Below, piece by piece: positions 1-64,000 of a DNA stretch of 64,000 nucleotides (position 1 is its first letter; each line of letters begins with the position of its first letter). The DNA is taken from assembly GCA_026418015.1 (NCBI GenBank), contig JAOACE010000016.1, positions 62,001 to 126,000 on the forward strand, in the 5' to 3' direction. The position numbers and the translations under genes were made by a program. The stretch is from Leptospiraceae bacterium. Its GTDB lineage: Bacteria > Spirochaetota > Leptospiria > Leptospirales > Leptonemataceae. A model generated the notes under the pieces. The model made no database searches, was not told where the DNA came from, and was given only the letters and a program-made list of their open reading frames with translations.

Positions 1-1
1 A

Positions 2-439
2 ATCTCTTGTACAAATTATTCTTCTAATCCAATATCCATCAATCCCGTTATTTTGTTAGCACCGCCAGATGGAAATTCTTCTACTACCAAAATAAATGCA
101 ATCGAAAAGACATCTACGGGGCATGTATTAAGAGTTGCAGCACAAAACGTAGAATTAACCTTCAAAGGATATAGGATTTATCAAGCCCCAACAGAAGATC
201 AAGTACTAAAACTTCCGAGTGATGCTGGCATTGATTGTGGTAGCTTATTACAATTTCCGAATACAGGAATTGTTTATATAATGGAAGCATCTACAAATCC
301 ATTAGGATTAGCAACCTTATGTACATTTCCTATAAGCTTAACGACTGGTAACTATGCTTCTATTAGAACAGTATATTTTAACGGAATTGGAGTAGAGGAC
401 GGTACCTCTCTTCCATCGAACGCTATTAAAATTCCTTAG
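2..439 (+). CDS. Probable surface lipoprotein, 5' end missing
   Basis: The frame is open from the left edge of the window to the TAG stop, so the gene begins outside the window. The first visible residues are [10 protein letters not shown]; an S-C pair followed by a polar, Ser/Asn-rich stretch is what follows a spirochaetal lipobox, but the hydrophobic part of a signal peptide would lie outside the window, so lipidation is inference. The rest is a compact beta-rich-looking domain (residues roughly 20-145) with two further cysteines and no enzyme motif I recognise. An internal TTG at position 53 is not needed as a start because the frame continues upstream. The last 4 bases overlap tail-to-tail with hslV. 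Function unknown. Confidence 0.7.
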
Positions 440-981
440 GTTGATTCTTTAATCACTTCTATCGTTAGATGATGGTTTGTATAGATGCAAATATCTGCAG
501 CAATCTTTAAAGATTCTTCTACAATGGTTCGCGCATCTAAACTACTATGTTTTGTTAAAGCTCTTGCTGCTGCTAGTGCATAATTTCCTCCAGATCCGAT
601 TGCTAATATACCATCATCAGAAGAAACAACATCACCAGTACCAGAAATTATAAATGCTTCTTTGGGATCGGCGACTATCATCAATGCTTCTAAACGTCTT
701 AACATTCTATCGGTTCTCCATTCCTGAGCTAATTCTACTGCTGCACGGCTTAGGTTCCCTCTAAATTGCTCGATTTTCTTTTCGAAAAGTTGGAATAGCG
801 TCATTGCATCTGCGGTTGAACCAGCAAAACCTGCCACAATATTCTTATTTTCTATTTTTCGGATTTTTTTTGCAGTATGTTTTAAAATAGTATTACCCAT
901 ACTTACTTGGCCATCACCACCGATCGCAGTAATACCATCTTTTTGGACACAAAGAATCGTTGTTCCATGAAATTTGATCAT
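436..981 (-). CDS. hslV: ATP-dependent protease proteolytic subunit HslV (ClpQ)
   Basis: HslV is the threonine-protease core of the HslVU (ClpYQ) complex; it forms two stacked rings fed by the HslU ATPase in the cytoplasm. The 181-aa length is normal. A short propeptide MIKFHG precedes the catalytic threonine of TTILCV, followed by the family blocks [10 protein letters not shown], the lysine-rich KKIRKI stretch, [23 protein letters not shown] and [15 protein letters not shown]. All are canonical. HslU is not in this window. The gene lies 11 bp downstream of an exported protein gene on the same strand and probably shares its transcript. The Shine-Dalgarno sequence is weak, which fits translational coupling. 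Confidence 0.97.
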
Positions 982-992
982 AGGGTCAGGAT

Positions 993-1730
993 TTATAAAC
1001 CAATTTGCCAGTCATGTTTTTTATTACGACGATCATAATAAGCAGCAATAAGCATATCCATCGAATACAAAGCTGTTCTTAGGTTAATAAAGACTTTTCG
1101 AAAAGCTTTTAATTGAATCTCTGGCGATGAATTGACCAATTCTTCTACAATTTGATAATTTTGCCTTAATGTTTCTAATTCAATGGTTTGAATACTTGGA
1201 TAGTAAATCCTCATAATTTTTCTTGTCCAAAGATCATATTTATCAACACCTCGAATCATAGAATCTAATACAATACAATCGATTTCGTTATTTGCATTGT
1301 AATGAATGGACAATACCTTTTTAGAATTAACGAAAATGCCGTCGCGCCAAGAACCTGGATTATCTTCTAAAATAATTTCTTGATATTCTTTTAGCTCTGG
1401 GTAAAGCTTGATCAATTCTTTATGTTTCTCTACAATATCTTTTACCGCTTGATCGATGTTTGCGATTTCTATTTTTAACAATCGGATTACTTCTTGCCTA
1501 TATTCAGCTTCTTGTGGGTTGTTACCCCAAGCAATATCTGGAAGAATAAGATTATCAGGAGTCGTTTTCCTAAATCGATCTGGATTCTTACATTCTCTTA
1601 ATGGATCTGTTGGTTTTTTTAATAATACACTTGATTGATTGGACGAAGTAGGCTGAGTTGCTTGACTCATTAACCCAAAATTAAAAAACATTAAAATAAA
1701 TATCAAATAAAACAATTTAACATATCTCAT
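993..1730 (-). CDS. Exported protein of unknown function
   Basis: A 245-aa protein with a clear N-terminal signal peptide (hydrophobic core at residues 5-20, then SQATQP) and no lipobox cysteine, so it is probably periplasmic or outer-membrane associated. The mature part is mostly charged and helical (about residues 75-125 and 170-230, with heptad-like spacing) and I recognise no enzyme motif. The start is supported by an excellent Shine-Dalgarno sequence, TAAGGAGGT, just upstream of the ATG. It is the first gene of a probable two-gene operon with hslV (11-bp gap). Function unknown; the hslV link need not be functional. Confidence 0.8.
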
Positions 1731-1855
1731 AAGACCTCCTTAATGATTCCCACCTTCCCCCCACTGTTTATAATAGTTTCGGAAAAAGAAAAATTGATAT
1801 TTAATTCGATAATTAAATAAAATTTATGAATTATTCAACATTTTTTTTGAAAAAA

Positions 1856-2233
1856 TTAACGAAATAATTCTACTGGTTTTAATTTGCAGTGGTATAATAC
1901 ATTTGCATAATAACTGATTTGAGTGGAATTATCTGTGGCTACAGAACAATCCAACGATAAAAATAAAATCAAACATACATCAACAGAATTTTTTTCGTAA
2001 AAAGATTGTGAAAATTGATCAGCAAAACCTTCGTTGATCATGTAATTGAGTGCATCTATATTGTTAGAACATCGATCTCTTAATGTTAAGGCAGAAATCT
2101 GAAAGAGCTCAATTACTTTGGAACGAGAATAAACATATTTATTGGTAAAAAAATGAACTTGATTTTCTGTCATGCCATTACAGTGGATTGCGATAAATAA
2201 TATCAACGTAATAATGAATGGCTTAAACTTCAT
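1856..2233 (-). CDS. Small lipoprotein, unknown function
   Basis: A 125-aa protein starting MKFKPFIITLILFIAIHC: a lysine-containing n-region, a hydrophobic core and a cysteine at about residue 18 form a plausible spirochaetal lipoprotein signal. I prefer the ATG at 2233 to the GTG one codon upstream. The mature part is rich in Tyr/Asn/Asp with three further cysteines; no family is recognised. It overlaps the 3' end of the upstream symporter gene by 11 bp, so it is almost certainly co-transcribed and translationally coupled with it. Confidence 0.65.
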   Translation of the reverse strand: MKFKPFIITLILFIAIHCNGMTENQVHFFTNKYVYSRSKVIELFQISALTLRDRCSNNIDALNYMINEGFADQFSQSFYEKNSVDVCLILFLSLDCSVATDNSTQISYYANVLYHCKLKPVELFR

Positions 2234-4022
2234 CACTTTCTCTCTTAATTAGGACTACGATAACAGGAATTCCTGTTAGTAAAAATACAAAAAATAACGA
2301 TAAAAACAAGTGATAATCTCGAAAGATCCAATAAGCGATAGATAACATAAAAGAAAGAATGCTGATGTTTCCTAAAAACCATAAAAATAAATCTCTTAAT
2401 AGAGGTTGAATTTTATTTTCTTTCATAATTGGCTTCCAAAATCCATAAGGCTTTACCCGATTCGTAAACTCAATTAATTTATTTTGATCCACTGGTTTTG
2501 TAATCAATGTAGCAACCAAACTTATTATTCCACTAAATATGGCAATGAAAAACAATAGATACTCGTCAGGAATTTTACTTGTATCAAATAGACTATACAG
2601 AATTCCTGTAAAAACCAAAGAAGCTACCATACCACTAATTTCTGTGTAAGCATTAGCACGCCACCAAAACCATCGAATCATCTGAGGGAATCCTATACCA
2701 GCAGCAATTGCAATAAGGAATTTCCAAGCACCAGAAATTGTCTTCATCTGGTTTGCAAAAATAATCCCAATTATAGCCATGATCAAAACGCCTAATTTGC
2801 TAACAATAATCTGTTCTTTTTCTGTGGAATTGGGTTTGATATATCGTTTGTAAAAATCGTTTGCGATATAAGATGCTCCCCAGTTTAGATGGGTTTCTAC
2901 TGTACTCATAAAAGCGGCAATCAATCCCGTAAGCATAAATCCTTGTAGTCCAGCTGGTAATAATTCTTTTATTAATATAGGATAAACTAATTCCCTGTCG
3001 TTGCATACCAAAAGATGATTTTTACAAGCTTCTGGTGTTTGAGGATAAATCACAAGTCCCGAAAGTCCTATAAATACCCAAGGCCAAGTTCTTATCGCGA
3101 AGTTTGCAAAATTAAACCATAACGAACCTAATTGTGCATCCCTTTCTGATTTTGCTGTATTAAGTCTTTGAACCAAATATCCTGTACCATCAGAATAATA
3201 TTGTGTCCACCACTGAATGCCAAAATAAATCAAAATTATATAACCCATCTCTTGCCAATTGGGAAAAAGGCTTAAAATCTCTTGATGTTTTTCTGGATAT
3301 AGCAGCACGATTTTGTTTTTTAATTCGATGGGACCGCCAATAGATTCAACAGTATAATAAGCAAAAAAGATCGAACCTCCCATCGCGATAATAAACTGAA
3401 ACATATCATTGAATACACCACCTCGTACACCCGATAAACTAGAATATAGAACTACGATAATCAACAGAAGAATTAGTATAAACGTTAAGTTATAATCTCC
3501 AACGAGTAAAAATTTTGGATAGATGGATTTAAACCAAGGAATTTCGTAATCTGGTAAAATAAATGGTGTTATGATCTTCTGAATCGACAAAAATACCCAT
3601 CCAAGTATAATACCATTTAACAAGATAGAAAAATAAAATGCTTTGATAAATCTTAGATAACTAGCTTCTTTACCCGAATATCGAATTTCTGTAAATTCCA
3701 CATCTGTAATGATTTTACTTCGCCACCACAATTTCGAATAAAAGATAGTGATCGTCATATAAGTTAAAATCCAACTCCACCAAAACCAATTTCCCGAAAT
3801 GCCCTTATTCGCTGTTATCCCAGCAATAGCAAGAGGAGTATCGGCAGAGAAGGTTGTAGCTACCATAGATGTTCCAATCCAAATCCAACCATAATTTTTA
3901 TCCGCAGTAAAGAAAGAAAAAAGATTCCTACTTGCTTTTTTGCGAAAGAAAAAACCAACGGATATAACAAAACAAAAATAGATAAAAATAATAGCGTAAT
4001 CGATTATGCTTAACGTAAACAT
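2223..4022 (-). CDS. Sodium:solute symporter (SSF family)
   Basis: A 599-aa inner-membrane protein with about 13-14 hydrophobic segments. The N-terminus (FTLSIIDYAIIFIYFC) and the following FFTADKNYGWIWIGTSMVATTFSADTP region match the start of the SSF/SLC5 family, where the first helices carry the sodium and substrate sites; a GLIAAFMSTVETHLNWGASY segment near residue 365-385 matches the conserved TM8 region. The family imports sugars, amino acids, nucleosides or organic acids with Na+; the substrate cannot be read here. The ATG lies inside the 5' end of the divergent EamA gene, so the promoter must lie within that coding sequence, or one start is wrong. Confidence 0.9.
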   Translation of the reverse strand: MFTLSIIDYAIIFIYFCFVISVGFFFRKKASRNLFSFFTADKNYGWIWIGTSMVATTFSADTPLAIAGITANKGISGNWFWWSWILTYMTITIFYSKLWWRSKIITDVEFTEIRYSGKEASYLRFIKAFYFSILLNGIILGWVFLSIQKIITPFILPDYEIPWFKSIYPKFLLVGDYNLTFILILLLIIVVLYSSLSGVRGGVFNDMFQFIIAMGGSIFFAYYTVESIGGPIELKNKIVLLYPEKHQEILSLFPNWQEMGYIILIYFGIQWWTQYYSDGTGYLVQRLNTAKSERDAQLGSLWFNFANFAIRTWPWVFIGLSGLVIYPQTPEACKNHLLVCNDRELVYPILIKELLPAGLQGFMLTGLIAAFMSTVETHLNWGASYIANDFYKRYIKPNSTEKEQIIVSKLGVLIMAIIGIIFANQMKTISGAWKFLIAIAAGIGFPQMIRWFWWRANAYTEISGMVASLVFTGILYSLFDTSKIPDEYLLFFIAIFSGIISLVATLITKPVDQNKLIEFTNRVKPYGFWKPIMKENKIQPLLRDLFLWFLGNISILSFMLSIAYWIFRDYHLFLSLFFVFLLTGIPVIVVLIKRESDEV

Positions 4023-4917
4023 AAAAAAGACAATTTTATTTTCGGATTATAAAGCCGAGTTTTTTTTATTAATTGCTACAATTTTATGGGGTGGAACATT
4101 CCCAGTAATTAAGCATGGCTTAGAATGGCTCGATCCTTTTTTGTTGATATTTCTACGTTTTTTTATCGCTTTTATGATTTTGAGCTTTTTGGTTTTGATG
4201 GGTTGGATCAAAATTAAAAAAAATTTGTTAAATTTATCAATTATTTTTAAAAGCCTTGTTTTAGGAGCTATTGGTTTTTTTAGTTATTTTACTCAAACCT
4301 ATGGATTATTGTATACTACTCCCCATCGTTCTGCATTCATTACACAACTTTTGATCATCTTTGTGTATATCTTTCAGCTTATTTTATTAAAAAAAATGAT
4401 TACAAGATATCAATGGTTAAGCTTAGGGTTGATTCTTTTGGGTTCTTATATTTTGTTTTTTGGTTTTCGGTTAGAAGCTCCTTTTTTTACTAAAACATTT
4501 AAAGGGGATTTTTACACATTTCTTTGTGCAATTGGTTTTGCTATATATATCATTCTAGTGGATTTTATCAAACAAGATGAATTCTTTTTAGTATTGTTCT
4601 ATCACTTCTTTTTTATTTCTATCTTCTCGTCGTTTTTTTTGTTTGTTTATCCAGTAGAATTACAAATCAACTCTAATGTTGTTTTTTCTGTCGGTTATTT
4701 ATCCATTCTTGCTACTCTAATTACATCAATGATTTTATTTTACTATCAGCCTCAGACTACTCCTGTAAGAGCATCCATCATCTATGCATTAGAACCTGTA
4801 TTTGCATCCCTGTTCGCGATAATTTTTCTTAGTGTGAATTTTACTATGCAGGAATTTATTGGTAGTCTAACAATTTTTTTAGGTTCCTTAATAGGAGAAA
4901 TGCTTCGATCTAAATAA
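4006..4917 (+). CDS. EamA/DMT-family transporter
   Basis: A 303-aa protein with ten predicted membrane helices and the typical opening of the drug/metabolite transporter superfamily (LIATILWGGTFPVIKHGL). The second half repeats the fold and ends with the conserved segment RASIIYALEPVFASLFA near residue 255-270. Such proteins usually export small metabolites or amino acids; the substrate is unknown. The ATG at 4006 is the only credible start in this frame and overlaps the first 17 bp of the divergent symporter gene. The 3' end overlaps the convergent membrane-protein gene by 8 bp. Confidence 0.88.
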   Translation: MLNVNIKKTILFSDYKAEFFLLIATILWGGTFPVIKHGLEWLDPFLLIFLRFFIAFMILSFLVLMGWIKIKKNLLNLSIIFKSLVLGAIGFFSYFTQTYGLLYTTPHRSAFITQLLIIFVYIFQLILLKKMITRYQWLSLGLILLGSYILFFGFRLEAPFFTKTFKGDFYTFLCAIGFAIYIILVDFIKQDEFFLVLFYHFFFISIFSSFFLFVYPVELQINSNVVFSVGYLSILATLITSMILFYYQPQTTPVRASIIYALEPVFASLFAIIFLSVNFTMQEFIGSLTIFLGSLIGEMLRSK

Positions 4918-5335
4918 AAAATCTGTAAAAAAAATAAAATACACTGCGTAGGATGATTCCATAGAGCAATAAATAAAATATGTCATAACGAAGTAAATAT
5001 AACAATAGCGTTGTTTCTATAAATTCGAGTATGATGACCTTGTATTTTAAAAAATATTTATAATATTTATAATAAATAAATTTATTAAAATAATGTATAA
5101 AAATTAGTAAAATAATAAATAAAAATATTAAATTAATTAATTTTATATCAATTTTTATATTATTCATTATGCTTAAAATATGTATGTATAAAGATGTATC
5201 AATATATCGCGACAAAAAATGATAGTTTATCGAAAAAATTAATTTAGAATATAAAAAGTAAAAAGAAAATAAAATCAAAAAAATGATATTCCATAAATTA
5301 ATAAAATTGATAAAAAAAATCAAAGATTGAATCAA
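4910..5335 (-). CDS. Small hydrophobic membrane protein, possibly GtrA-like
   Basis: A 141-aa, extremely Phe/Ile/Leu/Tyr/Lys-rich protein with about four membrane helices (roughly residues 5-30, 60-82, 100-118 and 120-138). Base composition is even more AT-rich than its neighbours. It has a TTG start overlapping the TGA stop of the upstream methyltransferase/glycosyltransferase-like gene (TTGA), which argues for coupling. Four-helix proteins next to a GT2-like gene are often GtrA-type flippase partners, but no conserved GtrA residue is convincing here, so that is only a suggestion. Confidence 0.5.
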   Translation of the reverse strand: MIQSLIFFINFINLWNIIFLILFSFYFLYSKLIFSINYHFLSRYIDTSLYIHILSIMNNIKIDIKLINLIFLFIILLIFIHYFNKFIYYKYYKYFLKYKVIILEFIETTLLLYLLRYDIFYLLLYGIILRSVFYFFYRFFI

Positions 5336-6453
5336 TTTACTATGAATGATTTTTTTTTTAATGGTTCATATTCAGAATAATATGGGATTTCTATAATTCT
5401 TCCTTTGTTTTTTTTGATTTCCTTTTCTATTAAGTAAGGATTTTGTTTTAAAAAATAGGGATGGAATTTATAAAAGATTTCTATACACTTTTGATTGTAT
5501 AGGCGAAATTTTGTGTTAGGATGTTTGATGCCATAAAATATTTTATAATAAATCTTTTTCCATAATGCATTTTTCTCTTGCTTTGGATAAGAATAAACTG
5601 CTAAGGGAACATTCATAGAATGTTGATTTTTTAAGAATTCGTGGAAAACCTCAAAAAATATTTCTGGATTTATGGGATTTTCGTCTAGATCGATTAAAAC
5701 GATCTTTCCGTTAGATTTATAGATTCCCGAGTAAATTGCATTCTCTAAAAAAGTAGATTCGTAATGATGGATTAATTGTATTTGATTGTATCCTTTTTGG
5801 GAAAACTTTACTTCTTTTTTAAAGTTTTGTATTATCACAATTTCTATGTTGTGAATTTTATGGTAAGACAAAAAACTTTCCCACGAACTTAATTTTTCTT
5901 TTGCAAGTTCTTCGTTTTCTGGTAGAATAACTATAATGCTAAATTCGTAAGATGTATCTATAAAATTTCTGTAAAAATTTTTTTTTGCTATGATAAAATA
6001 ATTGCCCTTAAGAGCTATTGGCGTAAAGGGAAAACTGTCAAAAAAAATATAAGGATAAATGCCTTTGGTTTTAAAATACCCCGATTTATAATAAATGTGT
6101 TTAAGTTTAGGTATTTTTGCAAAAAACAAGATTTCGAAACCAGCTGCATTGAAGGTATCGTAAATCTTTTTCTTATTCCAAAATTTAGACGATAGATGAA
6201 CGATCGAAATACCCCCAGGAGCTAATGTTTGTATATAATTAGCTAAAAGCTGAGGAGATGAAGGAGAATGCTCTAAATCGATTAGTAAACCATCCAAACT
6301 CGAAGCTGGTGCAAATTGAAGGGGAATGGGAGCAATTGGTTCTGGATAAAGGTATTTATATCCAGAAAATCCTTCTATAAATCCACCCCTCTCTGACCAG
6401 GATGGCATAAAATCTTTAAAAATTTGCCGATAAAAATTGATTTCGGCATTCAT
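5332..6453 (-). CDS. Methyltransferase-like / glycosyltransferase-like two-domain protein
   Basis: A 373-aa cytoplasmic protein. Residues about 50-115 (LDGLLIDLEHSPSSP, then LAPGGISIVHLSS and FNAAGFEILFFAKI) look like the C-terminal half of a class I SAM methyltransferase without its SAM-binding GxGxG part. Residues about 170-300 look like a GT-A (GT2) fold: FSIIVILPENEE, then IEIVIIQNF, then LENAIYSGIYKSNGKIVLIDLDENP, where the DLDENP segment stands in place of the usual DxD metal site. Sugar transfer to a lipid or surface glycan is an inference. It is translationally coupled to the small membrane protein downstream. The fusion and the truncation make the exact role uncertain. Confidence 0.6.
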   Translation of the reverse strand: MNAEINFYRQIFKDFMPSWSERGGFIEGFSGYKYLYPEPIAPIPLQFAPASSLDGLLIDLEHSPSSPQLLANYIQTLAPGGISIVHLSSKFWNKKKIYDTFNAAGFEILFFAKIPKLKHIYYKSGYFKTKGIYPYIFFDSFPFTPIALKGNYFIIAKKNFYRNFIDTSYEFSIIVILPENEELAKEKLSSWESFLSYHKIHNIEIVIIQNFKKEVKFSQKGYNQIQLIHHYESTFLENAIYSGIYKSNGKIVLIDLDENPINPEIFFEVFHEFLKNQHSMNVPLAVYSYPKQEKNALWKKIYYKIFYGIKHPNTKFRLYNQKCIEIFYKFHPYFLKQNPYLIEKEIKKNKGRIIEIPYYSEYEPLKKKSFIVN

Positions 6454-6552
6454 AATTATTTTTCGTTTAATTTTTTATCTATAATAAGTCTATTAAAAAA
6501 ATTTTGTTAAAATACTTGCTTTTTTTACGAGTTTTATTTTTTTTATTTTATA

Positions 6553-7164
6553 ATGAGAGCAATTATGAATTTTCTTAAAATCTTAAAAATAATCTTGATT
6601 GTTTTTTTAAATTTATTTTTTGTCCTTAGTTGTTTTGAAGTCGAAACAAAAGATAAAAATGACAAATACGAAATCAGCATATAAAAAAAAGATAAGGATA
6701 GAATTAAAATCGACGAAAAAGTTTTTTATTTACTCTTAACGATTTTTAATAGTAATGAACCATTGGAAATAAACGGAAGTTGGAAAGATAACAACGAAAA
6801 TTCTTATAAAATCTATGCAATGAAAAATCCTTATTTGGGTTTGAGTGGTTTTTGGCAAAAACAAAATCAACCTAAAACCATCGTGGATTTTGATAACACT
6901 GCAAAGGTATTGTATGTTAAATCATTGAATGAACCATCAAATGTAGATTGTAATGCAAATGGAATCAACAATGAACAAGGAATAGAATGCTATTCTCGCA
7001 TTGTGTGGACAAATTATCAGGACAAATTATATATATGCGAAATCGTATCGAATAAAGCCACATTAGAACAAGCTAAAAATGATTCTACAACAGTAGATTC
7101 CTCTAATCCAGATGTTAGTGGTTGTGGGGCAAATCCTTGGATTCAGCTTCAACGAATTCGTTAG
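6553..7164 (+). pseudogene. Disrupted lipoprotein gene, paralogue of the one at 8704
   Basis: From the ATG at 6553 (or the ATG at 6565, which has a GAGAG sequence upstream) the frame encodes a lipoprotein signal ending FFVLSC, then runs into TAA at 6682-6684. The same frame continues without any indel and encodes a domain (EINGSWKDNNENSYKIYA, ECYSRIVWTNY, SLEQAK-like, DSSNP, SGCG) that matches the intact lipoprotein at 8704-9258 along its whole length. One nonsense change therefore separates the signal peptide from the domain. A downstream TTG at 6763 could start a 133-aa cytoplasmic fragment but would have no export signal and no Shine-Dalgarno. Either a recent pseudogene, a read-through case or a base error. 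Confidence 0.75.
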
Positions 7165-7306
7165 TTTTTTAACAGTAAAATCTTTTTTAAATAAAAATTA
7201 TTAAGTTTTTTTATAAATTTATAAGTTTTATAAATAATTTTAATAAAAAATTATATCAATGCCTTTTGGTGGTTTGAATCAATTTAAATTATATAAATAC
7301 TTCGTT

Positions 7307-7941
7307 TTATCTTATTAGTTGAATGATTTTTAGAATAAGTTCTAGTGCACTTTGATTTACGAATAAAACTACAAAAAAAAGCAACGTAAACATTATGGTG
7401 GTTTTTTTTTCTAAACGTATTATATCTTTTGCTATTTTTTGTGTTTCGGATTGAATTTGTTCTTTTAGTATGGAAGTTTCGGACTTAATCATTTCTTCGA
7501 GTCTTTTTGTTTCGGATTCGATTTTCCCTTCGAGTCTTTTGATTTCTGATTCCATCTTCCCTTCGAGTCTTTTGATTTCCGATTCCATCTTCCCTTCGAG
7601 TCTCTTGATTTCCGATTCTATTTTCCCTTCGAGTCTTGTAATTCTTTCTTCTAGATTCATGATTTTTCCGTCTAGTCGTGCTGTTTCGGATTTAATCATA
7701 CCTTCTGAACGTTCAGATTCAGATTTAATCATACCTTCTAATCGTGCAATATCCTCTTTTGTTGCTAATTCTTTGGTCAATTCGTCTTTTAATTCAAGTT
7801 TCTTTTGGAGAGCAAGAGACTCTGCTTTTTTTCCATTTCGTCGTAAGCCCTTTCTAATACTTCTGCTACTTTACGACCTTCTTCTTTCCCTAATCGGTCT
7901 TCGAAAAATTGGAGAGTTTCTACTTTGATCACACTTGCCAT
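7307..7941 (-). pseudogene. Coiled-coil protein with C-terminal membrane anchor, frameshifted in an A7 run
   Basis: The gene appears as two frames. The ATG at 7941 opens a frame reading MASVIKVETLQFFEDRLGKE and on to DEMEKK, which then leaves frame and stops after about 50 codons. Adding one A to the A7 run (T7 on the + strand, 7826-7832) restores a continuous protein that joins the frame ending at 7307, reading KKAESLALQKK into LATKEDIARLE. The product would be about 210 aa: a short helical N-terminus, a long coiled coil with 11-residue periodicity, and one C-terminal membrane helix, resembling DUF1640/CCDC90-like proteins. A TTGACT and a TATATT upstream would place the transcript start at or near the ATG. 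True pseudogene, slippage-controlled gene or sequencing error. Confidence 0.7.
7504..7635 (-). repeat. Four tandem 33-bp repeats encoding 11-residue coiled-coil units
   Basis: Four units of 33 bp (7504-7536, 7537-7569, 7570-7602, 7603-7635), each ending CCCTTCGAGTC on the + strand, differ by only a few bases. On the coding (minus) strand each unit encodes RLEGK(I/M)ESE(I/T)K. The near-identical DNA means the copy number could change by recombination or slippage in multiples of 11 residues without losing frame. Confidence 0.9.
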
Positions 7942-8107
7942 AAGGAATAATATAAAAAATGCAACTTATAAGTCAAGAATCTATTATGAAACAATTTTAT
8001 TTTATATATCCCTTGTTTCGAATTTATTCTCTGTAATATTATAATTTCAATTCTCTGAGACTGCATTTCCTAAATGACTTTTTTACTGATAATATTTTAT
8101 TAAACTA

Positions 8108-8136
8108 TTGACATTAAAAAGTGTTATTTTTATATG
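8108..8136 (+). promoter_or_regulatory. Sigma-70-type promoter of the small Asp/His-rich lipoprotein gene
   Basis: A perfect TTGACA at 8108-8113 and TATATG at 8131-8136 are separated by exactly 17 bp. Transcription would start near 8143, about 20 bases before the ATG at 8166, leaving room for the AGGAGGT ribosome-binding site at 8154-8160. The -10 lies inside the 30-bp palindrome, so a repressor there would block RNA polymerase. Confidence 0.75.
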
Positions 8137-8149
8137 TAAAAATAACACT
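8120..8149. promoter_or_regulatory. Perfect 30-bp palindrome, candidate operator
   Basis: The arms AGTGTTATTTTTA (8120-8132) and TAAAAATAACACT (8137-8149) are exact reverse complements around TATG. The palindrome covers the -10 box and the expected transcription start. There is no T-tract afterwards, and a ribosome-binding site and start codon follow at once, so it is a poor terminator and a good repressor site. The outer GTGTTAT/ATAACAC halves are loosely like Fur/Zur-family boxes, but the identity of the regulator is not readable. Confidence 0.7.
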
Positions 8150-8165
8150 ATATAGGAGGTAAAAG

Positions 8166-8375
8166 ATGAATTTAAAACACCTACTTAAACTATTACTAAT
8201 CGTGGGAATCAGTAGTGGATCTTTATGGAACTGTTCTGCAATGAATTCTAATAAAAATGACGACGACGATAAAAATAAGATTCTTTTATTGTATATCTTA
8301 CAAAATCAAAAACAATGTTTGCCTCAAGACCACGAAGACTCTGATGGGGATCATAGCGATCACGTTCATTGCTAA
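8166..8375 (+). CDS. Small Asp/His-rich lipoprotein
   Basis: A 69-aa lipoprotein: signal peptide at residues 1-22 ending SLWNC, a DDDD stretch at about residues 32-36, and a C-terminus of HEDSDGDHSDHVHC, dense in Asp, Glu and His and finishing in Cys. This is the composition of a metal-binding tail, though no named family applies. It has a textbook promoter, a palindromic operator over the -10 and an AGGAGGT ribosome-binding site. Metal-repressed expression of a metal-scavenging or sensing lipoprotein would fit, but that is inference. It is monocistronic and lies just ahead of the cobalamin riboswitch. Confidence 0.75.
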   Translation: MNLKHLLKLLLIVGISSGSLWNCSAMNSNKNDDDDKNKILLLYILQNQKQCLPQDHEDSDGDHSDHVHC

Positions 8376-8454
8376 ATTTTTTATTATTCCTTCTTAGAGG
8401 GCATTTTGCTTTTTTTGTTGTTAAAATTGTAATCATTTTTATTTTGGTAATTGC

Positions 8455-8568
8455 TCCAAGAGGGAGGAAGTTGGGTGAGAATCCCACGCTCACGGTGGAA
8501 CTGTGATGCCCAGTAATGGGACAAGCCAGATCTTCCCCGATATGGTAAGCCCGTAAAACTGCCATATC
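8455..8568 (+). promoter_or_regulatory. Cobalamin riboswitch aptamer
   Basis: The core of the cobalamin aptamer is readable in order: GGGAGGAAG, GGGTGAGAATCCCACGC, GTGGAACTGTGA and the B12-box-like AAGCCAGATC at 8523-8532. These match the family's conserved GGTGAGAATCC, CAACTGT and AGCCAGG(AG)AC segments with the usual spacing. A strong hairpin follows at 8538-8568 (arms CGATATGG and CCATATCG), where the distal hairpin involved in the loop-loop contact usually lies. It controls the seven-gene run starting at 8704; in this family, ligand binding normally turns uptake genes off. Confidence 0.9.
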
Positions 8569-8584
8569 GCCTGCCTGTTGGCAG

Positions 8585-8699
8585 AGGGTCCCTCTGGAGT
8601 AATAAACTGGAGGGACTTTCTGCTATCGCAAGATTTGCAAGAAATCTGCAATAGATACGTAAAAGTTCCTCCAGTTATTAAACTTTTAAACCGGAGGAA
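8585..8699 (+). promoter_or_regulatory. Riboswitch expression platform with alternative ribosome-binding-site hairpins
   Basis: Three helices compete. TTCCTCC (8666-8672) is perfectly complementary to the ribosome-binding site GGAGGAA (8693-8699) and would hide it. AACTGGAGGGACTTT (8605-8619) pairs over 15 positions (one G-U) with AAAGTTCCTCCAGTT (8662-8676), which captures the anti-SD and frees the ribosome-binding site; an imperfect inner hairpin (8623-8653) stacks within it. GTCCCTC (8588-8594) pairs with GAGGGAC (8610-8616) and would break that second helix. There is no terminator T-tract, so control looks translational. Confidence 0.7.
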
Positions 8700-8703
8700 A
8701 AAA

Positions 8704-9258
8704 ATGAGAGTTAAAAATTTTTTTACCATTTTAATCGCTTTTGGGTTATTGGTCAATTGTTTTGGCTTGGAGACAGATAAAAAAGATAGTGGATTGGATA
8801 AAAACGCAGAAAACCTCTTACTTGCTGATTATTTAAATAAAACAAATGTCGAATATTTAGAGATTAATGGAAAGTGGAAGGATAATTGGAATACCTATCA
8901 CTATATCTATGCAGAAAAAAATGCTTTTTCTGGTTTACATGGCTTTTGGGAAGGTTTAATAAATCGCGTAATTGTAGAGTTTGATAATAACACAAAAACC
9001 CTCTACGTAAAAGGAATTAATGAACCATCTTGGGCAGATTGCAATGGAAATGGAACAAATGGACAACGTGGTGTAGAATGTTATTCGCGTATTGTATGGA
9101 CAAAATACAATAACGATTACTACTACTGCGAAATTGTATACAACAAAGGTAGTTTAGAGCAAGCAAAAAGTGACCCAACAACCGCAGATAGTTCTAATCC
9201 AGTAAGTGGTGGATGTGGTGGTTTTTCTTGGACAAAATTCGTTCAAAAATTAGATTAA
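8704..9258 (+). CDS. Cobalamin-operon lipoprotein, first gene
   Basis: A 184-aa lipoprotein; the signal peptide ends FGLLVNC. The start is the ATG at 8704, set by the GGAGGAA ribosome-binding site at 8693-8699; an upstream in-frame extension runs through the riboswitch and is not coding. The mature domain has a GKWKDNWNTYHYIYA strand, several Trp/Tyr-rich segments, four cysteines and a DSSNP-SGGCGG end. It is clearly paralogous to the broken gene at 6553. No enzyme motif is seen. Its place immediately behind the cobalamin riboswitch, ahead of a TonB receptor, suggests a surface role in corrinoid capture; this is inference from context. Confidence 0.85.
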   Translation: MRVKNFFTILIAFGLLVNCFGLETDKKDSGLDKNAENLLLADYLNKTNVEYLEINGKWKDNWNTYHYIYAEKNAFSGLHGFWEGLINRVIVEFDNNTKTLYVKGINEPSWADCNGNGTNGQRGVECYSRIVWTKYNNDYYYCEIVYNKGSLEQAKSDPTTADSSNPVSGGCGGFSWTKFVQKLD

Positions 9259-9272
9259 TCAGCGGTAGGAAA

Positions 9273-10136
9273 ATGAAGATCAAAAGCAAATTGATAGGAG
9301 CCCTTCTCTTGGGCTCTTTTTTGTTTTTGGATTGTTCAAAAGCCACCGACAATCAAGATGCTACTCTACTTAGTTTGATCAACCCAAATCCAGAAAATCC
9401 TAGTTCCACTAGCAATACTTCTTCTTTTGTGTTTGTAAATGTTCGTCTGTTCGATAAGGTAACCGAAGCACCAGGAAGTGGTAGTGGTTCTTTTTCGGAT
9501 CCACAGAAAGCCATTAATGGTGTTTTTGGATGTGGTAAAACTTGTGGTTCTTTGGATGTATATTCTCTTAAATCTTCAGCTACTGCAACGTATTGCAAGC
9601 CAAACGAAAAATGTATCGTGTTAGAAGTCGAAAATAAAAAAATCAAAAATGGTAGCGGGATTGATTTTGTTGTGTTCGAAAATCCTTTTTGCCTAGGAGG
9701 TATAGCAAATTGTGGTATATCGCATTTTATGGAACCTGTTATCGTAGAAGTAAGCATTGATGGAATCAACTGGTGTGGGTTTAATCCTCAATATGTAGGA
9801 GATAGTACCAGTGCAAATTTAAACAATCCAAACAATTGGCAACGATTTGCTGGTAGAGAACCAGTAGTTTATCATCAGTCGAATTGGACATATTCCGAAG
9901 AAGATATATTTGATCCAACAATAGCAGGTGGCGATGGTTTTGATCTACAAGATCCTAATTTCGGTTCAAGTGGCGATGGTTGTACTTCTGTTATAAAAAA
10001 TCAAATATTAAGCGATGGATTTATCTATTTACGTTTAACAACTGCATTTTCGCGAGGATTCCCCGTTACGCCGGGTTCTTTTGATCAAGCATCTGATATA
10101 GATGGTGTAATAGCAAAATATGTAACAGATAGATAA
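9273..10136 (+). CDS. Cobalamin-operon lipoprotein, second gene
   Basis: A 287-aa lipoprotein beginning at the ATG at 9273 (the frame is open further upstream, but the signal peptide KIKSKLIGALLLGSFLFLDC sets the start). The mature protein is Gly/Ser/Asn-rich with conserved-looking cysteine pairs and beta-strand segments such as GIDFVVFENPF, PVIVEVSIDGINWCGF and an acidic DIDGVIAKYV end. It resembles 'cell surface protein' genes found beside BtuB-like receptors in other phyla; the exact family is not certain. It sits 14 bp after the first lipoprotein. A terminator-like hairpin lies inside its signal-peptide codons. Confidence 0.8.
   Translation: MKIKSKLIGALLLGSFLFLDCSKATDNQDATLLSLINPNPENPSSTSNTSSFVFVNVRLFDKVTEAPGSGSGSFSDPQKAINGVFGCGKTCGSLDVYSLKSSATATYCKPNEKCIVLEVENKKIKNGSGIDFVVFENPFCLGGIANCGISHFMEPVIVEVSIDGINWCGFNPQYVGDSTSANLNNPNNWQRFAGREPVVYHQSNWTYSEEDIFDPTIAGGDGFDLQDPNFGSSGDGCTSVIKNQILSDGFIYLRLTTAFSRGFPVTPGSFDQASDIDGVIAKYVTDR
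9296..9322 (+). terminator. Intragenic terminator-like hairpin in the signal-peptide codons
   Basis: AGGAGCCC (9296-9303) pairs with GGGCTCTT (9311-9318) over eight positions with one G-U, loop TTCTCTT, followed by a run of T to 9322. It begins about 23 bases after the ATG at 9273. A translating ribosome would cover it, so it could act as a polarity or attenuation element linking translation of this gene to expression of the downstream receptor genes. Confidence 0.5.
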
Positions 10137-10149
10137 ATAGGAGAAAAAA

Positions 10150-10617
10150 ATGATCAAAAAAAAATATAAAATTATTTTATTGATTATATTTACATTAATT
10201 TTTTCTTGCAAAAAAGAAGAAACCAAACAACAAAATAATCATGCTGAATATCGAGTAGATTTTATAATAAAAGGGGATTCCTTTTCTAAGAATCTTAATC
10301 AAACTTTTAGTACAACAAAATCTCTTTTCGAAATTATGATGGATTTAAAAAGTCAAAATCGATTGGATTTTGGGTATACGGGATCAAAAGATACCATTTT
10401 TATTACAGAAATCGATGGAATTAAAAACGAAGGTAGTGGAAAACAAAAAAGGAATTGGATATTCTTTGTCGATGGAAACTTATCAGAAAAAGGGGTTTCG
10501 CAAGTTCTGATCGAAAAAGACACAGAAATTCTCTGGTGCTTTACCCAATGGGAAGAAAAAGAAAAATGTAATCATAAAATAGGAGGTAATGATGAAACTA
10601 ACAACAGAAAAAACTGA
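10150..10617 (+). CDS. DUF4430 (transcobalamin-like C-terminal domain) lipoprotein
   Basis: A 155-aa lipoprotein with signal peptide ending IFSC. Residues about 35-135 match the DUF4430 fold, which is related to the C-terminal domain of transcobalamin and intrinsic factor: a sheet with SLFEIMMDLKSQN, then FITEIDGIKNEG, then RNWIFFVDGNLSEKG and a final acidic/aromatic strand TEILWCFTQWE. In this family the domain is used to hold corrinoids or to assist their uptake at the surface. Its position in a riboswitch-controlled operon with a TonB receptor makes cobalamin binding likely, but binding residues cannot be confirmed by eye. A GGAGA ribosome-binding site precedes the ATG. Confidence 0.85.
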   Translation: MIKKKYKIILLIIFTLIFSCKKEETKQQNNHAEYRVDFIIKGDSFSKNLNQTFSTTKSLFEIMMDLKSQNRLDFGYTGSKDTIFITEIDGIKNEGSGKQKRNWIFFVDGNLSEKGVSQVLIEKDTEILWCFTQWEEKEKCNHKIGGNDETNNRKN

Positions 10618-11161
10618 GACATGGATTTGGCTTGGATTATTTGTTATGATTGGAGTAATGTCGCGATGGATTGAGCATATTCCTAATGTCACTCCCATTG
10701 TGGGCATAGCTTTGTTTATGGCTTATCTGTGGAATTGGTCTTATAGTGTAGTATTTACGGTATCCACACTATTATTAAGCAATTGGATTTTAGGGCATGA
10801 TTTTGATTATGTTCAAGTATCTGTATATCTTGGGTTGTTGTTTCCTTCTTTTTTAGGAAAGTATGTAAAAAAAATAAATTCTTTTTATAAAAAGTATATA
10901 TCAGTAATTGGATTAAGTATTGTTTCTAGTGTATTTTTTTATCTTATAACCAATTTTGCAGTATGGCTTTGGAGTGGAATGTACGAACATACAATTGATG
11001 GACTATTATTTTGCTACGAAATGGCAATTCCATTTTTTCGAAATACACTCTTAGGGGATTTATTTTCTTCTTTGGTAATTTTCGGTATGTATGATTTATC
11101 AAAAATATTTATAAAAAATCATTATTTAATCAAAACCAAACAAATTAAGCCAGTCAATTGA
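10592..11161 (+). CDS. DUF6580 membrane protein, ECF S-component-like
   Basis: A 189-aa inner-membrane protein with about five helices. The opening (SRWIEHIPNVTPIVGIALFMA) and later TNFAVWLWSGMYEHTIDGLLFCYEMAIPFFRNTLLGD segment match DUF6580, a family often encoded beside cobalamin genes and resembling S components of energy-coupling-factor transporters. The ATG at 10592 is preferred over the one at 10589 because AGGAGGT ends at 10587 and would sit too close to the first. It overlaps the previous gene by 26 bp. Role proposed: inner-membrane step of cobalamin or corrinoid uptake; not proven for the family as far as I know. Confidence 0.8.
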   Translation: MKLTTEKTETWIWLGLFVMIGVMSRWIEHIPNVTPIVGIALFMAYLWNWSYSVVFTVSTLLLSNWILGHDFDYVQVSVYLGLLFPSFLGKYVKKINSFYKKYISVIGLSIVSSVFFYLITNFAVWLWSGMYEHTIDGLLFCYEMAIPFFRNTLLGDLFSSLVIFGMYDLSKIFIKNHYLIKTKQIKPVN

Positions 11162-11172
11162 CTGGTTCTTTT
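11150..11172 (+). terminator. Palindromic hairpin between the DUF6580 and TonB-receptor genes
   Basis: CCAGTCAATTGACTGG (11150-11165) is a perfect 16-bp palindrome that can fold as a 6-bp stem with an AATT loop, followed by TTCTTTT. It spans the DUF6580 stop codon and abuts the receptor's ATG at 11173. It could be a weak terminator, an RNA-processing site that sets receptor levels separately, or a DNA-binding site. Confidence 0.45.
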
Positions 11173-13185
11173 ATGAAATTTATCTATCAAACGCTGATTT
11201 TTATTTTTTTCGTACTCTCGATCTATTCTCAGGAATATACCATTATCGTAAAATCCAACAAAGAAACAACTCAAAAAAAAGATGTGATTAACATAACAAA
11301 AGATGAGCAAATCCATTATACCTTAGATAAACTATTAGAAAAAGAAATTGGTTTTTTAATCCAAAAATATGGTGGAGATGGCAGTTATTCTTTGATTCGA
11401 ATTCGCGGAAGTAATGCAAACCAAGTAAACATTTATCTTAACGGTATTCCTCTGAATTTTGCAGCATATAGTGAAGTAGATGTGTCGGATCTAAATGTAT
11501 TTAATTATCAAACCATCGAAGTAGAAAAAAACGGCAATATGACCGGATTAACAGGAAGTTCGATTGGTGGTTCTATCAATTTAATCCCAGATTTCCAAGA
11601 AGAAAAGAATCAAGTTTACGTACAAGGTGGTTCTTATAAAACCTTTGGAGGTGGAATTTTCTATCAACAATTGTATAAACAAGAAAACGAAGAAAGTTAT
11701 TCTGGTGGATGGAATATCTCTGTATATAAAGAAACATCGGATCAAAATTATCGATTTCGAAACCATAATGGAACAATTTATTTTAATACTATCGATGATT
11801 TTAACGATACAAGAAAAAATGCTCAATACAAGAAAACGAGTAGTCTGTTGAATGGTTTTGTTCAGCTAGGTAATACAAAACTACAATTCTTGAACGACAC
11901 CTTTTATAGAAATCATGGAATTCCTGGACCTATAACAAGACAAACTTACAAAACAAAAAGAGAACACTTGCGAAATACATCGGGAATATTTACAGATACA
12001 AAGCATTTCTTCTGGGATAATGTTCGCTTAAAATCGCGAGTATATTATACTTACATTAACAATAATTTTAAAGATCCCGAAAATGAGCTATCTTTTGGAG
12101 CAAATAGTAGTAAAGCGTTCTTACACAACAAAGGGATTCAACTAATGCCACAGGTTTTATTTGATTTTAACAAAGATTTTCTCTACGAAATGAATTTTTT
12201 GTTGGGATACGAAGAAGAGTTTTTTTTCGAAGATAAATACACGAATTTTGGTTTTAAAACAGAAGATGTTCCAGAGAAAAAACGCTATCATTATAGCTTA
12301 CATTTTTCTAATCGGTTGGAATTTTTTGATGGCATAGTAGAATTCATTCCAGAATTTCGAAACGAACAATACAACAATAATTTTTACATAGAATCTCAGA
12401 CAAAAAGGCTTCTGGATCTACAACAATTAGAAAAAGACGAATCAAGAATCAATTTTATCAATGAATCTTATAAACTTTGGATTACTGCATTTAATAACAG
12501 TCAGCATAAACTTAAATTCTTTTTGGATTATCGCGAAGAAAAACGATTGCCTTCTTTTATCGAGCTATTTGGCGAAAAAGGTTCAATTGTGCCTAATTTA
12601 AAACTAAGACCAGAAAGTTCTTTTAATCGCGAAGCAGGCTTTAAATATTCTTTGGATGATCTTCTTTTGGATCTTCGCATTTATAGAAGAGATGTAAAGG
12701 ATTTAATACAGTTTATACCGAACTCTCAGTTTTCTTTAAGAGCAGAAAACATAGCAAAGGCATATTTTATAGGAACAGAAACAACATTAAAATATATTTA
12801 TAAAGAATTATATAAAATATATTTATCGTATAGTTATCAGGTTGCAAGACAATTCAATAAGAATAATTTTTACAACAAAGAAAGCTATATTCCTTTAATC
12901 CCTATGCATACGTATAAAAGTGGTTTGATTCTTTTCCCCAATGGTAAATGGGAATATCATTTTGATGCATTTTACTTTGGTGCTTACTTTAAAAACAAAT
13001 CGAATGATTATTTTTCTTATCAACCACCTAAATGGGTTTATAATACGAGTTTATATTATAAATGGAAAGATGTTTTGACTGTTTTTGTAGAAATTCGAAA
13101 TTTACAGAATCAATTATACGAAGATATTATAGGTTATCCATTGCCAGGAAAAAATTATATCGCAGGTTTAAAATATTTTTTTTGA
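11173..13185 (+). CDS. TonB-dependent outer-membrane receptor, BtuB-like
   Basis: A 670-aa protein with a signal peptide (KFIYQTLIFIFFVLSIYS), a plug domain (about residues 35-145, including SLIRIRGSNANQVNIYLNGIPLN and IEVEKNGNMTGLTGSSIGGSINL) and a beta-barrel ending in an aromatic YIAGLKYFF, the usual outer-membrane sorting signal. Length is normal for this family. I start at the ATG at 11173 because the earlier TTG at 11158 only adds five residues before the signal peptide. The N-terminal EYTIIVKSN stretch may hold the TonB box. The cobalamin riboswitch upstream and the DUF4430 partner argue for corrinoid import. Confidence 0.92.
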   Translation: MKFIYQTLIFIFFVLSIYSQEYTIIVKSNKETTQKKDVINITKDEQIHYTLDKLLEKEIGFLIQKYGGDGSYSLIRIRGSNANQVNIYLNGIPLNFAAYSEVDVSDLNVFNYQTIEVEKNGNMTGLTGSSIGGSINLIPDFQEEKNQVYVQGGSYKTFGGGIFYQQLYKQENEESYSGGWNISVYKETSDQNYRFRNHNGTIYFNTIDDFNDTRKNAQYKKTSSLLNGFVQLGNTKLQFLNDTFYRNHGIPGPITRQTYKTKREHLRNTSGIFTDTKHFFWDNVRLKSRVYYTYINNNFKDPENELSFGANSSKAFLHNKGIQLMPQVLFDFNKDFLYEMNFLLGYEEEFFFEDKYTNFGFKTEDVPEKKRYHYSLHFSNRLEFFDGIVEFIPEFRNEQYNNNFYIESQTKRLLDLQQLEKDESRINFINESYKLWITAFNNSQHKLKFFLDYREEKRLPSFIELFGEKGSIVPNLKLRPESSFNREAGFKYSLDDLLLDLRIYRRDVKDLIQFIPNSQFSLRAENIAKAYFIGTETTLKYIYKELYKIYLSYSYQVARQFNKNNFYNKESYIPLIPMHTYKSGLILFPNGKWEYHFDAFYFGAYFKNKSNDYFSYQPPKWVYNTSLYYKWKDVLTVFVEIRNLQNQLYEDIIGYPLPGKNYIAGLKYFF

Positions 13186-13193
13186 TTGAATGT

Positions 13194-14117
13194 ATGAAGT
13201 TAAAAGCATATCTATTAGTTTTATTAACAACATTTTTTTGGGGATTTACTTTTCATTTAAGTAAGTACTTACTTAAATTTGTTGAACCAATTCAAGTTGC
13301 TTTTTTTCGCTTTTTTTATTCTTCTCTTTTTTTGTTTGTGTTTTTTATCATGGTTTATAAGAAGCGAAATCCAATTTCTTCTAATCGATTTTTTTCTAAA
13401 ATAAAAAATCATTGGAAAAATATATTGTTAATGTCTTCTGCAGGTATTTTTATGTTTAATTTTTTTATTTATAAAGGAATCCATCTTTCCAATCCAGTAA
13501 TAGCAGCGATTATTTCCGCAGCAAATCCAGCAATCACTGCATTGTTGTTAAGGTTTTGGAAAAAAGAACCTCAATCCATTTATACAATCGTAGGAATTGT
13601 AATTGCATTTGTTGGTATTCTTATAACTTTAATGGAATCATTTCGTAGCAATCCATCGATCATGCAACTAATAGATTTTAATGTTGGAAATCTCTATATT
13701 CTGATTGCTACCTTTTCGTGGGCAGTTTATGGCATTTTAGGATATGATTTTTTGAGAAAATATCGCGAAGAGATGAACGAAATCGAATTAACAATTATCA
13801 ATATTTGGGTTGGAACTGGGATGTTATTTTTAGGATCACTAATGGAATTAAGTTTTTTTGATTTATTTCTAAATATTTCTAGGTTGGATGTTTTTTCGGC
13901 TTTGGTATTTATGGGGATTTTTTCTTCGGGTTTGGGATATATCTGGTGGTACGAGAGTATTAAAATTATTGGTACAGCAAAAACAGCGATATTTATGAAT
14001 GTTATACCAATCATGGCAATGCTCATTGAATTTTTTCTTTATCAGAATCTTTCTGTTTATAAAGTGATAGGAGGTTTATGTGTCATCGCTGGTGTCACTA
14101 TTACAATTTATAAATAA
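13194..14117 (+). CDS. EamA/DMT-family transporter in the cobalamin operon
   Basis: A 307-aa, ten-helix inner-membrane protein of the drug/metabolite transporter superfamily, opening MKLKAYLLVLLTTFFWGFTF with a second-half motif GTAKTAIFMNVIPIMAMLIEFF. The ATG at 13194 follows the receptor's TGA by 8 bp; a longer frame through the receptor's end is not credible. EamA proteins are usually exporters of metabolites, so its presence between a TonB receptor and a propeller lipoprotein is unusual; it may move a cobalamin precursor or be a passenger. The last 38 bp overlap the next gene. Confidence 0.85.
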   Translation: MKLKAYLLVLLTTFFWGFTFHLSKYLLKFVEPIQVAFFRFFYSSLFLFVFFIMVYKKRNPISSNRFFSKIKNHWKNILLMSSAGIFMFNFFIYKGIHLSNPVIAAIISAANPAITALLLRFWKKEPQSIYTIVGIVIAFVGILITLMESFRSNPSIMQLIDFNVGNLYILIATFSWAVYGILGYDFLRKYREEMNEIELTIINIWVGTGMLFLGSLMELSFFDLFLNISRLDVFSALVFMGIFSSGLGYIWWYESIKIIGTAKTAIFMNVIPIMAMLIEFFLYQNLSVYKVIGGLCVIAGVTITIYK

Positions 14118-15225
14118 ATTTTATATTATATTTTTATTAATTGGTTTTTTTTCTTGTAAAGATATAAAAAGGCCCGATTTGTTATTGTCTTTACTATTAA
14201 ATCGCGGAGAAATCGGAATTATTACGTCGGATTTTAGTACCTCGGGAAGATTTTATACCATCAATCAATTGGGAATGCTTTCGTTTAGTTATGTTCCCGT
14301 ACATTCTGATGCTGTGGGATTTTATCTAAATAATAGGGTCTATATCTTAAATCGATTAAATCGCGATACAGTACAGGTATTAGACCCTAATTTATTTTAC
14401 AGGACAATTTCTGAGTTTAGCACAGGAAATAGTACAAACCCTCATGGTATTGCAATTTTTAACAATAAAGCATATATAACATTGTACGAAAAGGATTATC
14501 TTTTGGTTGCAGATCTTTTAACCGGAAGAGAAATCAAAAGAATCAGCCTAAGTAGTTATAGTGATACTGTTTCTTTTTTGTATCCAGATGGTATACCAGA
14601 GGCGAGTGGAATCATTTATCTTAACAATAAAATCTATGTTGCACTTCAAAGGTTGGATAGAACGAATCCTTATTTTATCTTTCCAACCACAGATGCATCT
14701 TTTTTGTTAGAGATTGATCCAAATATCGATCAAATCACCAGTTATAAGACTTTTTTATATAAAAATCCTATAAGCAAGTTAAAAGTTTATCATATTACGG
14801 GAGAAGATTGTATCTTTGTTGCAAATGCAGGCAATGTCGGATTTAATTTTGCCATAGATGGTGCAATAGAAGGATATTGTCCGAATTCTCAAATTCAATT
14901 AACTATCTTAAAAGAAATAGAAGTAGGAGGTGACATACTAGACTTTGTTGTGATCAATTCCTCTCTTGGATTTGCATTAGTGGAATATCAAGATTTTAGT
15001 ATGAGTATGATAAAGTTTAACCCAACAACAGGGAAGTATTTAGAAACGATTCTCTATTACAAAAATAATGGTTTTGCTGCTGGATTAGAATATTATAACG
15101 ACCAACTATTTATAGGAGAAAGTTCGCAGTTTCCACTGGTAAGAATTTATCACATAAATAAGAATATTTTTACCAACATTATTCCATTAGAACAAAATCC
15201 AACAGATATTTTTTTGATTCAATAA
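14080..15225 (+). CDS. Beta-propeller lipoprotein, possible BtuG-like cobalamin-capture protein
   Basis: A 381-aa lipoprotein with signal peptide ending LIGFFSC. The start is the GTG at 14080, fixed by TAGGAGGT at 14068-14075 inside the end of the EamA gene. The mature part repeats the YVTN/propeller pattern: short beta blades such as AVGFYLNNRVYILNRLNRD, TVQVLDP, PHGIAIFNNKAYITLYEKD, ASGIIYLNNKIYVALQ and GLEYYNDQLFIGES. Its place at the end of a B12-controlled receptor operon recalls BtuG of Bacteroides, a surface propeller that hands cobalamin to BtuB. Similarity to BtuG itself is not shown here; shared architecture and context are. Confidence 0.8.
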   Translation: MSSLVSLLQFINKFYIIFLLIGFFSCKDIKRPDLLLSLLLNRGEIGIITSDFSTSGRFYTINQLGMLSFSYVPVHSDAVGFYLNNRVYILNRLNRDTVQVLDPNLFYRTISEFSTGNSTNPHGIAIFNNKAYITLYEKDYLLVADLLTGREIKRISLSSYSDTVSFLYPDGIPEASGIIYLNNKIYVALQRLDRTNPYFIFPTTDASFLLEIDPNIDQITSYKTFLYKNPISKLKVYHITGEDCIFVANAGNVGFNFAIDGAIEGYCPNSQIQLTILKEIEVGGDILDFVVINSSLGFALVEYQDFSMSMIKFNPTTGKYLETILYYKNNGFAAGLEYYNDQLFIGESSQFPLVRIYHINKNIFTNIIPLEQNPTDIFLIQ

Positions 15226-15233
15226 AAAAATGC

Positions 15234-15261
15234 TAAACTTTTTTTCCAAAAATTCCGATTT
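15234..15261 (+). promoter_or_regulatory. Candidate sigma-28-like promoter of flaB1
   Basis: TAAACTTT (15234-15241) followed after 12 bp by TCCGATTT (15254-15261) resembles the flagellar sigma factor consensus TAAAGTTT-N11-GCCGATAA, with one extra base in the spacer. It lies about 125 bp ahead of flaB1, which would give a long leader containing the hairpin below. Tentative. Confidence 0.4.
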
Positions 15262-15342
15262 TTTTTGGTTAAACTATTAAGATTGTCTATTGAATTTCCG
15301 AATTTCGATTTAGAGATAATTATAAATATTAAGCAGTAGCCT

Positions 15343-15380
15343 CTTTGTCCAGGGATTGGACAAAGCGATTTCAAGGAGGA
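15343..15380 (+). promoter_or_regulatory. flaB1 leader hairpin and ribosome-binding site, candidate CsrA target
   Basis: CTTTGTCC (15343-15350) and GGACAAAG (15358-15365) form a perfect 8-bp stem with the loop AGGGATT. The segment CAGGGAT equals the core of the CsrA consensus (CARGGAT) and presents GGA in the loop. A second GGA is in the ribosome-binding site AAGGAGGA (15373-15380), the paired-site layout by which CsrA represses flagellin translation in other bacteria. Confidence 0.6.
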
Positions 15381-15385
15381 AGCGA

Positions 15386-16231
15386 ATGATAATAAACCAT
15401 AACCTTTCCGCGATTAATTCGCATAGGGTATTAAAATTTCAGAATTGGGAAGTCTCCAAAGATATGGAGAAGCTATCGTCTGGCCTAAGAATTAATAGAG
15501 CAGGTGATGATGCTTCTGGTTTAGCTGTTTCGGAAAAGATGCGAGCTCAAATTAATGGATTACGACAAGCAGAAAGAAATACAGAAGACGGTATGAGCTT
15601 AATCCAAACAACCGAAGGATATTTACAAGAACTTTCGGATATTCTTCAAAGAATTCGTGTATTGGCAGTTCAATCTTCGAATGGTATTTATACACCCGAA
15701 GACAGACAAATGATCCAAGTAGAAGTATCTCAATTAGTGGACGAAATTGATCGTATAGCATCACAAGCAGAGTTTAATAAAATGAGCCTTCTTCAAGGAC
15801 AATTTGCACGAGGCTCAAGAATTACTTCGATGTGGTTTCATATTGGTCCTAATCAGCACCAACGCGAAAGAGTATACATACAAACGATGACAGCTCTTGC
15901 TTTAAACTTAAAAAGAGTAGATGGGAATATTCTAACATTGTCTACACCTGAATTTGCTAACGAAGCAATCGGAACAATTGATAAAGCAATGGAAAAGATT
16001 AACAAACAGAGAGCAGATTTAGGAGCATACTATAATAGATTAGAGCATGCTGCCAAAGGTTTGATGATTGCTTACGAGAATACCCAAGCATCAGAATCTC
16101 GAATACGCGATGCAGATATGGCAGAGACATCTGTTAGTTTTACCAAGAATCAAATTCTTGTTCAGAGTGGAACTGCAATGCTAGCACAAGCTAATGTAAG
16201 ACCTCAATCTGTATTACAATTGTTGCGGTAA
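15386..16231 (+). CDS. flaB1: Flagellin FlaB, periplasmic-filament core protein (copy 1)
   Basis: A 281-aa flagellin with only the conserved N- and C-terminal helical domains (D0/D1) and a short middle, as in spirochaete FlaB proteins. It opens [17 protein letters not shown] and contains [33 protein letters not shown] and the C-terminal [11 protein letters not shown] block. It polymerises into the core of the periplasmic flagellar filament, exported by the type III apparatus without a cleaved signal. The start at 15386 follows AAGGAGGA; an upstream extension lacks flagellin character. It lies 127 bp from flaB2. The numbering of copies here is only by position. Confidence 0.97.
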
Positions 16232-16312
16232 TAATAAATAAAAAAGCGTAAGTGTTCCCATAGATATATATCATATCTTCTTTTTCGTAGATTTACCAGT
16301 TATCTATGAAGG

Positions 16313-16329
16313 AGAGGATATGATCCTCT
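16313..16329 (+). promoter_or_regulatory. flaB2 leader hairpin
   Basis: AGAGGAT (16313-16319) and ATCCTCT (16323-16329) form a perfect 7-bp stem with an ATG loop, 30 bp before the flaB2 start. Several GGA triplets cluster around it (GAAGGAGAGGAT, and GGACAAGGAGAG over the ribosome-binding site at 16342-16352), so it may also be a CsrA-type control region, but with GGA in the stem instead of the loop. Confidence 0.4.
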
Positions 16330-16358
16330 AAACGTAAGCTCGGACAAGGAGAGCAACG

Positions 16359-17204
16359 ATGATTATCAACCACAATATGAGCGCGGTTAATGCTAACCGC
16401 GTCTTAAAGTTTAACGTATGGGAAGTTGACAAATCAATGGAGAAATTGTCCTCTGGCATGAGGATTAATCGTGCTGGGGATGATCCATCTGGTTTGGCTG
16501 TTTCCGAAAAAATGCGTACACAGATAAAGGGCTTACGGCAAGCAGAGCGGAACACAGAAGATGGGATGAGTTTTATTCAGACTACGGAAGGCTATCTACA
16601 GCAGATGTCGGATATTATTCAAAGGATTAGAGTTCTTGCAATACAATCTTCGAACGGTATCTATAGTCCAGAAGATCGGCAGCTTATTCAAGTAGAAGTT
16701 TCTCAGTTAGTGGACGAAATCGATAGAATCGCTTCTCAGGCAGAATTCAATCGATTTGAGCTTTTACTTGGAAGGTTTTCGCGAACATCTCGAACAGGAT
16801 CTATGTGGTTCCATATAGGACCAAATGCAAACCAAAGGGAAAGAGCTTTTATAGCGACGATGACAGCAGTAGCGTTAGGTTTTAAAGATTCTAACGGAAA
16901 GATTGTGACTATCTCTTCTCCATCTAACGCGAATAAAACCATAGAGGTTGCAGATAAAGCTTTACAGAAGTTGATGAAGCAAAGAGCAGATCTTGGGGCT
17001 TATTACAACCGATTGGAAAGTGCAGCAAAAGGTTTGATGGTGGCTTACGAGAATATTCAAGCTTCGGAATCTAGGATTCGCGATACGGATATGGCAGAAG
17101 AGATCGTAAATTTAACGACGAAACAGATCTTAACAGAGACATCTGCCGCAATGCTTGCCCATGCTGGCGCAAGACCAGAAACAGTTCTAAGACTCTTACG
17201 CTAG
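16359..17204 (+). CDS. flaB2: Flagellin FlaB, periplasmic-filament core protein (copy 2)
   Basis: A 281-aa flagellin the same length as copy 1 and collinear with it, again lacking the outer variable domains. The ends ([33 protein letters not shown]) are strongly conserved while the central region (about residues 150-210) differs most, e.g. [18 protein letters not shown] against [18 protein letters not shown]. The ribosome-binding site is AAGGAG. By eye it uses more G/C-ending codons than its neighbours, in line with a highly expressed gene. A strong terminator follows directly. Confidence 0.97.
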
Positions 17205-17212
17205 TAACTGGT

Positions 17213-17235
17213 CCCGGCTTATGCCGGGTTTTTTT
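17213..17235 (+). terminator. Rho-independent terminator after flaB2
   Basis: CCCGGC (17213-17218), loop TTAT, GCCGGG (17223-17228) and seven T to 17235: a perfect GC-rich stem with a T-tract, nine bases after the flaB2 stop. It ends the flaB transcript and touches the stop codon of the convergent gltS gene. Confidence 0.93.
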
Positions 17236-18568
17236 ATGCTTTGTATTTATTCTGGAACAAATATGTAATGGTAAAAAAGATTATGCCAAATCCTAAGTAA
17301 ATGAATATCATCGTTAAAAGAGAAAGCTTCCACCAAAAATAACCATTAATGATAATCGTATATATGCCAATTATAGGAATAGAAAATAAATTCATCAATG
17401 CTAATTCTTTTGCAACTGGTGTTTCGAGTTTTGGATCAACAATTTTTAGCAATAATAATCCTGTAGAGGTTGTGCCAGTTACAGTTCCAAAAATGGCTAA
17501 TATCCTTTCCCAGAAATAATTTTTTAATTTGCGTCCTAATAAAACTATCAGCAGTGTTGTTAAAATTCCACCAATTAAGGAAATCAATACAATAGGAATA
17601 AGATATGTCTTAAATATATGGATTTGGATCGATGCAATCGTAGAGACTACTAAAAAATCCACTGCAAAGGAGGTAATTTTTTCTTGAATAAATGGTTCAA
17701 TAAGATAGTCTTTTTTTATCGCTTGTAAGAATTTTCGCACAAGGATCGAGAATGCAATACCAAATAAAAAGAAAAAACCCCATAACATTCTAGAAACATC
17801 GTCTGGTAAAAATTGACTCAATATCCAAAGAAAAATATAAGTAATCAAGATAACCAACCCAACCAAAGAAACCTGAAAAGCTAATGGTTCTAGCGAATTG
17901 GGATGAATCGTATTCTGAATTTTTATGAGTTCTGTTCTGTTGGAGGAATAATAACCTCTTATAAAATCCTCTGTTGGTTTTTTTATGACCCAATTTGCTA
18001 AGGGAACACCAATAAATATACAAAAAAGATAGCCTAAGGTTGCAAACGTTAAACCGATGGATGCCGCGTGATCAAATCCAAATCCTTCCCATACTTTTCC
18101 AAAAGATAATGCTTGGCCTGGACCTTCGTTAAATCCCAATGGGAAAAGAAATCCCACCATAGGATGAATTTCTATTCCTAACGAAATCAGGATAAAAACA
18201 ACCAAACCTCCAACCACTGCTTGTAAAGGAAAGTTGATTCCTTGAATAAAAGCCATCCATAAAGATCCTTTATAAACGGTTAGATGGGATTTATCTTTTT
18301 GTGATGGAGTTAATCCAATCGATATAAAAGAAATATTAAAAAAATGATAAGCAAATGTTTCTAAGATTGATACAACATTTTGATAATCTATTAGATTATA
18401 ATACTTTGTTATATGTAATATGGATAGACCCAAAATTCCACCAATAATAGAAGATGGAATCAAAAAATATTGTATATAAGTGATAGTGCCTCGAAGGATT
18501 ACCCCAACAATCAATAAACACGATAAAAAAGCAAATATTAAAATCGATTCAAAAGAAAATGCAGACAT
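17234..18568 (-). CDS. gltS: Sodium/glutamate symporter GltS
   Basis: A 444-aa inner-membrane protein with about 10-12 helices. The family signature is plain: YFLIPSSIIGGILG near the N-terminus and GFLFPLGFNEGPGQALSFGKVWEGFGFDHAASIGLTFA in the middle (about residues 140-175), with a second conserved region GTVTGTTSTGLLLLKIVDP near residue 365. It takes up glutamate with sodium. It lies 11 bp downstream of the PLP-dependent decarboxylase/lyase gene on the same strand and is probably co-transcribed with it. Confidence 0.92.
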   Translation of the reverse strand: MSAFSFESILIFAFLSCLLIVGVILRGTITYIQYFLIPSSIIGGILGLSILHITKYYNLIDYQNVVSILETFAYHFFNISFISIGLTPSQKDKSHLTVYKGSLWMAFIQGINFPLQAVVGGLVVFILISLGIEIHPMVGFLFPLGFNEGPGQALSFGKVWEGFGFDHAASIGLTFATLGYLFCIFIGVPLANWVIKKPTEDFIRGYYSSNRTELIKIQNTIHPNSLEPLAFQVSLVGLVILITYIFLWILSQFLPDDVSRMLWGFFFLFGIAFSILVRKFLQAIKKDYLIEPFIQEKITSFAVDFLVVSTIASIQIHIFKTYLIPIVLISLIGGILTTLLIVLLGRKLKNYFWERILAIFGTVTGTTSTGLLLLKIVDPKLETPVAKELALMNLFSIPIIGIYTIIINGYFWWKLSLLTMIFIYLGFGIIFFTITYLFQNKYKA

Positions 18569-18579
18569 AATTTATAATT

Positions 18580-20004
18580 TTATCTATAGGTTAAATTTGT
18601 AAATTCTAATAATATTTTTTCTCTTAAAGATGGTTCTAATAGGTTGAGTATTTCGTTAATTGGTGCAAATCGTTTGGGTATTTCTCCAGGTTGAATGTTG
18701 AGAAGTTGAAAGATCTTAAAAATCGTTTCTGTTTTATCAAGTTGATCTATATAAGGCTGAATTTTTTCTATTAGTGTACCAGAGGGAAGTTTTTTCGCTT
18801 TTTCTACTGCGGAAGATAAATCTTTTAGAAATTGGTTGATTCTCTTTACATTAGAGTGATTGATGGATAGATGAATGGATTCTTTTATATTGCCATATCG
18901 AAATACAGGTTGAATGTACCATCCCATAGAATTCATTTCATCAACTATATGGAATATGTTCACAGATTCTGATGTAAATGCAATCAATGGAGTATTACTT
19001 TTTACTACAAGTTTTAAATCCGGATGTTTTTCGATAAATTCTTGGATTTTTAAAATCGCCTTCCATTTTTCTTTTGCAAACTTTAAGTATCCATCTTCGC
19101 CCACAGCAAGAAGAGTAGCAAACGTTGCAGCTAATGGTCCACCGCTTTTGGTACTCTGAATGGTTGTATTGATCATTGTGTAGCCAATCCAATCAGAACA
19201 ACTAAATATTTGGTATTTTCTTAACTCTTTGTTTTTGTAGAGAATTACTGATGCTCCTTTTGGTGCATAAGCATATTTATGAAAGTCCATAGATATGGAT
19301 GTAACACCATCGACAGAAAAATCAAAATTAGAAATATCGATGTGAAGTTTCTTAAAAAATGGAAGAATAAAACCGCCCATGCAAGCATCTACATGAAATA
19401 GAATATTGTGTTTTTGAGCAATTTTCGCCATTTCTTCGATCGGATCAATTACGCCATAAGTATAGGATGGAGCTGAACCAACAATCAAAATAGTATTCGA
19501 AGAAATCTTTTTTTCTAAGTCTTTTAAATCTACTTTAAATTTGTGATCGATGGCTACTGGCTTAATTTTTATGTTAAAATATTGCGAAGCCTTGTGGAAT
19601 GCTGCATGAGCTGTTATAGGTAATAAGATTTCGGGATTTTTTATTTTTGGATTTTTTGATAGAGCATAATCACGAGCAGCTTTGACTGAAAGTAAAATGC
19701 TTTCTGTACCACCACTCGTAAAATTACCACAACAAGAATCATCCCCATTTAGATGCTTTATGGCAAAATCTACGATTTCTTTTTCTAAACTCAGCAGACT
19801 TGGATAAACCGTAAAGTCCAGCCCACTTTTATGATAATATTGTAATAATGCTTTTTCTGCAATATTACGATATTTTTTGCCCGGATCAAAGATGTATCCG
19901 AACAATCTACCATCATTCCAGTTTATATCGTATTTTTCGAAATCCTTTAGCATTTGGAAAATTTTTTCTTTGAATGTTATTAATCCTTTTTTGGGTAGCT
20001 GCAT
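18580..20004 (-). CDS. PLP-dependent sphingosine-1-phosphate-lyase-like enzyme
   Basis: A 474-aa enzyme of PLP fold type I, group II decarboxylase family. The sequence tracks sphingosine-1-phosphate lyase closely: CCGNFTSGGTESILLSVKAARD, PITAHAAFHKASQYFNIKIK, GSAPSYTYGVIDPIEEMAKIA, HVDACMGGFILPFF and GVTSISMDFHKYAYAPKGASV, whose lysine after FH should bind PLP. The enzyme family splits phosphorylated long-chain bases into an aldehyde and phosphoethanolamine. No transmembrane anchor is seen, as in bacterial members. AAGGATG is the ribosome-binding site. An amino-acid decarboxylase role (suggested by gltS next door) is the alternative. Confidence 0.8.
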   Translation of the reverse strand: MQLPKKGLITFKEKIFQMLKDFEKYDINWNDGRLFGYIFDPGKKYRNIAEKALLQYYHKSGLDFTVYPSLLSLEKEIVDFAIKHLNGDDSCCGNFTSGGTESILLSVKAARDYALSKNPKIKNPEILLPITAHAAFHKASQYFNIKIKPVAIDHKFKVDLKDLEKKISSNTILIVGSAPSYTYGVIDPIEEMAKIAQKHNILFHVDACMGGFILPFFKKLHIDISNFDFSVDGVTSISMDFHKYAYAPKGASVILYKNKELRKYQIFSCSDWIGYTMINTTIQSTKSGGPLAATFATLLAVGEDGYLKFAKEKWKAILKIQEFIEKHPDLKLVVKSNTPLIAFTSESVNIFHIVDEMNSMGWYIQPVFRYGNIKESIHLSINHSNVKRINQFLKDLSSAVEKAKKLPSGTLIEKIQPYIDQLDKTETIFKIFQLLNIQPGEIPKRFAPINEILNLLEPSLREKILLEFTNLTYR

Positions 20005-20270
20005 GATTCATCCTTTATCAATAAAACTTAACGATAATGATCAATCTTAAAAAATGTTTAAAATCTTAAAGTTTTTTAAAATTGATATCTATCGAAACCT
20101 TTTTTAATTCTTTAAATTTTTATCAATCAATATTTTTGTAAAAAAGTATTTAACTCGAGTCAATTTTATAATTGAAAAATCCAATAATATAAGAATAATT
20201 TTTATAAAAAAAATATCTTCTCTGTGAATGTATAAAAATTAATAAAAATATTTATAAAATATATATAATA
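20005..20270. other. AT-rich intergenic region without visible gene
   Basis: This stretch separates two leftward genes. It is almost entirely A/T with no open frame, hairpin or RNA motif that I can support. The promoter of the lyase/gltS pair should lie in its left part. Confidence 0.5.
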
Positions 20271-20798
20271 TCAAATAAATTGATCTAAAAAAATGCTAAT
20301 AACTTTTCTTTGTTCATAAAATCCTTTTTTAAAATATGAATAATTATTAACTATGGTGTTATTATCTTGATTTGAGTTGTTAATTAATTCGGCATTTAGT
20401 GTAGGTAAGGGAATTAAAGGTATTATGTCGTATCCTTGGGATTGCATTTCCCAGTCGAGCATGATTCGAATCAATGCACTGATAGAATAACCAATAAAGT
20501 GTCGCATTTCGAAAAGTTTACTCCATAATACTGGATTGATTTTGATTACCTTTTTTTTATATCGCCTTGTCTTTGGCTGATAGTTGGCAGTTTCTGTTTT
20601 TTTTATGGGAGTAATACTGATTAAGTATAAATGATTCAAATATTTATTCACAAGATAATAGATAGCTTCGGAATAATTGTTTCTATGTCTATTTGCTAAT
20701 TCTTTTAAAAAATCAATATGTTGCTGTTCTAAATTTATACAAACTGGATAGTAATATCTTGTTGTGTATTGTTCATGCCTCATATAATAGAAAATCAT
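20271..20798 (-). CDS. DUF1564-like protein of unknown function
   Basis: A 175-aa soluble, basic protein. Two blocks look like the Leptospira-centred DUF1564 family: an N-terminal INLEQQHIDFLKELANRHRN-NYSEAIYYLVNKYL and a central KINPVLWSKLFEMRHFIGYSISALIRIMLDWEM, where a strand is followed by two helices. The pattern also resembles ribbon-helix-helix DNA-binding proteins, so a regulatory role is possible. Two starts are possible (20798, 20783) and neither has a clear ribosome-binding site. The assignment is by eye and moderate. Nothing nearby suggests a function. Confidence 0.55.
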   Translation of the reverse strand: MIFYYMRHEQYTTRYYYPVCINLEQQHIDFLKELANRHRNNYSEAIYYLVNKYLNHLYLISITPIKKTETANYQPKTRRYKKKVIKINPVLWSKLFEMRHFIGYSISALIRIMLDWEMQSQGYDIIPLIPLPTLNAELINNSNQDNNTIVNNYSYFKKGFYEQRKVISIFLDQFI

Positions 20799-20940
20799 CT
20801 TTTTGTAAAATTGTTACAAAAAAATTTTTATGTTTTTTTGAGTTTTTTCTCCAATATTAAAGCTTATGATTTTTGTTTATACCATTGCATTTATGAAAAT
20901 TTTTATTCAGACACGTTATTTCTCGCGAAAATATTGATTC

Positions 20941-21888
20941 TTATTGCAAAAAGTATTGAATTATCTCTTCTTCTGCGCGAAAGTTCTGGGTCGTTTTACC
21001 AATATACCATTCGGGTAAGTATTGAAATCCACCAGGCCAGGTATGTCCACCGTTAAGGATTTTATAAAATCGAACAAAAGATTGATTTTTGCATTTATAA
21101 TGGCTAATTAATGTTTTTGTATCTGAATCTTTTTCCAAAGAAGAGATGAGGGCTTTTTTGTCGCATTCATTCTTATTAAGCCAAAATTGAATTGTTTCTT
21201 CTGCGGATAAGACTTTTCCTCTTTTACGAAAAAGTACTTTGACATCGCCACCATTAAAAGGGACTAATGGATCTTCTGTTCCATGAATCAAGATCATTTT
21301 TAACTTTTTTTTGATGATACAATCGCTTTTTAAATGTTCTGGCATTGTTGCTGCAATAGAGGCAAATCCAGTGATTTCGTTAGAATATTCACAGGCAATG
21401 CGAAAAGACATCATTCCACCATTAGATATGCCAAAGATATAAACATTGTTTTCGTCAATGGGGAAGTGCTTTTTCATATATTCAACCAGGTATTTTATAT
21501 ATCCTGCATCATCTATATTTTCCTGATGAGCTTTGGAATTGGGAACATCTCTACCATCATTCCATTGTTTGTCATATCCTTCGGGGAATAACAAAAAAAA
21601 ACGATATTTTTCTTTTAATTCAATCAATCGTCCTCTGGTGAGTTTGATGTTAGAATCTATACTTCCACCACCATGTAGACTAATCAACAAGGGATAAGTG
21701 CGAATGTTTGGGTTTAGTGAAAAGTTTTCTTTTTCGTAGTTTTCGGGATAAAATAACAAACTTTTTCTTTCTAAGTTTTGATACCGTATATTTAACCAAA
21801 GATAGTTTGGATCATTAATATGCAATCTTCTGTTTGAACAATTTATAAAAATAATCAATAAAATAATATAAATAACTCTATTCCACAT
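20941..21888 (-). CDS. LpqC/PHB-depolymerase-type esterase lipoprotein
   Basis: A 315-aa alpha/beta hydrolase with a lipoprotein signal peptide (ILLIIFINC). Readable catalytic features: oxyanion region LLISLHGGGS, nucleophile elbow FGISNGGM (Ser), acid in HGTEDPLVPF (Asp) and catalytic His in NGGHTWPGG, all in the order and spacing of the poly(3-hydroxybutyrate) depolymerase/feruloyl esterase-like LpqC family. It should act on an ester substrate in the periplasm or at the surface; the substrate is unknown. It overlaps the upstream methyltransferase gene by 11 bp. Confidence 0.85.
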   Translation of the reverse strand: MWNRVIYIILLIIFINCSNRRLHINDPNYLWLNIRYQNLERKSLLFYPENYEKENFSLNPNIRTYPLLISLHGGGSIDSNIKLTRGRLIELKEKYRFFLLFPEGYDKQWNDGRDVPNSKAHQENIDDAGYIKYLVEYMKKHFPIDENNVYIFGISNGGMMSFRIACEYSNEITGFASIAATMPEHLKSDCIIKKKLKMILIHGTEDPLVPFNGGDVKVLFRKRGKVLSAEETIQFWLNKNECDKKALISSLEKDSDTKTLISHYKCKNQSFVRFYKILNGGHTWPGGFQYLPEWYIGKTTQNFRAEEEIIQYFLQ

Positions 21889-23035
21889 ACAACACCAATC
21901 CTTTTAAATATTCTCCTTCTGGATGAAAAATAGAAATTGTATGATCAGGTGCCTGTGTCAAATATTCTTTAATAATAACATTTCTTTTTTCTTCTTTTGC
22001 TGCAAGAAAGATGATTTTACGAAATAGCTCTTTATCAATAAATTGTGAACACGAAAATGTGAATATATGTCCCTGGTGTTTGATTTTTTTTATTGCTAAT
22101 CGGTTTAACCCTACATAACCATGGATTGCTTCTTTTATCTTGGTTTTGGTTTTAACAAATGCAGGTGGATCTACGATCATCAAATCGAAATAATTTTCTT
22201 TTATATTGTTTAGATAATCAAATACATTGGATTGTACTATTTCTGTGTTATCAAATTTAAATTGATTGATTTTTAAATTCTCTTGGATTTGATTCGTAAG
22301 GTTTTGTGCATCTACAAATACAACTTTTTGTGCATTCCCTTTTAGTGCATGTAAACCAAATCCTCCGATATAACAAAAAGCATCCAGAATGATTTTATTA
22401 TGGGAGTATTCTAACAATTTTTTTCGGTTGATTTTTTGATCTAAAAAATATCCTGTCTTTTGGAATTTATCTAACTGGATTTCGAAATGGATTTGATTTT
22501 CTATAAATCGAATTTTATCGATGGTTTTTGGAGATAACCACTGAATATTTTGTTGTTCTTTTAAAAGAATATATTGAATGTTTTTATGGTTTAAAAAATC
22601 TACAAGGATTTTAAGAAAAGTTTCTGATTTTAAATAATCGAATTGAATCACACTTAGGTCGTTATAAATATCGCAGATAACACCAGGAATGCCATCACTT
22701 TCGGAATGAATCAATCGAAATGCATTAGAATCCTCAAAAAGTTTTTTTTTCTTGGTATATAAATGTTCTAATTGTTGGTAAAAATAGTCATTGATATCTT
22801 GAATTTCTGTATTTCCAAAGTAAAAGATTCGAGCAACGATTTGTTGTGGTTTTTCGTAAAAGGCATACCCCACAAATTCTTTTTTAGAATTAAAAATTTT
22901 AACAATGTCGCCATTTTTTAGGGATTGTTGGGATTCTAATTTCTCAACTGCTCCAGAAAAAATCCAACGATGAAAGGAAGATAAAAAATCATCCTTATTT
23001 TTTTTTAGATAGAGATTTCCTTGTATGTTTTTCAT
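21878..23035 (-). CDS. RlmI-like class I SAM-dependent RNA methyltransferase
   Basis: A 385-aa protein with an N-terminal PUA domain (about residues 1-75: FHRWIFSGAVEKLES, NGDIVKIFNSKKEFVGYAFYE), the linker FRLIHSESDGIPGVICDIYND, and a C-terminal Rossmann methyltransferase (LDAFCYIGGFGLHALKGNAQKVVFVDAQ; NVFDYL; FDLMIVDPPAFVKTK). This is the RlmI/YccW layout; E. coli RlmI makes m5C1962 in 23S rRNA. The conserved SCSQF in the last third carries the expected catalytic cysteine. Exact target here is inferred from family only. Confidence 0.88.
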   Translation of the reverse strand: MKNIQGNLYLKKNKDDFLSSFHRWIFSGAVEKLESQQSLKNGDIVKIFNSKKEFVGYAFYEKPQQIVARIFYFGNTEIQDINDYFYQQLEHLYTKKKKLFEDSNAFRLIHSESDGIPGVICDIYNDLSVIQFDYLKSETFLKILVDFLNHKNIQYILLKEQQNIQWLSPKTIDKIRFIENQIHFEIQLDKFQKTGYFLDQKINRKKLLEYSHNKIILDAFCYIGGFGLHALKGNAQKVVFVDAQNLTNQIQENLKINQFKFDNTEIVQSNVFDYLNNIKENYFDLMIVDPPAFVKTKTKIKEAIHGYVGLNRLAIKKIKHQGHIFTFSCSQFIDKELFRKIIFLAAKEEKRNVIIKEYLTQAPDHTISIFHPEGEYLKGLVLYVE

Positions 23036-23113
23036 TTTAATATCCAGAATTTTTCATTAGATGCCGAATTAAATAATAATTTACTTTTAATTATTTTGAA
23101 AAATAATGTAAAT

Positions 23114-23977
23114 ATGTTTGTTATTAAAAACTCTAAAAAATTATTTTTGGTTGCAATACTTTTTATCATCTTTTGCAAAAAAGAATATATTGGTTTTTCT
23201 GAACCCACATTTATCTACGATAGCTATCCACTGAATCCTCCCGAAGAAAAGGCAGATCTTTATTTTTCTTCGGTGCCTTATAAAAACTTTTTAGAACTTG
23301 CTTCGGATTATCAGCCTCTATTGAATCATTTAAATCAAACTCTATCCATAAAGATTCTCTATAAACCGATTGATCAATACTATAAAGTATATGATTTGTT
23401 AAAAAACGAAAAGATCGATATTGCTCTGATTGATCCTTACTATTATAAAAAGCATAAAAATGAATTTGATTTAGAAATATTAGCAGAGTTGGTTTATACA
23501 AATACTTCTAGCAACTATTTTTATCTCGTAAATAGAAATGATCAATTTATCAATAATTTAGGCGATATCAAAAAAAATATTTCTATACTAACGATTTCTT
23601 TCGATAATCCTTATTCTTTTGTGGGTTATCAATTCCCTAATGAATTTTTACAAAGAAATGAATTAAATTTAAAAAGGTTTAAGAATGTTAATTATTCAGG
23701 AAATTTCGAAAGTACTGTACAAGGTATTCTTTCGGGAAATTTCGATTTAGGTTTTGTGGATGCATTAACCTATGAAAAATACAAAGCAACTGCAATAGGT
23801 TTAAAGGTTTTGTATCGTTCAGAACCATTAGAACACTATGTTTTAGTGATAAGAAAAAATTTAGACGAAACTCTTAAAAGAAAAATAAGGAATTCATTGT
23901 TAGAACTTAGTATAAAAAATGATCAGCAAAAAAGTATATTACAATCTATCCACAAAGATTTGATAGGTTTTAGATAA
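23114..23977 (+). CDS. PhnD-like substrate-binding lipoprotein
   Basis: A 287-aa periplasmic binding protein of the phosphate/phosphite/phosphonate (PhnD) type. The ATG at 23114 gives a signal peptide ending FLVAILFIIFC; an upstream extension is not credible. Family features: LYFSSVPYKNFLELASDYQPLLNHLNQTL at the start of the mature domain, then IDIALIDPYYYKKHKNEFD and FESTVQGILSGNFDLGFVDALTYEKY. No ABC permease or ATPase gene is adjacent; instead a chemoreceptor gene begins 34 bp downstream, so it may deliver ligand to that receptor. Confidence 0.85.
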   Translation: MFVIKNSKKLFLVAILFIIFCKKEYIGFSEPTFIYDSYPLNPPEEKADLYFSSVPYKNFLELASDYQPLLNHLNQTLSIKILYKPIDQYYKVYDLLKNEKIDIALIDPYYYKKHKNEFDLEILAELVYTNTSSNYFYLVNRNDQFINNLGDIKKNISILTISFDNPYSFVGYQFPNEFLQRNELNLKRFKNVNYSGNFESTVQGILSGNFDLGFVDALTYEKYKATAIGLKVLYRSEPLEHYVLVIRKNLDETLKRKIRNSLLELSIKNDQQKSILQSIHKDLIGFR

Positions 23978-24011
23978 AAACAATGCTGATTTTTAAGCTT
24001 AGAGGTGTTTT

Positions 24012-25712
24012 ATGTTCAAAAAAATAAAAAATTATACTAATAGTTTATGGGAATATTTTTTAAAGTTTCCTATTAGCCTTTCAAAAAAGCTTGTTATCAT
24101 GATCGCATTTTTGGAATTTGGAGCGATTGTTACAACAGGTATTTTTATCTTAATTTATTTTTATTTTATCCTTGAACAAAATTTAGATAAAAGGGCTTAC
24201 GAGATCTCTCGTGCCTTAGAAAAATTTACTGTGGAATCTCTTGTTATCAATGATTTTACTAGATTACAAAAAACTGCGGAAGAAATTACGATGGATCCTA
24301 ATATTCGTTATATCATAGTTCAGGATAGATTTGGTCAGGCTGTTGTACATAGTAATAAACATTATGTAGGCTTAAAATTTAACGATAAAAATAGTGCCAG
24401 AGCGTTTTATGCAGAACATGAATTTTATCAAAATTATTATCGTTCGGATGGATCTTTATATACACGTGAATTTGTTTTGCCTTTAATCACTCCTTATGGA
24501 AAATTAGGTATATTAAGAATTGGAATGAATTACCAAAGTTTGGTAATTCAGCCGATGTTAAACACGTTTTATATTATTTTAATTATGATTGTTGGCTTTG
24601 TGATTATGGGAATTTTTATTGCAATTCCAGCAACAAAGATACTTCTTATACCAGTAAGAACAGTCGAGTCTGCAACCCATGATATTTCCGAAGGAGATTT
24701 AACAACAAAAGTAAATGTTTTAAGTCAGGACGAAATTGGAGAAATGGCGAGAGCATTTAATAACATGGTATCCAGTCAAAGAGAACTTGTTTCTGCTATT
24801 AGAAAGATTTCCGAAGAAATACTAAATTTTAGTAATGAATTAGCGTCCTCTTCCGAAGAGGTGTCTGCTGCATCGATTCAAATTTCCAATATTTTAAAAG
24901 AGGTATCTCAGGATGCTATAAAAGGTTCTGAATTTACTCATAAAGTAAACGAAAAACTAAATTCTTTTGCGAATCTATTAGAGAATGCAAAGCAACAAGC
25001 AGAAAAGGCAACTATCATTGCTCAAAATGCATATAAAACTTCGTACATGGGGAAAGAGAAAATTGCTACACTAAACGAAGTTTCTGATAAAATCTATAAA
25101 AGTGCAGAGTTTACTTTGTCTACCATAGAGCAATTAAACGAACTTTCGAAAAAGATTAGTCAGATCACTACGACAATTAACAATATTACAGAACAAATCA
25201 ATCTCTTATCATTGAATGCTTCCATAGAGGCAGCAAGAGCGGGAGAATATGGTAAAGGTTTTGCTGTTGTAGCAGATGAAATTTCTAAATTGGCTGAACA
25301 AACCAAAAAACAGGCAAAAGAAATCAATCAGATTGTAAATCAAGTCATTGATTTTACAAAAAAAAGCGTAGAGTTAACAAAACAACAGTTTGAGCTCATT
25401 TTAGAAGAAAAAAATACCAACAAATTAGTAAATGAATTTTTCGAAAAAATCATCTTAGCTGCGAATAATATTTCCGAAGAGATTCAAACAATTAAAAATA
25501 TTGCAGATAAAGAAGTAATCGAATCCAAAGAAGTTGTTCAAAACGTTAATGAATTAAACAAAATGATGCAAAAAACTGCTAGTAGAGCCAACGAGGTAAA
25601 TACGCTTGCAAAGGAAACAACCAACGCAATGGAAGAAAATGCACAACAAACTCAAAAATTGAATGAACTCATCAATGACCTTAAAAAAATGGTATCTAAA
25701 TTTAAAATTTAA
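24012..25712 (+). CDS. Methyl-accepting chemotaxis protein
   Basis: A 566-aa transducer: membrane helix at about residues 28-55, a periplasmic sensing region of about 130 residues (PAS/Cache-like, e.g. [19 protein letters not shown]), second helix at about 188-212, HAMP domain at 212-265 ([16 protein letters not shown]), and a long cytoplasmic signalling coiled coil with the CheA/CheW-binding tip [31 protein letters not shown] at about residue 395. The ribosome-binding site is AGAGGT. Together with the PhnD-like lipoprotein upstream it suggests indirect sensing of a phosphorus compound or related ligand. Confidence 0.95.
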
Positions 25713-26335
25713 TGGATCAGATCCTATTCATCAATCAATACATTGTTGCAACAATTCTCTTAGCTTTGATTCATGGAAGTATTCCTAATCACTGGTTGCC
25801 ATTTATCGCACTTTCGCGCGCAGAAAAATGGTCTACAAAAAAATTATTAATGATCATCAGTATAGGAGCAATCTTTCATAGTTTAAGTACGGCAATATTA
25901 GGTTTTTTTATTAGTTATTTTGGATATTATATTTCTTCTATAAGTCAATTAGAAAAGATTCTTCCTACTTTTTTTATGGTTTTTTTGGGAATGATTTATC
26001 TTATTATTGATCATCAAGAACATTATAATGATCCTTTAAAAAAAAAATCTATTAATCCAATTTTTTCTGTGATGTTGTTATACCTGGGAATGTTTTTTTC
26101 TCCTTGTTTAGAGATCGAAGCTATTTATTTTTCTGTGGGAAGATATGGTTTAACGAGCTTTGTTTTAATCAGTTTGATCTATACAATTATTACGTTGGTT
26201 TCTATGCTGACTTTTTCTTATCTTGCTTATAAGGGTTTACTAAAATATTTCCCTAAAATACTAGAAAAGTACGAAAAAAGAATGATTGGTTTAGTCCTAA
26301 TTATATTAGGAATATTTTCTTTTTATTTTCATTAA
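25712..26335 (+). CDS. NicO/UreH-like integral membrane protein
   Basis: A 207-aa protein with six hydrophobic segments, whose start overlaps the chemoreceptor stop (TAATG). The first helix carries LALIHGSIPNHWLPFIALSRAEKWS; a His-x4-(N/D)-H motif in helix 1 is reminiscent of nickel/cobalt transporters of the NicO/UreH group, and a second histidine-rich loop follows (IIDHQEHYNDP). A metal-transport role is therefore possible but the resemblance is limited. Nothing in the operon otherwise points to metals. Confidence 0.55.
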   Translation: MDQILFINQYIVATILLALIHGSIPNHWLPFIALSRAEKWSTKKLLMIISIGAIFHSLSTAILGFFISYFGYYISSISQLEKILPTFFMVFLGMIYLIIDHQEHYNDPLKKKSINPIFSVMLLYLGMFFSPCLEIEAIYFSVGRYGLTSFVLISLIYTIITLVSMLTFSYLAYKGLLKYFPKILEKYEKRMIGLVLIILGIFSFYFH

Positions 26336-26404
26336 TCAGCCATATGATAATAACAAAAATTTATAAAAATATTGTTAAATAATTCTATATAAAAAATAGA
26401 TAAA

Positions 26405-27646
26405 TTATTTTACTGTATTTTTTAAAATATCTATATATGGTTCTAATGCATTTTCTAATTTATCTTCTACTGAAAAGATTTGTGCTAATTTCTGAATTAC
26501 TTTATCAACTAATGAGTCTGGACAGCTTGCACCAGCAGAGAGTAAAATCGTTACTGGTTCTTTTGATGGAATCCAATTGTGGCTTATCTTTACTTCGTTT
26601 TTGTGCAAATCCAAATGTCGAATGGAATTTATGGATAAAATTTCTTCATTGTCTTTAATATAATATGTTGGTAGTTTTTCTTCGCATAGTTCTACAAGAT
26701 GAGATGTATTGGAAGAATTATATCCACCTACGATAACTGCCAAATCTCCATCCGAATTAAGCATTTCTCTTAATGCAGTTTGATTTTCCCATGTCGCATA
26801 ACACAGGGTATCTTTTGTGTCGGCAAAGTATTCCGTATTATTGCCATATTTTTTTATGATCGCTTGTCGAAGGATTTCGCTTATCTCTAATGTTTCTGTT
26901 GCTAACATAGTGGTCTGATTTACTACTCCAATTTTTTGTAAATGTTTTTGGGGATCAAAACCATCAGAGGTTCTATTTTTAAAATGATCAAAGAATTCTT
27001 CTGTAGGACGTTCTCCTAAAATGATTTCTGCTAATATTTTTGCTTCTCTAATATCTTCTATTACCAAAGAAGGAGCATATAATCTTGCATGCGAAAAAGT
27101 AGCTTTGGTTTCTTCGTGTTTGTATCTACCATGAATCACAACTGTATAATTTTTTTTGCCTAAACTTTCTGCCCGATGCCAAACCTTTTCTACAAATGGG
27201 CAAGTGGTATTGTAAATCAATAGATTAGGACCTTTTTGTTTGATTTTTTCTAATATCTCGACAGAAATGCCAAATGCTGGAATAATTACCACATCGTTTT
27301 CTGTGATTTCTTCTAAGGGAATAAGAGGAGTTCCATTCGTCTTCATCAAGAATTGTATTCCTTTTTGGTTTAAATCCTGATTTACATGGGGGTTGTGGAT
27401 CATTTCGCTGATTAAATAAATTTTTTTACCAGGATTTTCTGCAATGGCTCTATATGCTATTTCGATCGCATTTTCTACACCATAACAAAAACCAAAATGT
27501 CTTGCAATTTTTAAAATCAACTTGTCCAAGTTTAAAATTGTAGGAGTTAAATCTTTTCTAAAACGATCTTCAATACTCCGTGCTTGCTTTATGATAGAAA
27601 TAATCGAAGAACGATAATAGCTTGGTAGGTTAAATTGTTTCCTCAT
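26405..27646 (-). CDS. ispH: 4-hydroxy-3-methylbut-2-enyl diphosphate reductase IspH (long form)
   Basis: IspH makes IPP and DMAPP in the last step of the methylerythritol phosphate pathway with a [4Fe-4S] cluster. The three cluster cysteines are visible in FGFCYGVENAI, TTCPFVEKVW and SAGASCPD; other blocks are SEMIHNPHVNQ, HGRYKHEET and VVNQTTMLATET. At 413 aa it is about 100 residues longer than the E. coli enzyme, with an N-terminal extension of about 45 residues and an insertion near residue 215, which is the layout of cyanobacterial and plant IspH. IspD of the same pathway is also in this window at 44743. Confidence 0.96.
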   Translation of the reverse strand: MRKQFNLPSYYRSSIISIIKQARSIEDRFRKDLTPTILNLDKLILKIARHFGFCYGVENAIEIAYRAIAENPGKKIYLISEMIHNPHVNQDLNQKGIQFLMKTNGTPLIPLEEITENDVVIIPAFGISVEILEKIKQKGPNLLIYNTTCPFVEKVWHRAESLGKKNYTVVIHGRYKHEETKATFSHARLYAPSLVIEDIREAKILAEIILGERPTEEFFDHFKNRTSDGFDPQKHLQKIGVVNQTTMLATETLEISEILRQAIIKKYGNNTEYFADTKDTLCYATWENQTALREMLNSDGDLAVIVGGYNSSNTSHLVELCEEKLPTYYIKDNEEILSINSIRHLDLHKNEVKISHNWIPSKEPVTILLSAGASCPDSLVDKVIQKLAQIFSVEDKLENALEPYIDILKNTVK

Positions 27647-27725
27647 TAGGCTTCAAGAAAATTCAAAAATCTTTGTCGTCAATTCGGAATTGTTAGCGTT
27701 TTTATCTTAATAGGGTTATAAAATA

Positions 27726-28943
27726 TTAAGATTTACTTAACAATTTTTTTATTGCGCTTTCTATACCATTTAAATTCAAAAAATACATAGGTATGATGTT
27801 TCTAATAGCATCGATTGTTTCGTGTTGCCAAGTAAATTCTCTTTGTGGATTTAGCCATACAGAGTAGGGGTAATGCTTACGAAATTCTATCAACCTCTGA
27901 TAGCTATTCTTTATGTGGGCTTGTTTTTTTAACATTTCTTCGTTGGTTAATTTTTTATCTTCTTTATAATAATATTCAAAAAAAGCGTGGCGTTTATCGA
28001 AAAGTTCATAAGGATTCATACATGCATCGCCAATAAAAATAATCTTGTATTCTTTGTTAAATTTTTTGTAAAAATCTTCTAGATGGATTTTTTGAACAAA
28101 CTTCGCATCTTTAAAAAGCCATTCATACAAAGTATTATGAAAATAAAAATAATGAAATTCTTTAAAATATCTTAGCTTATGACAAGCACTAAAAAATCGG
28201 TTTACTAAACTGATATATGGTTCCATACTACCACCAACATCCATTAGCAAGATCAAAGAAATCTGGTTTTTTCGAAGTTTTTCGAAAACAATCGATGGAT
28301 CTCCTAAATTTTTCGATGTTTTATGAACAGTTTCTTTGATGTTGATTTGTTGTTCGTTGGATTTATTCAATCGTCTTAATTTTTTTAATGCTATCTTATA
28401 TTGTCTTACATTAAAAACTTCGTTGGGGTTATATTCTTCGTAAGAAACATTTTCGAATTTATCGATGGCAGTACCAAGTCCGCGATTTCCTCCAATACGA
28501 ATGCCGCGTAAGTTTTTTCCCGAATGTCCAAAAGGCGAAACACCGCCAGTCCCAATCCAATATGTTCCACCATGATGTTCTTCTTTTTGTTCTTTTAATC
28601 GTTTTTCTAACTCTTCGAACAATTCCTCTAAGTCGTAATAGGGGGTTTTTTCGGGATAATCTTTGAATACCTTTCTTTCTTTTAACCATTCGTTAAGAAT
28701 TTTTTCGAGTAAGTCTATATCAACGTTTGGTATGTCTTTAAAATATTCCATAAATACTTGATGAAATTTCTGGTAATATTTGGTATCTTTTACTAAGGTA
28801 GCACGCGAAATAATATAAAATCTTTCTAATGTAAATATTTCTTTTTTCTGGTGTAATTCTAATATTACTTTTAGTAGATCAATAAATTCTGTTGTTGTTA
28901 CGGGAATTTCTTTTTTAAGTCGATAAAAAAAATCGATAAACAT
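27726..28943 (-). CDS. VWA domain protein, CoxE-like
   Basis: A 405-aa cytoplasmic protein. The N-terminal part (residues 1-75, FYRLKKEIPVTTTEFIDLLKVI) and the middle resemble CoxE-family proteins; a von Willebrand A domain starts near residue 225 with the metal site LLMDVGGSMEPYI (DxGxS variant of DxSxS). Such proteins usually work with a MoxR-type AAA ATPase as chaperone pairs for metal-centre insertion; no such ATPase lies beside it. A glycine-rich stretch at 120-150 (GGTYWIGTGGVSPFG) is typical of the family. Confidence 0.82.
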   Translation of the reverse strand: MFIDFFYRLKKEIPVTTTEFIDLLKVILELHQKKEIFTLERFYIISRATLVKDTKYYQKFHQVFMEYFKDIPNVDIDLLEKILNEWLKERKVFKDYPEKTPYYDLEELFEELEKRLKEQKEEHHGGTYWIGTGGVSPFGHSGKNLRGIRIGGNRGLGTAIDKFENVSYEEYNPNEVFNVRQYKIALKKLRRLNKSNEQQINIKETVHKTSKNLGDPSIVFEKLRKNQISLILLMDVGGSMEPYISLVNRFFSACHKLRYFKEFHYFYFHNTLYEWLFKDAKFVQKIHLEDFYKKFNKEYKIIFIGDACMNPYELFDKRHAFFEYYYKEDKKLTNEEMLKKQAHIKNSYQRLIEFRKHYPYSVWLNPQREFTWQHETIDAIRNIIPMYFLNLNGIESAIKKLLSKS

Positions 28944-28993
28944 AGATTCAAGAAAATACTTGTTTACGTTTATACAAATAATTTTTTATTCTT

Positions 28994-29296
28994 ATGTCTT
29001 TGGGATTTGTCCTATTTATTGCATTAATCATTTCTTTGTTTACGAATTTATTGGTTCGAAGCAATCTATGGAAGAATTTTCTCGAAGGTTTTCGAAAAGA
29101 AGAAAAATTTAGTTTGGGAAACCTCTTCTATAAATGGGGAAGTTGTCTTCGCTGTTTAACATTTTGGATAAGCTTATTTGTATTTGGCTTCTATTTTTTA
29201 GAGACATTTCATCCAACAAATATCTTTTTTACGTTTATTGCAACGATGTTTACAACTTCTCTGGCAATGGTTATAAAAAGATTAGCGAATTGGTAA
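28994..29296 (+). CDS. Small membrane protein, DUF1360-like
   Basis: A 100-aa protein with three hydrophobic segments and a Cys pair motif GSCLRCLTFWIS before the second helix; the CxxCxxFW pattern is similar to DUF1360-type small membrane proteins. Function unknown. Its last 15 bp overlap the end of the convergent M23 peptidase gene. Divergent from the CoxE-like gene, with a 50-bp gap that must hold both promoters. Confidence 0.6.
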   Translation: MSLGFVLFIALIISLFTNLLVRSNLWKNFLEGFRKEEKFSLGNLFYKWGSCLRCLTFWISLFVFGFYFLETFHPTNIFFTFIATMFTTSLAMVIKRLANW

Positions 29297-30361
29297 AGAA
29301 TATATACTTAGAGGATCTGCTACAAAGCCATCGATCCATACCGAAAAATGAAGATGAGAACCAATGGCAAGTCCAGTGGCTCCCACCGTTCCAATGGGAA
29401 TACCAGCTTTTACATAAGTATTTTCTGAATAATAGCGTTCGTTTAAATGCATATAACCAGAAAATATTTTGTTTCCGTGGTTGATTAAAATAAAATTTCC
29501 TTCGTAATACATTTCCGCAGAAAGCACGATTTTACCGTCAGCTAATGCATACACAATGTCGCCTGTATTTCCTTTTAAATCTAAGCCTCTATGAATAGAT
29601 TTATAGGGTTGTGAAAATATCTTTTTTTTGTTGATAATTTGATAATATTGATGGATTCTTGTTTTATACCATTCGGATGTTATATAATGAAAATCTCTGG
29701 GATGTGATAGACGATTACTGAATAAATTCGGTAAGTTTTCCGAAAAAGCGATCTTTTTCATTTCTCTTTCTTTTTCTATTCGTTCGTCTAATTCTTTTTG
29801 CTTTTCTGGTGGTAGAATTTTTTTTTCGAAAATCAAAGGAGTATCCGAATAGGGAAATTCTCTTAAATATATGTTTAGTTCAATTTCTTTTTGGATTTTT
29901 TCTTTGTTTGGATTTTGTATGATCCATATAAATTTATTCTTAGATTCTTTTAATTCTGGGGGAAATACATAAATCCCATTGTATCCAAAGGATTTTTGAT
30001 TTAAGGGGATATCGCGTTCCATCGTTTTATAATAAACCTGATGTGTATAATCTTTTAATACAACATTTGGAGTATCGTCTTTTGGTAGAATTTCTATGTA
30101 AAAGATTTCTCCGCGAGAAAAACTCTTACAATAGATGATCAATTTCCATTGATCAAAATAAAAAACTTTTTCTTGAGGTTTTGTAGGAGTCCAATTTATG
30201 GGAACTTGAATAAACGTTTGATTTCGTTCTATCCATATAGTGTTTGCCCATAAAAAAGAATTGAATACTAAACCAAAAACAAAAAAATAAAACAATGATT
30301 TTAAGTATTGTTTTTTTCGGATACGAGTGGGAAAATCTCTTTTGGTTTTTGCTCGGTCCAT
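29282..30361 (-). CDS. M23-family (LytM) peptidase
   Basis: A 359-aa exported protein. After a basic N-terminus there is a hydrophobic export segment at about residues 20-40 (SLFYFFVFGLVFNSFLWA). The C-terminal domain (about residues 245-359) is a LytM/M23 metallopeptidase: HRGLDLKGNTGDIVYA carries the first zinc His and Asp, and GSHLHFSVWIDG the HxH pair. It should cut peptidoglycan cross-links or regulate amidases in the periplasm. The start at 30361 overlaps the thioredoxin-like gene on the other strand by 67 bp; a shorter start inside the N-terminus would remove most of the overlap but no ATG is available. Confidence 0.88.
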   Translation of the reverse strand: MDRAKTKRDFPTRIRKKQYLKSLFYFFVFGLVFNSFLWANTIWIERNQTFIQVPINWTPTKPQEKVFYFDQWKLIIYCKSFSRGEIFYIEILPKDDTPNVVLKDYTHQVYYKTMERDIPLNQKSFGYNGIYVFPPELKESKNKFIWIIQNPNKEKIQKEIELNIYLREFPYSDTPLIFEKKILPPEKQKELDERIEKEREMKKIAFSENLPNLFSNRLSHPRDFHYITSEWYKTRIHQYYQIINKKKIFSQPYKSIHRGLDLKGNTGDIVYALADGKIVLSAEMYYEGNFILINHGNKIFSGYMHLNERYYSENTYVKAGIPIGTVGATGLAIGSHLHFSVWIDGFVADPLSIYSLPIR

Positions 30362-30879
30362 TATCTCTTTTTATAACAATTTATACAATTTTCGAAACAG
30401 ACAAGAAAAAAAAGTATATTTTTTATTCTATCAGTCTGATTTTTTTTGTATTTTTTCTCGTAAAAGCGAAAACGCCTTCAAGAGTAGAGATTCAAATATA
30501 TTCCAATAAAGTATTATTTCTGGAAGAAATCGAAAATCAAATTCCTGTTATAATTAACAAAGAAAAAAAACCTATAATACTTTATTTTTATGCAACTTGG
30601 TGTCATTCTTGTGAACATATAGAAGAAAAGTTATCGCGTAAGGAAGTGGGAGAATTAATCCAAAAAGGATGGATTTTTATTAAAGTAGACGTAAGTGATT
30701 TCGAAAAATACGAAGAGCATCTTTTAAAATATTATGGTGTGTATGGAGTACCAGCATTAGCATTTTTTGATAAAGAAGGCAACATCGTTAAACCCTTTAC
30801 AATGGTAGGGGAAGAAATCCCCCTAAGAACACTTATATCAATTCTAAGACAATTTGGTGTATTCGAAAATCCAATTTAA
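30295..30879 (+). CDS. Membrane-anchored thioredoxin-fold protein (DsbD C-terminal-like)
   Basis: A 194-aa protein with two N-terminal hydrophobic segments (about residues 10-30 and 41-58) and a thioredoxin domain carrying the redox pair in LYFYATWCHSCEHIEEKL, followed by IFIKVDVSDFEKYEEHLLKYYGVYGVPALAFFD (cis-proline in GVPAL). This is the pattern of the C-terminal domain of DsbD-type thiol reductants. It likely reduces periplasmic disulfides or assists cytochrome maturation. The 5' end is uncertain because the first 67 bp overlap the M23 gene and there is no ribosome-binding site at 30295. Confidence 0.8.
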   Translation: MILSIVFFGYEWENLFWFLLGPLSLFITIYTIFETDKKKKYIFYSISLIFFVFFLVKAKTPSRVEIQIYSNKVLFLEEIENQIPVIINKEKKPIILYFYATWCHSCEHIEEKLSRKEVGELIQKGWIFIKVDVSDFEKYEEHLLKYYGVYGVPALAFFDKEGNIVKPFTMVGEEIPLRTLISILRQFGVFENPI

Positions 30880-32381
30880 AAGATATTCAGATATTTTATT
30901 CCAAATTCAAGAAAAAAACTATTTTCTTGAATTGTTTTTAGAGTAGGATTAGAAAATAATACTATTGGAGAAATTAAATTAAAATTCGTTTGTGGTAATA
31001 AAAGAACACTATAACTTTTTAACTCTTTAAAAGTGGTTTCGTATTCTGTCTTGCTAATTCTCATATAAACGATTCCGTTAGAAGAATATTTATTTTGCCA
31101 CAAGAAAGAAATTTTATTTCCTTTAAATGTGCCGTTAAATTCGGATTTAAAAACAATCATATTCGATAGATTCGAATCATCTAAATTTAAATTATATTCA
31201 GAAATTTTTTGATTTAATTGCGATTTACCTAACAAAAAAATATGGAATTCCAACAAGAATTCTGAAGAAAAGATCATCAGAAAGCGAAAGGGAATTCCGA
31301 TCGAAAGTGCATTTTGTGTAAGTTGATTTTTGATTGAACTATCAGTTATATATCCATTGTAAATTTCGAATTCATCTGTAAAAGAATTTCGAATCGAAGT
31401 AATTAGTGTAGCGTTAGAATTGGACACAAATTCTAAATTTCTATTAAAATATCCAATTTCTATATAAGGGAAGATGTAATTCCAAAAAAAATCCAAATAT
31501 TCACTTGTTCCAAATTTAAAAAAGATTGTATTAGATAGGTTTAAATATTTTTTTTGATTGTATCGATTTTCGGAATAAGTTTCGTATTGGGGTTGGCTAA
31601 TCGAATCAAAAATTTTTTTGTTGGGAATAGAGATAAATTTAGGATTTGGTTTTTGGATATTTCCTGTGATTAGAAATCCCGTTTCCAGATTTTTATCATG
31701 ATAAGACATGCCTGCATGTAAATTTCCAACCCAATTCCAAGTTGGCAAAGACTTCATTTGTATTTTTAGGTTTTGATTATAAAGACTTTGATTGTTTTGT
31801 ACATAACTAGAAAAAACGTTGTAGTATTGATAAAATTGATTTAGTGGAATGTTAAAGCTTCCTAATCCAATACCAAGCTCATATTGAAACTGATGTTTTT
31901 TTTGTTCTACTGGTGGTTCGATAAATTGTTTTTCTTCTTCTAGTTCTTTTTGTTGAAGTTCTTGTAAGCGTTTTTCTTCTTCCAGTTTTTGTCGTTCTAG
32001 CTCTTCTTGTTGTTTTTGAAGTTCCTCAAGTCTTTTTTGTTCCTCGATCCTTTGCTGAAGTTCTTGAAGACGTTTTTCTTCTTCGAGCTTTCTTTGTAAT
32101 TCTTCTTGTTCTTTTTTTAATGCTTCTAATCGTTTTTTTTGCTCTTCTTCTTTTTGTTTTTGAATTTTACGCAATTCTTCGTCAGATATATAAACAATTT
32201 TTTTGATTTCTTCTTTGTTGATGGATATGAATTGTTTATTTTGTAATTGGATTTCTACTTTTGTTAAGGTTTGACGAACAATTGTCCCCTTAAAGATTTT
32301 ACCGTTTTTTAAATAAATTATATCTGCTTTTAAAATTATGGGTTGCAATAGCAAAATAAAAAAAATGATTTTTTTCTTCAT
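30876..32381 (-). CDS. Outer-membrane-like protein with Lsm-like N-domain and long coiled coil
   Basis: A 501-aa exported protein; the ATG at 32381 gives a clean signal peptide (KKKIIFFILLLQPIILKA), better than the TTG seven codons upstream. Residues about 20-65 (IIYLKNGKIFKGTIVRQTLTKVEIQL) form a small beta domain seen at the start of many leptospiral exported proteins. Residues 68-165 are an almost pure Glu/Lys/Gln/Leu coiled coil with EEEKRLQELQ repeats. The C-terminal 330 residues are rich in alternating aromatic beta strands ending FLEFGIKYLNIF, as in an outer-membrane barrel. It could span from outer membrane to periplasm. Function unknown. It overlaps the end of the thioredoxin-like gene by 4 bp. 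Confidence 0.7.
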   Translation of the reverse strand: MKKKIIFFILLLQPIILKADIIYLKNGKIFKGTIVRQTLTKVEIQLQNKQFISINKEEIKKIVYISDEELRKIQKQKEEEQKKRLEALKKEQEELQRKLEEEKRLQELQQRIEEQKRLEELQKQQEELERQKLEEEKRLQELQQKELEEEKQFIEPPVEQKKHQFQYELGIGLGSFNIPLNQFYQYYNVFSSYVQNNQSLYNQNLKIQMKSLPTWNWVGNLHAGMSYHDKNLETGFLITGNIQKPNPKFISIPNKKIFDSISQPQYETYSENRYNQKKYLNLSNTIFFKFGTSEYLDFFWNYIFPYIEIGYFNRNLEFVSNSNATLITSIRNSFTDEFEIYNGYITDSSIKNQLTQNALSIGIPFRFLMIFSSEFLLEFHIFLLGKSQLNQKISEYNLNLDDSNLSNMIVFKSEFNGTFKGNKISFLWQNKYSSNGIVYMRISKTEYETTFKELKSYSVLLLPQTNFNLISPIVLFSNPTLKTIQENSFFLEFGIKYLNIF

Positions 32382-32535
32382 GTATAACAGAAAAATTATC
32401 AATGTTTATTGTGTAAACATTTTTTATTTTACCATCACTTATTAATAATAAAAAAAATTATTAAGAAAAAAAAATTATGATTGATCTATTTTTATTTTAG
32501 TTTATGATGGTTAAAATTATTTTAAGGAGAAAAAT

Positions 32536-32847
32536 ATGAAAAAGACATTAACTTTTTTTACTTTAAGTATGTTGTTGTTTGCTTTAAATTGTGCAACACC
32601 AGGTTTTGGACCTAATGGTGGTTTATTCACATCTGCAAAAATTGGTACTTATGGCACAGGAAAACCTGCTAGCAAAACGGGAGAAGCTTGTGCATCTTCT
32701 ATACTTGGACTTGTTGCAATTGGAGATGCTTCTGTGGAAGCTGCAAAAAGTCAAGGTGGTATAAACGATGTCTCTTATGTGGATTATCAAACTTTTAGTA
32801 TATTAGGATTGTATGCTAAATTATGCACTGTGGTTCGCGGAAATTAA
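32536..32847 (+). CDS. TRL-like family lipoprotein
   Basis: A 103-aa lipoprotein with signal peptide ending LLFALNC. The mature domain carries the TRL-family pattern: GTYGTGKPASKTGEACASSILGLVAIGDASVEAAKSQGGI, then DVSYVDYQTFSILGLYAKLCTVV. TRL proteins are small surface or periplasmic lipoproteins of unknown function found in several Gram-negative groups and common in Leptospira. A good ribosome-binding site (TAAGGAG) precedes the ATG. Monocistronic, with a terminator just downstream. Confidence 0.88.
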   Translation: MKKTLTFFTLSMLLFALNCATPGFGPNGGLFTSAKIGTYGTGKPASKTGEACASSILGLVAIGDASVEAAKSQGGINDVSYVDYQTFSILGLYAKLCTVVRGN

Positions 32848-32857
32848 TGGTTTTATT

Positions 32858-32876
32858 GCCCCGCGAAGGGGCTTTT
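32858..32876. terminator. Terminator between TRL lipoprotein and flavin-reductase genes
   Basis: GCCCC (32858-32862), loop GCGAA, GGGGC (32868-32872), then TTTT. It lies 10 bases after the TRL-lipoprotein stop and touches the end of the convergent gene. A rho-independent terminator for the + strand; the A/T flanks on the other side would let it serve weakly in the other direction. Confidence 0.8.
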
Positions 32877-32877
32877 A

Positions 32878-33498
32878 TTATTTGGGTCGCGGAATTTCTA
32901 TAAGTTCACCTAATGTTGCAAATAATGATGCACCTAATCTCGATATAGGGTTAACCTTTTTTGGATCAACGATGATTTTTCCTTTACTATCTTTTTCTAT
33001 GCAAGAATCGTCAATATAAAGAAATTTAACAAGGCCTAAGATTAATCCTTGTGGGGTTTCTCCTATTTCTATGATTTGGTATTTTTCGCATACAAATGCT
33101 ACTTTTATATTTTTTATTCTTGGCAGTGTTGTAATAGTAGAATCAAAATATTCTAATTCCAAGTTTAATCGATTCAATTCTGATTCTCCGTGTGGTAATG
33201 TGGCAGAGCTTTCGTTTACTTCTTTTACAAATTCCACTGATGGTATATGAACAATAAAATGATTTCTTTCTTCGATGTTGACCCAAGTATCTTTTTTGGT
33301 TCCATCGGGTTTTATTCCTACGGAAATAAAAATAATTGGAGGGTTGCTTGCAATACCATTAAAATAAGAAAATGGTGCAAGGTTAAAACTTCCGTTTCCA
33401 TTATCGGTTAAAACCCATGCAATAGGTCTTGGGATTAATGTTTGTATAAACTGATAATAGACTTGATTAGGGGATAAATCTTTTAGATCCAGGATCAT
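32878..33498 (-). CDS. Flavin reductase-like domain protein
   Basis: A 206-aa protein of the FMN-binding split-barrel flavin reductase-like group (DIM6/NTAB). Typical residues: YYQFIQTLIPRPIAWVLTDN, NLAPFSYFNGIASNPPIIFISVG, KKDTWVNIEERNHFIVHIP and a C-terminal VNPISRLGASLFATLGE. It probably binds FMN and reduces flavin or a small substrate with NAD(P)H in the cytoplasm. Separated by 24 bp from the diguanylate cyclase gene upstream, so possibly co-transcribed, though no functional link is apparent. Confidence 0.87.
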   Translation of the reverse strand: MILDLKDLSPNQVYYQFIQTLIPRPIAWVLTDNGNGSFNLAPFSYFNGIASNPPIIFISVGIKPDGTKKDTWVNIEERNHFIVHIPSVEFVKEVNESSATLPHGESELNRLNLELEYFDSTITTLPRIKNIKVAFVCEKYQIIEIGETPQGLILGLVKFLYIDDSCIEKDSKGKIIVDPKKVNPISRLGASLFATLGELIEIPRPK

Positions 33499-33522
33499 AA
33501 GGCAAGATTTAATTAGAACGTC

Positions 33523-34860
33523 TTATTGACTATTTTTTTTTAATTGGTTTTTTTCTATGTATATCACTCTATTTCGTCCCTGTTTTTTGGATTCGTACAA
33601 ACCATAATCTGCGGCACTAATCAGTTCTGTTATATCCGAAAATTCTGGATACATCGCAATACCAATACTTACTGTACATTGAAAGTTATAAGAATTAAAA
33701 TGATGAAGCACTAAAGAAAAATTTTTTCTTAAACGTTCCATAATTTTTATTGCAATCTCTTTTTCTTGAACGTTCAAAATTACACCAAATTCTTCTCCGC
33801 CATATCGACCAATTAAGTCATAATCCCTTAGATTTTGTTTTAGGAATCTGGCTAAATTGACAATAACTTGATCCCCTGCTTGATGTCCAAATTGATCGTT
33901 AACCTTTTTAAAGTTATCAATATCTATTAGAGCATAGGCAAATCCTTGGTGTGCTTTTTTAAAAATATTCATCTTAAAGGATAATTTTCTTAAAAAAGAA
34001 TGATGATTGTATAAGTTTGTCATTAAATCTTTTTCGAGGGCGCTTTTGAATAGCTTGTATTTGTGATACAAAGAAAAAACAGTTGTAATAAACAATTCTG
34101 GTTGAGTTGGATGAATTATATAAGCATCACCACCTTTTTGCATTGTATAGATATAACGATGAATATCTTTTTCTTTGGAAATAAACAGAATGGGGATATA
34201 TTTTAGCTCGGGAATTTGCCTAAGAATAGAAGCTAATTCTATTCCTAAAAAGTCTGGATAGTATAAATCCAGAATAATACAATAATAAAGCTCTTGTAGA
34301 ATTAAGATGTTCTTTTCGTTTAATAATTCTCGTATTTGTTCGAAAGAGAAAACTTCTACATCGAATCGTGCTTGCTTTAATAGATCAATGTATATATCAT
34401 TATAACTTTCTTGGTTTTTTATGTATAAAATATGAATTGGTTCAGTAATTTGCAATTCTAAAAAATAATCTATCGTATTTAAAATTTCGTTTATAGGAAT
34501 ATTTTTTGTTTCTTCGTTGATGTAAAAGATTTGATTACCTCCAATACGAACGATATCTAATCGATGATCAAAATCTTTTTGACGATGGGATTCATTTAAC
34601 AAGAAGATTATATTGCATTTATGTTTTGTTTCTTCTAAGATTTCTGCTACAATCAAATTGACGTCGGATATTTGAGAATTATAGTGTAATATGACTATAT
34701 CGGGTTTTTGAATTTTTAGAAAAGGTAATACTTGCTGTAATGTTGCAAATTCAAAAATCTGATAGCCATATTGGGTAAATTCTTTGGACAAAATCAGTCT
34801 GATTTCGATGTTAGAAGAAACAATAAATATGTTTTTTTTTAACCTATGTTGAGAACCCAT
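33523..34860 (-). CDS. Dual-receiver diguanylate cyclase (REC-REC-GGDEF)
   Basis: A 445-aa cytoplasmic regulator. The first receiver-like domain (about residues 8-130) has lost its phospho-acceptor (DIVILHYNSQ); the second (about 140-270) keeps it in YCIILDLYYPDFLG. The GGDEF domain (about 280-435) has DIDNFKKVNDQFGHQAGD and an intact active site GRYGGEEF, with the RxxD inhibition site (RDYD) five residues upstream. It should make c-di-GMP under phosphorylation control and feedback inhibition. No partner histidine kinase is adjacent. Confidence 0.92.
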   Translation of the reverse strand: MGSQHRLKKNIFIVSSNIEIRLILSKEFTQYGYQIFEFATLQQVLPFLKIQKPDIVILHYNSQISDVNLIVAEILEETKHKCNIIFLLNESHRQKDFDHRLDIVRIGGNQIFYINEETKNIPINEILNTIDYFLELQITEPIHILYIKNQESYNDIYIDLLKQARFDVEVFSFEQIRELLNEKNILILQELYYCIILDLYYPDFLGIELASILRQIPELKYIPILFISKEKDIHRYIYTMQKGGDAYIIHPTQPELFITTVFSLYHKYKLFKSALEKDLMTNLYNHHSFLRKLSFKMNIFKKAHQGFAYALIDIDNFKKVNDQFGHQAGDQVIVNLARFLKQNLRDYDLIGRYGGEEFGVILNVQEKEIAIKIMERLRKNFSLVLHHFNSYNFQCTVSIGIAMYPEFSDITELISAADYGLYESKKQGRNRVIYIEKNQLKKNSQ

Positions 34861-34991
34861 TAATTTTTCAAATAATCTAAAAAAATCTTTTAGTCAATCA
34901 TTAATAACTTCTTAAAACAATTGATTTGACGCTGTAACTAAATAAAAAAAATTATAAAAAATTTAAATTATGTCTTTATAAAGGATGATGC

Positions 34992-36290
34992 ATGATAGAA
35001 AGATATAGTAATCCAGAGATTTCGCGTATTTGGACGTTAGAAAATAAATACAGAATCTGGCTTTGGATAGAATTAGAAGTTTGCGAAGCTTGGTATCGTA
35101 GAGGTTTAATTCCCGAAGAAGATATAGATCAAATAAGAAAAAAAGCGAATTTTGATGTTAAAAGAATTGCCGAAATCGAAGAAGAAGTTCAACATGATGT
35201 AATAGCATTTTTAACTAACGTAAAAGAACATGTAGGTAAAGCTGGTAGATGGATTCATTATGGTTTAACGAGTTCTGATGTAGGAGACACTGCATTATCC
35301 ATACAATTGGTTCAGTCTGCTGATATCATTTTACGACGTATTGATAGTGTATTAGAAATATTGAAGAAAAGAGCATTAGAGTTTAAAGATTTAATCATGA
35401 TTGGTAGAACCCATGGTATTCATGGTGAACCTATTACCTTGGGGTTGAAATTTGCTCATTTTTATGCCGAGATGTTGCGAAATAAAGAACGATTGATCGA
35501 GGCAAAAAGACAAATTGCTGTCGGAAAATTAAGTGGAGCGGTTGGTACATTTTCTAATTTGAACCCCGATCTCGAAGAAGAAGTATGCGAAAGGTTAGGA
35601 TTAAAACCAGAAAAAATTGCAACACAAGTTATCAGTAGAGACAGACATGCATTTTTTATTTCTGTATTAGGAATTATTGCGGGAACATTAGAACGTATGG
35701 CACAAGAAATTCGACTTCTACAAAAAACCGAAGGTAGAGAAATCGAGGAACCTTTCGCGGAAGGACAAAAAGGATCTAGTGCTATGCCACATAAAAGAAA
35801 TCCCGTCATTAGCGAAAGGATCTGTGGTTTAGCAAGAGTAATTCAATCCAATGTTATGACAGCATTAAGAAATATGCCTTTATGGCATGAAAGAGATATT
35901 TCTCATTCTTCTGCAGAAAGAGTTATTCTACCAGACAGTACAATTGCCTTAGATTATATCTTAGATAAAATGTGCTATATATTAAACAACCTTCATGTTT
36001 ATCCAGAAAATATCCAACGGGTTTTGAATGCTACAAGAGGATTGATATTTTCTCAGAAAGTTTTGTTAGCATTAGTGCAAAAAGGATTAGAACGAGAAGA
36101 ATCCTATAAAATCGTTCAAGGATTAGCAATGGAAGTATGGAATGATCCTAATCTACACTTTAAAGAAGAAATTCTAAGGCGAGATATTTTTAGAAAGTAT
36201 CTAACAGAAAAGGAAGTAGAAGAAATCTTCGATCTTAAAGCATTTTTAAAAAATGTTGATGCTATCTATAAACGTTTAGAATTATTATAA
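34992..36290 (+). CDS. purB: Adenylosuccinate lyase PurB
   Basis: A 432-aa enzyme of purine synthesis, cleaving SAICAR and adenylosuccinate to release fumarate. Family landmarks: MIERYSNPEISRIW at the start, HDVIAFLTNV and HYGLTSSDVGDTAL (the TSxD block), GRTHGIHGEPITLG (catalytic His), and the signature GSSAMPHKRNP near residue 265 with the flexible-loop serine. Length and start are normal. It stands alone between a divergent signalling gene and a convergent outer-membrane gene. Confidence 0.97.
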   Translation: MIERYSNPEISRIWTLENKYRIWLWIELEVCEAWYRRGLIPEEDIDQIRKKANFDVKRIAEIEEEVQHDVIAFLTNVKEHVGKAGRWIHYGLTSSDVGDTALSIQLVQSADIILRRIDSVLEILKKRALEFKDLIMIGRTHGIHGEPITLGLKFAHFYAEMLRNKERLIEAKRQIAVGKLSGAVGTFSNLNPDLEEEVCERLGLKPEKIATQVISRDRHAFFISVLGIIAGTLERMAQEIRLLQKTEGREIEEPFAEGQKGSSAMPHKRNPVISERICGLARVIQSNVMTALRNMPLWHERDISHSSAERVILPDSTIALDYILDKMCYILNNLHVYPENIQRVLNATRGLIFSQKVLLALVQKGLEREESYKIVQGLAMEVWNDPNLHFKEEILRRDIFRKYLTEKEVEEIFDLKAFLKNVDAIYKRLELL

Positions 36291-36299
36291 AAAAAAATG

Positions 36300-37472
36300 T
36301 TAAAATTTAGAAACAATTCCAAATGTGATTCCCGATAATCCCAAAGAAAAAGTAGAGGTTTGGTTTGCTGCATCTCCTTTATAAAAAAGTTGTACAAACT
36401 GATCTAATTCTTGAACCTTGATTGAATTCTGCGTGACATAAATAATGTATCCTTTGGGTTTTAAATAATCAGTGTCTAAAATGAGTGGTAAAGTCCAATA
36501 AAATCCCCATTTAAAACCTACTTTACTTAATGTAACAGAAAAACCTAATTCGTAATACATATTCATATTAAAAGATAAATTCTTTTTTACATAAAGAATT
36601 TGTGTAGCTGTTAAATATTGTCTTGATTGACTATCATAATATTGATAAGCGGGCGAGAATGTAGATAATTTTCCGTTTAGGCTAAACAGTTCAAAATCTA
36701 TAATATTGTAAATACTAAATATATACCAAAATTTTCCATTGAAACCTATTCTATACCCAATTCCTTGGGTTTTTACATCAGTTGTACCATCTATAAAAGA
36801 AGTAGAATTAGGATAATTAATAGAATTATACAACAAAAAAAGATCGGGTGGAATACCAAGTTGCCATAATTCTTTGTCTTGTAGTTGTCTTGATTGGGTT
36901 CTATACGACCCTCTCGATACAATTTCAAAATAATAAACAGAAAGCTCAGAAGAATCTTGAAAATAATCCAATGGACCTACACCAAACCTAATTTTATTTT
37001 CTTTATAATCATTCAAATATGTATCTAATGTATAATAGTTGTTGGTATCAAAATATTGACGATATTCTAATCGATTATCATAAAAATTGTATTGTATTCC
37101 AAAGAATGCATTAGAATCTCTATCTTTTAAAGTATAAGAAATTTTTCTTTTAGGAGATTGATCTTTAATATAGGTATTTTGAAAGCTAAATGTATTGTTA
37201 TTGGATTGGAATTGATTAGCAAGTCGGATACTACTTATAACAGAACCTAAATCTTCTGGTGGTTTTTTGTTACTTTTATTTGTTTGTACAAAACCATATT
37301 CTAAAAAGCTTATAAAATTTCCCAACAATGGATTTTCTAAAACATCGCTTAGATTTGAATTTGACTCACCAACTTCTTTATTTATATTAGTGTAGTTGTT
37401 ATTTAAATTTAGTGATTGAGGCAAAATAGTTCCAAATGAACCAAACATCAAAAAAAGGATGAGTTTTCTCAT
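36300..37472 (-). CDS. Exported protein, probable outer-membrane beta-barrel
   Basis: A protein of about 390 aa with a signal peptide (MRKLILFLMFGSFGTILPQ) from the ATG at 37472; an ATG nine codons upstream is possible. After about 50 Asn/Ser-rich residues the sequence is a series of alternating aromatic/polar strands (e.g. GIQYNFYDNRLEYRQYFD, IGFNGKFWYIFSIYNI, GFKWGFYWTLPLIL) ending in GLSGITFGIVSKF, with a terminal Phe as in outer-membrane barrels. No family recognised. Its 3' end is 9 bp from the convergent purB stop. Confidence 0.65.
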   Translation of the reverse strand: MRKLILFLMFGSFGTILPQSLNLNNNYTNINKEVGESNSNLSDVLENPLLGNFISFLEYGFVQTNKSNKKPPEDLGSVISSIRLANQFQSNNNTFSFQNTYIKDQSPKRKISYTLKDRDSNAFFGIQYNFYDNRLEYRQYFDTNNYYTLDTYLNDYKENKIRFGVGPLDYFQDSSELSVYYFEIVSRGSYRTQSRQLQDKELWQLGIPPDLFLLYNSINYPNSTSFIDGTTDVKTQGIGYRIGFNGKFWYIFSIYNIIDFELFSLNGKLSTFSPAYQYYDSQSRQYLTATQILYVKKNLSFNMNMYYELGFSVTLSKVGFKWGFYWTLPLILDTDYLKPKGYIIYVTQNSIKVQELDQFVQLFYKGDAANQTSTFSLGLSGITFGIVSKF

Positions 37473-37597
37473 AAACAAACATTTATATAAATTCAGCATA
37501 ATAAATTACTATTTACTATTTTAAAAGAAGATTGTCAAGTAATTTTTTAATGATTAAGAAATTTTTATTTATTTAGTAAATATTGTTATAAAAAATT

Positions 37598-38119
37598 CTA
37601 TTTGTCTAATTCTTTTATCCAAGGTTTATAATCGAAGATTTGTTGGTAAGAATAAGGGCAATTTTTAGGGAAATCGTTTTGAGAGGGGATTTTACCAAAG
37701 ATTTTTTTTGCTAATGGGATGTTTTCTGGCTTTTCGAACCAAGAGATTAATCTTCTTACAGCGCTTTTCCATGCAGTTTCTAAAAATTCTTGGGGTTTGT
37801 TTTGTAAAGAGGGATGTTTTTCGAGTAAATCCAACAGATGATTTCTGGCATTTAGGATGCTATGAACCCAGCTATTTCCCATGTTTTTGTGGATTCTAAA
37901 ATGTTCCCACTTGTAGAGGTGTTCGAGGATGATGGTCATAAAGCTGATTAAGCTGTCAATATAACGTCTACCCATATCTTCGAGTTCTTCGAGGAGGTTA
38001 ATCCAATCAACGGCATCGAAGTTTTTGGATTTAAGTAATTCGATGTTTTTTTGGATCCAGAGGTAGAAATCTTTATCGTAGAGTTCTTTGAGGTTTTGTT
38101 GAGATATTTGTGTAGACAT
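37598..38119 (-). CDS. DUF29 family protein, copy A
   Basis: A 173-aa soluble protein of the DUF29 family (common in cyanobacteria and scattered elsewhere; function unknown). It opens STQISQQNLKELYDKDFYLW, with DAVDWINLLEELEDMGR and FMTIILEHLYKWEHFRIHKN, the typical DUF29 blocks. AAGGAG is the ribosome-binding site. It lies 11 bp after a second DUF29 gene; the two are almost identical at both ends and differ in the middle (about residues 55-60 and 85-130). Confidence 0.9.
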   Translation of the reverse strand: MSTQISQQNLKELYDKDFYLWIQKNIELLKSKNFDAVDWINLLEELEDMGRRYIDSLISFMTIILEHLYKWEHFRIHKNMGNSWVHSILNARNHLLDLLEKHPSLQNKPQEFLETAWKSAVRRLISWFEKPENIPLAKKIFGKIPSQNDFPKNCPYSYQQIFDYKPWIKELDK

Positions 38120-38130
38120 AGTTTCTCCTT

Positions 38131-38643
38131 TTATGGTTCAATCCAAGGTTCGTAATCGAGGATTTGTTGGTAAGAATAAGGGCAATTTTTAGGGAAATCG
38201 TTTTGAGAGGGGATTTTACCAAAGATTTTTTTTGCTAATGGGATGTTTTCTGGCTTTTTGAACCAAGAGATCAAATGGTTTATTGCTTTATTCCAAGCTT
38301 TTTGTAATTCATCTTTGGATTGAACTTTTAGAGAGGGGTTATCATCGAATAGGTCGTTTAGTTGTAATCTTGCATGGATAATACTACGAACCCAATCGTT
38401 TCCCATGTTTTTGTGGATTCGAAAATGTTCCCATTTGTAGAGGTGTTCGAGGATGATGGTCATAAAGCTGATCATTTTTCTTAGTTCGGATCTACCCATA
38501 TCTTCGAGTTCTTCGATGAGGTTAATCCAATCAACGGCATCGAAGTTTTTGGATTTAAGTAATTCGATGTTTTTTTGGATCCAGAGGTAGAAATCTTTAT
38601 CGTAGAGTTCTTTGAGGTTTTGTTGAGATATTTGTGTAGACAT
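38131..38643 (-). CDS. DUF29 family protein, copy B
   Basis: A 170-aa DUF29 protein, first of the tandem pair. The ATG at 38643 is supported by TAGGAG and by alignment to copy A; a longer upstream frame adds 48 unrelated residues and is not credible. The first 55 residues and the region LISWF-KPENIPLAKKIFGKIPSQNDFP near the C-terminus are nearly identical to copy A, while the middle differs (e.g. DDNPSLKVQSKDELQKAW against EKHPSLQNKPQEFLETAW). Function unknown. Confidence 0.9.
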   Translation of the reverse strand: MSTQISQQNLKELYDKDFYLWIQKNIELLKSKNFDAVDWINLIEELEDMGRSELRKMISFMTIILEHLYKWEHFRIHKNMGNDWVRSIIHARLQLNDLFDDNPSLKVQSKDELQKAWNKAINHLISWFKKPENIPLAKKIFGKIPSQNDFPKNCPYSYQQILDYEPWIEP

Positions 38644-38780
38644 AATGGCTCCTAATATTATTTTACAAAAAGATAAATCTTTTGTAAATTCATTTTTTTT
38701 GTTTTCAGGTCTTGTAAAAATTTTTATATAAATATAAAAAATCCTTTTCTTACAGAAATGTTGGTTTATACTTAATTTTC

Positions 38781-38810
38781 TTGACATAAAAGATTTTATT
38801 TATTTATATA
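38781..38810 (+). promoter_or_regulatory. Promoter upstream of the SpoIIE phosphatase gene
   Basis: TTGACA (38781-38786) with TATATA at 38805-38810 (18-bp spacer) or TTTATA at 38803-38808 (16 bp). It would drive the long rightward run beginning at 38857. A second TTGACG at 38822 lacks a properly spaced -10. Confidence 0.5.
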
Positions 38811-38856
38811 GTTTAAAAATATTGACGATAATATAAAATAGCACATTGGAGGGGAG

Positions 38857-41800
38857 ATGTTCGATTTATTAAATCATTACAATGTTTTTTTAAACTTTCT
38901 TTCTTTTGGTAGCATGCTTGTAACCTTCTTTACCTTCTTTTTTGCCGTTTTCTTTTTTACGATAAGGAATCGTTCTCCCTATACAACTGCATTGGCACAA
39001 GCATTTTTATTTTTTGGTTTTTTTAACTTAGGTTATTGGATTTCTGCAATGATTTATCATCCTGCTGCTGCGGCGCATCGATTTTTAACATTAGGTTTTA
39101 TATACCCATCGTTGTTATATATTGTGCAATTTCAGTTTTTGTTCCCCGAAAGTACTCATCCAAAAATACGAAAATTATTTTTATTTGTTCAGTGGGCAAT
39201 TGGATTTGTTATTATCACAATCTTTTATTTTTTAACCCGAAATGTGGAATATAAATTTCATTTTACAGGTCATTACTGGGATTATGATGCAGAGTATATA
39301 AGCCGTATTGGTGCATATTTTATAATGCTTTTTGTTTTGTTGATTGCAGTTGTGGGTATATGGAGAATTATTTTATTAAGAAAAAATAAAAAATACAGGA
39401 ATGCATTAATCATTTATACAATTAGCGTTCTAGTAGGTGCTGTTGTTCCAGCAATTCTAAATACTATGAGTAGGGATGGTGCTGTCGATAGAGGGGTTTA
39501 CATAAACGCATTGGTAATTTTCGAAGTATTGGCATTCTTTGCTGTAGTTATTCTCTATATAAATGTTACAGAAGATAGAACCACTTTTATGGCAAAGATT
39601 GTGGGTATTACAATTGTTACCTTCTTGTTATTAATGCAAGGTTTGGCATACATCACCCTTGGTGATAAAGAAAAAGAATATGATGCATTGCGAATCGAAA
39701 ATTTAGAAAAAGCTATCAAAGCAGAAATTTACCCCCCAGAAATGGTTTATTTATTAAAATATGATCTTAAAAATCACGAATACAATTATCTCTATTCTCG
39801 TGAGGATTATTTTAAAGCTTCGAATAACATAAAAATACCCTTTGAATATTATTTATCAGATTTAGAGAATACAGCTTTCTACGAAAGGATAAAAAACTAC
39901 GAAGGAAAAAACTTTAAAGAATATTTAGAAAAAGAATTATCTAATTCCCCAGAAAATTTTATAGCATATAAAATCAGTATTTTAGATTTTTTAAAAAATT
40001 ATCCTGAGAAAGATAACGAAAAATTAAAACAAGATATTTTGAGTTACTTCGATAAATTAAATAAATTAACCTTTGTTCATTACAACAGAATTACTTTTAT
40101 CCATGACGAAAGCTTTCGAAAAGAAGTAATCAAATATTTAGATAAAACTCCCAAAGAGTTTCGTCCTTTTGCAGAGGTTATAAAACAAATTCTAAAAGAT
40201 AATCAAGATGCATCTGGTAAAGTCTTAAAATTAAAGATTTATCAGTACTTAGCGCCATTAAGACCTCAAAAAGTTCGCCAATACAGAGCAAGTGAAGATC
40301 GTTTTACGCACTATGTTAGTTATGTTGAATATGATTTGAGCAATCACATAGTTTACGAAGGTGGTTTTAGATACATAGATTATCGAGCCTTTATCCACAA
40401 ATCTGCTTTGCAACAAACTATTATCTTTTTGATCATATTTTTTGTTGTGACGGTTATTTATCCTCTATTCTTCCGAGGTAGCTTAATTAAACCATTGGAT
40501 GAACTATTGGATGGTGTTAAAAAAGTAAATCGCGGAGATTTAACAGTCAAAGTGCCAGTGTTTGTGCAAGACGAGATTGGTTATTTGGCTACATCCTTTA
40601 ACAAAATGGTGGATTCCATTCGAGAAGCAAAAGAGCAATTACAAGATTATGCGAATCACCTAGAAGATAAAGTACGCGAAAGAACAGCAGAGTTAAATGC
40701 ATCTCTCGAAGAAGTAAGACGATTAAAGCAAATGCAAGATGGGGATTATTATCTAACATCGTTGTTGCAAAAGCCGTTAATGCTTAACTTTAATAAATCG
40801 AAGAGAGTACCAACAGAATTTATTATCAAACAATACAAAGAGTTTGAATTTCGCGGAAAAACATCAGAAATCGGTGGAGACATTTGTGTTACTGGAAATC
40901 TTCGATTAGGAAAATCCCTCGAAACTGCAAAACGCTACATTGTTGCAATGAATGGTGATGCAATGGGGAAATCTACACAAGGAGCAGGTGGAGCGCTTGT
41001 AATGGGTGTTGTGATGAATGCTATTATTGCTCGATCTGCTCGGCATGATAGAGTTTTAGACATGACGCCAGAAGAATGGATTACAGAGGTTTATGAAGAA
41101 ATCCATGGAGTATTTTCTGCATTCAATGGGACGATGTGTATTTCATGTGTGGTAGATTTAATCGACGAAGAAACGGGCAAGATGTATTATTTTAATGCAG
41201 AGCATCCTTTCCAAGTTCTATATCGCAACGGAAAAGCATCTTTTATCGAAGAAGAACTAAAATTACGTAAATTAGGTTTGGCTTCTGAATATCCTTTCGA
41301 AGTGCAAACCTTCCAATTAGAACCGGGCGATATTGTCATTGCTGGTTCAGACGGTAGGGATGATATCGAAATTGGAACAGAAGAAGGCGTAAGAATAATT
41401 AACGAAGATGAATATTTATTCTTGCAAGTTGTAGAAGAAGCAAACGGAGACTTACAAGCAATTTACGATGGAATAAAAAAACGAGGAAAAATTACCGACG
41501 ATATTTCTTTGCTAAAAATTCATTTTGTTCCCGTAGAGGCAAAAACACAACAAACAAAACCAGAAGCAACTTCGGACCAAGCTAAAAGAGAAAAAGGATT
41601 AACATCAGAAAAAGATTTTATCTATAAGCAAGATCAAACAGAACCTACAACCAACGAAAAAATCCAAGTTATTGTTCTAGACGAAGAAGATCCAAACTCT
41701 GTAATAGAAGAAATGATATTAGAAAACAATGAGTTCGATGTTTTGATAGAAAAAGGGAACGAAGCGTTAAATCAACAAAATTATCGAGAAGCATTAGAAT

Positions 41801-42210
41801 ATTTTTCGAAAGCATACGAAATCGATAATACACACAAAGAATTAAACAAAAAATTGGCTGTATTAACATTTAAATTAGAAGATTACGAAAAAGCTGTAAA
41901 AGTTTTAGAAAAATACCTCGATGAAGATCCTTATGTAGAAGACTTTTGGTTGTATTTATCCATAGCTCATAAAAAAAGAGGAAATTATAACGAAGCATTA
42001 GAAACAGCAGAAAAAGCTTATGAATTAAACCAAAAGCGTATTCCTATTTTGTTGCAGTTAGCAGATGTACATTTTCATCTACAACACATTGGTAGAGCAA
42101 ATATCTTTTTAGAAAAGGTTTTTGAATTAGATCCAGATAATGAACAAGCAAAACGGCTAAAAGATAAAATAGAACGCTACATGAAGAACATAAAATCAGC
42201 TACTACATAG
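38857..42210 (+). CDS. 7TM-HAMP-SpoIIE serine phosphatase with C-terminal TPRs
   Basis: An 1117-aa membrane signalling protein. Residues 1-265 hold about eight membrane helices (histidine-kinase/7TMR-like sensor), 265-520 a large extracytoplasmic domain, a helix at about 520-540, HAMP at 545-600 (VQDEIGYLATSFNKMVDSI), a PP2C-type SpoIIE phosphatase at about 660-885 (EIGGDICVTGN, NGDAMGKSTQGAGGALVMGV, GDIVIAGSDGRDDI, TDDISLLKI) and TPR repeats at about 960-1110. It probably dephosphorylates an anti-sigma antagonist in a partner-switching pathway. GGAGGGG precedes the ATG. The downstream gene follows after 6 bp. Confidence 0.92.
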   Translation: MFDLLNHYNVFLNFLSFGSMLVTFFTFFFAVFFFTIRNRSPYTTALAQAFLFFGFFNLGYWISAMIYHPAAAAHRFLTLGFIYPSLLYIVQFQFLFPESTHPKIRKLFLFVQWAIGFVIITIFYFLTRNVEYKFHFTGHYWDYDAEYISRIGAYFIMLFVLLIAVVGIWRIILLRKNKKYRNALIIYTISVLVGAVVPAILNTMSRDGAVDRGVYINALVIFEVLAFFAVVILYINVTEDRTTFMAKIVGITIVTFLLLMQGLAYITLGDKEKEYDALRIENLEKAIKAEIYPPEMVYLLKYDLKNHEYNYLYSREDYFKASNNIKIPFEYYLSDLENTAFYERIKNYEGKNFKEYLEKELSNSPENFIAYKISILDFLKNYPEKDNEKLKQDILSYFDKLNKLTFVHYNRITFIHDESFRKEVIKYLDKTPKEFRPFAEVIKQILKDNQDASGKVLKLKIYQYLAPLRPQKVRQYRASEDRFTHYVSYVEYDLSNHIVYEGGFRYIDYRAFIHKSALQQTIIFLIIFFVVTVIYPLFFRGSLIKPLDELLDGVKKVNRGDLTVKVPVFVQDEIGYLATSFNKMVDSIREAKEQLQDYANHLEDKVRERTAELNASLEEVRRLKQMQDGDYYLTSLLQKPLMLNFNKSKRVPTEFIIKQYKEFEFRGKTSEIGGDICVTGNLRLGKSLETAKRYIVAMNGDAMGKSTQGAGGALVMGVVMNAIIARSARHDRVLDMTPEEWITEVYEEIHGVFSAFNGTMCISCVVDLIDEETGKMYYFNAEHPFQVLYRNGKASFIEEELKLRKLGLASEYPFEVQTFQLEPGDIVIAGSDGRDDIEIGTEEGVRIINEDEYLFLQVVEEANGDLQAIYDGIKKRGKITDDISLLKIHFVPVEAKTQQTKPEATSDQAKREKGLTSEKDFIYKQDQTEPTTNEKIQVIVLDEEDPNSVIEEMILENNEFDVLIEKGNEALNQQNYREALEYFSKAYEIDNTHKELNKKLAVLTFKLEDYEKAVKVLEKYLDEDPYVEDFWLYLSIAHKKRGNYNEALETAEKAYELNQKRIPILLQLADVHFHLQHIGRANIFLEKVFELDPDNEQAKRLKDKIERYMKNIKSATT

Positions 42211-42216
42211 TTTATC

Positions 42217-43524
42217 ATGAAAGTAACCTTTGAGCAAATTTATAAAAAAATTAAAAATATCGATAAAGAAATACTAGAATTACAGAACCTAAAAAAGCGC
42301 ATTCCTCAGAATAAACCATATAGTTTGGATTTACACTTATCTTTTGATAAAATCATCAATGATCTAATCAACCAGAAATTAGAATTAGAACAGTTAGAAA
42401 TAGAAAACCCACCAGAAGACTTAATCCAAAATGTTTTAACAGTCGATTTAGCTACTGCATCGGCAATTCGAGCAATTCCTAAGCCAGAAATCGAAGAAGA
42501 AGATAAGGTTATATTAGATTTTCTCAGAAAATTGCCAAAAACAGAAATCCATCTCCATATCGAAGCATGTATTTCTAAAGAGACCATTATCAAAATTTTA
42601 CAAGAACACAAAGAAAATTTTGATGTAGAAGAAATAGAAAAATTATATCAATTTAAAAATTTAAATGAATTTATAAAATTATTTTTATTTATATTAGATT
42701 CCATTAAAAAACCAGAAGACTTTCAATTTATTTTCGAGAATTTAAAACATTATCTTATACAGAATAACATAAGATATGCTGAGGTTTTTTATGCACCTTC
42801 GCGGTTAATCCAAAATGGGTTGGAATTCAGAGAAATTGCAAGAACATTAGATTATCTAGCAAAAGAATGTGTATTAGATGGTGGACCAGAAGTAAAATTT
42901 TTAGTAGATGTGTCGAGAACTTTTGGACCAGAAAATGCAAGTAAAAATTTAAAAAGATTGCTAGAGGCTAAGGTAGATACCCACATTGGAATTGGATTAG
43001 GTGGAGCAGAATTAATGGGGCCTGCGCGAGACTTCAAAGATATATTTGCACAAGCAAGAGCAGAAGGTCTACATTGTGTTGCTCATAGTGGAGAAGACGA
43101 TGGTCCTTGGTCTATCTGGGATACAGTTCAAATTCTAAAAGCAGAAAGGATAGGCCATGGAACATCAGCCATACAGGACCCAGATTTGTTAGAATATTTA
43201 CGCGATAGGCAAATCCCTATTGAAATTTGTCTTACATCGAACTTGTTTACGGGGAAATATGTTCGAAGGCCACAAGATCATCCAGTGCGAAGATACTACG
43301 ATATGGGAATTATATGTTCTATCAATACTGACGATCCAGAAATATTTAATGTAGATTTAACCCAAGAATATTATAAATTATATAAATATTTGAATTTTAG
43401 TATAACAGAAATCATCGATTTAATAAGAATGGGAGTAGATTCCACGTTTAAAAACAATAAATTCTTAATGTGGAAGTCCTTCGAAAAAGAAATCAAACAT
43501 CTGCGAGAAGAATATCAATTATAA
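42217..43524 (+). CDS. Adenosine deaminase-family protein with N-terminal extension
   Basis: A 435-aa metallo-dependent hydrolase. Residues about 105-430 follow adenosine deaminase: metal site HLHIEA, FKDIFAQARAEGLHCVAHSGED (catalytic Glu/His region), RIGHGTSAIQDPDL and SINTDDPEIF with the Asp pair. The first 100 residues are a predicted helical, coiled-coil-like extension not found in the standard enzyme. Substrate could be adenosine, or aminodeoxyfutalosine of the alternative menaquinone route, which uses close relatives; the sequence alone does not decide. Lies 6 bp after the phosphatase gene. Confidence 0.85.
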   Translation: MKVTFEQIYKKIKNIDKEILELQNLKKRIPQNKPYSLDLHLSFDKIINDLINQKLELEQLEIENPPEDLIQNVLTVDLATASAIRAIPKPEIEEEDKVILDFLRKLPKTEIHLHIEACISKETIIKILQEHKENFDVEEIEKLYQFKNLNEFIKLFLFILDSIKKPEDFQFIFENLKHYLIQNNIRYAEVFYAPSRLIQNGLEFREIARTLDYLAKECVLDGGPEVKFLVDVSRTFGPENASKNLKRLLEAKVDTHIGIGLGGAELMGPARDFKDIFAQARAEGLHCVAHSGEDDGPWSIWDTVQILKAERIGHGTSAIQDPDLLEYLRDRQIPIEICLTSNLFTGKYVRRPQDHPVRRYYDMGIICSINTDDPEIFNVDLTQEYYKLYKYLNFSITEIIDLIRMGVDSTFKNNKFLMWKSFEKEIKHLREEYQL

Positions 43525-43615
43525 TAACATTATTTTAGAGATGTTGAATTTATGATTCTTTTTTATAAGAATTATTACTTTACTCTAACCTTTTTTTAAA
43601 AAGTTTGATTTTAAA

Positions 43616-44746
43616 ATGAATCCTTCTATTATTGAGAGCGAAAAACAAGATTGGAAAAATCAACTCAAACATTCAATTAAAAATATATCGGATTTAATAG
43701 ATTTTTTTGGTTATGATAACATAAAAAATAGTCCTTATGAATTTATTTTAACCAAAGAATATCTCGATGTATTTGAGAAAATTCAACAAGGTTTTCGTTT
43801 TAAAGTAACGCGCTATTATCTACAACTAGCAAACATCAATGATCCCTTTTGTCCGATTTTATTGCAGGTTTTACCACATCCAAACGAAATAGCAGATCCA
43901 TACTTTAAAGATAAAGATCCATTAAAAGAAGAAATCCATTCTCCCATTTCTAATTTAGTTCATCGTTATCCTGACAGGGTTTTGTGGTATATTTCGCATC
44001 ATTGTGCTGTGTATTGTAGGTTTTGTTTAAGAAAAAGAAAGGTGTCGAACCCAGCTTCTAATACATTTCGCAAAAACATTTCTGATGTGATCGATTACAT
44101 AAAAAATCAACCAACCATAAAAGAAGTTATACTCTCTGGTGGAGATCCTTTAAGCTTAGAAGATGATTCCATCGAAAGTATACTACATCAACTAAAAAAT
44201 ATTCCACACTTATACAGTATAAGAATCCACACAAGAATGTTGGTCACTTTGCCTCATCGAATTACAAAAAATCTATGTAAAATTTTTGATGAGTATTATC
44301 CCATTACAGTTGTTACCCATTTTAACCATCCCAAAGAACTTACCGAAATTGTTTACGAAAAGGTTCGTTTGCTACGAAAAAGTGGGGTTTTAGTCTTAAA
44401 TCAAAGTGTGTTGTTAAAAAATATCAACGATGATGTTAAAATTCTAGAAGAACTATTTTTAAAATTGATCCAGTTTGGTATAAAACCCTATTACTTACAT
44501 CATTGTGACGAAGTTCAAGGAACGTCCCATTTTCGCGTAAAACTAGAAAAAGCGTTAGACATCATTAAAGAGCTACAAGGGAGAAATCCTGGTATTGCAA
44601 TCCCTAAATTTATGGTGGATTTACCAGAAGGTGGTGGCAAAGTTCCCCTTACACCGGTTTACCTAAAAGAATTCGATAGAGAAAAAAAAGAATATATTTT
44701 CTATAATTATGAATTTAAAAATTTGTACAGAATAAAAGATTTATGA
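43616..44746 (+). CDS. KamA-family radical SAM aminomutase
   Basis: A 376-aa radical SAM enzyme of the lysine 2,3-aminomutase family. The cluster motif is HHCAVYCRFCLRKRKV (CxxxCxxC, residues about 128-135), followed by EVILSGGDPLSLEDDSIE, YSIRIHTRMLVTLPHRI and PYYLHHCDEVQGTSHFRV, then a GGGKVPLTP end containing the PLP-site region. EpmB (the elongation factor P lysine mutase) and KamA are both possible: the C-terminus with GGGK favours a KamA-type, the 'DxVQG-HF' segment is EpmB-like. Overlaps ispD by 4 bp (ATGA). Confidence 0.85.
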   Translation: MNPSIIESEKQDWKNQLKHSIKNISDLIDFFGYDNIKNSPYEFILTKEYLDVFEKIQQGFRFKVTRYYLQLANINDPFCPILLQVLPHPNEIADPYFKDKDPLKEEIHSPISNLVHRYPDRVLWYISHHCAVYCRFCLRKRKVSNPASNTFRKNISDVIDYIKNQPTIKEVILSGGDPLSLEDDSIESILHQLKNIPHLYSIRIHTRMLVTLPHRITKNLCKIFDEYYPITVVTHFNHPKELTEIVYEKVRLLRKSGVLVLNQSVLLKNINDDVKILEELFLKLIQFGIKPYYLHHCDEVQGTSHFRVKLEKALDIIKELQGRNPGIAIPKFMVDLPEGGGKVPLTPVYLKEFDREKKEYIFYNYEFKNLYRIKDL

Positions 44747-45498
44747 TGCATATCTTCGTTATTTTACTTGCAGGCGGTACTGGTAGTAGGACAAAAACCG
44801 ATTTACCCAAACAATTTATAAAAATCAACGATAAGTATTTGGCAGAATATTCTATTCTACGATTTCGAAATTGGTTTAAAACTATCAACAGAGAATTTTC
44901 TATGTTTTTGCCAGAAAAAATGATTTTTGTATGCCATAAAGACTATCTAGATTTATCGAAAAGTTTATTTCCATATGATGATTTAATCTTTACAGTTGGT
45001 GGAGAAACTCGACATGATTCAACCAAAGAAGGATTAAAAATGATTAAGAAGATTGCTCTAGAAAAACAAATATCGTTAGAAAATCTAGTAATCTTTATTC
45101 ATGATGTTGCAAGACCCATTTTTTTAACCAAAGAACTTAACGAAGTGCTTAAAGTTGTTTTCCATCGAAACAATCAAACCTGTTTATCCTTAGCTTCTCC
45201 CGTCGTAGAAACCATTGTAAATTACAACAAAAAACATCTAGAAGCGTTAAAAAGAAATGAATTATTTGCCATTAAAACACCACAAATTCTATCGGGAAAA
45301 TACTTAAATTTATTCTTGGAACAGCCTACCAAAGAAACCTATACCGATTTAATTACGTGGGCTTCGGATTTTGGTATAGAAATAGAATTGATCGAATCCA
45401 TCCAGGAAAATATTAAGATTACTTATCCAAAGGATTTTGATTTTGCTAAGATCTTGTTGGAATATCCAGAATTTTTCGTTGATAACGAAATCCAATAA
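44743..45498 (+). CDS. ispD: 2-C-methyl-D-erythritol 4-phosphate cytidylyltransferase IspD
   Basis: A 251-aa nucleotidyltransferase; IspD couples MEP to CTP in the isoprenoid pathway completed by IspH at 26405. The signature ILLAGGTGSRTKTDLPKQF (CTP-binding loop) opens the protein; VGGETRHDSTKEGL, FIHDVARPIF and AIKTPQILSG follow in family order. Length is slightly above the usual 230. The start is the first ATG of an ATGATG pair, overlapping the kamA-type stop. Five bp separate it from thpR. Confidence 0.93.
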   Translation: MMHIFVILLAGGTGSRTKTDLPKQFIKINDKYLAEYSILRFRNWFKTINREFSMFLPEKMIFVCHKDYLDLSKSLFPYDDLIFTVGGETRHDSTKEGLKMIKKIALEKQISLENLVIFIHDVARPIFLTKELNEVLKVVFHRNNQTCLSLASPVVETIVNYNKKHLEALKRNELFAIKTPQILSGKYLNLFLEQPTKETYTDLITWASDFGIEIELIESIQENIKITYPKDFDFAKILLEYPEFFVDNEIQ

Positions 45499-45503
45499 AT
45501 AAA

Positions 45504-46085
45504 ATGAATATTATGAATCGTTCTAACACAAAACGTTTATTTATCGCTATCGAATTACCAGAAGAGATACAAAATCAGGTAGAAAATTGCCAAATTGGTA
45601 TTCCAACAGCCAAATGGGTCAAAAAAGAAAATCTACACTTAACATTACAATTTTTGGGAGAAATAGAAACAGAAAATTTTTATTTAATACGTCAAATGTT
45701 AAAAATTATAAAAGGAACGTCATTTTCTATAGTATTAAAACAGCCAAATGTATTCTATAAAAAGCAAAAAATTTTATGGCTTAAAGCAGAACCAGAATCC
45801 CCCATCGTTGAATTAAGGAATCGCATTTTAAAAATTCTTAAGACAGAAAAAAATCATCTTCGAAATTTGGAAATCAATGAAAAAGAAAAATTCTTACCAC
45901 ATGTTACAATAGCAAGAATGTACGAAGTAAACCAACGAAAGTTGAATGATTATTTGTTAACGTTTCAAGATTTTTCTACGCAGGAATTTAAAGTAAATAC
46001 ATTTGTATTATTTTCTAGTATTTTAAAACCTAATGGTGCTATTTATAAAAAAGAAGAAATTTACGAATTAGAAGAGGAATTATGA
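45504..46085 (+). CDS. thpR: RNA 2',3'-cyclic phosphodiesterase ThpR
   Basis: A 193-aa 2H phosphoesterase. RLFIAIELPEEIQNQ starts the fold; the two catalytic HxTx motifs are HLTLQFLGE (about residue 47) and HVTIARM (about residue 133). The family opens or hydrolyses 2',3'-cyclic phosphates on RNA. ATG at 45504 or at 45513 (the second lacks upstream support); the ribosome-binding site is poor, in line with coupling to ispD. The last 4 bp overlap the regulator gene downstream. Confidence 0.9.
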   Translation: MNIMNRSNTKRLFIAIELPEEIQNQVENCQIGIPTAKWVKKENLHLTLQFLGEIETENFYLIRQMLKIIKGTSFSIVLKQPNVFYKKQKILWLKAEPESPIVELRNRILKILKTEKNHLRNLEINEKEKFLPHVTIARMYEVNQRKLNDYLLTFQDFSTQEFKVNTFVLFSSILKPNGAIYKKEEIYELEEEL

Positions 46086-48451
46086 AAGATATTCAAATAT
46101 TAGTTGTAGATGATAGTCCAAGCTTTATTTTATACATAACGGATCTATTTAAAAAACATGGTTATAAAAATCTTTATGTTGCTTATGATAAAGACATGGC
46201 AGAACAAATCCTGAAGGAAAATCATATTCAAATTGTTTTGTTGGATATTGAACTAAATACTATTAAAGAAGGCTTTCAGTTTGGAGAATACATCCAAAAG
46301 CATTATGATTTACCTGTTATATATATTACCGGGAAAAACGAAGAAGAAATCAAAAGCTTGCTAGAACAGCGAAATAAAGACATGATATTTTATGGTTTAT
46401 TGTACAAACCTTTTAAATTTTCGGAATTAGAAATTCTGATCCAAAATGCTATTCAAAATGTTTATCATAAAAAAATCCAAGAAAAGTCTCTTAAAAGACT
46501 GTTAGAATTGATACCAGAACCAACGGTTGTTATTCATAAAGATCAAATATATGATTATAATAATTTATTTTTAAATTTTATAAAAAAAGAGTTGAATTTA
46601 AATTACGTACCTTCGAATATCTTAGATATTACACCAGAATTAAATTCAGAATTACTATCAGATCAACCAAAAGAATTAGAAAGATTCGAAGGTTATATCC
46701 ACATAAATTCGAAACCATTTAAATTAGAAATATTACCCCTCTCGGAAGAGTATTTTCAGATAATATTTTATCAGGGAAGTATAGCACACGATATTCAAGT
46801 AATTGATGTAAATAAGTTTGATTTTATTATAAATGTTTTAAATAGAATTATGGAAGGGGTATTTATCCTAAACGAAAAACGTGAATTTATCTACATAAAC
46901 CCCATGTTTTTGGAAATGTATCAGTACAATGAAGAAGAAATTTTAGGCAAAAGTATAAAAGTAATAACCAATAAGAATTATCCCTTAAGCTATTATATAA
47001 AAATTTGGAGATCAATAGAAAAAAATCAAATATACGAAGGGAAAATTCATTCTACTACAAAAAATGGTCAAGAAAGAGTCGATTGGGTTTTTATTCATAA
47101 AATTCTAGATACAGAAAAAAATAAAAAATATTATATGGGAATCGTAACAGACTTAAAACAAAAATTAAAATACGAAGAACAATTATTCTATCTTGCACAC
47201 TATGATGATTTAACTGGATTACCGAATCGTCGTTACTTTAAAGAAGTTCTAAAAAAAGAAATTTATCGAGCAAAACGAAATAATACCAAATTCGCTTTAA
47301 TATTCATCGATCTAGATAATTTTAAACATATTAATGATAGATATGGACATATGGCGGGGGATAATGTTTTAAAGCATTTTGCCAATTATTTAAAAAAAAC
47401 TTTAAGAAAAACGGATTCCATATTTCGATACGCTGGGGATGAATTTTGTGTTCTAATCAACAATTTCGTTCATGCAGAAAATTTAGTTCCAGTTTTGGAA
47501 AAAATATTAAAAATAAACCAAACACCAATATTATATAATAATCATCAATTCTTTTTATCGCTTTCTATCGGTGTTTCTATTTTCCCAGATGATTTAGTAT
47601 TAAACCAACGTGATTTATTAACCTTAAACGAAGAAGAGATAGAAAACAAGATTTTGATTCTGGCAGACAGTAAAATGTACGAAGCAAAAAAATCTGGTGG
47701 TAACAAGTATCGATTTTCTTCTGAAACTTTAAACCAATATAGTATATTTCGAGAAAAATTAAAACTTAACGAAATTTCTCAAATCGAATTAAATTATTAT
47801 TTGATTTTTGATAATCAAAAAAGATTAATTGCTGTACAACCCTTAATTAGAATAAAAGATCTAACTCATCATGATTCAGAAAAATTAGCATTGTATTTAG
47901 AAACCAATATCGATAAAGAGATACTCTTTGTAGAAAAACTTCTTTACGATTTAGAAAATGAACGTTCTTTTTGGGATACATTACAAAATCAACAAATATC
48001 TTTGTATTTGAGATTTACATTAGTAGCATTGTTAAATAAAGAAAAAATAGAAAAATTATTAAAATATAAATATAAAATAATTTTAGAAATCTACGAACAG
48101 GAATTATATAATTTGATTGATTATCATCATAGTTATCTAAATTATCTGTTGAAAAATAACATAAAAATTTGTTTAAAGCAACCTATTAATAAGAATTTGT
48201 TCTCTGTAAAAGAAATATCCTTAGAACATATTTTTGCAGTTTTGCCTTTTGTGGTTAAAAACAGCCCAGATGTCGAAGATAAGTTAAAATTAAAAATATT
48301 TGTAGAAAATATGTCCATTTTAGAAATGCCTGTATTGTTAGAATTTTCTTCCGAAGAGGAAAAGAATGTTGTGTATCAATTAAACTCAAACTTTTATAAA
48401 GATAAAATGAAACAATATTCCATTGAGGAATTAAAAAATATTTTACACTAA
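46082..48451 (+). CDS. REC-PAS-GGDEF-degenerate EAL signalling protein
   Basis: A 789-aa cytoplasmic response regulator. Receiver domain at residues 1-125 (VVDDSPS, phospho-Asp in VLLDIEL, Lys in YKPFKF), PAS domain at about 250-365, GGDEF at about 375-540 with FIDLDNFKHINDRYGHMAGD, RxxD inhibition site RKTD and active site RYAGDEF. The last 230 residues follow an EAL fold in outline (NYYLIFDNQKRLIAVQPLIRI, KIILEIYEQEL, YLLKNNIKICLKQ), but the EAL motif is replaced by VQP and metal-binding residues are missing, so phosphodiesterase activity is unlikely. Probably makes c-di-GMP, with the EAL-like part as a sensor or binding module. Confidence 0.9.
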   Translation: MKDIQILVVDDSPSFILYITDLFKKHGYKNLYVAYDKDMAEQILKENHIQIVLLDIELNTIKEGFQFGEYIQKHYDLPVIYITGKNEEEIKSLLEQRNKDMIFYGLLYKPFKFSELEILIQNAIQNVYHKKIQEKSLKRLLELIPEPTVVIHKDQIYDYNNLFLNFIKKELNLNYVPSNILDITPELNSELLSDQPKELERFEGYIHINSKPFKLEILPLSEEYFQIIFYQGSIAHDIQVIDVNKFDFIINVLNRIMEGVFILNEKREFIYINPMFLEMYQYNEEEILGKSIKVITNKNYPLSYYIKIWRSIEKNQIYEGKIHSTTKNGQERVDWVFIHKILDTEKNKKYYMGIVTDLKQKLKYEEQLFYLAHYDDLTGLPNRRYFKEVLKKEIYRAKRNNTKFALIFIDLDNFKHINDRYGHMAGDNVLKHFANYLKKTLRKTDSIFRYAGDEFCVLINNFVHAENLVPVLEKILKINQTPILYNNHQFFLSLSIGVSIFPDDLVLNQRDLLTLNEEEIENKILILADSKMYEAKKSGGNKYRFSSETLNQYSIFREKLKLNEISQIELNYYLIFDNQKRLIAVQPLIRIKDLTHHDSEKLALYLETNIDKEILFVEKLLYDLENERSFWDTLQNQQISLYLRFTLVALLNKEKIEKLLKYKYKIILEIYEQELYNLIDYHHSYLNYLLKNNIKICLKQPINKNLFSVKEISLEHIFAVLPFVVKNSPDVEDKLKLKIFVENMSILEMPVLLEFSSEEEKNVVYQLNSNFYKDKMKQYSIEELKNILH

Positions 48452-48487
48452 TATAGACAAAAAATAATGTTTCTTTAAAGAGGAAAG

Positions 48488-48952
48488 ATGAAGTTAGAAA
48501 TCAATCAACCAGTTCCGGACTTTGAGCTCATAGACGACGAAGGAAAAACATTTCGATTGTACGATGTTCAAGAACCTTTACTTATTGTATTTTATCCAGG
48601 GGACGAAACACCTGTATGTACTTCTCAACTTTGTGATTACAACGATGGAATTCATATCTTTCGTGATTTAGGTGTAGAGGTCGTTGGGATTAGCAAAGAT
48701 GGTATAGAATCTCACCAAAAATTTAAAAAGAAATATAATTTGCAATTTCGTTTGTTAACAGATTCGGAAGGAAATGTTGCACAAATGTTTGGTTGTAAAA
48801 CGTTGTTAGGTACCATTAATCGTGCTGTCTTTTTGGTGGGAAAAAATAAAGAATTGTTATGGTACCATAAAGAAACTTTGTCTGTATTTCGAAGAACAAA
48901 AGAGGAGTTAATAGAAGTAATAAAAAAATTAAAGCAAGAAAATAAGATATAA
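48488..48952 (+). CDS. Peroxiredoxin, Bcp/thiol-peroxidase type
   Basis: A 154-aa AhpC/TSA-family peroxiredoxin. The active site is FYPGDETPVCTSQLCDYND: the peroxidatic cysteine is in PVCT and a second cysteine lies five residues on, the arrangement of the atypical 2-Cys Bcp subgroup. It reduces peroxides using thioredoxin in the cytoplasm. AGAGGA gives a good ribosome-binding site. Three bp separate it from ribF. Confidence 0.93.
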   Translation: MKLEINQPVPDFELIDDEGKTFRLYDVQEPLLIVFYPGDETPVCTSQLCDYNDGIHIFRDLGVEVVGISKDGIESHQKFKKKYNLQFRLLTDSEGNVAQMFGCKTLLGTINRAVFLVGKNKELLWYHKETLSVFRRTKEELIEVIKKLKQENKI

Positions 48953-48955
48953 TCT

Positions 48956-49894
48956 ATGCAAATTGTTCATAATTTACAAACATTCCAACCAGATTGGCAA
49001 CATGCTAGTTTAACCTTAGGTGTTTTCGATGGTATTCATTTAGGTCATCAAGCTTTGTTAAAGAAAATCCAAATACAAAAGGATTCTTATAAACGTGTAT
49101 TGGTAACTTATCATCCCCATCCCGATTTAGTGTTGGGCAAAATCAAAGAAGAATATGGAATTGAGCTTTTTACTTACGAAGAAAAACTTTCTTTATTACA
49201 GAAATATGATATTGATGTCGTCGTTTTTTTAGAATTTACAAAGGAATTTGCGAACACAACGGCAGAAGATTATTTAAAAAATATTTTAATCGATAAGCTT
49301 CGCGCTAAATATATCGTTATTGGTTATGATCAATGTTTTGGAAAAAATCGACAAGGTAACTATCAATTTTTGTTAGAAAAATCAAAAAAATACGATTTTG
49401 TCGTAGAACAAATTGAACCAGTTTTATTCGATGGAGAGGTAGTTTCTAGTTCCAAAATCAGAAATTTGTTAAAAAATGGAGAAATAGAAAAAGCAAATCA
49501 ACTTTTGAATAAATACTTTTACATTACTGGAACGGTGGTTAAAGGCTTTCAACGCGGAAGAACCATTGGTTTTCCCACAGCTAATTTAGATATACCAACT
49601 ACCAAAGTCATTCCTAAAATTGGAGTTTATCGCGGTTATTGCGAATATGGGGGCATTTATTATAGAGCGATGATAAACATTGGTTATAATCCTACTTTTA
49701 ACAATCAGCTATTGAGTGTAGAAGCACACGTACTGGATTTTGACAAAAATATTTATGGAGAACAAGTTAGATTTCTTTTTGTCGATCGATTAAGAGACGA
49801 AAAAAAATTCTCTGGTATCGAAGAACTAAAAGAACAACTACAAAAAGATAAAGAAAAAACCATGGAATTACCTCCATGTAAATATTGTTTTTAA
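48956..49894 (+). CDS. ribF: Bifunctional riboflavin kinase/FAD synthetase RibF
   Basis: A 312-aa enzyme making FMN and FAD. The N-terminal FMN adenylyltransferase domain shows LGVFDGIHLGHQALL (nucleotide-binding HxGH) and SSKIRNLLKNGEIEKANQLL; the C-terminal riboflavin kinase domain has GFQRGRTIGFPTANLDIP and YRAMINIGYNPTF. Complete and standard in length. It closes the long rightward gene run and ends 1 bp before a convergent gene. Confidence 0.96.
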   Translation: MQIVHNLQTFQPDWQHASLTLGVFDGIHLGHQALLKKIQIQKDSYKRVLVTYHPHPDLVLGKIKEEYGIELFTYEEKLSLLQKYDIDVVVFLEFTKEFANTTAEDYLKNILIDKLRAKYIVIGYDQCFGKNRQGNYQFLLEKSKKYDFVVEQIEPVLFDGEVVSSSKIRNLLKNGEIEKANQLLNKYFYITGTVVKGFQRGRTIGFPTANLDIPTTKVIPKIGVYRGYCEYGGIYYRAMINIGYNPTFNNQLLSVEAHVLDFDKNIYGEQVRFLFVDRLRDEKKFSGIEELKEQLQKDKEKTMELPPCKYCF

Positions 49895-49895
49895 C

Positions 49896-50741
49896 CTATT
49901 TTTTTAGGTTTAGATCAAATACTTTCGATTTTGAATCATTATCTTGAGAGATTTCTATGTCTCTTAACTCTTTTGTTTGTACGATGCTTTCGAGAGCTTG
50001 ATTTTTGAATATGGGCATTAACTTCCCAGAAAGAAAATACAATAAAAGATCTTTTAACTTCATTTTTTGGTTATCAAAGATAATTGTGCTATCTCCTCTT
50101 TCGTAATAGAGTTTTTGTAAAGCCTGGTAGAAGCTAAAACATTCATTGAATAAATTTAATGGATATTGATCGATTAGAGTGGGGAAACATTCTTTTATAC
50201 TAAATTGATCTTTACTAAATTGATGTATGATTCTTATAGAAATAGGACTTAACAATAAATAAAAATAAAAAAATATTCGATTTTTTGATAAATTTTTTGA
50301 TGGCTCAAAAGCCACTTTAGTTTCGTTTTCTAACCATATTTTCCAATATTTAATCTCTTTTTCGGGTAATGTATTTAATATTCCAAAAATATAATGATTT
50401 TCCTTAAAAAAATCTTCTTTTAGAATTGCTTCGTATAATTCTAATGGTAGGTAATAGTAATCATTTAGTTCAATTACAGGAAAATCAAATAGGGGGTAAT
50501 GAACTTCTGTTTTGTCGATAAATCCTCCTTCTAAAAACATTTTTTTTACTACATGATGTTGGGGAGAGCTTAATATTTTTTTTAGCTTGTCAACATAAGT
50601 GTTTTTAATTTTTTGGATAATGTAGCACTTTAAATTTGCGGTTTTGGAGGAATCACGCAATATAATACCTAATTGAATTTCTAATTGTTTTTTGCAATCC
50701 TTACTAAGGTAAGGGAAAATATCAGATATATAAAAAGGCAT
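49896..50741 (-). CDS. Hypothetical protein
   Basis: A 281-aa predicted soluble, helical protein rich in Lys, Ile, Leu and Phe. No signal peptide, no membrane segment longer than a short FFYFYLLLSPISI stretch around residue 160, and no motif that I recognise. The frame is long and codon use looks like the neighbours, so it is probably real. Lone leftward gene between ribF and rpmB. A small inverted repeat (AACCTA/TAGGTT, around 49892-49909) near its stop may help end both transcripts. Confidence 0.6.
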   Translation of the reverse strand: MPFYISDIFPYLSKDCKKQLEIQLGIILRDSSKTANLKCYIIQKIKNTYVDKLKKILSSPQHHVVKKMFLEGGFIDKTEVHYPLFDFPVIELNDYYYLPLELYEAILKEDFFKENHYIFGILNTLPEKEIKYWKIWLENETKVAFEPSKNLSKNRIFFYFYLLLSPISIRIIHQFSKDQFSIKECFPTLIDQYPLNLFNECFSFYQALQKLYYERGDSTIIFDNQKMKLKDLLLYFLSGKLMPIFKNQALESIVQTKELRDIEISQDNDSKSKVFDLNLKK

Positions 50742-50817
50742 AAATTTAATGATAAATTTTAGTTTTATTTTGTCAATTCGAATTGACTAAGAAAAATAAA
50801 AAAAAATGGTGGTTTTT

Positions 50818-51063
50818 ATGGCTAGAAAGTGTGATATTTCAGGAAAAAGAACACAAGTTGGAAATACGATTTCTCACTCTCACATCAGAACAAAGAGAAA
50901 ATTTAAAGTAAATTTATTCAAAAAAAAGGTATATTTACCAGACGAAAATCGTTATGTAACACTTAAAGTTTCTGCAAGAATGCTCAAAGCTTTGAACAAA
51001 AATGGTGTAAAAGCGCTAATGAAAAAATATGGGCAGGATTTATCTATTTTAAAAAAGAAATAG
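50818..51063 (+). CDS. rpmB: 50S ribosomal protein L28
   Basis: An 81-aa basic ribosomal protein. ARKCDISGKRTQVGNTISHSHIRTKRKFKVNL and YVTLKVSARMLKALNKNG match bL28 from end to end. The start is the ATG at 50818, because bacterial L28 begins just before this (M-A/S-x-x-C); an ATG four codons upstream would add MVVF. First gene of a rightward group with nth. Confidence 0.96.
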   Translation: MARKCDISGKRTQVGNTISHSHIRTKRKFKVNLFKKKVYLPDENRYVTLKVSARMLKALNKNGVKALMKKYGQDLSILKKK

Positions 51064-51074
51064 TTGTTTTCTAA

Positions 51075-51740
51075 ATGCCAAAGAAATCTGTACAGGATGA
51101 TCAAGAAAAACGAAAAGATTATGCAGTTCGTATTTATAAAATCTTAGAAAATCAGTACGGTAAGGATGTTCATAGCCCGTTAAAGTTTAAAGAGCCATAT
51201 CAATTTTGTATTGCAGTAATACTATCTGCTCAATGTACAGACGAACAGGTTAATAAAGTAACGCCAGAACTATTCAAGAAATTTCCTACCATAGAAAGTT
51301 TGGCTAATGCTCCCGTAGAAGAAATCGAAAATGTCATTTATTCTACGGGTTTCTACAAGAACAAAGCCAAAAACATCCAAGCTTTTTGCAAAACATTGAT
51401 AGAACAATACAATGGAAAAATCCCTCAAACCATCGAAGAATTATTAAAACTCCCAGGTGTTGGAAGAAAAACAGCCAATGTGATTCTACAAGAATTGTAT
51501 AAAATCCCTTCTGGTATTGTTGTAGACACACATGTAAAACGATTGTCAAATGTCTTAGGATTAACAAATCAAAAAAATCCTGAAAAAATCGAACAAGAAT
51601 TAATGAACCTCCTTCCTAAAAAATATTGGATAAATTTTTCTCTCTATTTAATTTTCTTGGGTAGAACCTATTGTACTGCCAAAAAACGATTATGTACTCA
51701 ATGTCCATTAAAAAATATTTGTATATCTTCTAGTTTATGA
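51075..51740 (+). CDS. nth: Endonuclease III (DNA glycosylase/AP lyase)
   Basis: A 221-aa base-excision repair enzyme. Helix-hairpin-helix with the catalytic lysine in LPGVGRKTANVIL, catalytic Asp in VDTHVKRLSNVLGL, and a [4Fe-4S] cluster loop CTAKKRLCTQCPLKNIC (C-x6-C-x2-C-x5-C). It removes oxidised pyrimidines and cuts at abasic sites. 11 bp after rpmB. Confidence 0.96.
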   Translation: MPKKSVQDDQEKRKDYAVRIYKILENQYGKDVHSPLKFKEPYQFCIAVILSAQCTDEQVNKVTPELFKKFPTIESLANAPVEEIENVIYSTGFYKNKAKNIQAFCKTLIEQYNGKIPQTIEELLKLPGVGRKTANVILQELYKIPSGIVVDTHVKRLSNVLGLTNQKNPEKIEQELMNLLPKKYWINFSLYLIFLGRTYCTAKKRLCTQCPLKNICISSSL

Positions 51741-51761
51741 TTTAATTATAATAATACCAAT

Positions 51762-53222
51762 ATGAAGCTATATCATCAAAATGTATTTTTTGATGATATT
51801 CATACCTCCATTTATTTTTCGAATCCGTGGAAAAAACTATTAATCGAAAATTTTTCGAAAAATCCTAATGTTATTTTGTACATTATAAAAGAAAAAGAAA
51901 TTAAACCTTACAAAGCAAAAGAGATCTTTCTATTATTACAAAATCTTAAACGCGATCTCGATAAATTGCATTTTAATAAATATGATTCTATCTATCTACA
52001 AGCTTCTAAAACGCTATCGAGTTATCTAATGATCTTATTATCCCTCGTAGAAAATTATGTTTTTTTCTTAGGAAATTTAGAAAATGAAATCAATCTGGTA
52101 AAAGCGAAATGGATTATTGTGCAGCGAAAGCTATTAAACAATCCGTCTGTTGAGTTAATAAAAGAAATACAAATCGAAGATGAAATTCTTTATATCTATA
52201 AAACCCCTGAATCTTTTTTTAGTTCAGAATTTCAATTTTTTTATCTTTCCAAAGGAACAACAAGGGAAGTTGAATGGATTGGATTTACTCGCGAACAAGT
52301 GATAAAAAATTTAGCTCGATATGATTTTCTTTTTAAAAGCTATCAATATGTTTTTTCGCTCCATTCTTGGAATCAAGATATAGGTTTATGGATAGAGCTT
52401 TTACTATCGATGTTTAAACCATTTAGGTTAATCTTTATTCATCAGAACAATTCTTATCCATTGCAAGAAATCTTCAAAGAATTTTTATCGCAGCATTTAG
52501 TAGATATTGCAATCTTTTATCCCGTTTTTTTTGATACGATTTCTTCGGTAGATTTTAAATTCTTAAAAAACATCGATTTTGGTGTTATAACCGGAGGCAA
52601 TTTAACTTATCAACAAATCGAAAAGCTAAAAAATACTGGTTTAAGGTTAGGTTATTTTTTACAGGAAGTAGGATTTATTTTTATTGGAGAACGTGGCGAA
52701 ATCAAACGAAATTATTTAGGACAGCAAGTCTTTAATAACATAGAAATTGATTTTTTCCCCGATAGAGAGTTGGTATTAAAGTCAGAGATAATTAGTAAAG
52801 TAAGGTTAAAATTTCATCATATTATTTATCAGAATGATTTTTGGCTTAATACGGGAGATATCGTTTATACAAACAATAACAAATATTTTTATCAAGGAAG
52901 AAAGAGAAATTTTATTCAAGTGGATTTTTGGAAATGGTTTAATCCCTACGAATTAGAAGAGATTTTAAGATATTATTTTTTTACAGAAAATATTGCTATT
53001 CTGTCGGATAAGAATTATAAAATCAAAATTTTTGTGGATAAAAACCTAATACTTTTACAAAACGAAATCATTTCTATTATAGAAAACTATTTAAAAGAAC
53101 ATCATATCTACAATACGATTCAACTCATTTTTTTGGGCGAAGAATATTTTGTTAAAAATCCTAAGGGAGAAATTCTTAAAAAATACTTTACACTAATACC
53201 CAAAATGCTTCAACGTTTATAA
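51762..53222 (+). CDS. Divergent ANL-superfamily (AMP-binding) protein
   Basis: A 486-aa protein that keeps the overall order of adenylating enzymes but with eroded motifs: a P-loop position FYLSKGTTREVEWIGF in place of the usual SGTTGxPKG, a FLQEVGFIFIGERG region where YGxTE is expected, a recognisable WLNTGDIVYTNNNKYFYQGRKRNFI (the TGD and GR-K-hinge block at about residues 367-392), and a final NPKGEILKKYF that could hold the catalytic lysine. It may activate a carboxylic acid or be a non-catalytic relative. It starts 21 bp after nth and its stop overlaps the start of the SCO1-like gene (TAATG). Confidence 0.75.
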   Translation: MKLYHQNVFFDDIHTSIYFSNPWKKLLIENFSKNPNVILYIIKEKEIKPYKAKEIFLLLQNLKRDLDKLHFNKYDSIYLQASKTLSSYLMILLSLVENYVFFLGNLENEINLVKAKWIIVQRKLLNNPSVELIKEIQIEDEILYIYKTPESFFSSEFQFFYLSKGTTREVEWIGFTREQVIKNLARYDFLFKSYQYVFSLHSWNQDIGLWIELLLSMFKPFRLIFIHQNNSYPLQEIFKEFLSQHLVDIAIFYPVFFDTISSVDFKFLKNIDFGVITGGNLTYQQIEKLKNTGLRLGYFLQEVGFIFIGERGEIKRNYLGQQVFNNIEIDFFPDRELVLKSEIISKVRLKFHHIIYQNDFWLNTGDIVYTNNNKYFYQGRKRNFIQVDFWKWFNPYELEEILRYYFFTENIAILSDKNYKIKIFVDKNLILLQNEIISIIENYLKEHHIYNTIQLIFLGEEYFVKNPKGEILKKYFTLIPKMLQRL

Positions 53223-53764
53223 TGAATCTATTAAGATTGTTCATTTTATTGCTTTTCTTGTTTTCTTGTAGTAAAAAAATAGATAAAGAAATTTATCATA
53301 TTCCTTTAATAAAACAAGATGGCAGTAAATTCAATTGGAAAGATTTGAACCATTTTTATAAATTAATCTTTTTCGGGTATACTTATTGCCCAGATATTTG
53401 TCCCGTAGCATTGAGAACAATGGATCAAACCAAAATGATTGTTGCAAATAAACCATTGGTTTTGATTTTTGTTACAATTGATCCTCAAAGAGATACACCA
53501 GAGCAATTAACAATGTATCTTTCGAATTTTAAAAGCCCTATTATTGGACTAACAGGAAATGTAGAAGATTTAAAAATATTTTATAAATATTTTAATATAT
53601 CTTTTTCTATCGAAAAAAATCATCATCATGATCAGGAAACTTATGGATATAATCATACACCTTTTATCTATTTTTTATCTCCCGAGGACGAAGTGATAAA
53701 AACATTTCCTACGGGAATTTCTAGTAATACTTTATCAAAAGAAATTATAAAATATATTAATTAA
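53222..53764 (+). CDS. SCO1/SenC-family lipoprotein
   Basis: A 180-aa lipoprotein with signal peptide ending LLFLFSC. The copper/redox site CPDICPVALRTM (CxxxC) sits at about residue 60, and the third ligand His is in GYNHTPFIYF near residue 140; TIDPQRDTPEQL is a family block. SCO1 proteins deliver copper or reduce thiols during assembly of cytochrome c oxidase CuA. A His-rich stretch (NHHHDQE) lies just before the metal-ligand histidine. Periplasmic, membrane-anchored. No cox genes are in this window. Confidence 0.92.
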   Translation: MNLLRLFILLLFLFSCSKKIDKEIYHIPLIKQDGSKFNWKDLNHFYKLIFFGYTYCPDICPVALRTMDQTKMIVANKPLVLIFVTIDPQRDTPEQLTMYLSNFKSPIIGLTGNVEDLKIFYKYFNISFSIEKNHHHDQETYGYNHTPFIYFLSPEDEVIKTFPTGISSNTLSKEIIKYIN

Positions 53765-53770
53765 ATTATT

Positions 53771-55159
53771 TTAATATAGTTTAAATTCCTGCGATATATG
53801 GTAAAAATATTCAGCTTCGGAAATCCATAAATTTTTGAATTCTTGATAGTCTAAATCCATTTCTATTGCATTTCGATAAGAATCCGATCCCCACAGTTTA
53901 TCGATAAAATAATTTTGATTCGATGCTTTAAAACTAAATTCTTTGGGATGAAGTTTTTTTATGATTCGCATGTATTCATACCCTACTTGTATGGGATCAA
54001 ATTCAGAAGATATGGGATAAAATTGTATCCCTTTACAAAGTTGACCATTGTAAATAGAATAGGTTGGTCTAAATTCCACTAATCCAAATTTAATTCCAGG
54101 AAGGTTTAGCTTTTGTAATTCTTTTAGTACCAATTCGTATTTTAACCATGGTGCTCCAGAATAAATAAAAGGTTTGGTTGTTCCCCTTCCTAAGCTAATG
54201 TTGGTTCCTTCGAAAAATACCATGCCTACATACATCAATGCAGATTCTATGTTGGGGATGTTCGGCGATGGGTTGATCCAGGTATTGACTAATGTCCAAT
54301 CGATTTCGTCAGGAGTAAAGTTTTCCATACGGAGAATTTTTAACTTTAAGTTTTTGTATTTGTATAATGCCATATAGATAGCATATTCTCCTGGTGTTAG
54401 AGAATATAAAAAAGGAACAGGTGCTTCTCCTACAAAGCTCTGATAACCATCTTCTAAAAAGGGTCCCATAGGTTTCCAAATTCCGTAGGGATGTGGTCTA
54501 TCGAGTAGAATGATTTCTTTTTGTAGTAGATCTGCTGCTTCGAGTAGATAGGTTAATGTAGAAACATACGTATAACATCTTACAGGTAGGTTTTGAATAT
54601 CGATTAAAATACTATCAAGATTCTCTAAGTATACTAATGGAGGTTTTTTGATCTTCGAATAAAGGTTTAGTACAGGAATGTGATGATGTGGTTCATATTT
54701 TATGATGTCGTTAAAGATTGTATCTTCTGCACCAAATATTCCATGTTCTGGTTCCATTAATAAAGAAGGTTGATGGTTGGAATGGATCAGAATTTCTAGA
54801 ATATTGGAAAGGTTTTTGTTTACCCCTGTGGAATTGGTTAAAAGTCCAAATTTGATATCGTCTAAAAACCGAAAATTATCCGCTTCTGCAATATCCAATC
54901 CAGTAATTACCTCTTTTGTAGAAATTTTATACAATTTATGATTATGATTATTTTTATAGATTTTTTTTAATAAATTTTGATTTGCGGAATAAACACAAAT
55001 ACGATTTTTATCGAAACTTTTGTAAAGCTTAAAATTTGGAAAACGTTCTAATTCGCAATCCAATGTTTTTATAAAATACTTATGATGTTTTATACTTGTT
55101 GAATTGCTACAATGAATCAAAAACACAATCATCAAAATGCTCAGTTTATATGCATTCAT
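53771..55159 (-). CDS. NamZ/DUF1343-family lipoprotein
   Basis: A 462-aa lipoprotein (signal ending FLIHC). The DUF1343 domain begins near residue 85 with FGLLTNSTGVNKN, followed by LLMEPEHGIFGAED, ILIDIQNLPVRCYTYVSTL, LDRPHPYG and the central FFEGTNISLGRGTTKPF block. The founding member, NamZ, is an exo-beta-N-acetylmuramidase that trims MurNAc from cell-wall fragments. An extra N-terminal 65 residues of unknown role follow the lipobox. A role in murein recycling at the periplasmic face is a reasonable inference. Confidence 0.88.
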   Translation of the reverse strand: MNAYKLSILMIVFLIHCSNSTSIKHHKYFIKTLDCELERFPNFKLYKSFDKNRICVYSANQNLLKKIYKNNHNHKLYKISTKEVITGLDIAEADNFRFLDDIKFGLLTNSTGVNKNLSNILEILIHSNHQPSLLMEPEHGIFGAEDTIFNDIIKYEPHHHIPVLNLYSKIKKPPLVYLENLDSILIDIQNLPVRCYTYVSTLTYLLEAADLLQKEIILLDRPHPYGIWKPMGPFLEDGYQSFVGEAPVPFLYSLTPGEYAIYMALYKYKNLKLKILRMENFTPDEIDWTLVNTWINPSPNIPNIESALMYVGMVFFEGTNISLGRGTTKPFIYSGAPWLKYELVLKELQKLNLPGIKFGLVEFRPTYSIYNGQLCKGIQFYPISSEFDPIQVGYEYMRIIKKLHPKEFSFKASNQNYFIDKLWGSDSYRNAIEMDLDYQEFKNLWISEAEYFYHISQEFKLY

Positions 55160-55202
55160 AAATAAGAATTGACAAATGAACTAATTTTATTAATCTTTCC
55201 AT

Positions 55203-55607
55203 GTGTCAAAGCGAAGTAAAACAAAAAGTTTTGGTATAGGTACAGATAATTCGTGTGGGCTAAATTTAAAACTAAATTTTGATGAAGACAGCAAAACTGC
55301 TTATGGAGAATTTGTAGCAGATGCTAGGTTCGAGGGGGAGCCTGGAGAAATCCATCCTGGTATACTTACTTCGTTATTAGACGAAGCAATGATCAAAATC
55401 AACGAATCCATGAATTTCGATACAACTACGGGCGAAATCAATGTTCGTTTTCTAATGCCAGCAAAAATTGGAGAAAGTTTATATATTCGTGGATGGTTTA
55501 TCAAAAAAAATCGTAAAGTAATCGAAAATCGCGCAGAAGTAGAAAACGAAATCGGAAAAATCGTTGCAAGAGCCAAAGGGAAATACATCGAAAAAGAAGA
55601 AGAATGA
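55203..55607 (+). CDS. PaaI-type hotdog-fold thioesterase
   Basis: A 134-aa protein with a GTG start. The hotdog core [20 protein letters not shown] (with the catalytic Asp/Glu at the helix start), [24 protein letters not shown] and [15 protein letters not shown] match small acyl-CoA thioesterases of the PaaI/YbgC-like group. Its substrate is not predictable. It lies between divergent/convergent genes and appears monocistronic. Confidence 0.8.
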
Positions 55608-55611
55608 ATTT

Positions 55612-56394
55612 TTAATACAATCCTAAACTTTGAATTAGACACAAGAAATATTTATGTAACTTGTTTTTGTAAGGTTTATAAAGGTTTCGAATCTCCCAAT
55701 GTTTTTCTTTTGCTTCTCTTATTAATTCGGGATTTTCTGGGTTGATGAGGACAGCTTTTTCTGTTAACCTTAATAAAGGAAGATCTGCAATGCTATCGGA
55801 ATAAGAAATGGAGTTTTTTAAAATAACAGGATATTCTGGCTTTTTGGGATTATCGGGAAAGTATAAACTCAATTGACTCTGAATTTCTTTTGGTAAGTAA
55901 GGAATCATCCTTCTGATTTTTTCGTAAGATTTATTATTTTCTCCTAAAATGATTGCAAAAAAAGGTTGTCTTTCTTCTAGGTGTACTCGCGTTGCAATCG
56001 TATAGTCAAAACCTAATTCTTCGCCAATGTATTTTGCAAAAAAATCCGGGGAAGCTGTATTTAATATAAGAATTTTATTTTGTTTTTTTAATAATTCAAT
56101 TTCTTGTTTTAGTTCTGGGTGCACTTGTGGAATAATGATTTCTTGAACAAATTTTTTTGCATATTCTTCTACTTCTTCTTTTCTTAACCTCCAAAGGATA
56201 CTTAAATATACCTGTTTTAATTCTTTGGAACCATATAATTTTAATAGTCCCATAGGAATCGCAATTAATAGAGGTAGGATATAAAAAATTCGCCAAGGCT
56301 GTTTTTTTAATAGATAGTTCGCAAACAAAAAAATCGCATCGTGAGGAATTAGTGTATAGTCAAAGTCAAATATTGCGTACGAAGATTCGTTCAT
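55612..56394 (-). CDS. HAD-superfamily hydrolase, HAD-IB type
   Basis: A 260-aa phosphatase-fold protein. Motif I IFDFDYTL (nucleophile and acid Asp), motif II LILNTASPDF, motif III lysine in NKSYEKIRR and motif IV YSDSIADLPLL are in order, with the four-helix cap typical of the SerB-like HAD-IB group; a hydrophobic FYILPLLIAIPMGLL stretch lies in the cap. Substrate could be phosphoserine-like or a lipid-linked phosphate. Ends 4 bp after the thioesterase stop on the opposite strand. Confidence 0.88.
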   Translation of the reverse strand: MNESSYAIFDFDYTLIPHDAIFLFANYLLKKQPWRIFYILPLLIAIPMGLLKLYGSKELKQVYLSILWRLRKEEVEEYAKKFVQEIIIPQVHPELKQEIELLKKQNKILILNTASPDFFAKYIGEELGFDYTIATRVHLEERQPFFAIILGENNKSYEKIRRMIPYLPKEIQSQLSLYFPDNPKKPEYPVILKNSISYSDSIADLPLLRLTEKAVLINPENPELIREAKEKHWEIRNLYKPYKNKLHKYFLCLIQSLGLY

Positions 56395-56491
56395 TTAGAA
56401 CCGATTTTTTGGTAGAAAGATTTTCTTCAAGAATTTATTGTTAAACGAAAATTGACTATAAAAGAAAACCCAAAAAATTGTATTTTCTACT

Positions 56492-58549
56492 ATGGATTTA
56501 AACTCAGAACAGTTGGTGGCAGTAGAACACATTTCTGGTCCTATAATTATCTTTGCTGGTGCAGGTAGTGGTAAAACCAGAGTCATCGTTCATCGAATCA
56601 AAAATATGATAGATCACCACATACCAGGTCATTCTATTATAGCTGTTACCTTTACGAATAAGAGTGCAAACGAAATGAAGGAACGATTAAAAAATTTGGT
56701 AAGTCCTAATAAATTACGTGGGATGGTTATTTCGACCTTCCATTCTCTTGGTAATAAAATCTTACAAAAAGAAATTTCTGTTTTGGGGTATAGGTTGCCT
56801 TACACAATTCTCGACGAAACAGATCGTCTGCAAATATTAAGAAATATTTATAAAGAATTAAAACTAAATCCAGACGAAATACAAGATGATAATACATTAT
56901 TCTTAATTTCATTGGTTAAAAATTCTAACAAAAAAATCGAACAATGGATAGAAGAAAACGAATATTATTTTTCTGATTTCAGTAAAGAAATATTTATAGA
57001 AGTTTATAAATTATACAATAAAAATTTATATGCTTTAAATAGTCTAGATTTTGACGATTTAATCATCCTACCTATAAAAATATTCAAACAATATCCAGAA
57101 ATATTAGAAAAATACCATAAAAAATATAAATATTTTCTTGTAGATGAATTTCAAGATACTAATCCATTGCAATACGAATTGTTAAAATTATTGTCAGAGC
57201 ATACGAAAAATTTATGTGTAGTAGGGGATGACGATCAATCTATTTATGGTTGGAGAGGCGCGGATGTTTCTATCATTCAGAATTTTAAAAACGATTATCC
57301 CAACGCAAAAGTAGTGATTCTAAACAAAAATTATCGTTCTACACAGATCATTATCGATGCTGCATATTCTCTGATTAAAAACAATTCTCAAAGAATCGAT
57401 AAAAAAGTAATTTCTATGAATCATCAAGAAGCAGAGAAAATTAAAATTATTGAATGTTATGACGAAAAAGAAGAAGCAGAAATCGTCGGCGAACTAATAC
57501 AAAAAAAGATCATCCGAGAGAAAAAAAAGCCGGGAGATTTTGCTATCTTATATAGAACCAATTATCAATCGCGTGCCTTCGAATCGGAATTACGAAAAAG
57601 AAATATTCCTCATTATGTTGTGGGCGGATATCGTTTTTTTGATCGAAAAGAAGTAAAAGATATCTTAGCGTATTTAAGAGTAATTGCCAATCCTTACGAC
57701 GAAGTTAGTCTTTTAAGAATTATTAATTTTCCTAAAAGAGGTATAGGAGAAGGTACCATAGAAAAGATATTTCAGTTTATGATGGAATATCAACATGCGA
57801 ATAACGAAAAAATCACCCTGATTGATGCGATTTATAAAATCATCAATGAACCACATACAATCAAAGGAATACAATCTAACCAATTCGAAGCATTGTTAAA
57901 CTTTATCGAATTTCTGGAAAAATACAAAAAAGAATTTTCTATCAATCGAAGCTTATCCAATGCATTATACAAAATGGTACAGGAACTAAATTTAGAACAA
58001 GAATTCCTAAAAGAAGGCGATAAAGAAGAAGTAGCAAGAGCACGATTTTTGAATGTTTCAGAAATCATCAATATGTTGTCGTATTTCGAAGAAGAATGGA
58101 GTGAATCACAACCACCTTCTCTTTTTGATTTTTTAGCAAGAATCAGTTTACTTAGTTCTGGTCAGGATAATTACGAATACGATAGAGGAAAAGTTCAGCT
58201 GCTTACAATTCATCTATCGAAAGGATTAGAATTCGACACAGTTTTTTTGTGTGGAATGAACGAAAAAATCTTTCCATCGGAACGAACATTAATAGAATCC
58301 AAAGGTATAGAAGAAGAAAGAAGGTTATGTTATGTTGCAATTACAAGAGCAAAAAAAGAATTATACATGACGTATACATTATTTCGCCGCAGGTTTGGAG
58401 AAGAAATACTGCAAGAGCCTTCGCGTTTTTTAAGTGAATTACCAAAAGATTTAGTAGAGTGGCAACTAAATTATCAACAACAAGAAAATAATAAAGAAAA
58501 TAAAATTAAAGAATTTATAAATAATATTAAAGATATTTTGGCTGGTTAA
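56492..58549 (+). CDS. UvrD/PcrA/Rep-type superfamily 1 DNA helicase
   Basis: A 685-aa 3'-5' helicase. Walker A IIFAGAGSGKTRVIV (residues about 24-38), AVTFTNKSANEMKER, Walker B FLVDEFQDTNPLQYELL, VVGDDDQSIYGWRGAD, NYRSTQIIIDAAYSL, LLTIHLSKGLEFDTVFL and RRLCYVAITRAKKELY cover all SF1A motifs. It is shorter than UvrD (about 720 aa) and lacks the C-terminal UvrD tail, closer to PcrA or Rep size. It acts in repair and replication restart. The 3' end overlaps the convergent ABC gene by 4 bp. Confidence 0.94.
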   Translation: MDLNSEQLVAVEHISGPIIIFAGAGSGKTRVIVHRIKNMIDHHIPGHSIIAVTFTNKSANEMKERLKNLVSPNKLRGMVISTFHSLGNKILQKEISVLGYRLPYTILDETDRLQILRNIYKELKLNPDEIQDDNTLFLISLVKNSNKKIEQWIEENEYYFSDFSKEIFIEVYKLYNKNLYALNSLDFDDLIILPIKIFKQYPEILEKYHKKYKYFLVDEFQDTNPLQYELLKLLSEHTKNLCVVGDDDQSIYGWRGADVSIIQNFKNDYPNAKVVILNKNYRSTQIIIDAAYSLIKNNSQRIDKKVISMNHQEAEKIKIIECYDEKEEAEIVGELIQKKIIREKKKPGDFAILYRTNYQSRAFESELRKRNIPHYVVGGYRFFDRKEVKDILAYLRVIANPYDEVSLLRIINFPKRGIGEGTIEKIFQFMMEYQHANNEKITLIDAIYKIINEPHTIKGIQSNQFEALLNFIEFLEKYKKEFSINRSLSNALYKMVQELNLEQEFLKEGDKEEVARARFLNVSEIINMLSYFEEEWSESQPPSLFDFLARISLLSSGQDNYEYDRGKVQLLTIHLSKGLEFDTVFLCGMNEKIFPSERTLIESKGIEEERRLCYVAITRAKKELYMTYTLFRRRFGEEILQEPSRFLSELPKDLVEWQLNYQQQENNKENKIKEFINNIKDILAG

Positions 58550-59538
58550 TTTTTAGAGTACTTCCAACAATATACCTGGTGATTCTTATTTTGAACGAAA
58601 ACAGAGGGAACTTCTTCGCACTTTTCGAAACGATAGGGACATCGATTTATAAACCTGCATCCTTTGGGATAGTTTTCTGGCGAAGGGACATTGCCTGGAA
58701 TACCTTCGATTTTTTTATCTTTTTCTAAATCTGGTATTGCTTTGATTAAACTTTGGCTATAAGGATGTAATGGATTTTCTAAAAATGCATCAATATCCGA
58801 AGATTCTACAATTCTTCCTGCATACATTACAGCTAACCTATCGGCATATTGAGCAAGTAGTCCCATATTGTGGGTTATAAGCAAGATAGACGTCTTTTCT
58901 TCTTCTTTAAGTTCGCGTAAGAGTTCCATTACCTGACCTTGTATGGTAACATCTAATGCAGTGGTTGGTTCGTCAGCAATGATGAGTTTGGGTTTTAGGA
59001 TAATTGCTAATAAAATCACAATACGTTGGAGCATTCCACCAGAAAGTTGATGTGGGTAGGATTTTAGTATTTTATCTGGTTCCGAAAATCCAGCACGTTT
59101 TAAAAGTTGATGTAGTCGTTCTTCGAAAGAAATATTTTTTTTTGTGATTACCTCGCGATGGAATCTATACAATTCATCAAAATGAAATTCAATTGTATAC
59201 AAAGGATTAAGAGCCATAAAAGGTTCCTGAAAGATGACCCCAATTTCTGCACCGCGAATTTTACTTAGTTCTTTTAGGTTTAACTTCATTATATCGATGG
59301 CCTGATCTTCTAAAAATAGCTCAATCTTACCACTTAAAAAAAGTCCGTTGGGTTCTGGTAATGTTCCGGTAATCCCTAAGGAAGTAATGGTCTTGCCACA
59401 ACCAGATTCTCCTATTAAGCCAAAGGTTTCTCCCGCATAAATCGTAAAAGAAATGTTTTCTACTAACGGTAGAAGGTTTTCTTTTTTTACACCAATCGAA
59501 AGATTTTCTACGTTTAAAATTGCTGGTTGGGAATTCAT
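58546..59538 (-). CDS. ABC transporter ATPase, oligopeptide/dipeptide type (OppD/DppD)
   Basis: A 330-aa ATPase: Walker A GESGCGKTITSLG, Q-loop FQEPFMALNP, signature LSGGMLQRI, Walker B LIIADEPTTALDVTIQ and H-loop LLITHNMG, followed by the peptide-transporter C-terminal extension with HPYSQSLIKAIPD, CRFINRCPYRFEKCEEV (four-cysteine pattern, FeS site in the family). It should power peptide or nickel uptake, with permease genes elsewhere. Its start overlaps the rppH stop by 4 bp; no other opp genes are adjacent. Confidence 0.93.
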   Translation of the reverse strand: MNSQPAILNVENLSIGVKKENLLPLVENISFTIYAGETFGLIGESGCGKTITSLGITGTLPEPNGLFLSGKIELFLEDQAIDIMKLNLKELSKIRGAEIGVIFQEPFMALNPLYTIEFHFDELYRFHREVITKKNISFEERLHQLLKRAGFSEPDKILKSYPHQLSGGMLQRIVILLAIILKPKLIIADEPTTALDVTIQGQVMELLRELKEEEKTSILLITHNMGLLAQYADRLAVMYAGRIVESSDIDAFLENPLHPYSQSLIKAIPDLEKDKKIEGIPGNVPSPENYPKGCRFINRCPYRFEKCEEVPSVFVQNKNHQVYCWKYSKN

Positions 59539-60053
59539 TTTAGTTTATTTTGTTCTAAAAATTTTGGTACAAATTCATCAAAATGTTTTTTAATCACTTT
59601 GTAAACATCTTTTTTAAAAGCTACAATGTTATTTACTAATGTATCGATATCCATCCATTTTACTGTTCGAAATTCACGAATATGATTTTCTAAATTTAAT
59701 TGTCGAAGGTCGCCATCCCAAAAAAAGAAAAACCATTTTTGCATCTGCCCACGATATTTTTTTAAGTATTCTGGAATGTCTTCGGGAAATTCATAAGTTA
59801 GCCATTCGGGAATTTCGTAAACAGGCTTCTCTAATTTTAAACCAATCTCTTCGTACAATTCTCTAATTGCAGCCTCTAATGGAGTTTCGTTTTCGTCTAT
59901 ACCTCCTTGAGGAAATTGATATTTTTCTGGATAGTCTACTCTATCCCCCACAAGAACAAGTTTTTGGGAATTAAATACAACCATTCCCACATTCTTTCTA
60001 TAAGGTTTATTTTGATCTACCGACAAAATAGAAGAATTATGCTCATTTTCCAT
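59535..60053 (-). CDS. rppH: RNA pyrophosphohydrolase RppH
   Basis: A 172-aa Nudix hydrolase. The Nudix box GGIDENETPLEAAIRELYEEIGL is complete (G-x5-E-x7-RE-x2-EE-xG), with YRKNVGMVVFN before and the RppH-typical YPEKYQFPQGG and GQMQKWFFF segments. It removes pyrophosphate from 5'-triphosphate mRNA ends and starts decay. First of a two-gene leftward unit with the OppD-like gene. Confidence 0.95.
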   Translation of the reverse strand: MENEHNSSILSVDQNKPYRKNVGMVVFNSQKLVLVGDRVDYPEKYQFPQGGIDENETPLEAAIRELYEEIGLKLEKPVYEIPEWLTYEFPEDIPEYLKKYRGQMQKWFFFFWDGDLRQLNLENHIREFRTVKWMDIDTLVNNIVAFKKDVYKVIKKHFDEFVPKFLEQNKLK

Positions 60054-60320
60054 AGTAACATTCTATTTATTTAAAGGTTTAAGTCAACAGAAATTGATTG
60101 AATTTTTTTATCATTTTATTTCTTTAAAATTTGAATTAACACTCAAATCAAAAGTGATCTAACTAAAAAAAATAAATTAAATTTATAAATATTATATAAA
60201 ATATGATGCTGAATTATTTTTTTGATTCAATTTTGTTATTTTTCGAAAGGAGCAAAACCCATCTTAAAAGTAAAAAAATTTTTTTATTTATCTTATAACC
60301 ATAAAAAAAAATTTAACCTT

Positions 60321-62162
60321 ATGTCAAAAGTAGATATTCAAAAGTATGTAGATAGCCTAAATGTGGAATTATTAAATTATATTTATCACAACAGAAAAAA
60401 TTGTGGTCAATTATCTTCCCAAGATGATGGTAAAGAAGTCTGTTTACTAGGTTGGACTTTTCGTTATCGGGATCAGGGGGGGGTGATTTTTATCGATTTA
60501 AGAGATCGTTCTGGTATTGTTCAGATTGTTTTAGAAGAATCCCACCTAAAAAATTATGATGTTGCAACTTCCATTCGTTATGAATATGTATTAGCCATTA
60601 AAGGCAAAGTTCGAAAAAGAAGTCCAGAAACCATTAATCCAAAGATTCCCACAGGAGATATAGAGGTTTTTGTAGACGAATTCATGATTCTTAATCCGTC
60701 TAAACCGTTGCCTTTTGGTTTAGATGAATATGTGCAAGTAGGCGAAGAAACCCGTTTAAAATATCGCTATTTGGATCTAAGACGAGAGGAAATGCAAAAT
60801 GCTTTGATTACGCGTTCTAAAATGAACTTAGAAATACGAAAGTTTTTGGACGAGAATGGATTTTTGGAAATCGAAACCCCAGTTTTAAACAAATCAACAC
60901 CGGAAGGAGCACGTGATTTTCTTGTTCCATCGCGTTTACAACCTGGCAAATTCTATGCACTACCACAATCACCTCAGATCTTTAAACAGATTTTAATGGC
61001 AAGTGGGTTTGAACGTTACTATCAGATTGTAAAGTGTTTTCGCGACGAAGATTTAAGAGCAGATAGACAACCAGAGTTTACTCAATTAGACTTGGAAATG
61101 AGTTTTATTAACGAAGAAATCATCATTTCTTTGATGGAAAAATTATGGTACAATGTAATTAAAAAGATTTTTTGGATTGAACTACCCATTCCATTCCCAC
61201 GTATATCTTACAAAGAAGCAATGGAAAATTATGGTTCGGATCGCCCCGATTTACGCTTCGAAATGAAGTTAGTAGACATAGCAGATATTGCAGAGCGTTC
61301 GGATTTTCAGGTTTTTAAGAATGCTTTACAAAAAGGTGGTCGCGTAAAGGCTTTGTGTGTTCCTGGTGGTGCAGTTCTGTCTCGTAAAGATATTGATGAT
61401 CTAACAGAATGGGTAAAAAAGGATTATAAGGCTGGTGGATTAGCGTGGATAAAACACGAAAAAGATGGCTTAAAATCCGTCATTTCGAAGTTTTTTAGCG
61501 AAGATTTATTGGTAGAGCTTTCTAAACGTTGCAATTCCAAAGAAGGAGATATAATCTTTTTTGCTGCCGATAAAGAAAAGATCGTACACGATACATTAGG
61601 AAATTTAAGACTTCGTTTAGCAAAGCGTTTTAACATGATTCCCAAAGATCAATATGCTTGTTGTTGGGTAGTAGACTTTCCTTTGTTCGAAAGAAATTTA
61701 GATACAAACGAATTGGAAAGTGTGCACCATCCTTTTACTTCACCAATTGACGAAGACTTACCAATTTTGTTAGACGACGAAAAATTTGCTCAACAAGGAG
61801 AAAAGATTCGCGCACGTGCATACGATATGGTAATCAATGGTGTAGAAGTAGGCGGTGGTTCGATTCGTATACACAGAGAAGATGTTCAATTGGTTGTATT
61901 AAAACGATTGGGGATTAACGAAGAACAAGCTCGCGAAAAATTTGGCTTTTTATTGGATGCATTATCCTATGGTGCTCCACCCCATGGAGGTATAGCATTT
62001 GGTCTAGATCGAATGTTAGCATTATTTTTAGGCAAAGATTCGATTAGAGATGTTATTGCATTCCCAAAAACACAAAAGGGTATGTGTTTGATGTCGGGAA
62101 CACCATCAGAAGTGGAATTAAAACAACTACAGGAATTAAGAATCAGAATTATTAAGACCTAA
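60321..62162 (+). CDS. aspS: Aspartyl-tRNA synthetase
   Basis: A 613-aa class II synthetase. The anticodon-binding OB fold is at about residues 15-115 (VCLLGWTFRYRDQGGVIFIDLRDRSG), class II motif 1 around 145-180 (RSKMNLEIRKFLDENGFLEIETP), motif 2 CFRDEDLRADRQPEFTQLD, the bacterial GAD insertion, and motif 3 GLDRMLALFLG near residue 565. The ATG at 60321 fits the family start; an upstream in-frame extension through AT-rich DNA is unlikely. No strong ribosome-binding site is seen. Confidence 0.96.
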   Translation: MSKVDIQKYVDSLNVELLNYIYHNRKNCGQLSSQDDGKEVCLLGWTFRYRDQGGVIFIDLRDRSGIVQIVLEESHLKNYDVATSIRYEYVLAIKGKVRKRSPETINPKIPTGDIEVFVDEFMILNPSKPLPFGLDEYVQVGEETRLKYRYLDLRREEMQNALITRSKMNLEIRKFLDENGFLEIETPVLNKSTPEGARDFLVPSRLQPGKFYALPQSPQIFKQILMASGFERYYQIVKCFRDEDLRADRQPEFTQLDLEMSFINEEIIISLMEKLWYNVIKKIFWIELPIPFPRISYKEAMENYGSDRPDLRFEMKLVDIADIAERSDFQVFKNALQKGGRVKALCVPGGAVLSRKDIDDLTEWVKKDYKAGGLAWIKHEKDGLKSVISKFFSEDLLVELSKRCNSKEGDIIFFAADKEKIVHDTLGNLRLRLAKRFNMIPKDQYACCWVVDFPLFERNLDTNELESVHHPFTSPIDEDLPILLDDEKFAQQGEKIRARAYDMVINGVEVGGGSIRIHREDVQLVVLKRLGINEEQAREKFGFLLDALSYGAPPHGGIAFGLDRMLALFLGKDSIRDVIAFPKTQKGMCLMSGTPSEVELKQLQELRIRIIKT

Positions 62163-63358
62163 TCTTTTAGGCGAAAAATGATTGCATAAAAAATCAACCC
62201 AACGATTCCAAATACTGAACTTAAAAACCAAACCATTAGCGGGGATTGGACAAAATCCTGAATCCACCCCGCGATAATGGGACCAATCGACCAACCCAAA
62301 GAACGAATAAATCCAATAAAAGAAGATACATAACTATTGATGGTTCCATCGTCTAATTCTGAATTTTCTTTTGCAAAAAAACTTGCTAATGTATAAACTG
62401 CACTAACAGACAATATTTCTCCGATGGTAATGATGACCATACTTAGAAAAATCAGTTCTAGATGATGAAATTCAGAAAAAAATCCCACAGAAAAATATCC
62501 TACAAAATACAAAAACAATCCAGCCTGTACGGAAAAATATAAATCTTTGATCCACAAAGAAAAAGGAATTTGTAAAAAACTTACCATAAGGCCGTTTAAA
62601 AGATAGAGTTTCCCCAAATCCATCTTGGAAATTTGAAAGTGACTTGTTAAAAAAACTGACAATGGTGTTATCAGAAGAGACATTAAGATAAATAGATTCA
62701 AGGAATTTAAAGAAAACAATAAAAATTTCTTTTGAGTAAAAAAGGTTTTAAAGGATTTGTACGAAATCTTATAACTTTTAGAATTTCTAAAATTACTGCT
62801 TATGGTAAGTTGAATTAGGAACACTGCAAACAATGTTAGAGCAAACGTGCCAAAAAAAGGCAAAGCATAATTTATATGAGCAAGTATCCCCCCAACAAAA
62901 GGACCGAAAGCCCAACCTATATTCATCCCTGTTCTATGAATACTCACTGCTATATTTCTGTTATCTTTTGTTGTAATGTTTAAAATATAAGATTCTAGCG
63001 GAGAAATCGAAATTCCCATTAAAAATGTATTGAGCAATAAAAAAGGAATTAAACTTAAATAAGGAAGATCAAAATAAATAATCCAACCTAAAAAAAAGAA
63101 ATTCAGAGAGCGAATCGTAAAAGAAACGATCATTAAAAGTTTTTCTCCCATTTTTTGGGTTAAAAAACTTGCAGGTAGCCATCCTAATAAACCAAAGAAT
63201 GTTGCTAAGCCCGTAATAGAGCCAACAATACCAGCAGAAAGATGTTTTACTTCGAATAGATAAACAGGGATAAATACATAAGACATGGTATATCCAAATG
63301 CGATCAACATGTGGGAAATCGTTAAAAAATAAACCGTATACGGAATAGATTTTAGCAT
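62159..63358 (-). CDS. Major facilitator superfamily transporter
   Basis: A 399-aa inner-membrane protein with 12 hydrophobic segments. The loop between helices 2 and 3 has LPASFLTQKMGEKLLM, close to the MFS A motif; GMNIGWAFGPFVGGILA at about residue 145 resembles the motif C region of exporters. Substrate unknown. It overlaps the end of aspS by 4 bp, convergent. Confidence 0.85.
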   Translation of the reverse strand: MLKSIPYTVYFLTISHMLIAFGYTMSYVFIPVYLFEVKHLSAGIVGSITGLATFFGLLGWLPASFLTQKMGEKLLMIVSFTIRSLNFFFLGWIIYFDLPYLSLIPFLLLNTFLMGISISPLESYILNITTKDNRNIAVSIHRTGMNIGWAFGPFVGGILAHINYALPFFGTFALTLFAVFLIQLTISSNFRNSKSYKISYKSFKTFFTQKKFLLFSLNSLNLFILMSLLITPLSVFLTSHFQISKMDLGKLYLLNGLMVSFLQIPFSLWIKDLYFSVQAGLFLYFVGYFSVGFFSEFHHLELIFLSMVIITIGEILSVSAVYTLASFFAKENSELDDGTINSYVSSFIGFIRSLGWSIGPIIAGWIQDFVQSPLMVWFLSSVFGIVGLIFYAIIFRLKD

Positions 63359-63650
63359 ATGGAAACAAAAACAATTACGATTTCTAAGAAAATATTTTTT
63401 TATAGCATTAAGATTTAAACAAATGATGACAAAATAGATTAAAAAAATATATACAGGATTGGATTATCTAGTATTTGTTATACTGAAACATTTTTTTTTG
63501 CAGTGTCGAAACTGTTCTATTGAATCAAACTAAAATTAGTTGTTTGATTATAATAAGTATAATATAGTATAAAAAAATAATATAAAAAATTTTGATTTAA
63601 AAAAATAATTTTGTATTGACTGTTTTATTTAGTTAATGTTTGTTGATATA
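63359..63650. other. AT-rich intergenic region
   Basis: Divergent space between the MFS gene and the last gene. It must hold promoters for both; a TTGACT at 63616-63621 is the best -35 candidate for the rightward gene but no well-spaced -10 follows. No RNA gene or conserved structure seen. Confidence 0.4.
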
Positions 63651-64000
63651 ATGAGAAAAAAAATATTTATATTGAGTGTCACATTATATTTGTTTTTATT
63701 TTCTTGTATTCATTTTAAAGAGCATCCCTTAGACCCTACAACGCCAAGGGGATATTTTTTGAGTTCTTTTCTTAGGAATTTTACCAATAGTTCCATCTAT
63801 CAAGAAGCGAAGGGAATTCTGGATGATTCTTTTGGTAATGGAAGTGGTTATGTTACTCTAAATATAAATAATGATAATGATCAGGGACAATCTCTTGCAA
63901 TCCAACCCGATGGAAAAATCTTACTCGGTGGTCAATGCTCTAACGGAAGCAATAACGATTTCTGCATTGCTCGTTTTAATTCCGATGGCACTTTGGATAC
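63651..64000 (+). CDS. Delta-60 repeat lipoprotein, 3' end missing
   Basis: Starts ATG at 63651; the signal peptide runs to LFLFSC, then a linker to residue 55. From about residue 56 the first delta-60 (beta-propeller-like) repeat is readable: ILDDSFGNGSGYVTL, then AIQPDGKILLGGQCSNGSNNDFCIARFNSDGTLD. The frame is still open at the edge, so more repeats are expected outside the window. Such proteins are surface or secreted repeat proteins of unknown ligand. Confidence 0.88.
   Translation, partial: MRKKIFILSVTLYLFLFSCIHFKEHPLDPTTPRGYFLSSFLRNFTNSSIYQEAKGILDDSFGNGSGYVTLNINNDNDQGQSLAIQPDGKILLGGQCSNGSNNDFCIARFNSDGTLD

Follow-up and report, generated by a model that had tools for sequence, protein, structure and literature searches.

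A predicted riboswitch-controlled corrinoid uptake operon in a Leptospiraceae bacterium ties the suspected adhesin family LIC_13355 to vitamin B12

Seven genes behind a compact cobalamin aptamer in a Leptospiraceae bacterium very probably form a gene set for the capture and import of corrinoids (vitamin B12) that would be switched off by intracellular cobalamin. The riboswitch, the gene linkage, the family assignments and the relation of one membrane protein to the S-component CbrT were established by computation. The set gives the appearance of a full B12 uptake route, reaching from the outside of the cell to the inner membrane. The window, the whole stretch of DNA that was analysed (64,000 nucleotides), contains the following features:

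8458-8548, + strand: cobalamin riboswitch aptamer, compact form (covariance model R1; RF01482 below gathering score)
8586-8697, + strand: putative expression platform (leader fold and local hairpins)
8704-9258, + strand: lipoprotein 1 (LP1), LIC13354-like (NF047669 sub-threshold; AF2 model; adjoins LP2 in most spirochaete relatives)
9273-10136, + strand: lipoprotein 2 (LP2), LIC_13355 family (NF033170; AF2/Foldseek; riboswitch linkage across phyla)
10150-10617, + strand: DUF4430 lipoprotein (PF14478, 45 bits)
10592-11161, + strand: DUF6580 membrane protein, CbrT-like S-component (PF20221, 124 bits; PDB match 6FNP_A)
11173-13185, + strand: BtuB-like TonB-dependent receptor (Pfam plug and barrel; PDB BtuB matches)
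13194-14117, + strand: EamA-family transporter (PF00892, 132 bits)
14080-15225, + strand: propeller lipoprotein, BtuG-like by position (family profile against 1l0q)

All seven open reading frames lie on the + strand, with spacings from the first gene to the seventh of +14, +13, -26, +11, +8 and -38 bp, which bears out the rightward series with overlaps or gaps below 15 bp described in the first-pass annotation; the domain calls made there for DUF4430, DUF6580, the TonB receptor and EamA are matched by Pfam. Start codons are ATG at 8704, 9273, 10150, 10592, 11173 and 13194 and GTG at 14080, and the DUF6580 gene has a second in-frame start at 10589 besides the ATG at 10592. The seven genes are probably one transcription unit. 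Terminator-like hairpins on the + strand, at 9296-9318 in the signal-peptide region of LP2 and at 11148-11167 between the DUF6580 and receptor genes, are possible attenuation or processing sites and make co-transcription of all seven less certain. Two adjoining flagellin-like genes (15356-17204, +) come right after the operon. Elsewhere in the window, a paralogue of LP1 (6553-7164, +) has a lipoprotein signal peptide, an in-frame TAA after residue 43 and no riboswitch, and looks like a pseudogene; a coiled-coil frame of near-identical repeats (IKRLEGKMESE) lies at 7307-7780 on the - strand, with an open frame on the opposite strand as well.

The aptamer was not detected when the window was scanned with Rfam at curated thresholds, and at a relaxed threshold it matches RF01482 with 33.2 bits (E = 1.8e-4), below the gathering score of 50. 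A covariance model built from 12 relatives with the window excluded (R1) finds it at 8458-8548 with 79.2 bits (E = 1.6e-20) as the sole match in 64 kb, which by its score is far beyond chance. In one relative (L045), the R1 and RF01482 matches coincide (50.1 bits), and RF01482 or RF00174 matches at E < 0.1 in 10 of the 12 relative loci. Aptamers of the type found in this spirochaete class, for instance at 7145-7246 in L045 and at 10476-10572 in L031, mostly fall under the Rfam gathering cut-off, so that cobalamin aptamers of this type are probably under-annotated in the class. The leader is predicted to fold at -59.2 kcal/mol (z = -5.9 against shuffled sequence), a structure in which the first gene's ribosome-binding region is base-paired, and local hairpins are predicted at -17.1 kcal/mol (z = -3.6) and -11.1 kcal/mol (z = -2.3). 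A leader hairpin of 12 bp at about 8586-8618 has no clear T-run, and in an alternative long fold CCUCUGG (about 8591-8597) pairs with the ribosome-binding region CCGGAGG (about 8691-8697). These models point to a translational switch. Matches to miRNA-type Rfam families in the leader were set aside as hairpin artefacts.

The association of the aptamer with these genes recurs among spirochaetes. The LIC_13355 family, to which LP2 belongs, has members in 26 of the order's 30 genomes and in 37 of 48 across the class (raw counts that ignore phylogeny, as do the other spirochaete counts; some loci in two collections are the same assemblies). In the order, a cobalamin riboswitch usually precedes it directly, and its neighbours often include a BtuB-like receptor and a propeller; an R1 element lies directly upstream of the gene set in 19 of 20 spirochaete LP2 loci (10 of 11 among loci outside the R1 training). 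Two modules recur: riboswitch-LP1-LP2, with or without DUF4430 and DUF6580, and receptor-propeller, either joined to LP2 or separate. In seven genomes, the separate receptor-propeller pair follows an R1 element of its own; because such units have their own riboswitch in relatives, both halves appear to belong to one regulon. In G008 (L160), the two modules are divergent with an element each, as are an LP1-DUF6580 unit and a receptor-propeller-LP2 unit in G017 (L036), and a single aptamer precedes both modules, joined into one, in the window and in G003 (L047), a genome of the same genus. Across 30 genomes, LP2 and the propeller are both present in 25 and both absent in 4, with LP2 only in 1 (Fisher p = 1.8e-4, kinship ignored), and the four genomes of the order without LP2 are also without propeller and DUF6580. 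The cell contains MetH and thus uses B12.

Relatives of LP2 outside the spirochaetes were found by scanning genome contigs with its protein sequence, and several are MAGs with doubtful labels. The records are labelled Myxococcota, Deltaproteobacteria, Planctomycetota, CSSED10-310, Sumerlaeota and Thermoplasmatota, and none of the returned loci is labelled Leptospira. Across the 59 loci from outside the spirochaetes, 33 copies of the cobalamin core motif lie upstream on the same strand (in 32 loci), none lies downstream on that strand and one is on the other strand; RF00174 scores 55-118 bits in 21 of 22 bacterial loci, the 22 having been chosen for the core motif. For instance, L080 has the order riboswitch-LP1-LP2-receptor-propeller. 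The proposal of a riboswitch-controlled operon for cobalamin capture is therefore supported by the R1 match and by riboswitch linkage both in spirochaete relatives and in other phyla. Two Thermoplasmatota loci (L097, 1-5646; L106, 5170-12391) encode an LP2-like protein, DUF4430, EcfT, EcfA and an S-component in a row, and in L106 the LP2-like protein follows a Y_Y_Y domain and a propeller precedes the set. Neither locus showed a cobalamin riboswitch; by gene content, the two are a putative archaeal counterpart of the capture system. In L097, the S-component scores above the Pfam cut-offs for ECF_trnsprt as well as DUF6580 and thus bridges the two families.

The receptor matches only E. coli BtuB among PDB chains at E < 1e-3 (best E = 1.2e-9) and scores 65.1 bits against the BtuB equivalog TIGR01779, below the cut-off of 599.7. 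Support for the propeller is indirect: its family profile matches the YVTN propeller 1l0q (E = 2.3e-6) and gives a few weak matches besides, and no BtuG chain in the PDB was matched. The propeller adjoins the receptor in most same-family relatives that possess one, and the pairing of a BtuB-like receptor with a propeller, already pointed out for the window, recurs in many relatives. By analogy of position, the propeller would be the receptor's partner, as BtuG is.

The two lipoproteins at the head of the operon had been described as not known from any B12 system. No study linking LIC_13355 or DUF6580 to B12 was found in the searched literature. The two lipoproteins can, however, be named: LP2 passes the NCBIfam model NF033170 (LIC_13355 family) with 222.9 bits (cut-off 120), and LP1 is distantly LIC13354-like, with 29.9 bits against NF047669 (LIC13354 family exoprotein; cut-off 130). 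LP2 thus shares family membership with LIC_13355 of Leptospira; that family has been described so far only as a putative Leptospira adhesin, whereas LP2 is linked here to a B12 operon. In L. interrogans, a separate riboswitch precedes the known B12 receptor, LIC12374. When the AlphaFold2 model of LP2 (mean pLDDT 91) was compared with 350,542 PDB chains using Foldseek, the best two matches were BtuG1, which has a fused BtuH domain (PMC10404256), and BtuH, both weak (E = 0.01 and 0.04; TM 0.32). Two profiles gave no sequence relation to BtuH. The likeness of the modelled fold to the BtuH domain is counted as suggestive because the B12 hypothesis predated the structure search. Pfam DUF4465 (BtuJ) matches 0 of 38 LP2 family members and was rejected, and a match of LP2 to an alkane monooxygenase (E = 0.0093) covers a short segment only and was taken as chance. 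From family linkage and model together, we infer that LP2 is a surface cobamide-binding protein. LP1 is modelled as a small up-and-down beta barrel (pLDDT 88); an avidin-like fold was discarded, the top Foldseek matches being avidins at non-significant E >= 0.5. LP1 would be an accessory capture protein.

At the inner membrane, BtuCDF had been noted as missing, and indeed this genome has no BtuC-type permease (FecCD, PF01032), nor do any of the four genomes of the genus (G000-G003); strong FecCD permeases occur in 10 of 30 genomes of the order. The DUF6580 profile has a single match in the PDB, CbrT (6FNP_A; E = 4.1e-7 and 7.5e-8 in two alignments), the match at 7.5e-8 spanning the first 111 positions, N-terminal. 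6FNP is the structure of ECF-CbrT, and CbrT is its B12 S-component. DUF6580 is present in 24 of 30 genomes of the order and, on its sequence relation, is likely an inner-membrane B12 importer. EcfT/CbiQ (PF02361) was absent in the 30 genomes of the order, with control genomes positive. Because the order has no EcfT and the genus no BtuC-type permease, DUF6580 probably acts alone, by analogy with BtuM. It has a near-invariant Cys at residue 141 of the 190-aa frame. A point against this reading is that in the relatives G007, G009, G022-G024 and G027, DUF6580 has no riboswitch; in, for example, G022-G024 and G027, it stands alone.

DUF4430 is related to the C-terminal domain of transcobalamin and intrinsic factor. 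Its profile here matches residues 306-386 of gastric intrinsic factor weakly (E = 0.04), and according to a published note (PMC4350170), transcobalamins carry DUF4430 at their C-terminal end. Among 48 genomes of the class, it occurs in 11 and adjoins DUF6580 in all 11, which suggests a donor-importer pair in which the DUF4430 lipoprotein would supply the substrate to DUF6580.

Other readings of the operon can be weighed against this evidence. The LIC-family lipoproteins LP1 and LP2 might be host-binding adhesins whose position behind a riboswitch is incidental: for Leptospira, binding to laminin, plasminogen and endothelial cells has been reported for recombinant LIC_13355 (PMC11891782), and host-adapted cells have 3.77-fold more LIC13354 and 3.72-fold more LIC13355 (PMC3953431). 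However, the published protein was refolded from insoluble material in a study that does not mention B12 (PMC11891782), and the family extends to MAGs of several phyla and to archaea, with cobalamin riboswitches repeatedly in front of its genes and receptor, propeller or ECF genes next to them, which makes an adhesin role with an incidental riboswitch highly improbable. An operon under B12 control could also serve to import a related compound for use in the cell's own biosynthesis, for example cobinamide, a different incomplete corrinoid or cobalt. CbiC, which marks de novo synthesis, is encoded in the genome, so the cell may be its own source of B12; ECF-CbrT, moreover, carries cobinamide too (PMC5997447). 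Conversely, the solved relatives of the receptor at E < 1e-3 are BtuB only, the DUF4430 and CbrT relations indicate whole corrinoids rather than metal, and CbiQ was not found in the order, so that import of such a substrate is unlikely.

The inner-membrane step had been assigned to either DUF6580 or EamA, and the CbrT match speaks for the former. EamA is encoded within the operon, where its gene overlaps that of the propeller by 38 bp. Yet in G003 (L047), of the same genus, no EamA gene separates receptor and propeller, and none of the 28 relative loci has one near the operon; DUF6580 is both widespread in the order and similar to CbrT; that EamA takes the place of DUF6580 is thus scarcely credible. 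As a core part it is ruled out, not being conserved in relatives, and it is probably a passenger outside the conserved core. The expectation that the gene order is kept in other Leptospirales accordingly holds for the core and fails for EamA.

For corrinoid capture and import, the preferred reading, we infer all binding and transport steps, as well as surface exposure of the lipoproteins, as follows. Intracellular cobalamin would bind the aptamer (8458-8548) and turn the operon off, probably because the first gene's ribosome-binding site becomes inaccessible. At the surface, LP2 (9273) and perhaps LP1 (8704) would bind cobamides and pass them to the propeller lipoprotein (14080), which would sit on the BtuB-like receptor (11173). 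The receptor would move the corrinoid into the periplasm using TonB energy, where the DUF4430 lipoprotein (10150) would hold it and hand it to DUF6580 (10592). Like BtuM, DUF6580 would do without an ECF motor and, as a CbrT-like S-component, carry the corrinoid into the cytoplasm, with EamA a presumed bystander.

By analogy, the operon's mode of action belongs with the assisted BtuB systems of the Bacteroides type, and its lipoproteins and inner-membrane step differ. With the BtuB-BtuG-BtuH/BtuJ loci of Bacteroides (PMC10404256, PMC8941943, PMC12751083), it shares a cobalamin riboswitch, a BtuB-type receptor with a propeller lipoprotein, and extra surface lipoproteins. In contrast to those loci, it has DUF4430 and DUF6580 for the inner membrane and no BtuCDF, the LIC_13355 family replaces BtuH or DUF4465, and no sequence match between the propeller and BtuG could be detected. 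The S-component of ECF-CbrT of Lactobacillus delbrueckii is a distant sequence relative of DUF6580 (6FNP; PMC5997447), although the order of the window has no EcfT, and hence no ECF motor, and DUF6580 is accompanied by the DUF4430 lipoprotein and an outer-membrane receptor. BtuM of Thiobacillus denitrificans is likewise S-component-like, in a Gram-negative host without BtuCDF or an ECF module (PMC6072759); unlike in that case, DUF6580 has no sequence match to BtuM in the PDB, and its Cys141 is only a candidate equivalent of BtuM Cys80.

We lean slightly towards a broader reading in which LIC_13355 is a previously unrecognised cobamide-binding domain family of spirochaetes, myxobacteria-like bacteria, planctomycetes and Thermoplasmatota archaea, structurally allied to BtuH, and in which DUF4430 and DUF6580 form a B12 route that replaces BtuCDF by a motor-less CbrT-like importer; LIC_13355 of the pathogen would then serve mainly in vitamin capture. 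The analysis provides a testable function for uncharacterised families (LIC_13355, DUF4430 with DUF6580, and the receptor-linked propeller) and a candidate inner-membrane B12 step for Gram-negative bacteria without BtuCDF. By connecting a suspected adhesin family with B12 uptake, in archaea as well as in several phyla of bacteria, it calls into question the adhesin reading of a Leptospira lipoprotein that has been studied for host interactions.
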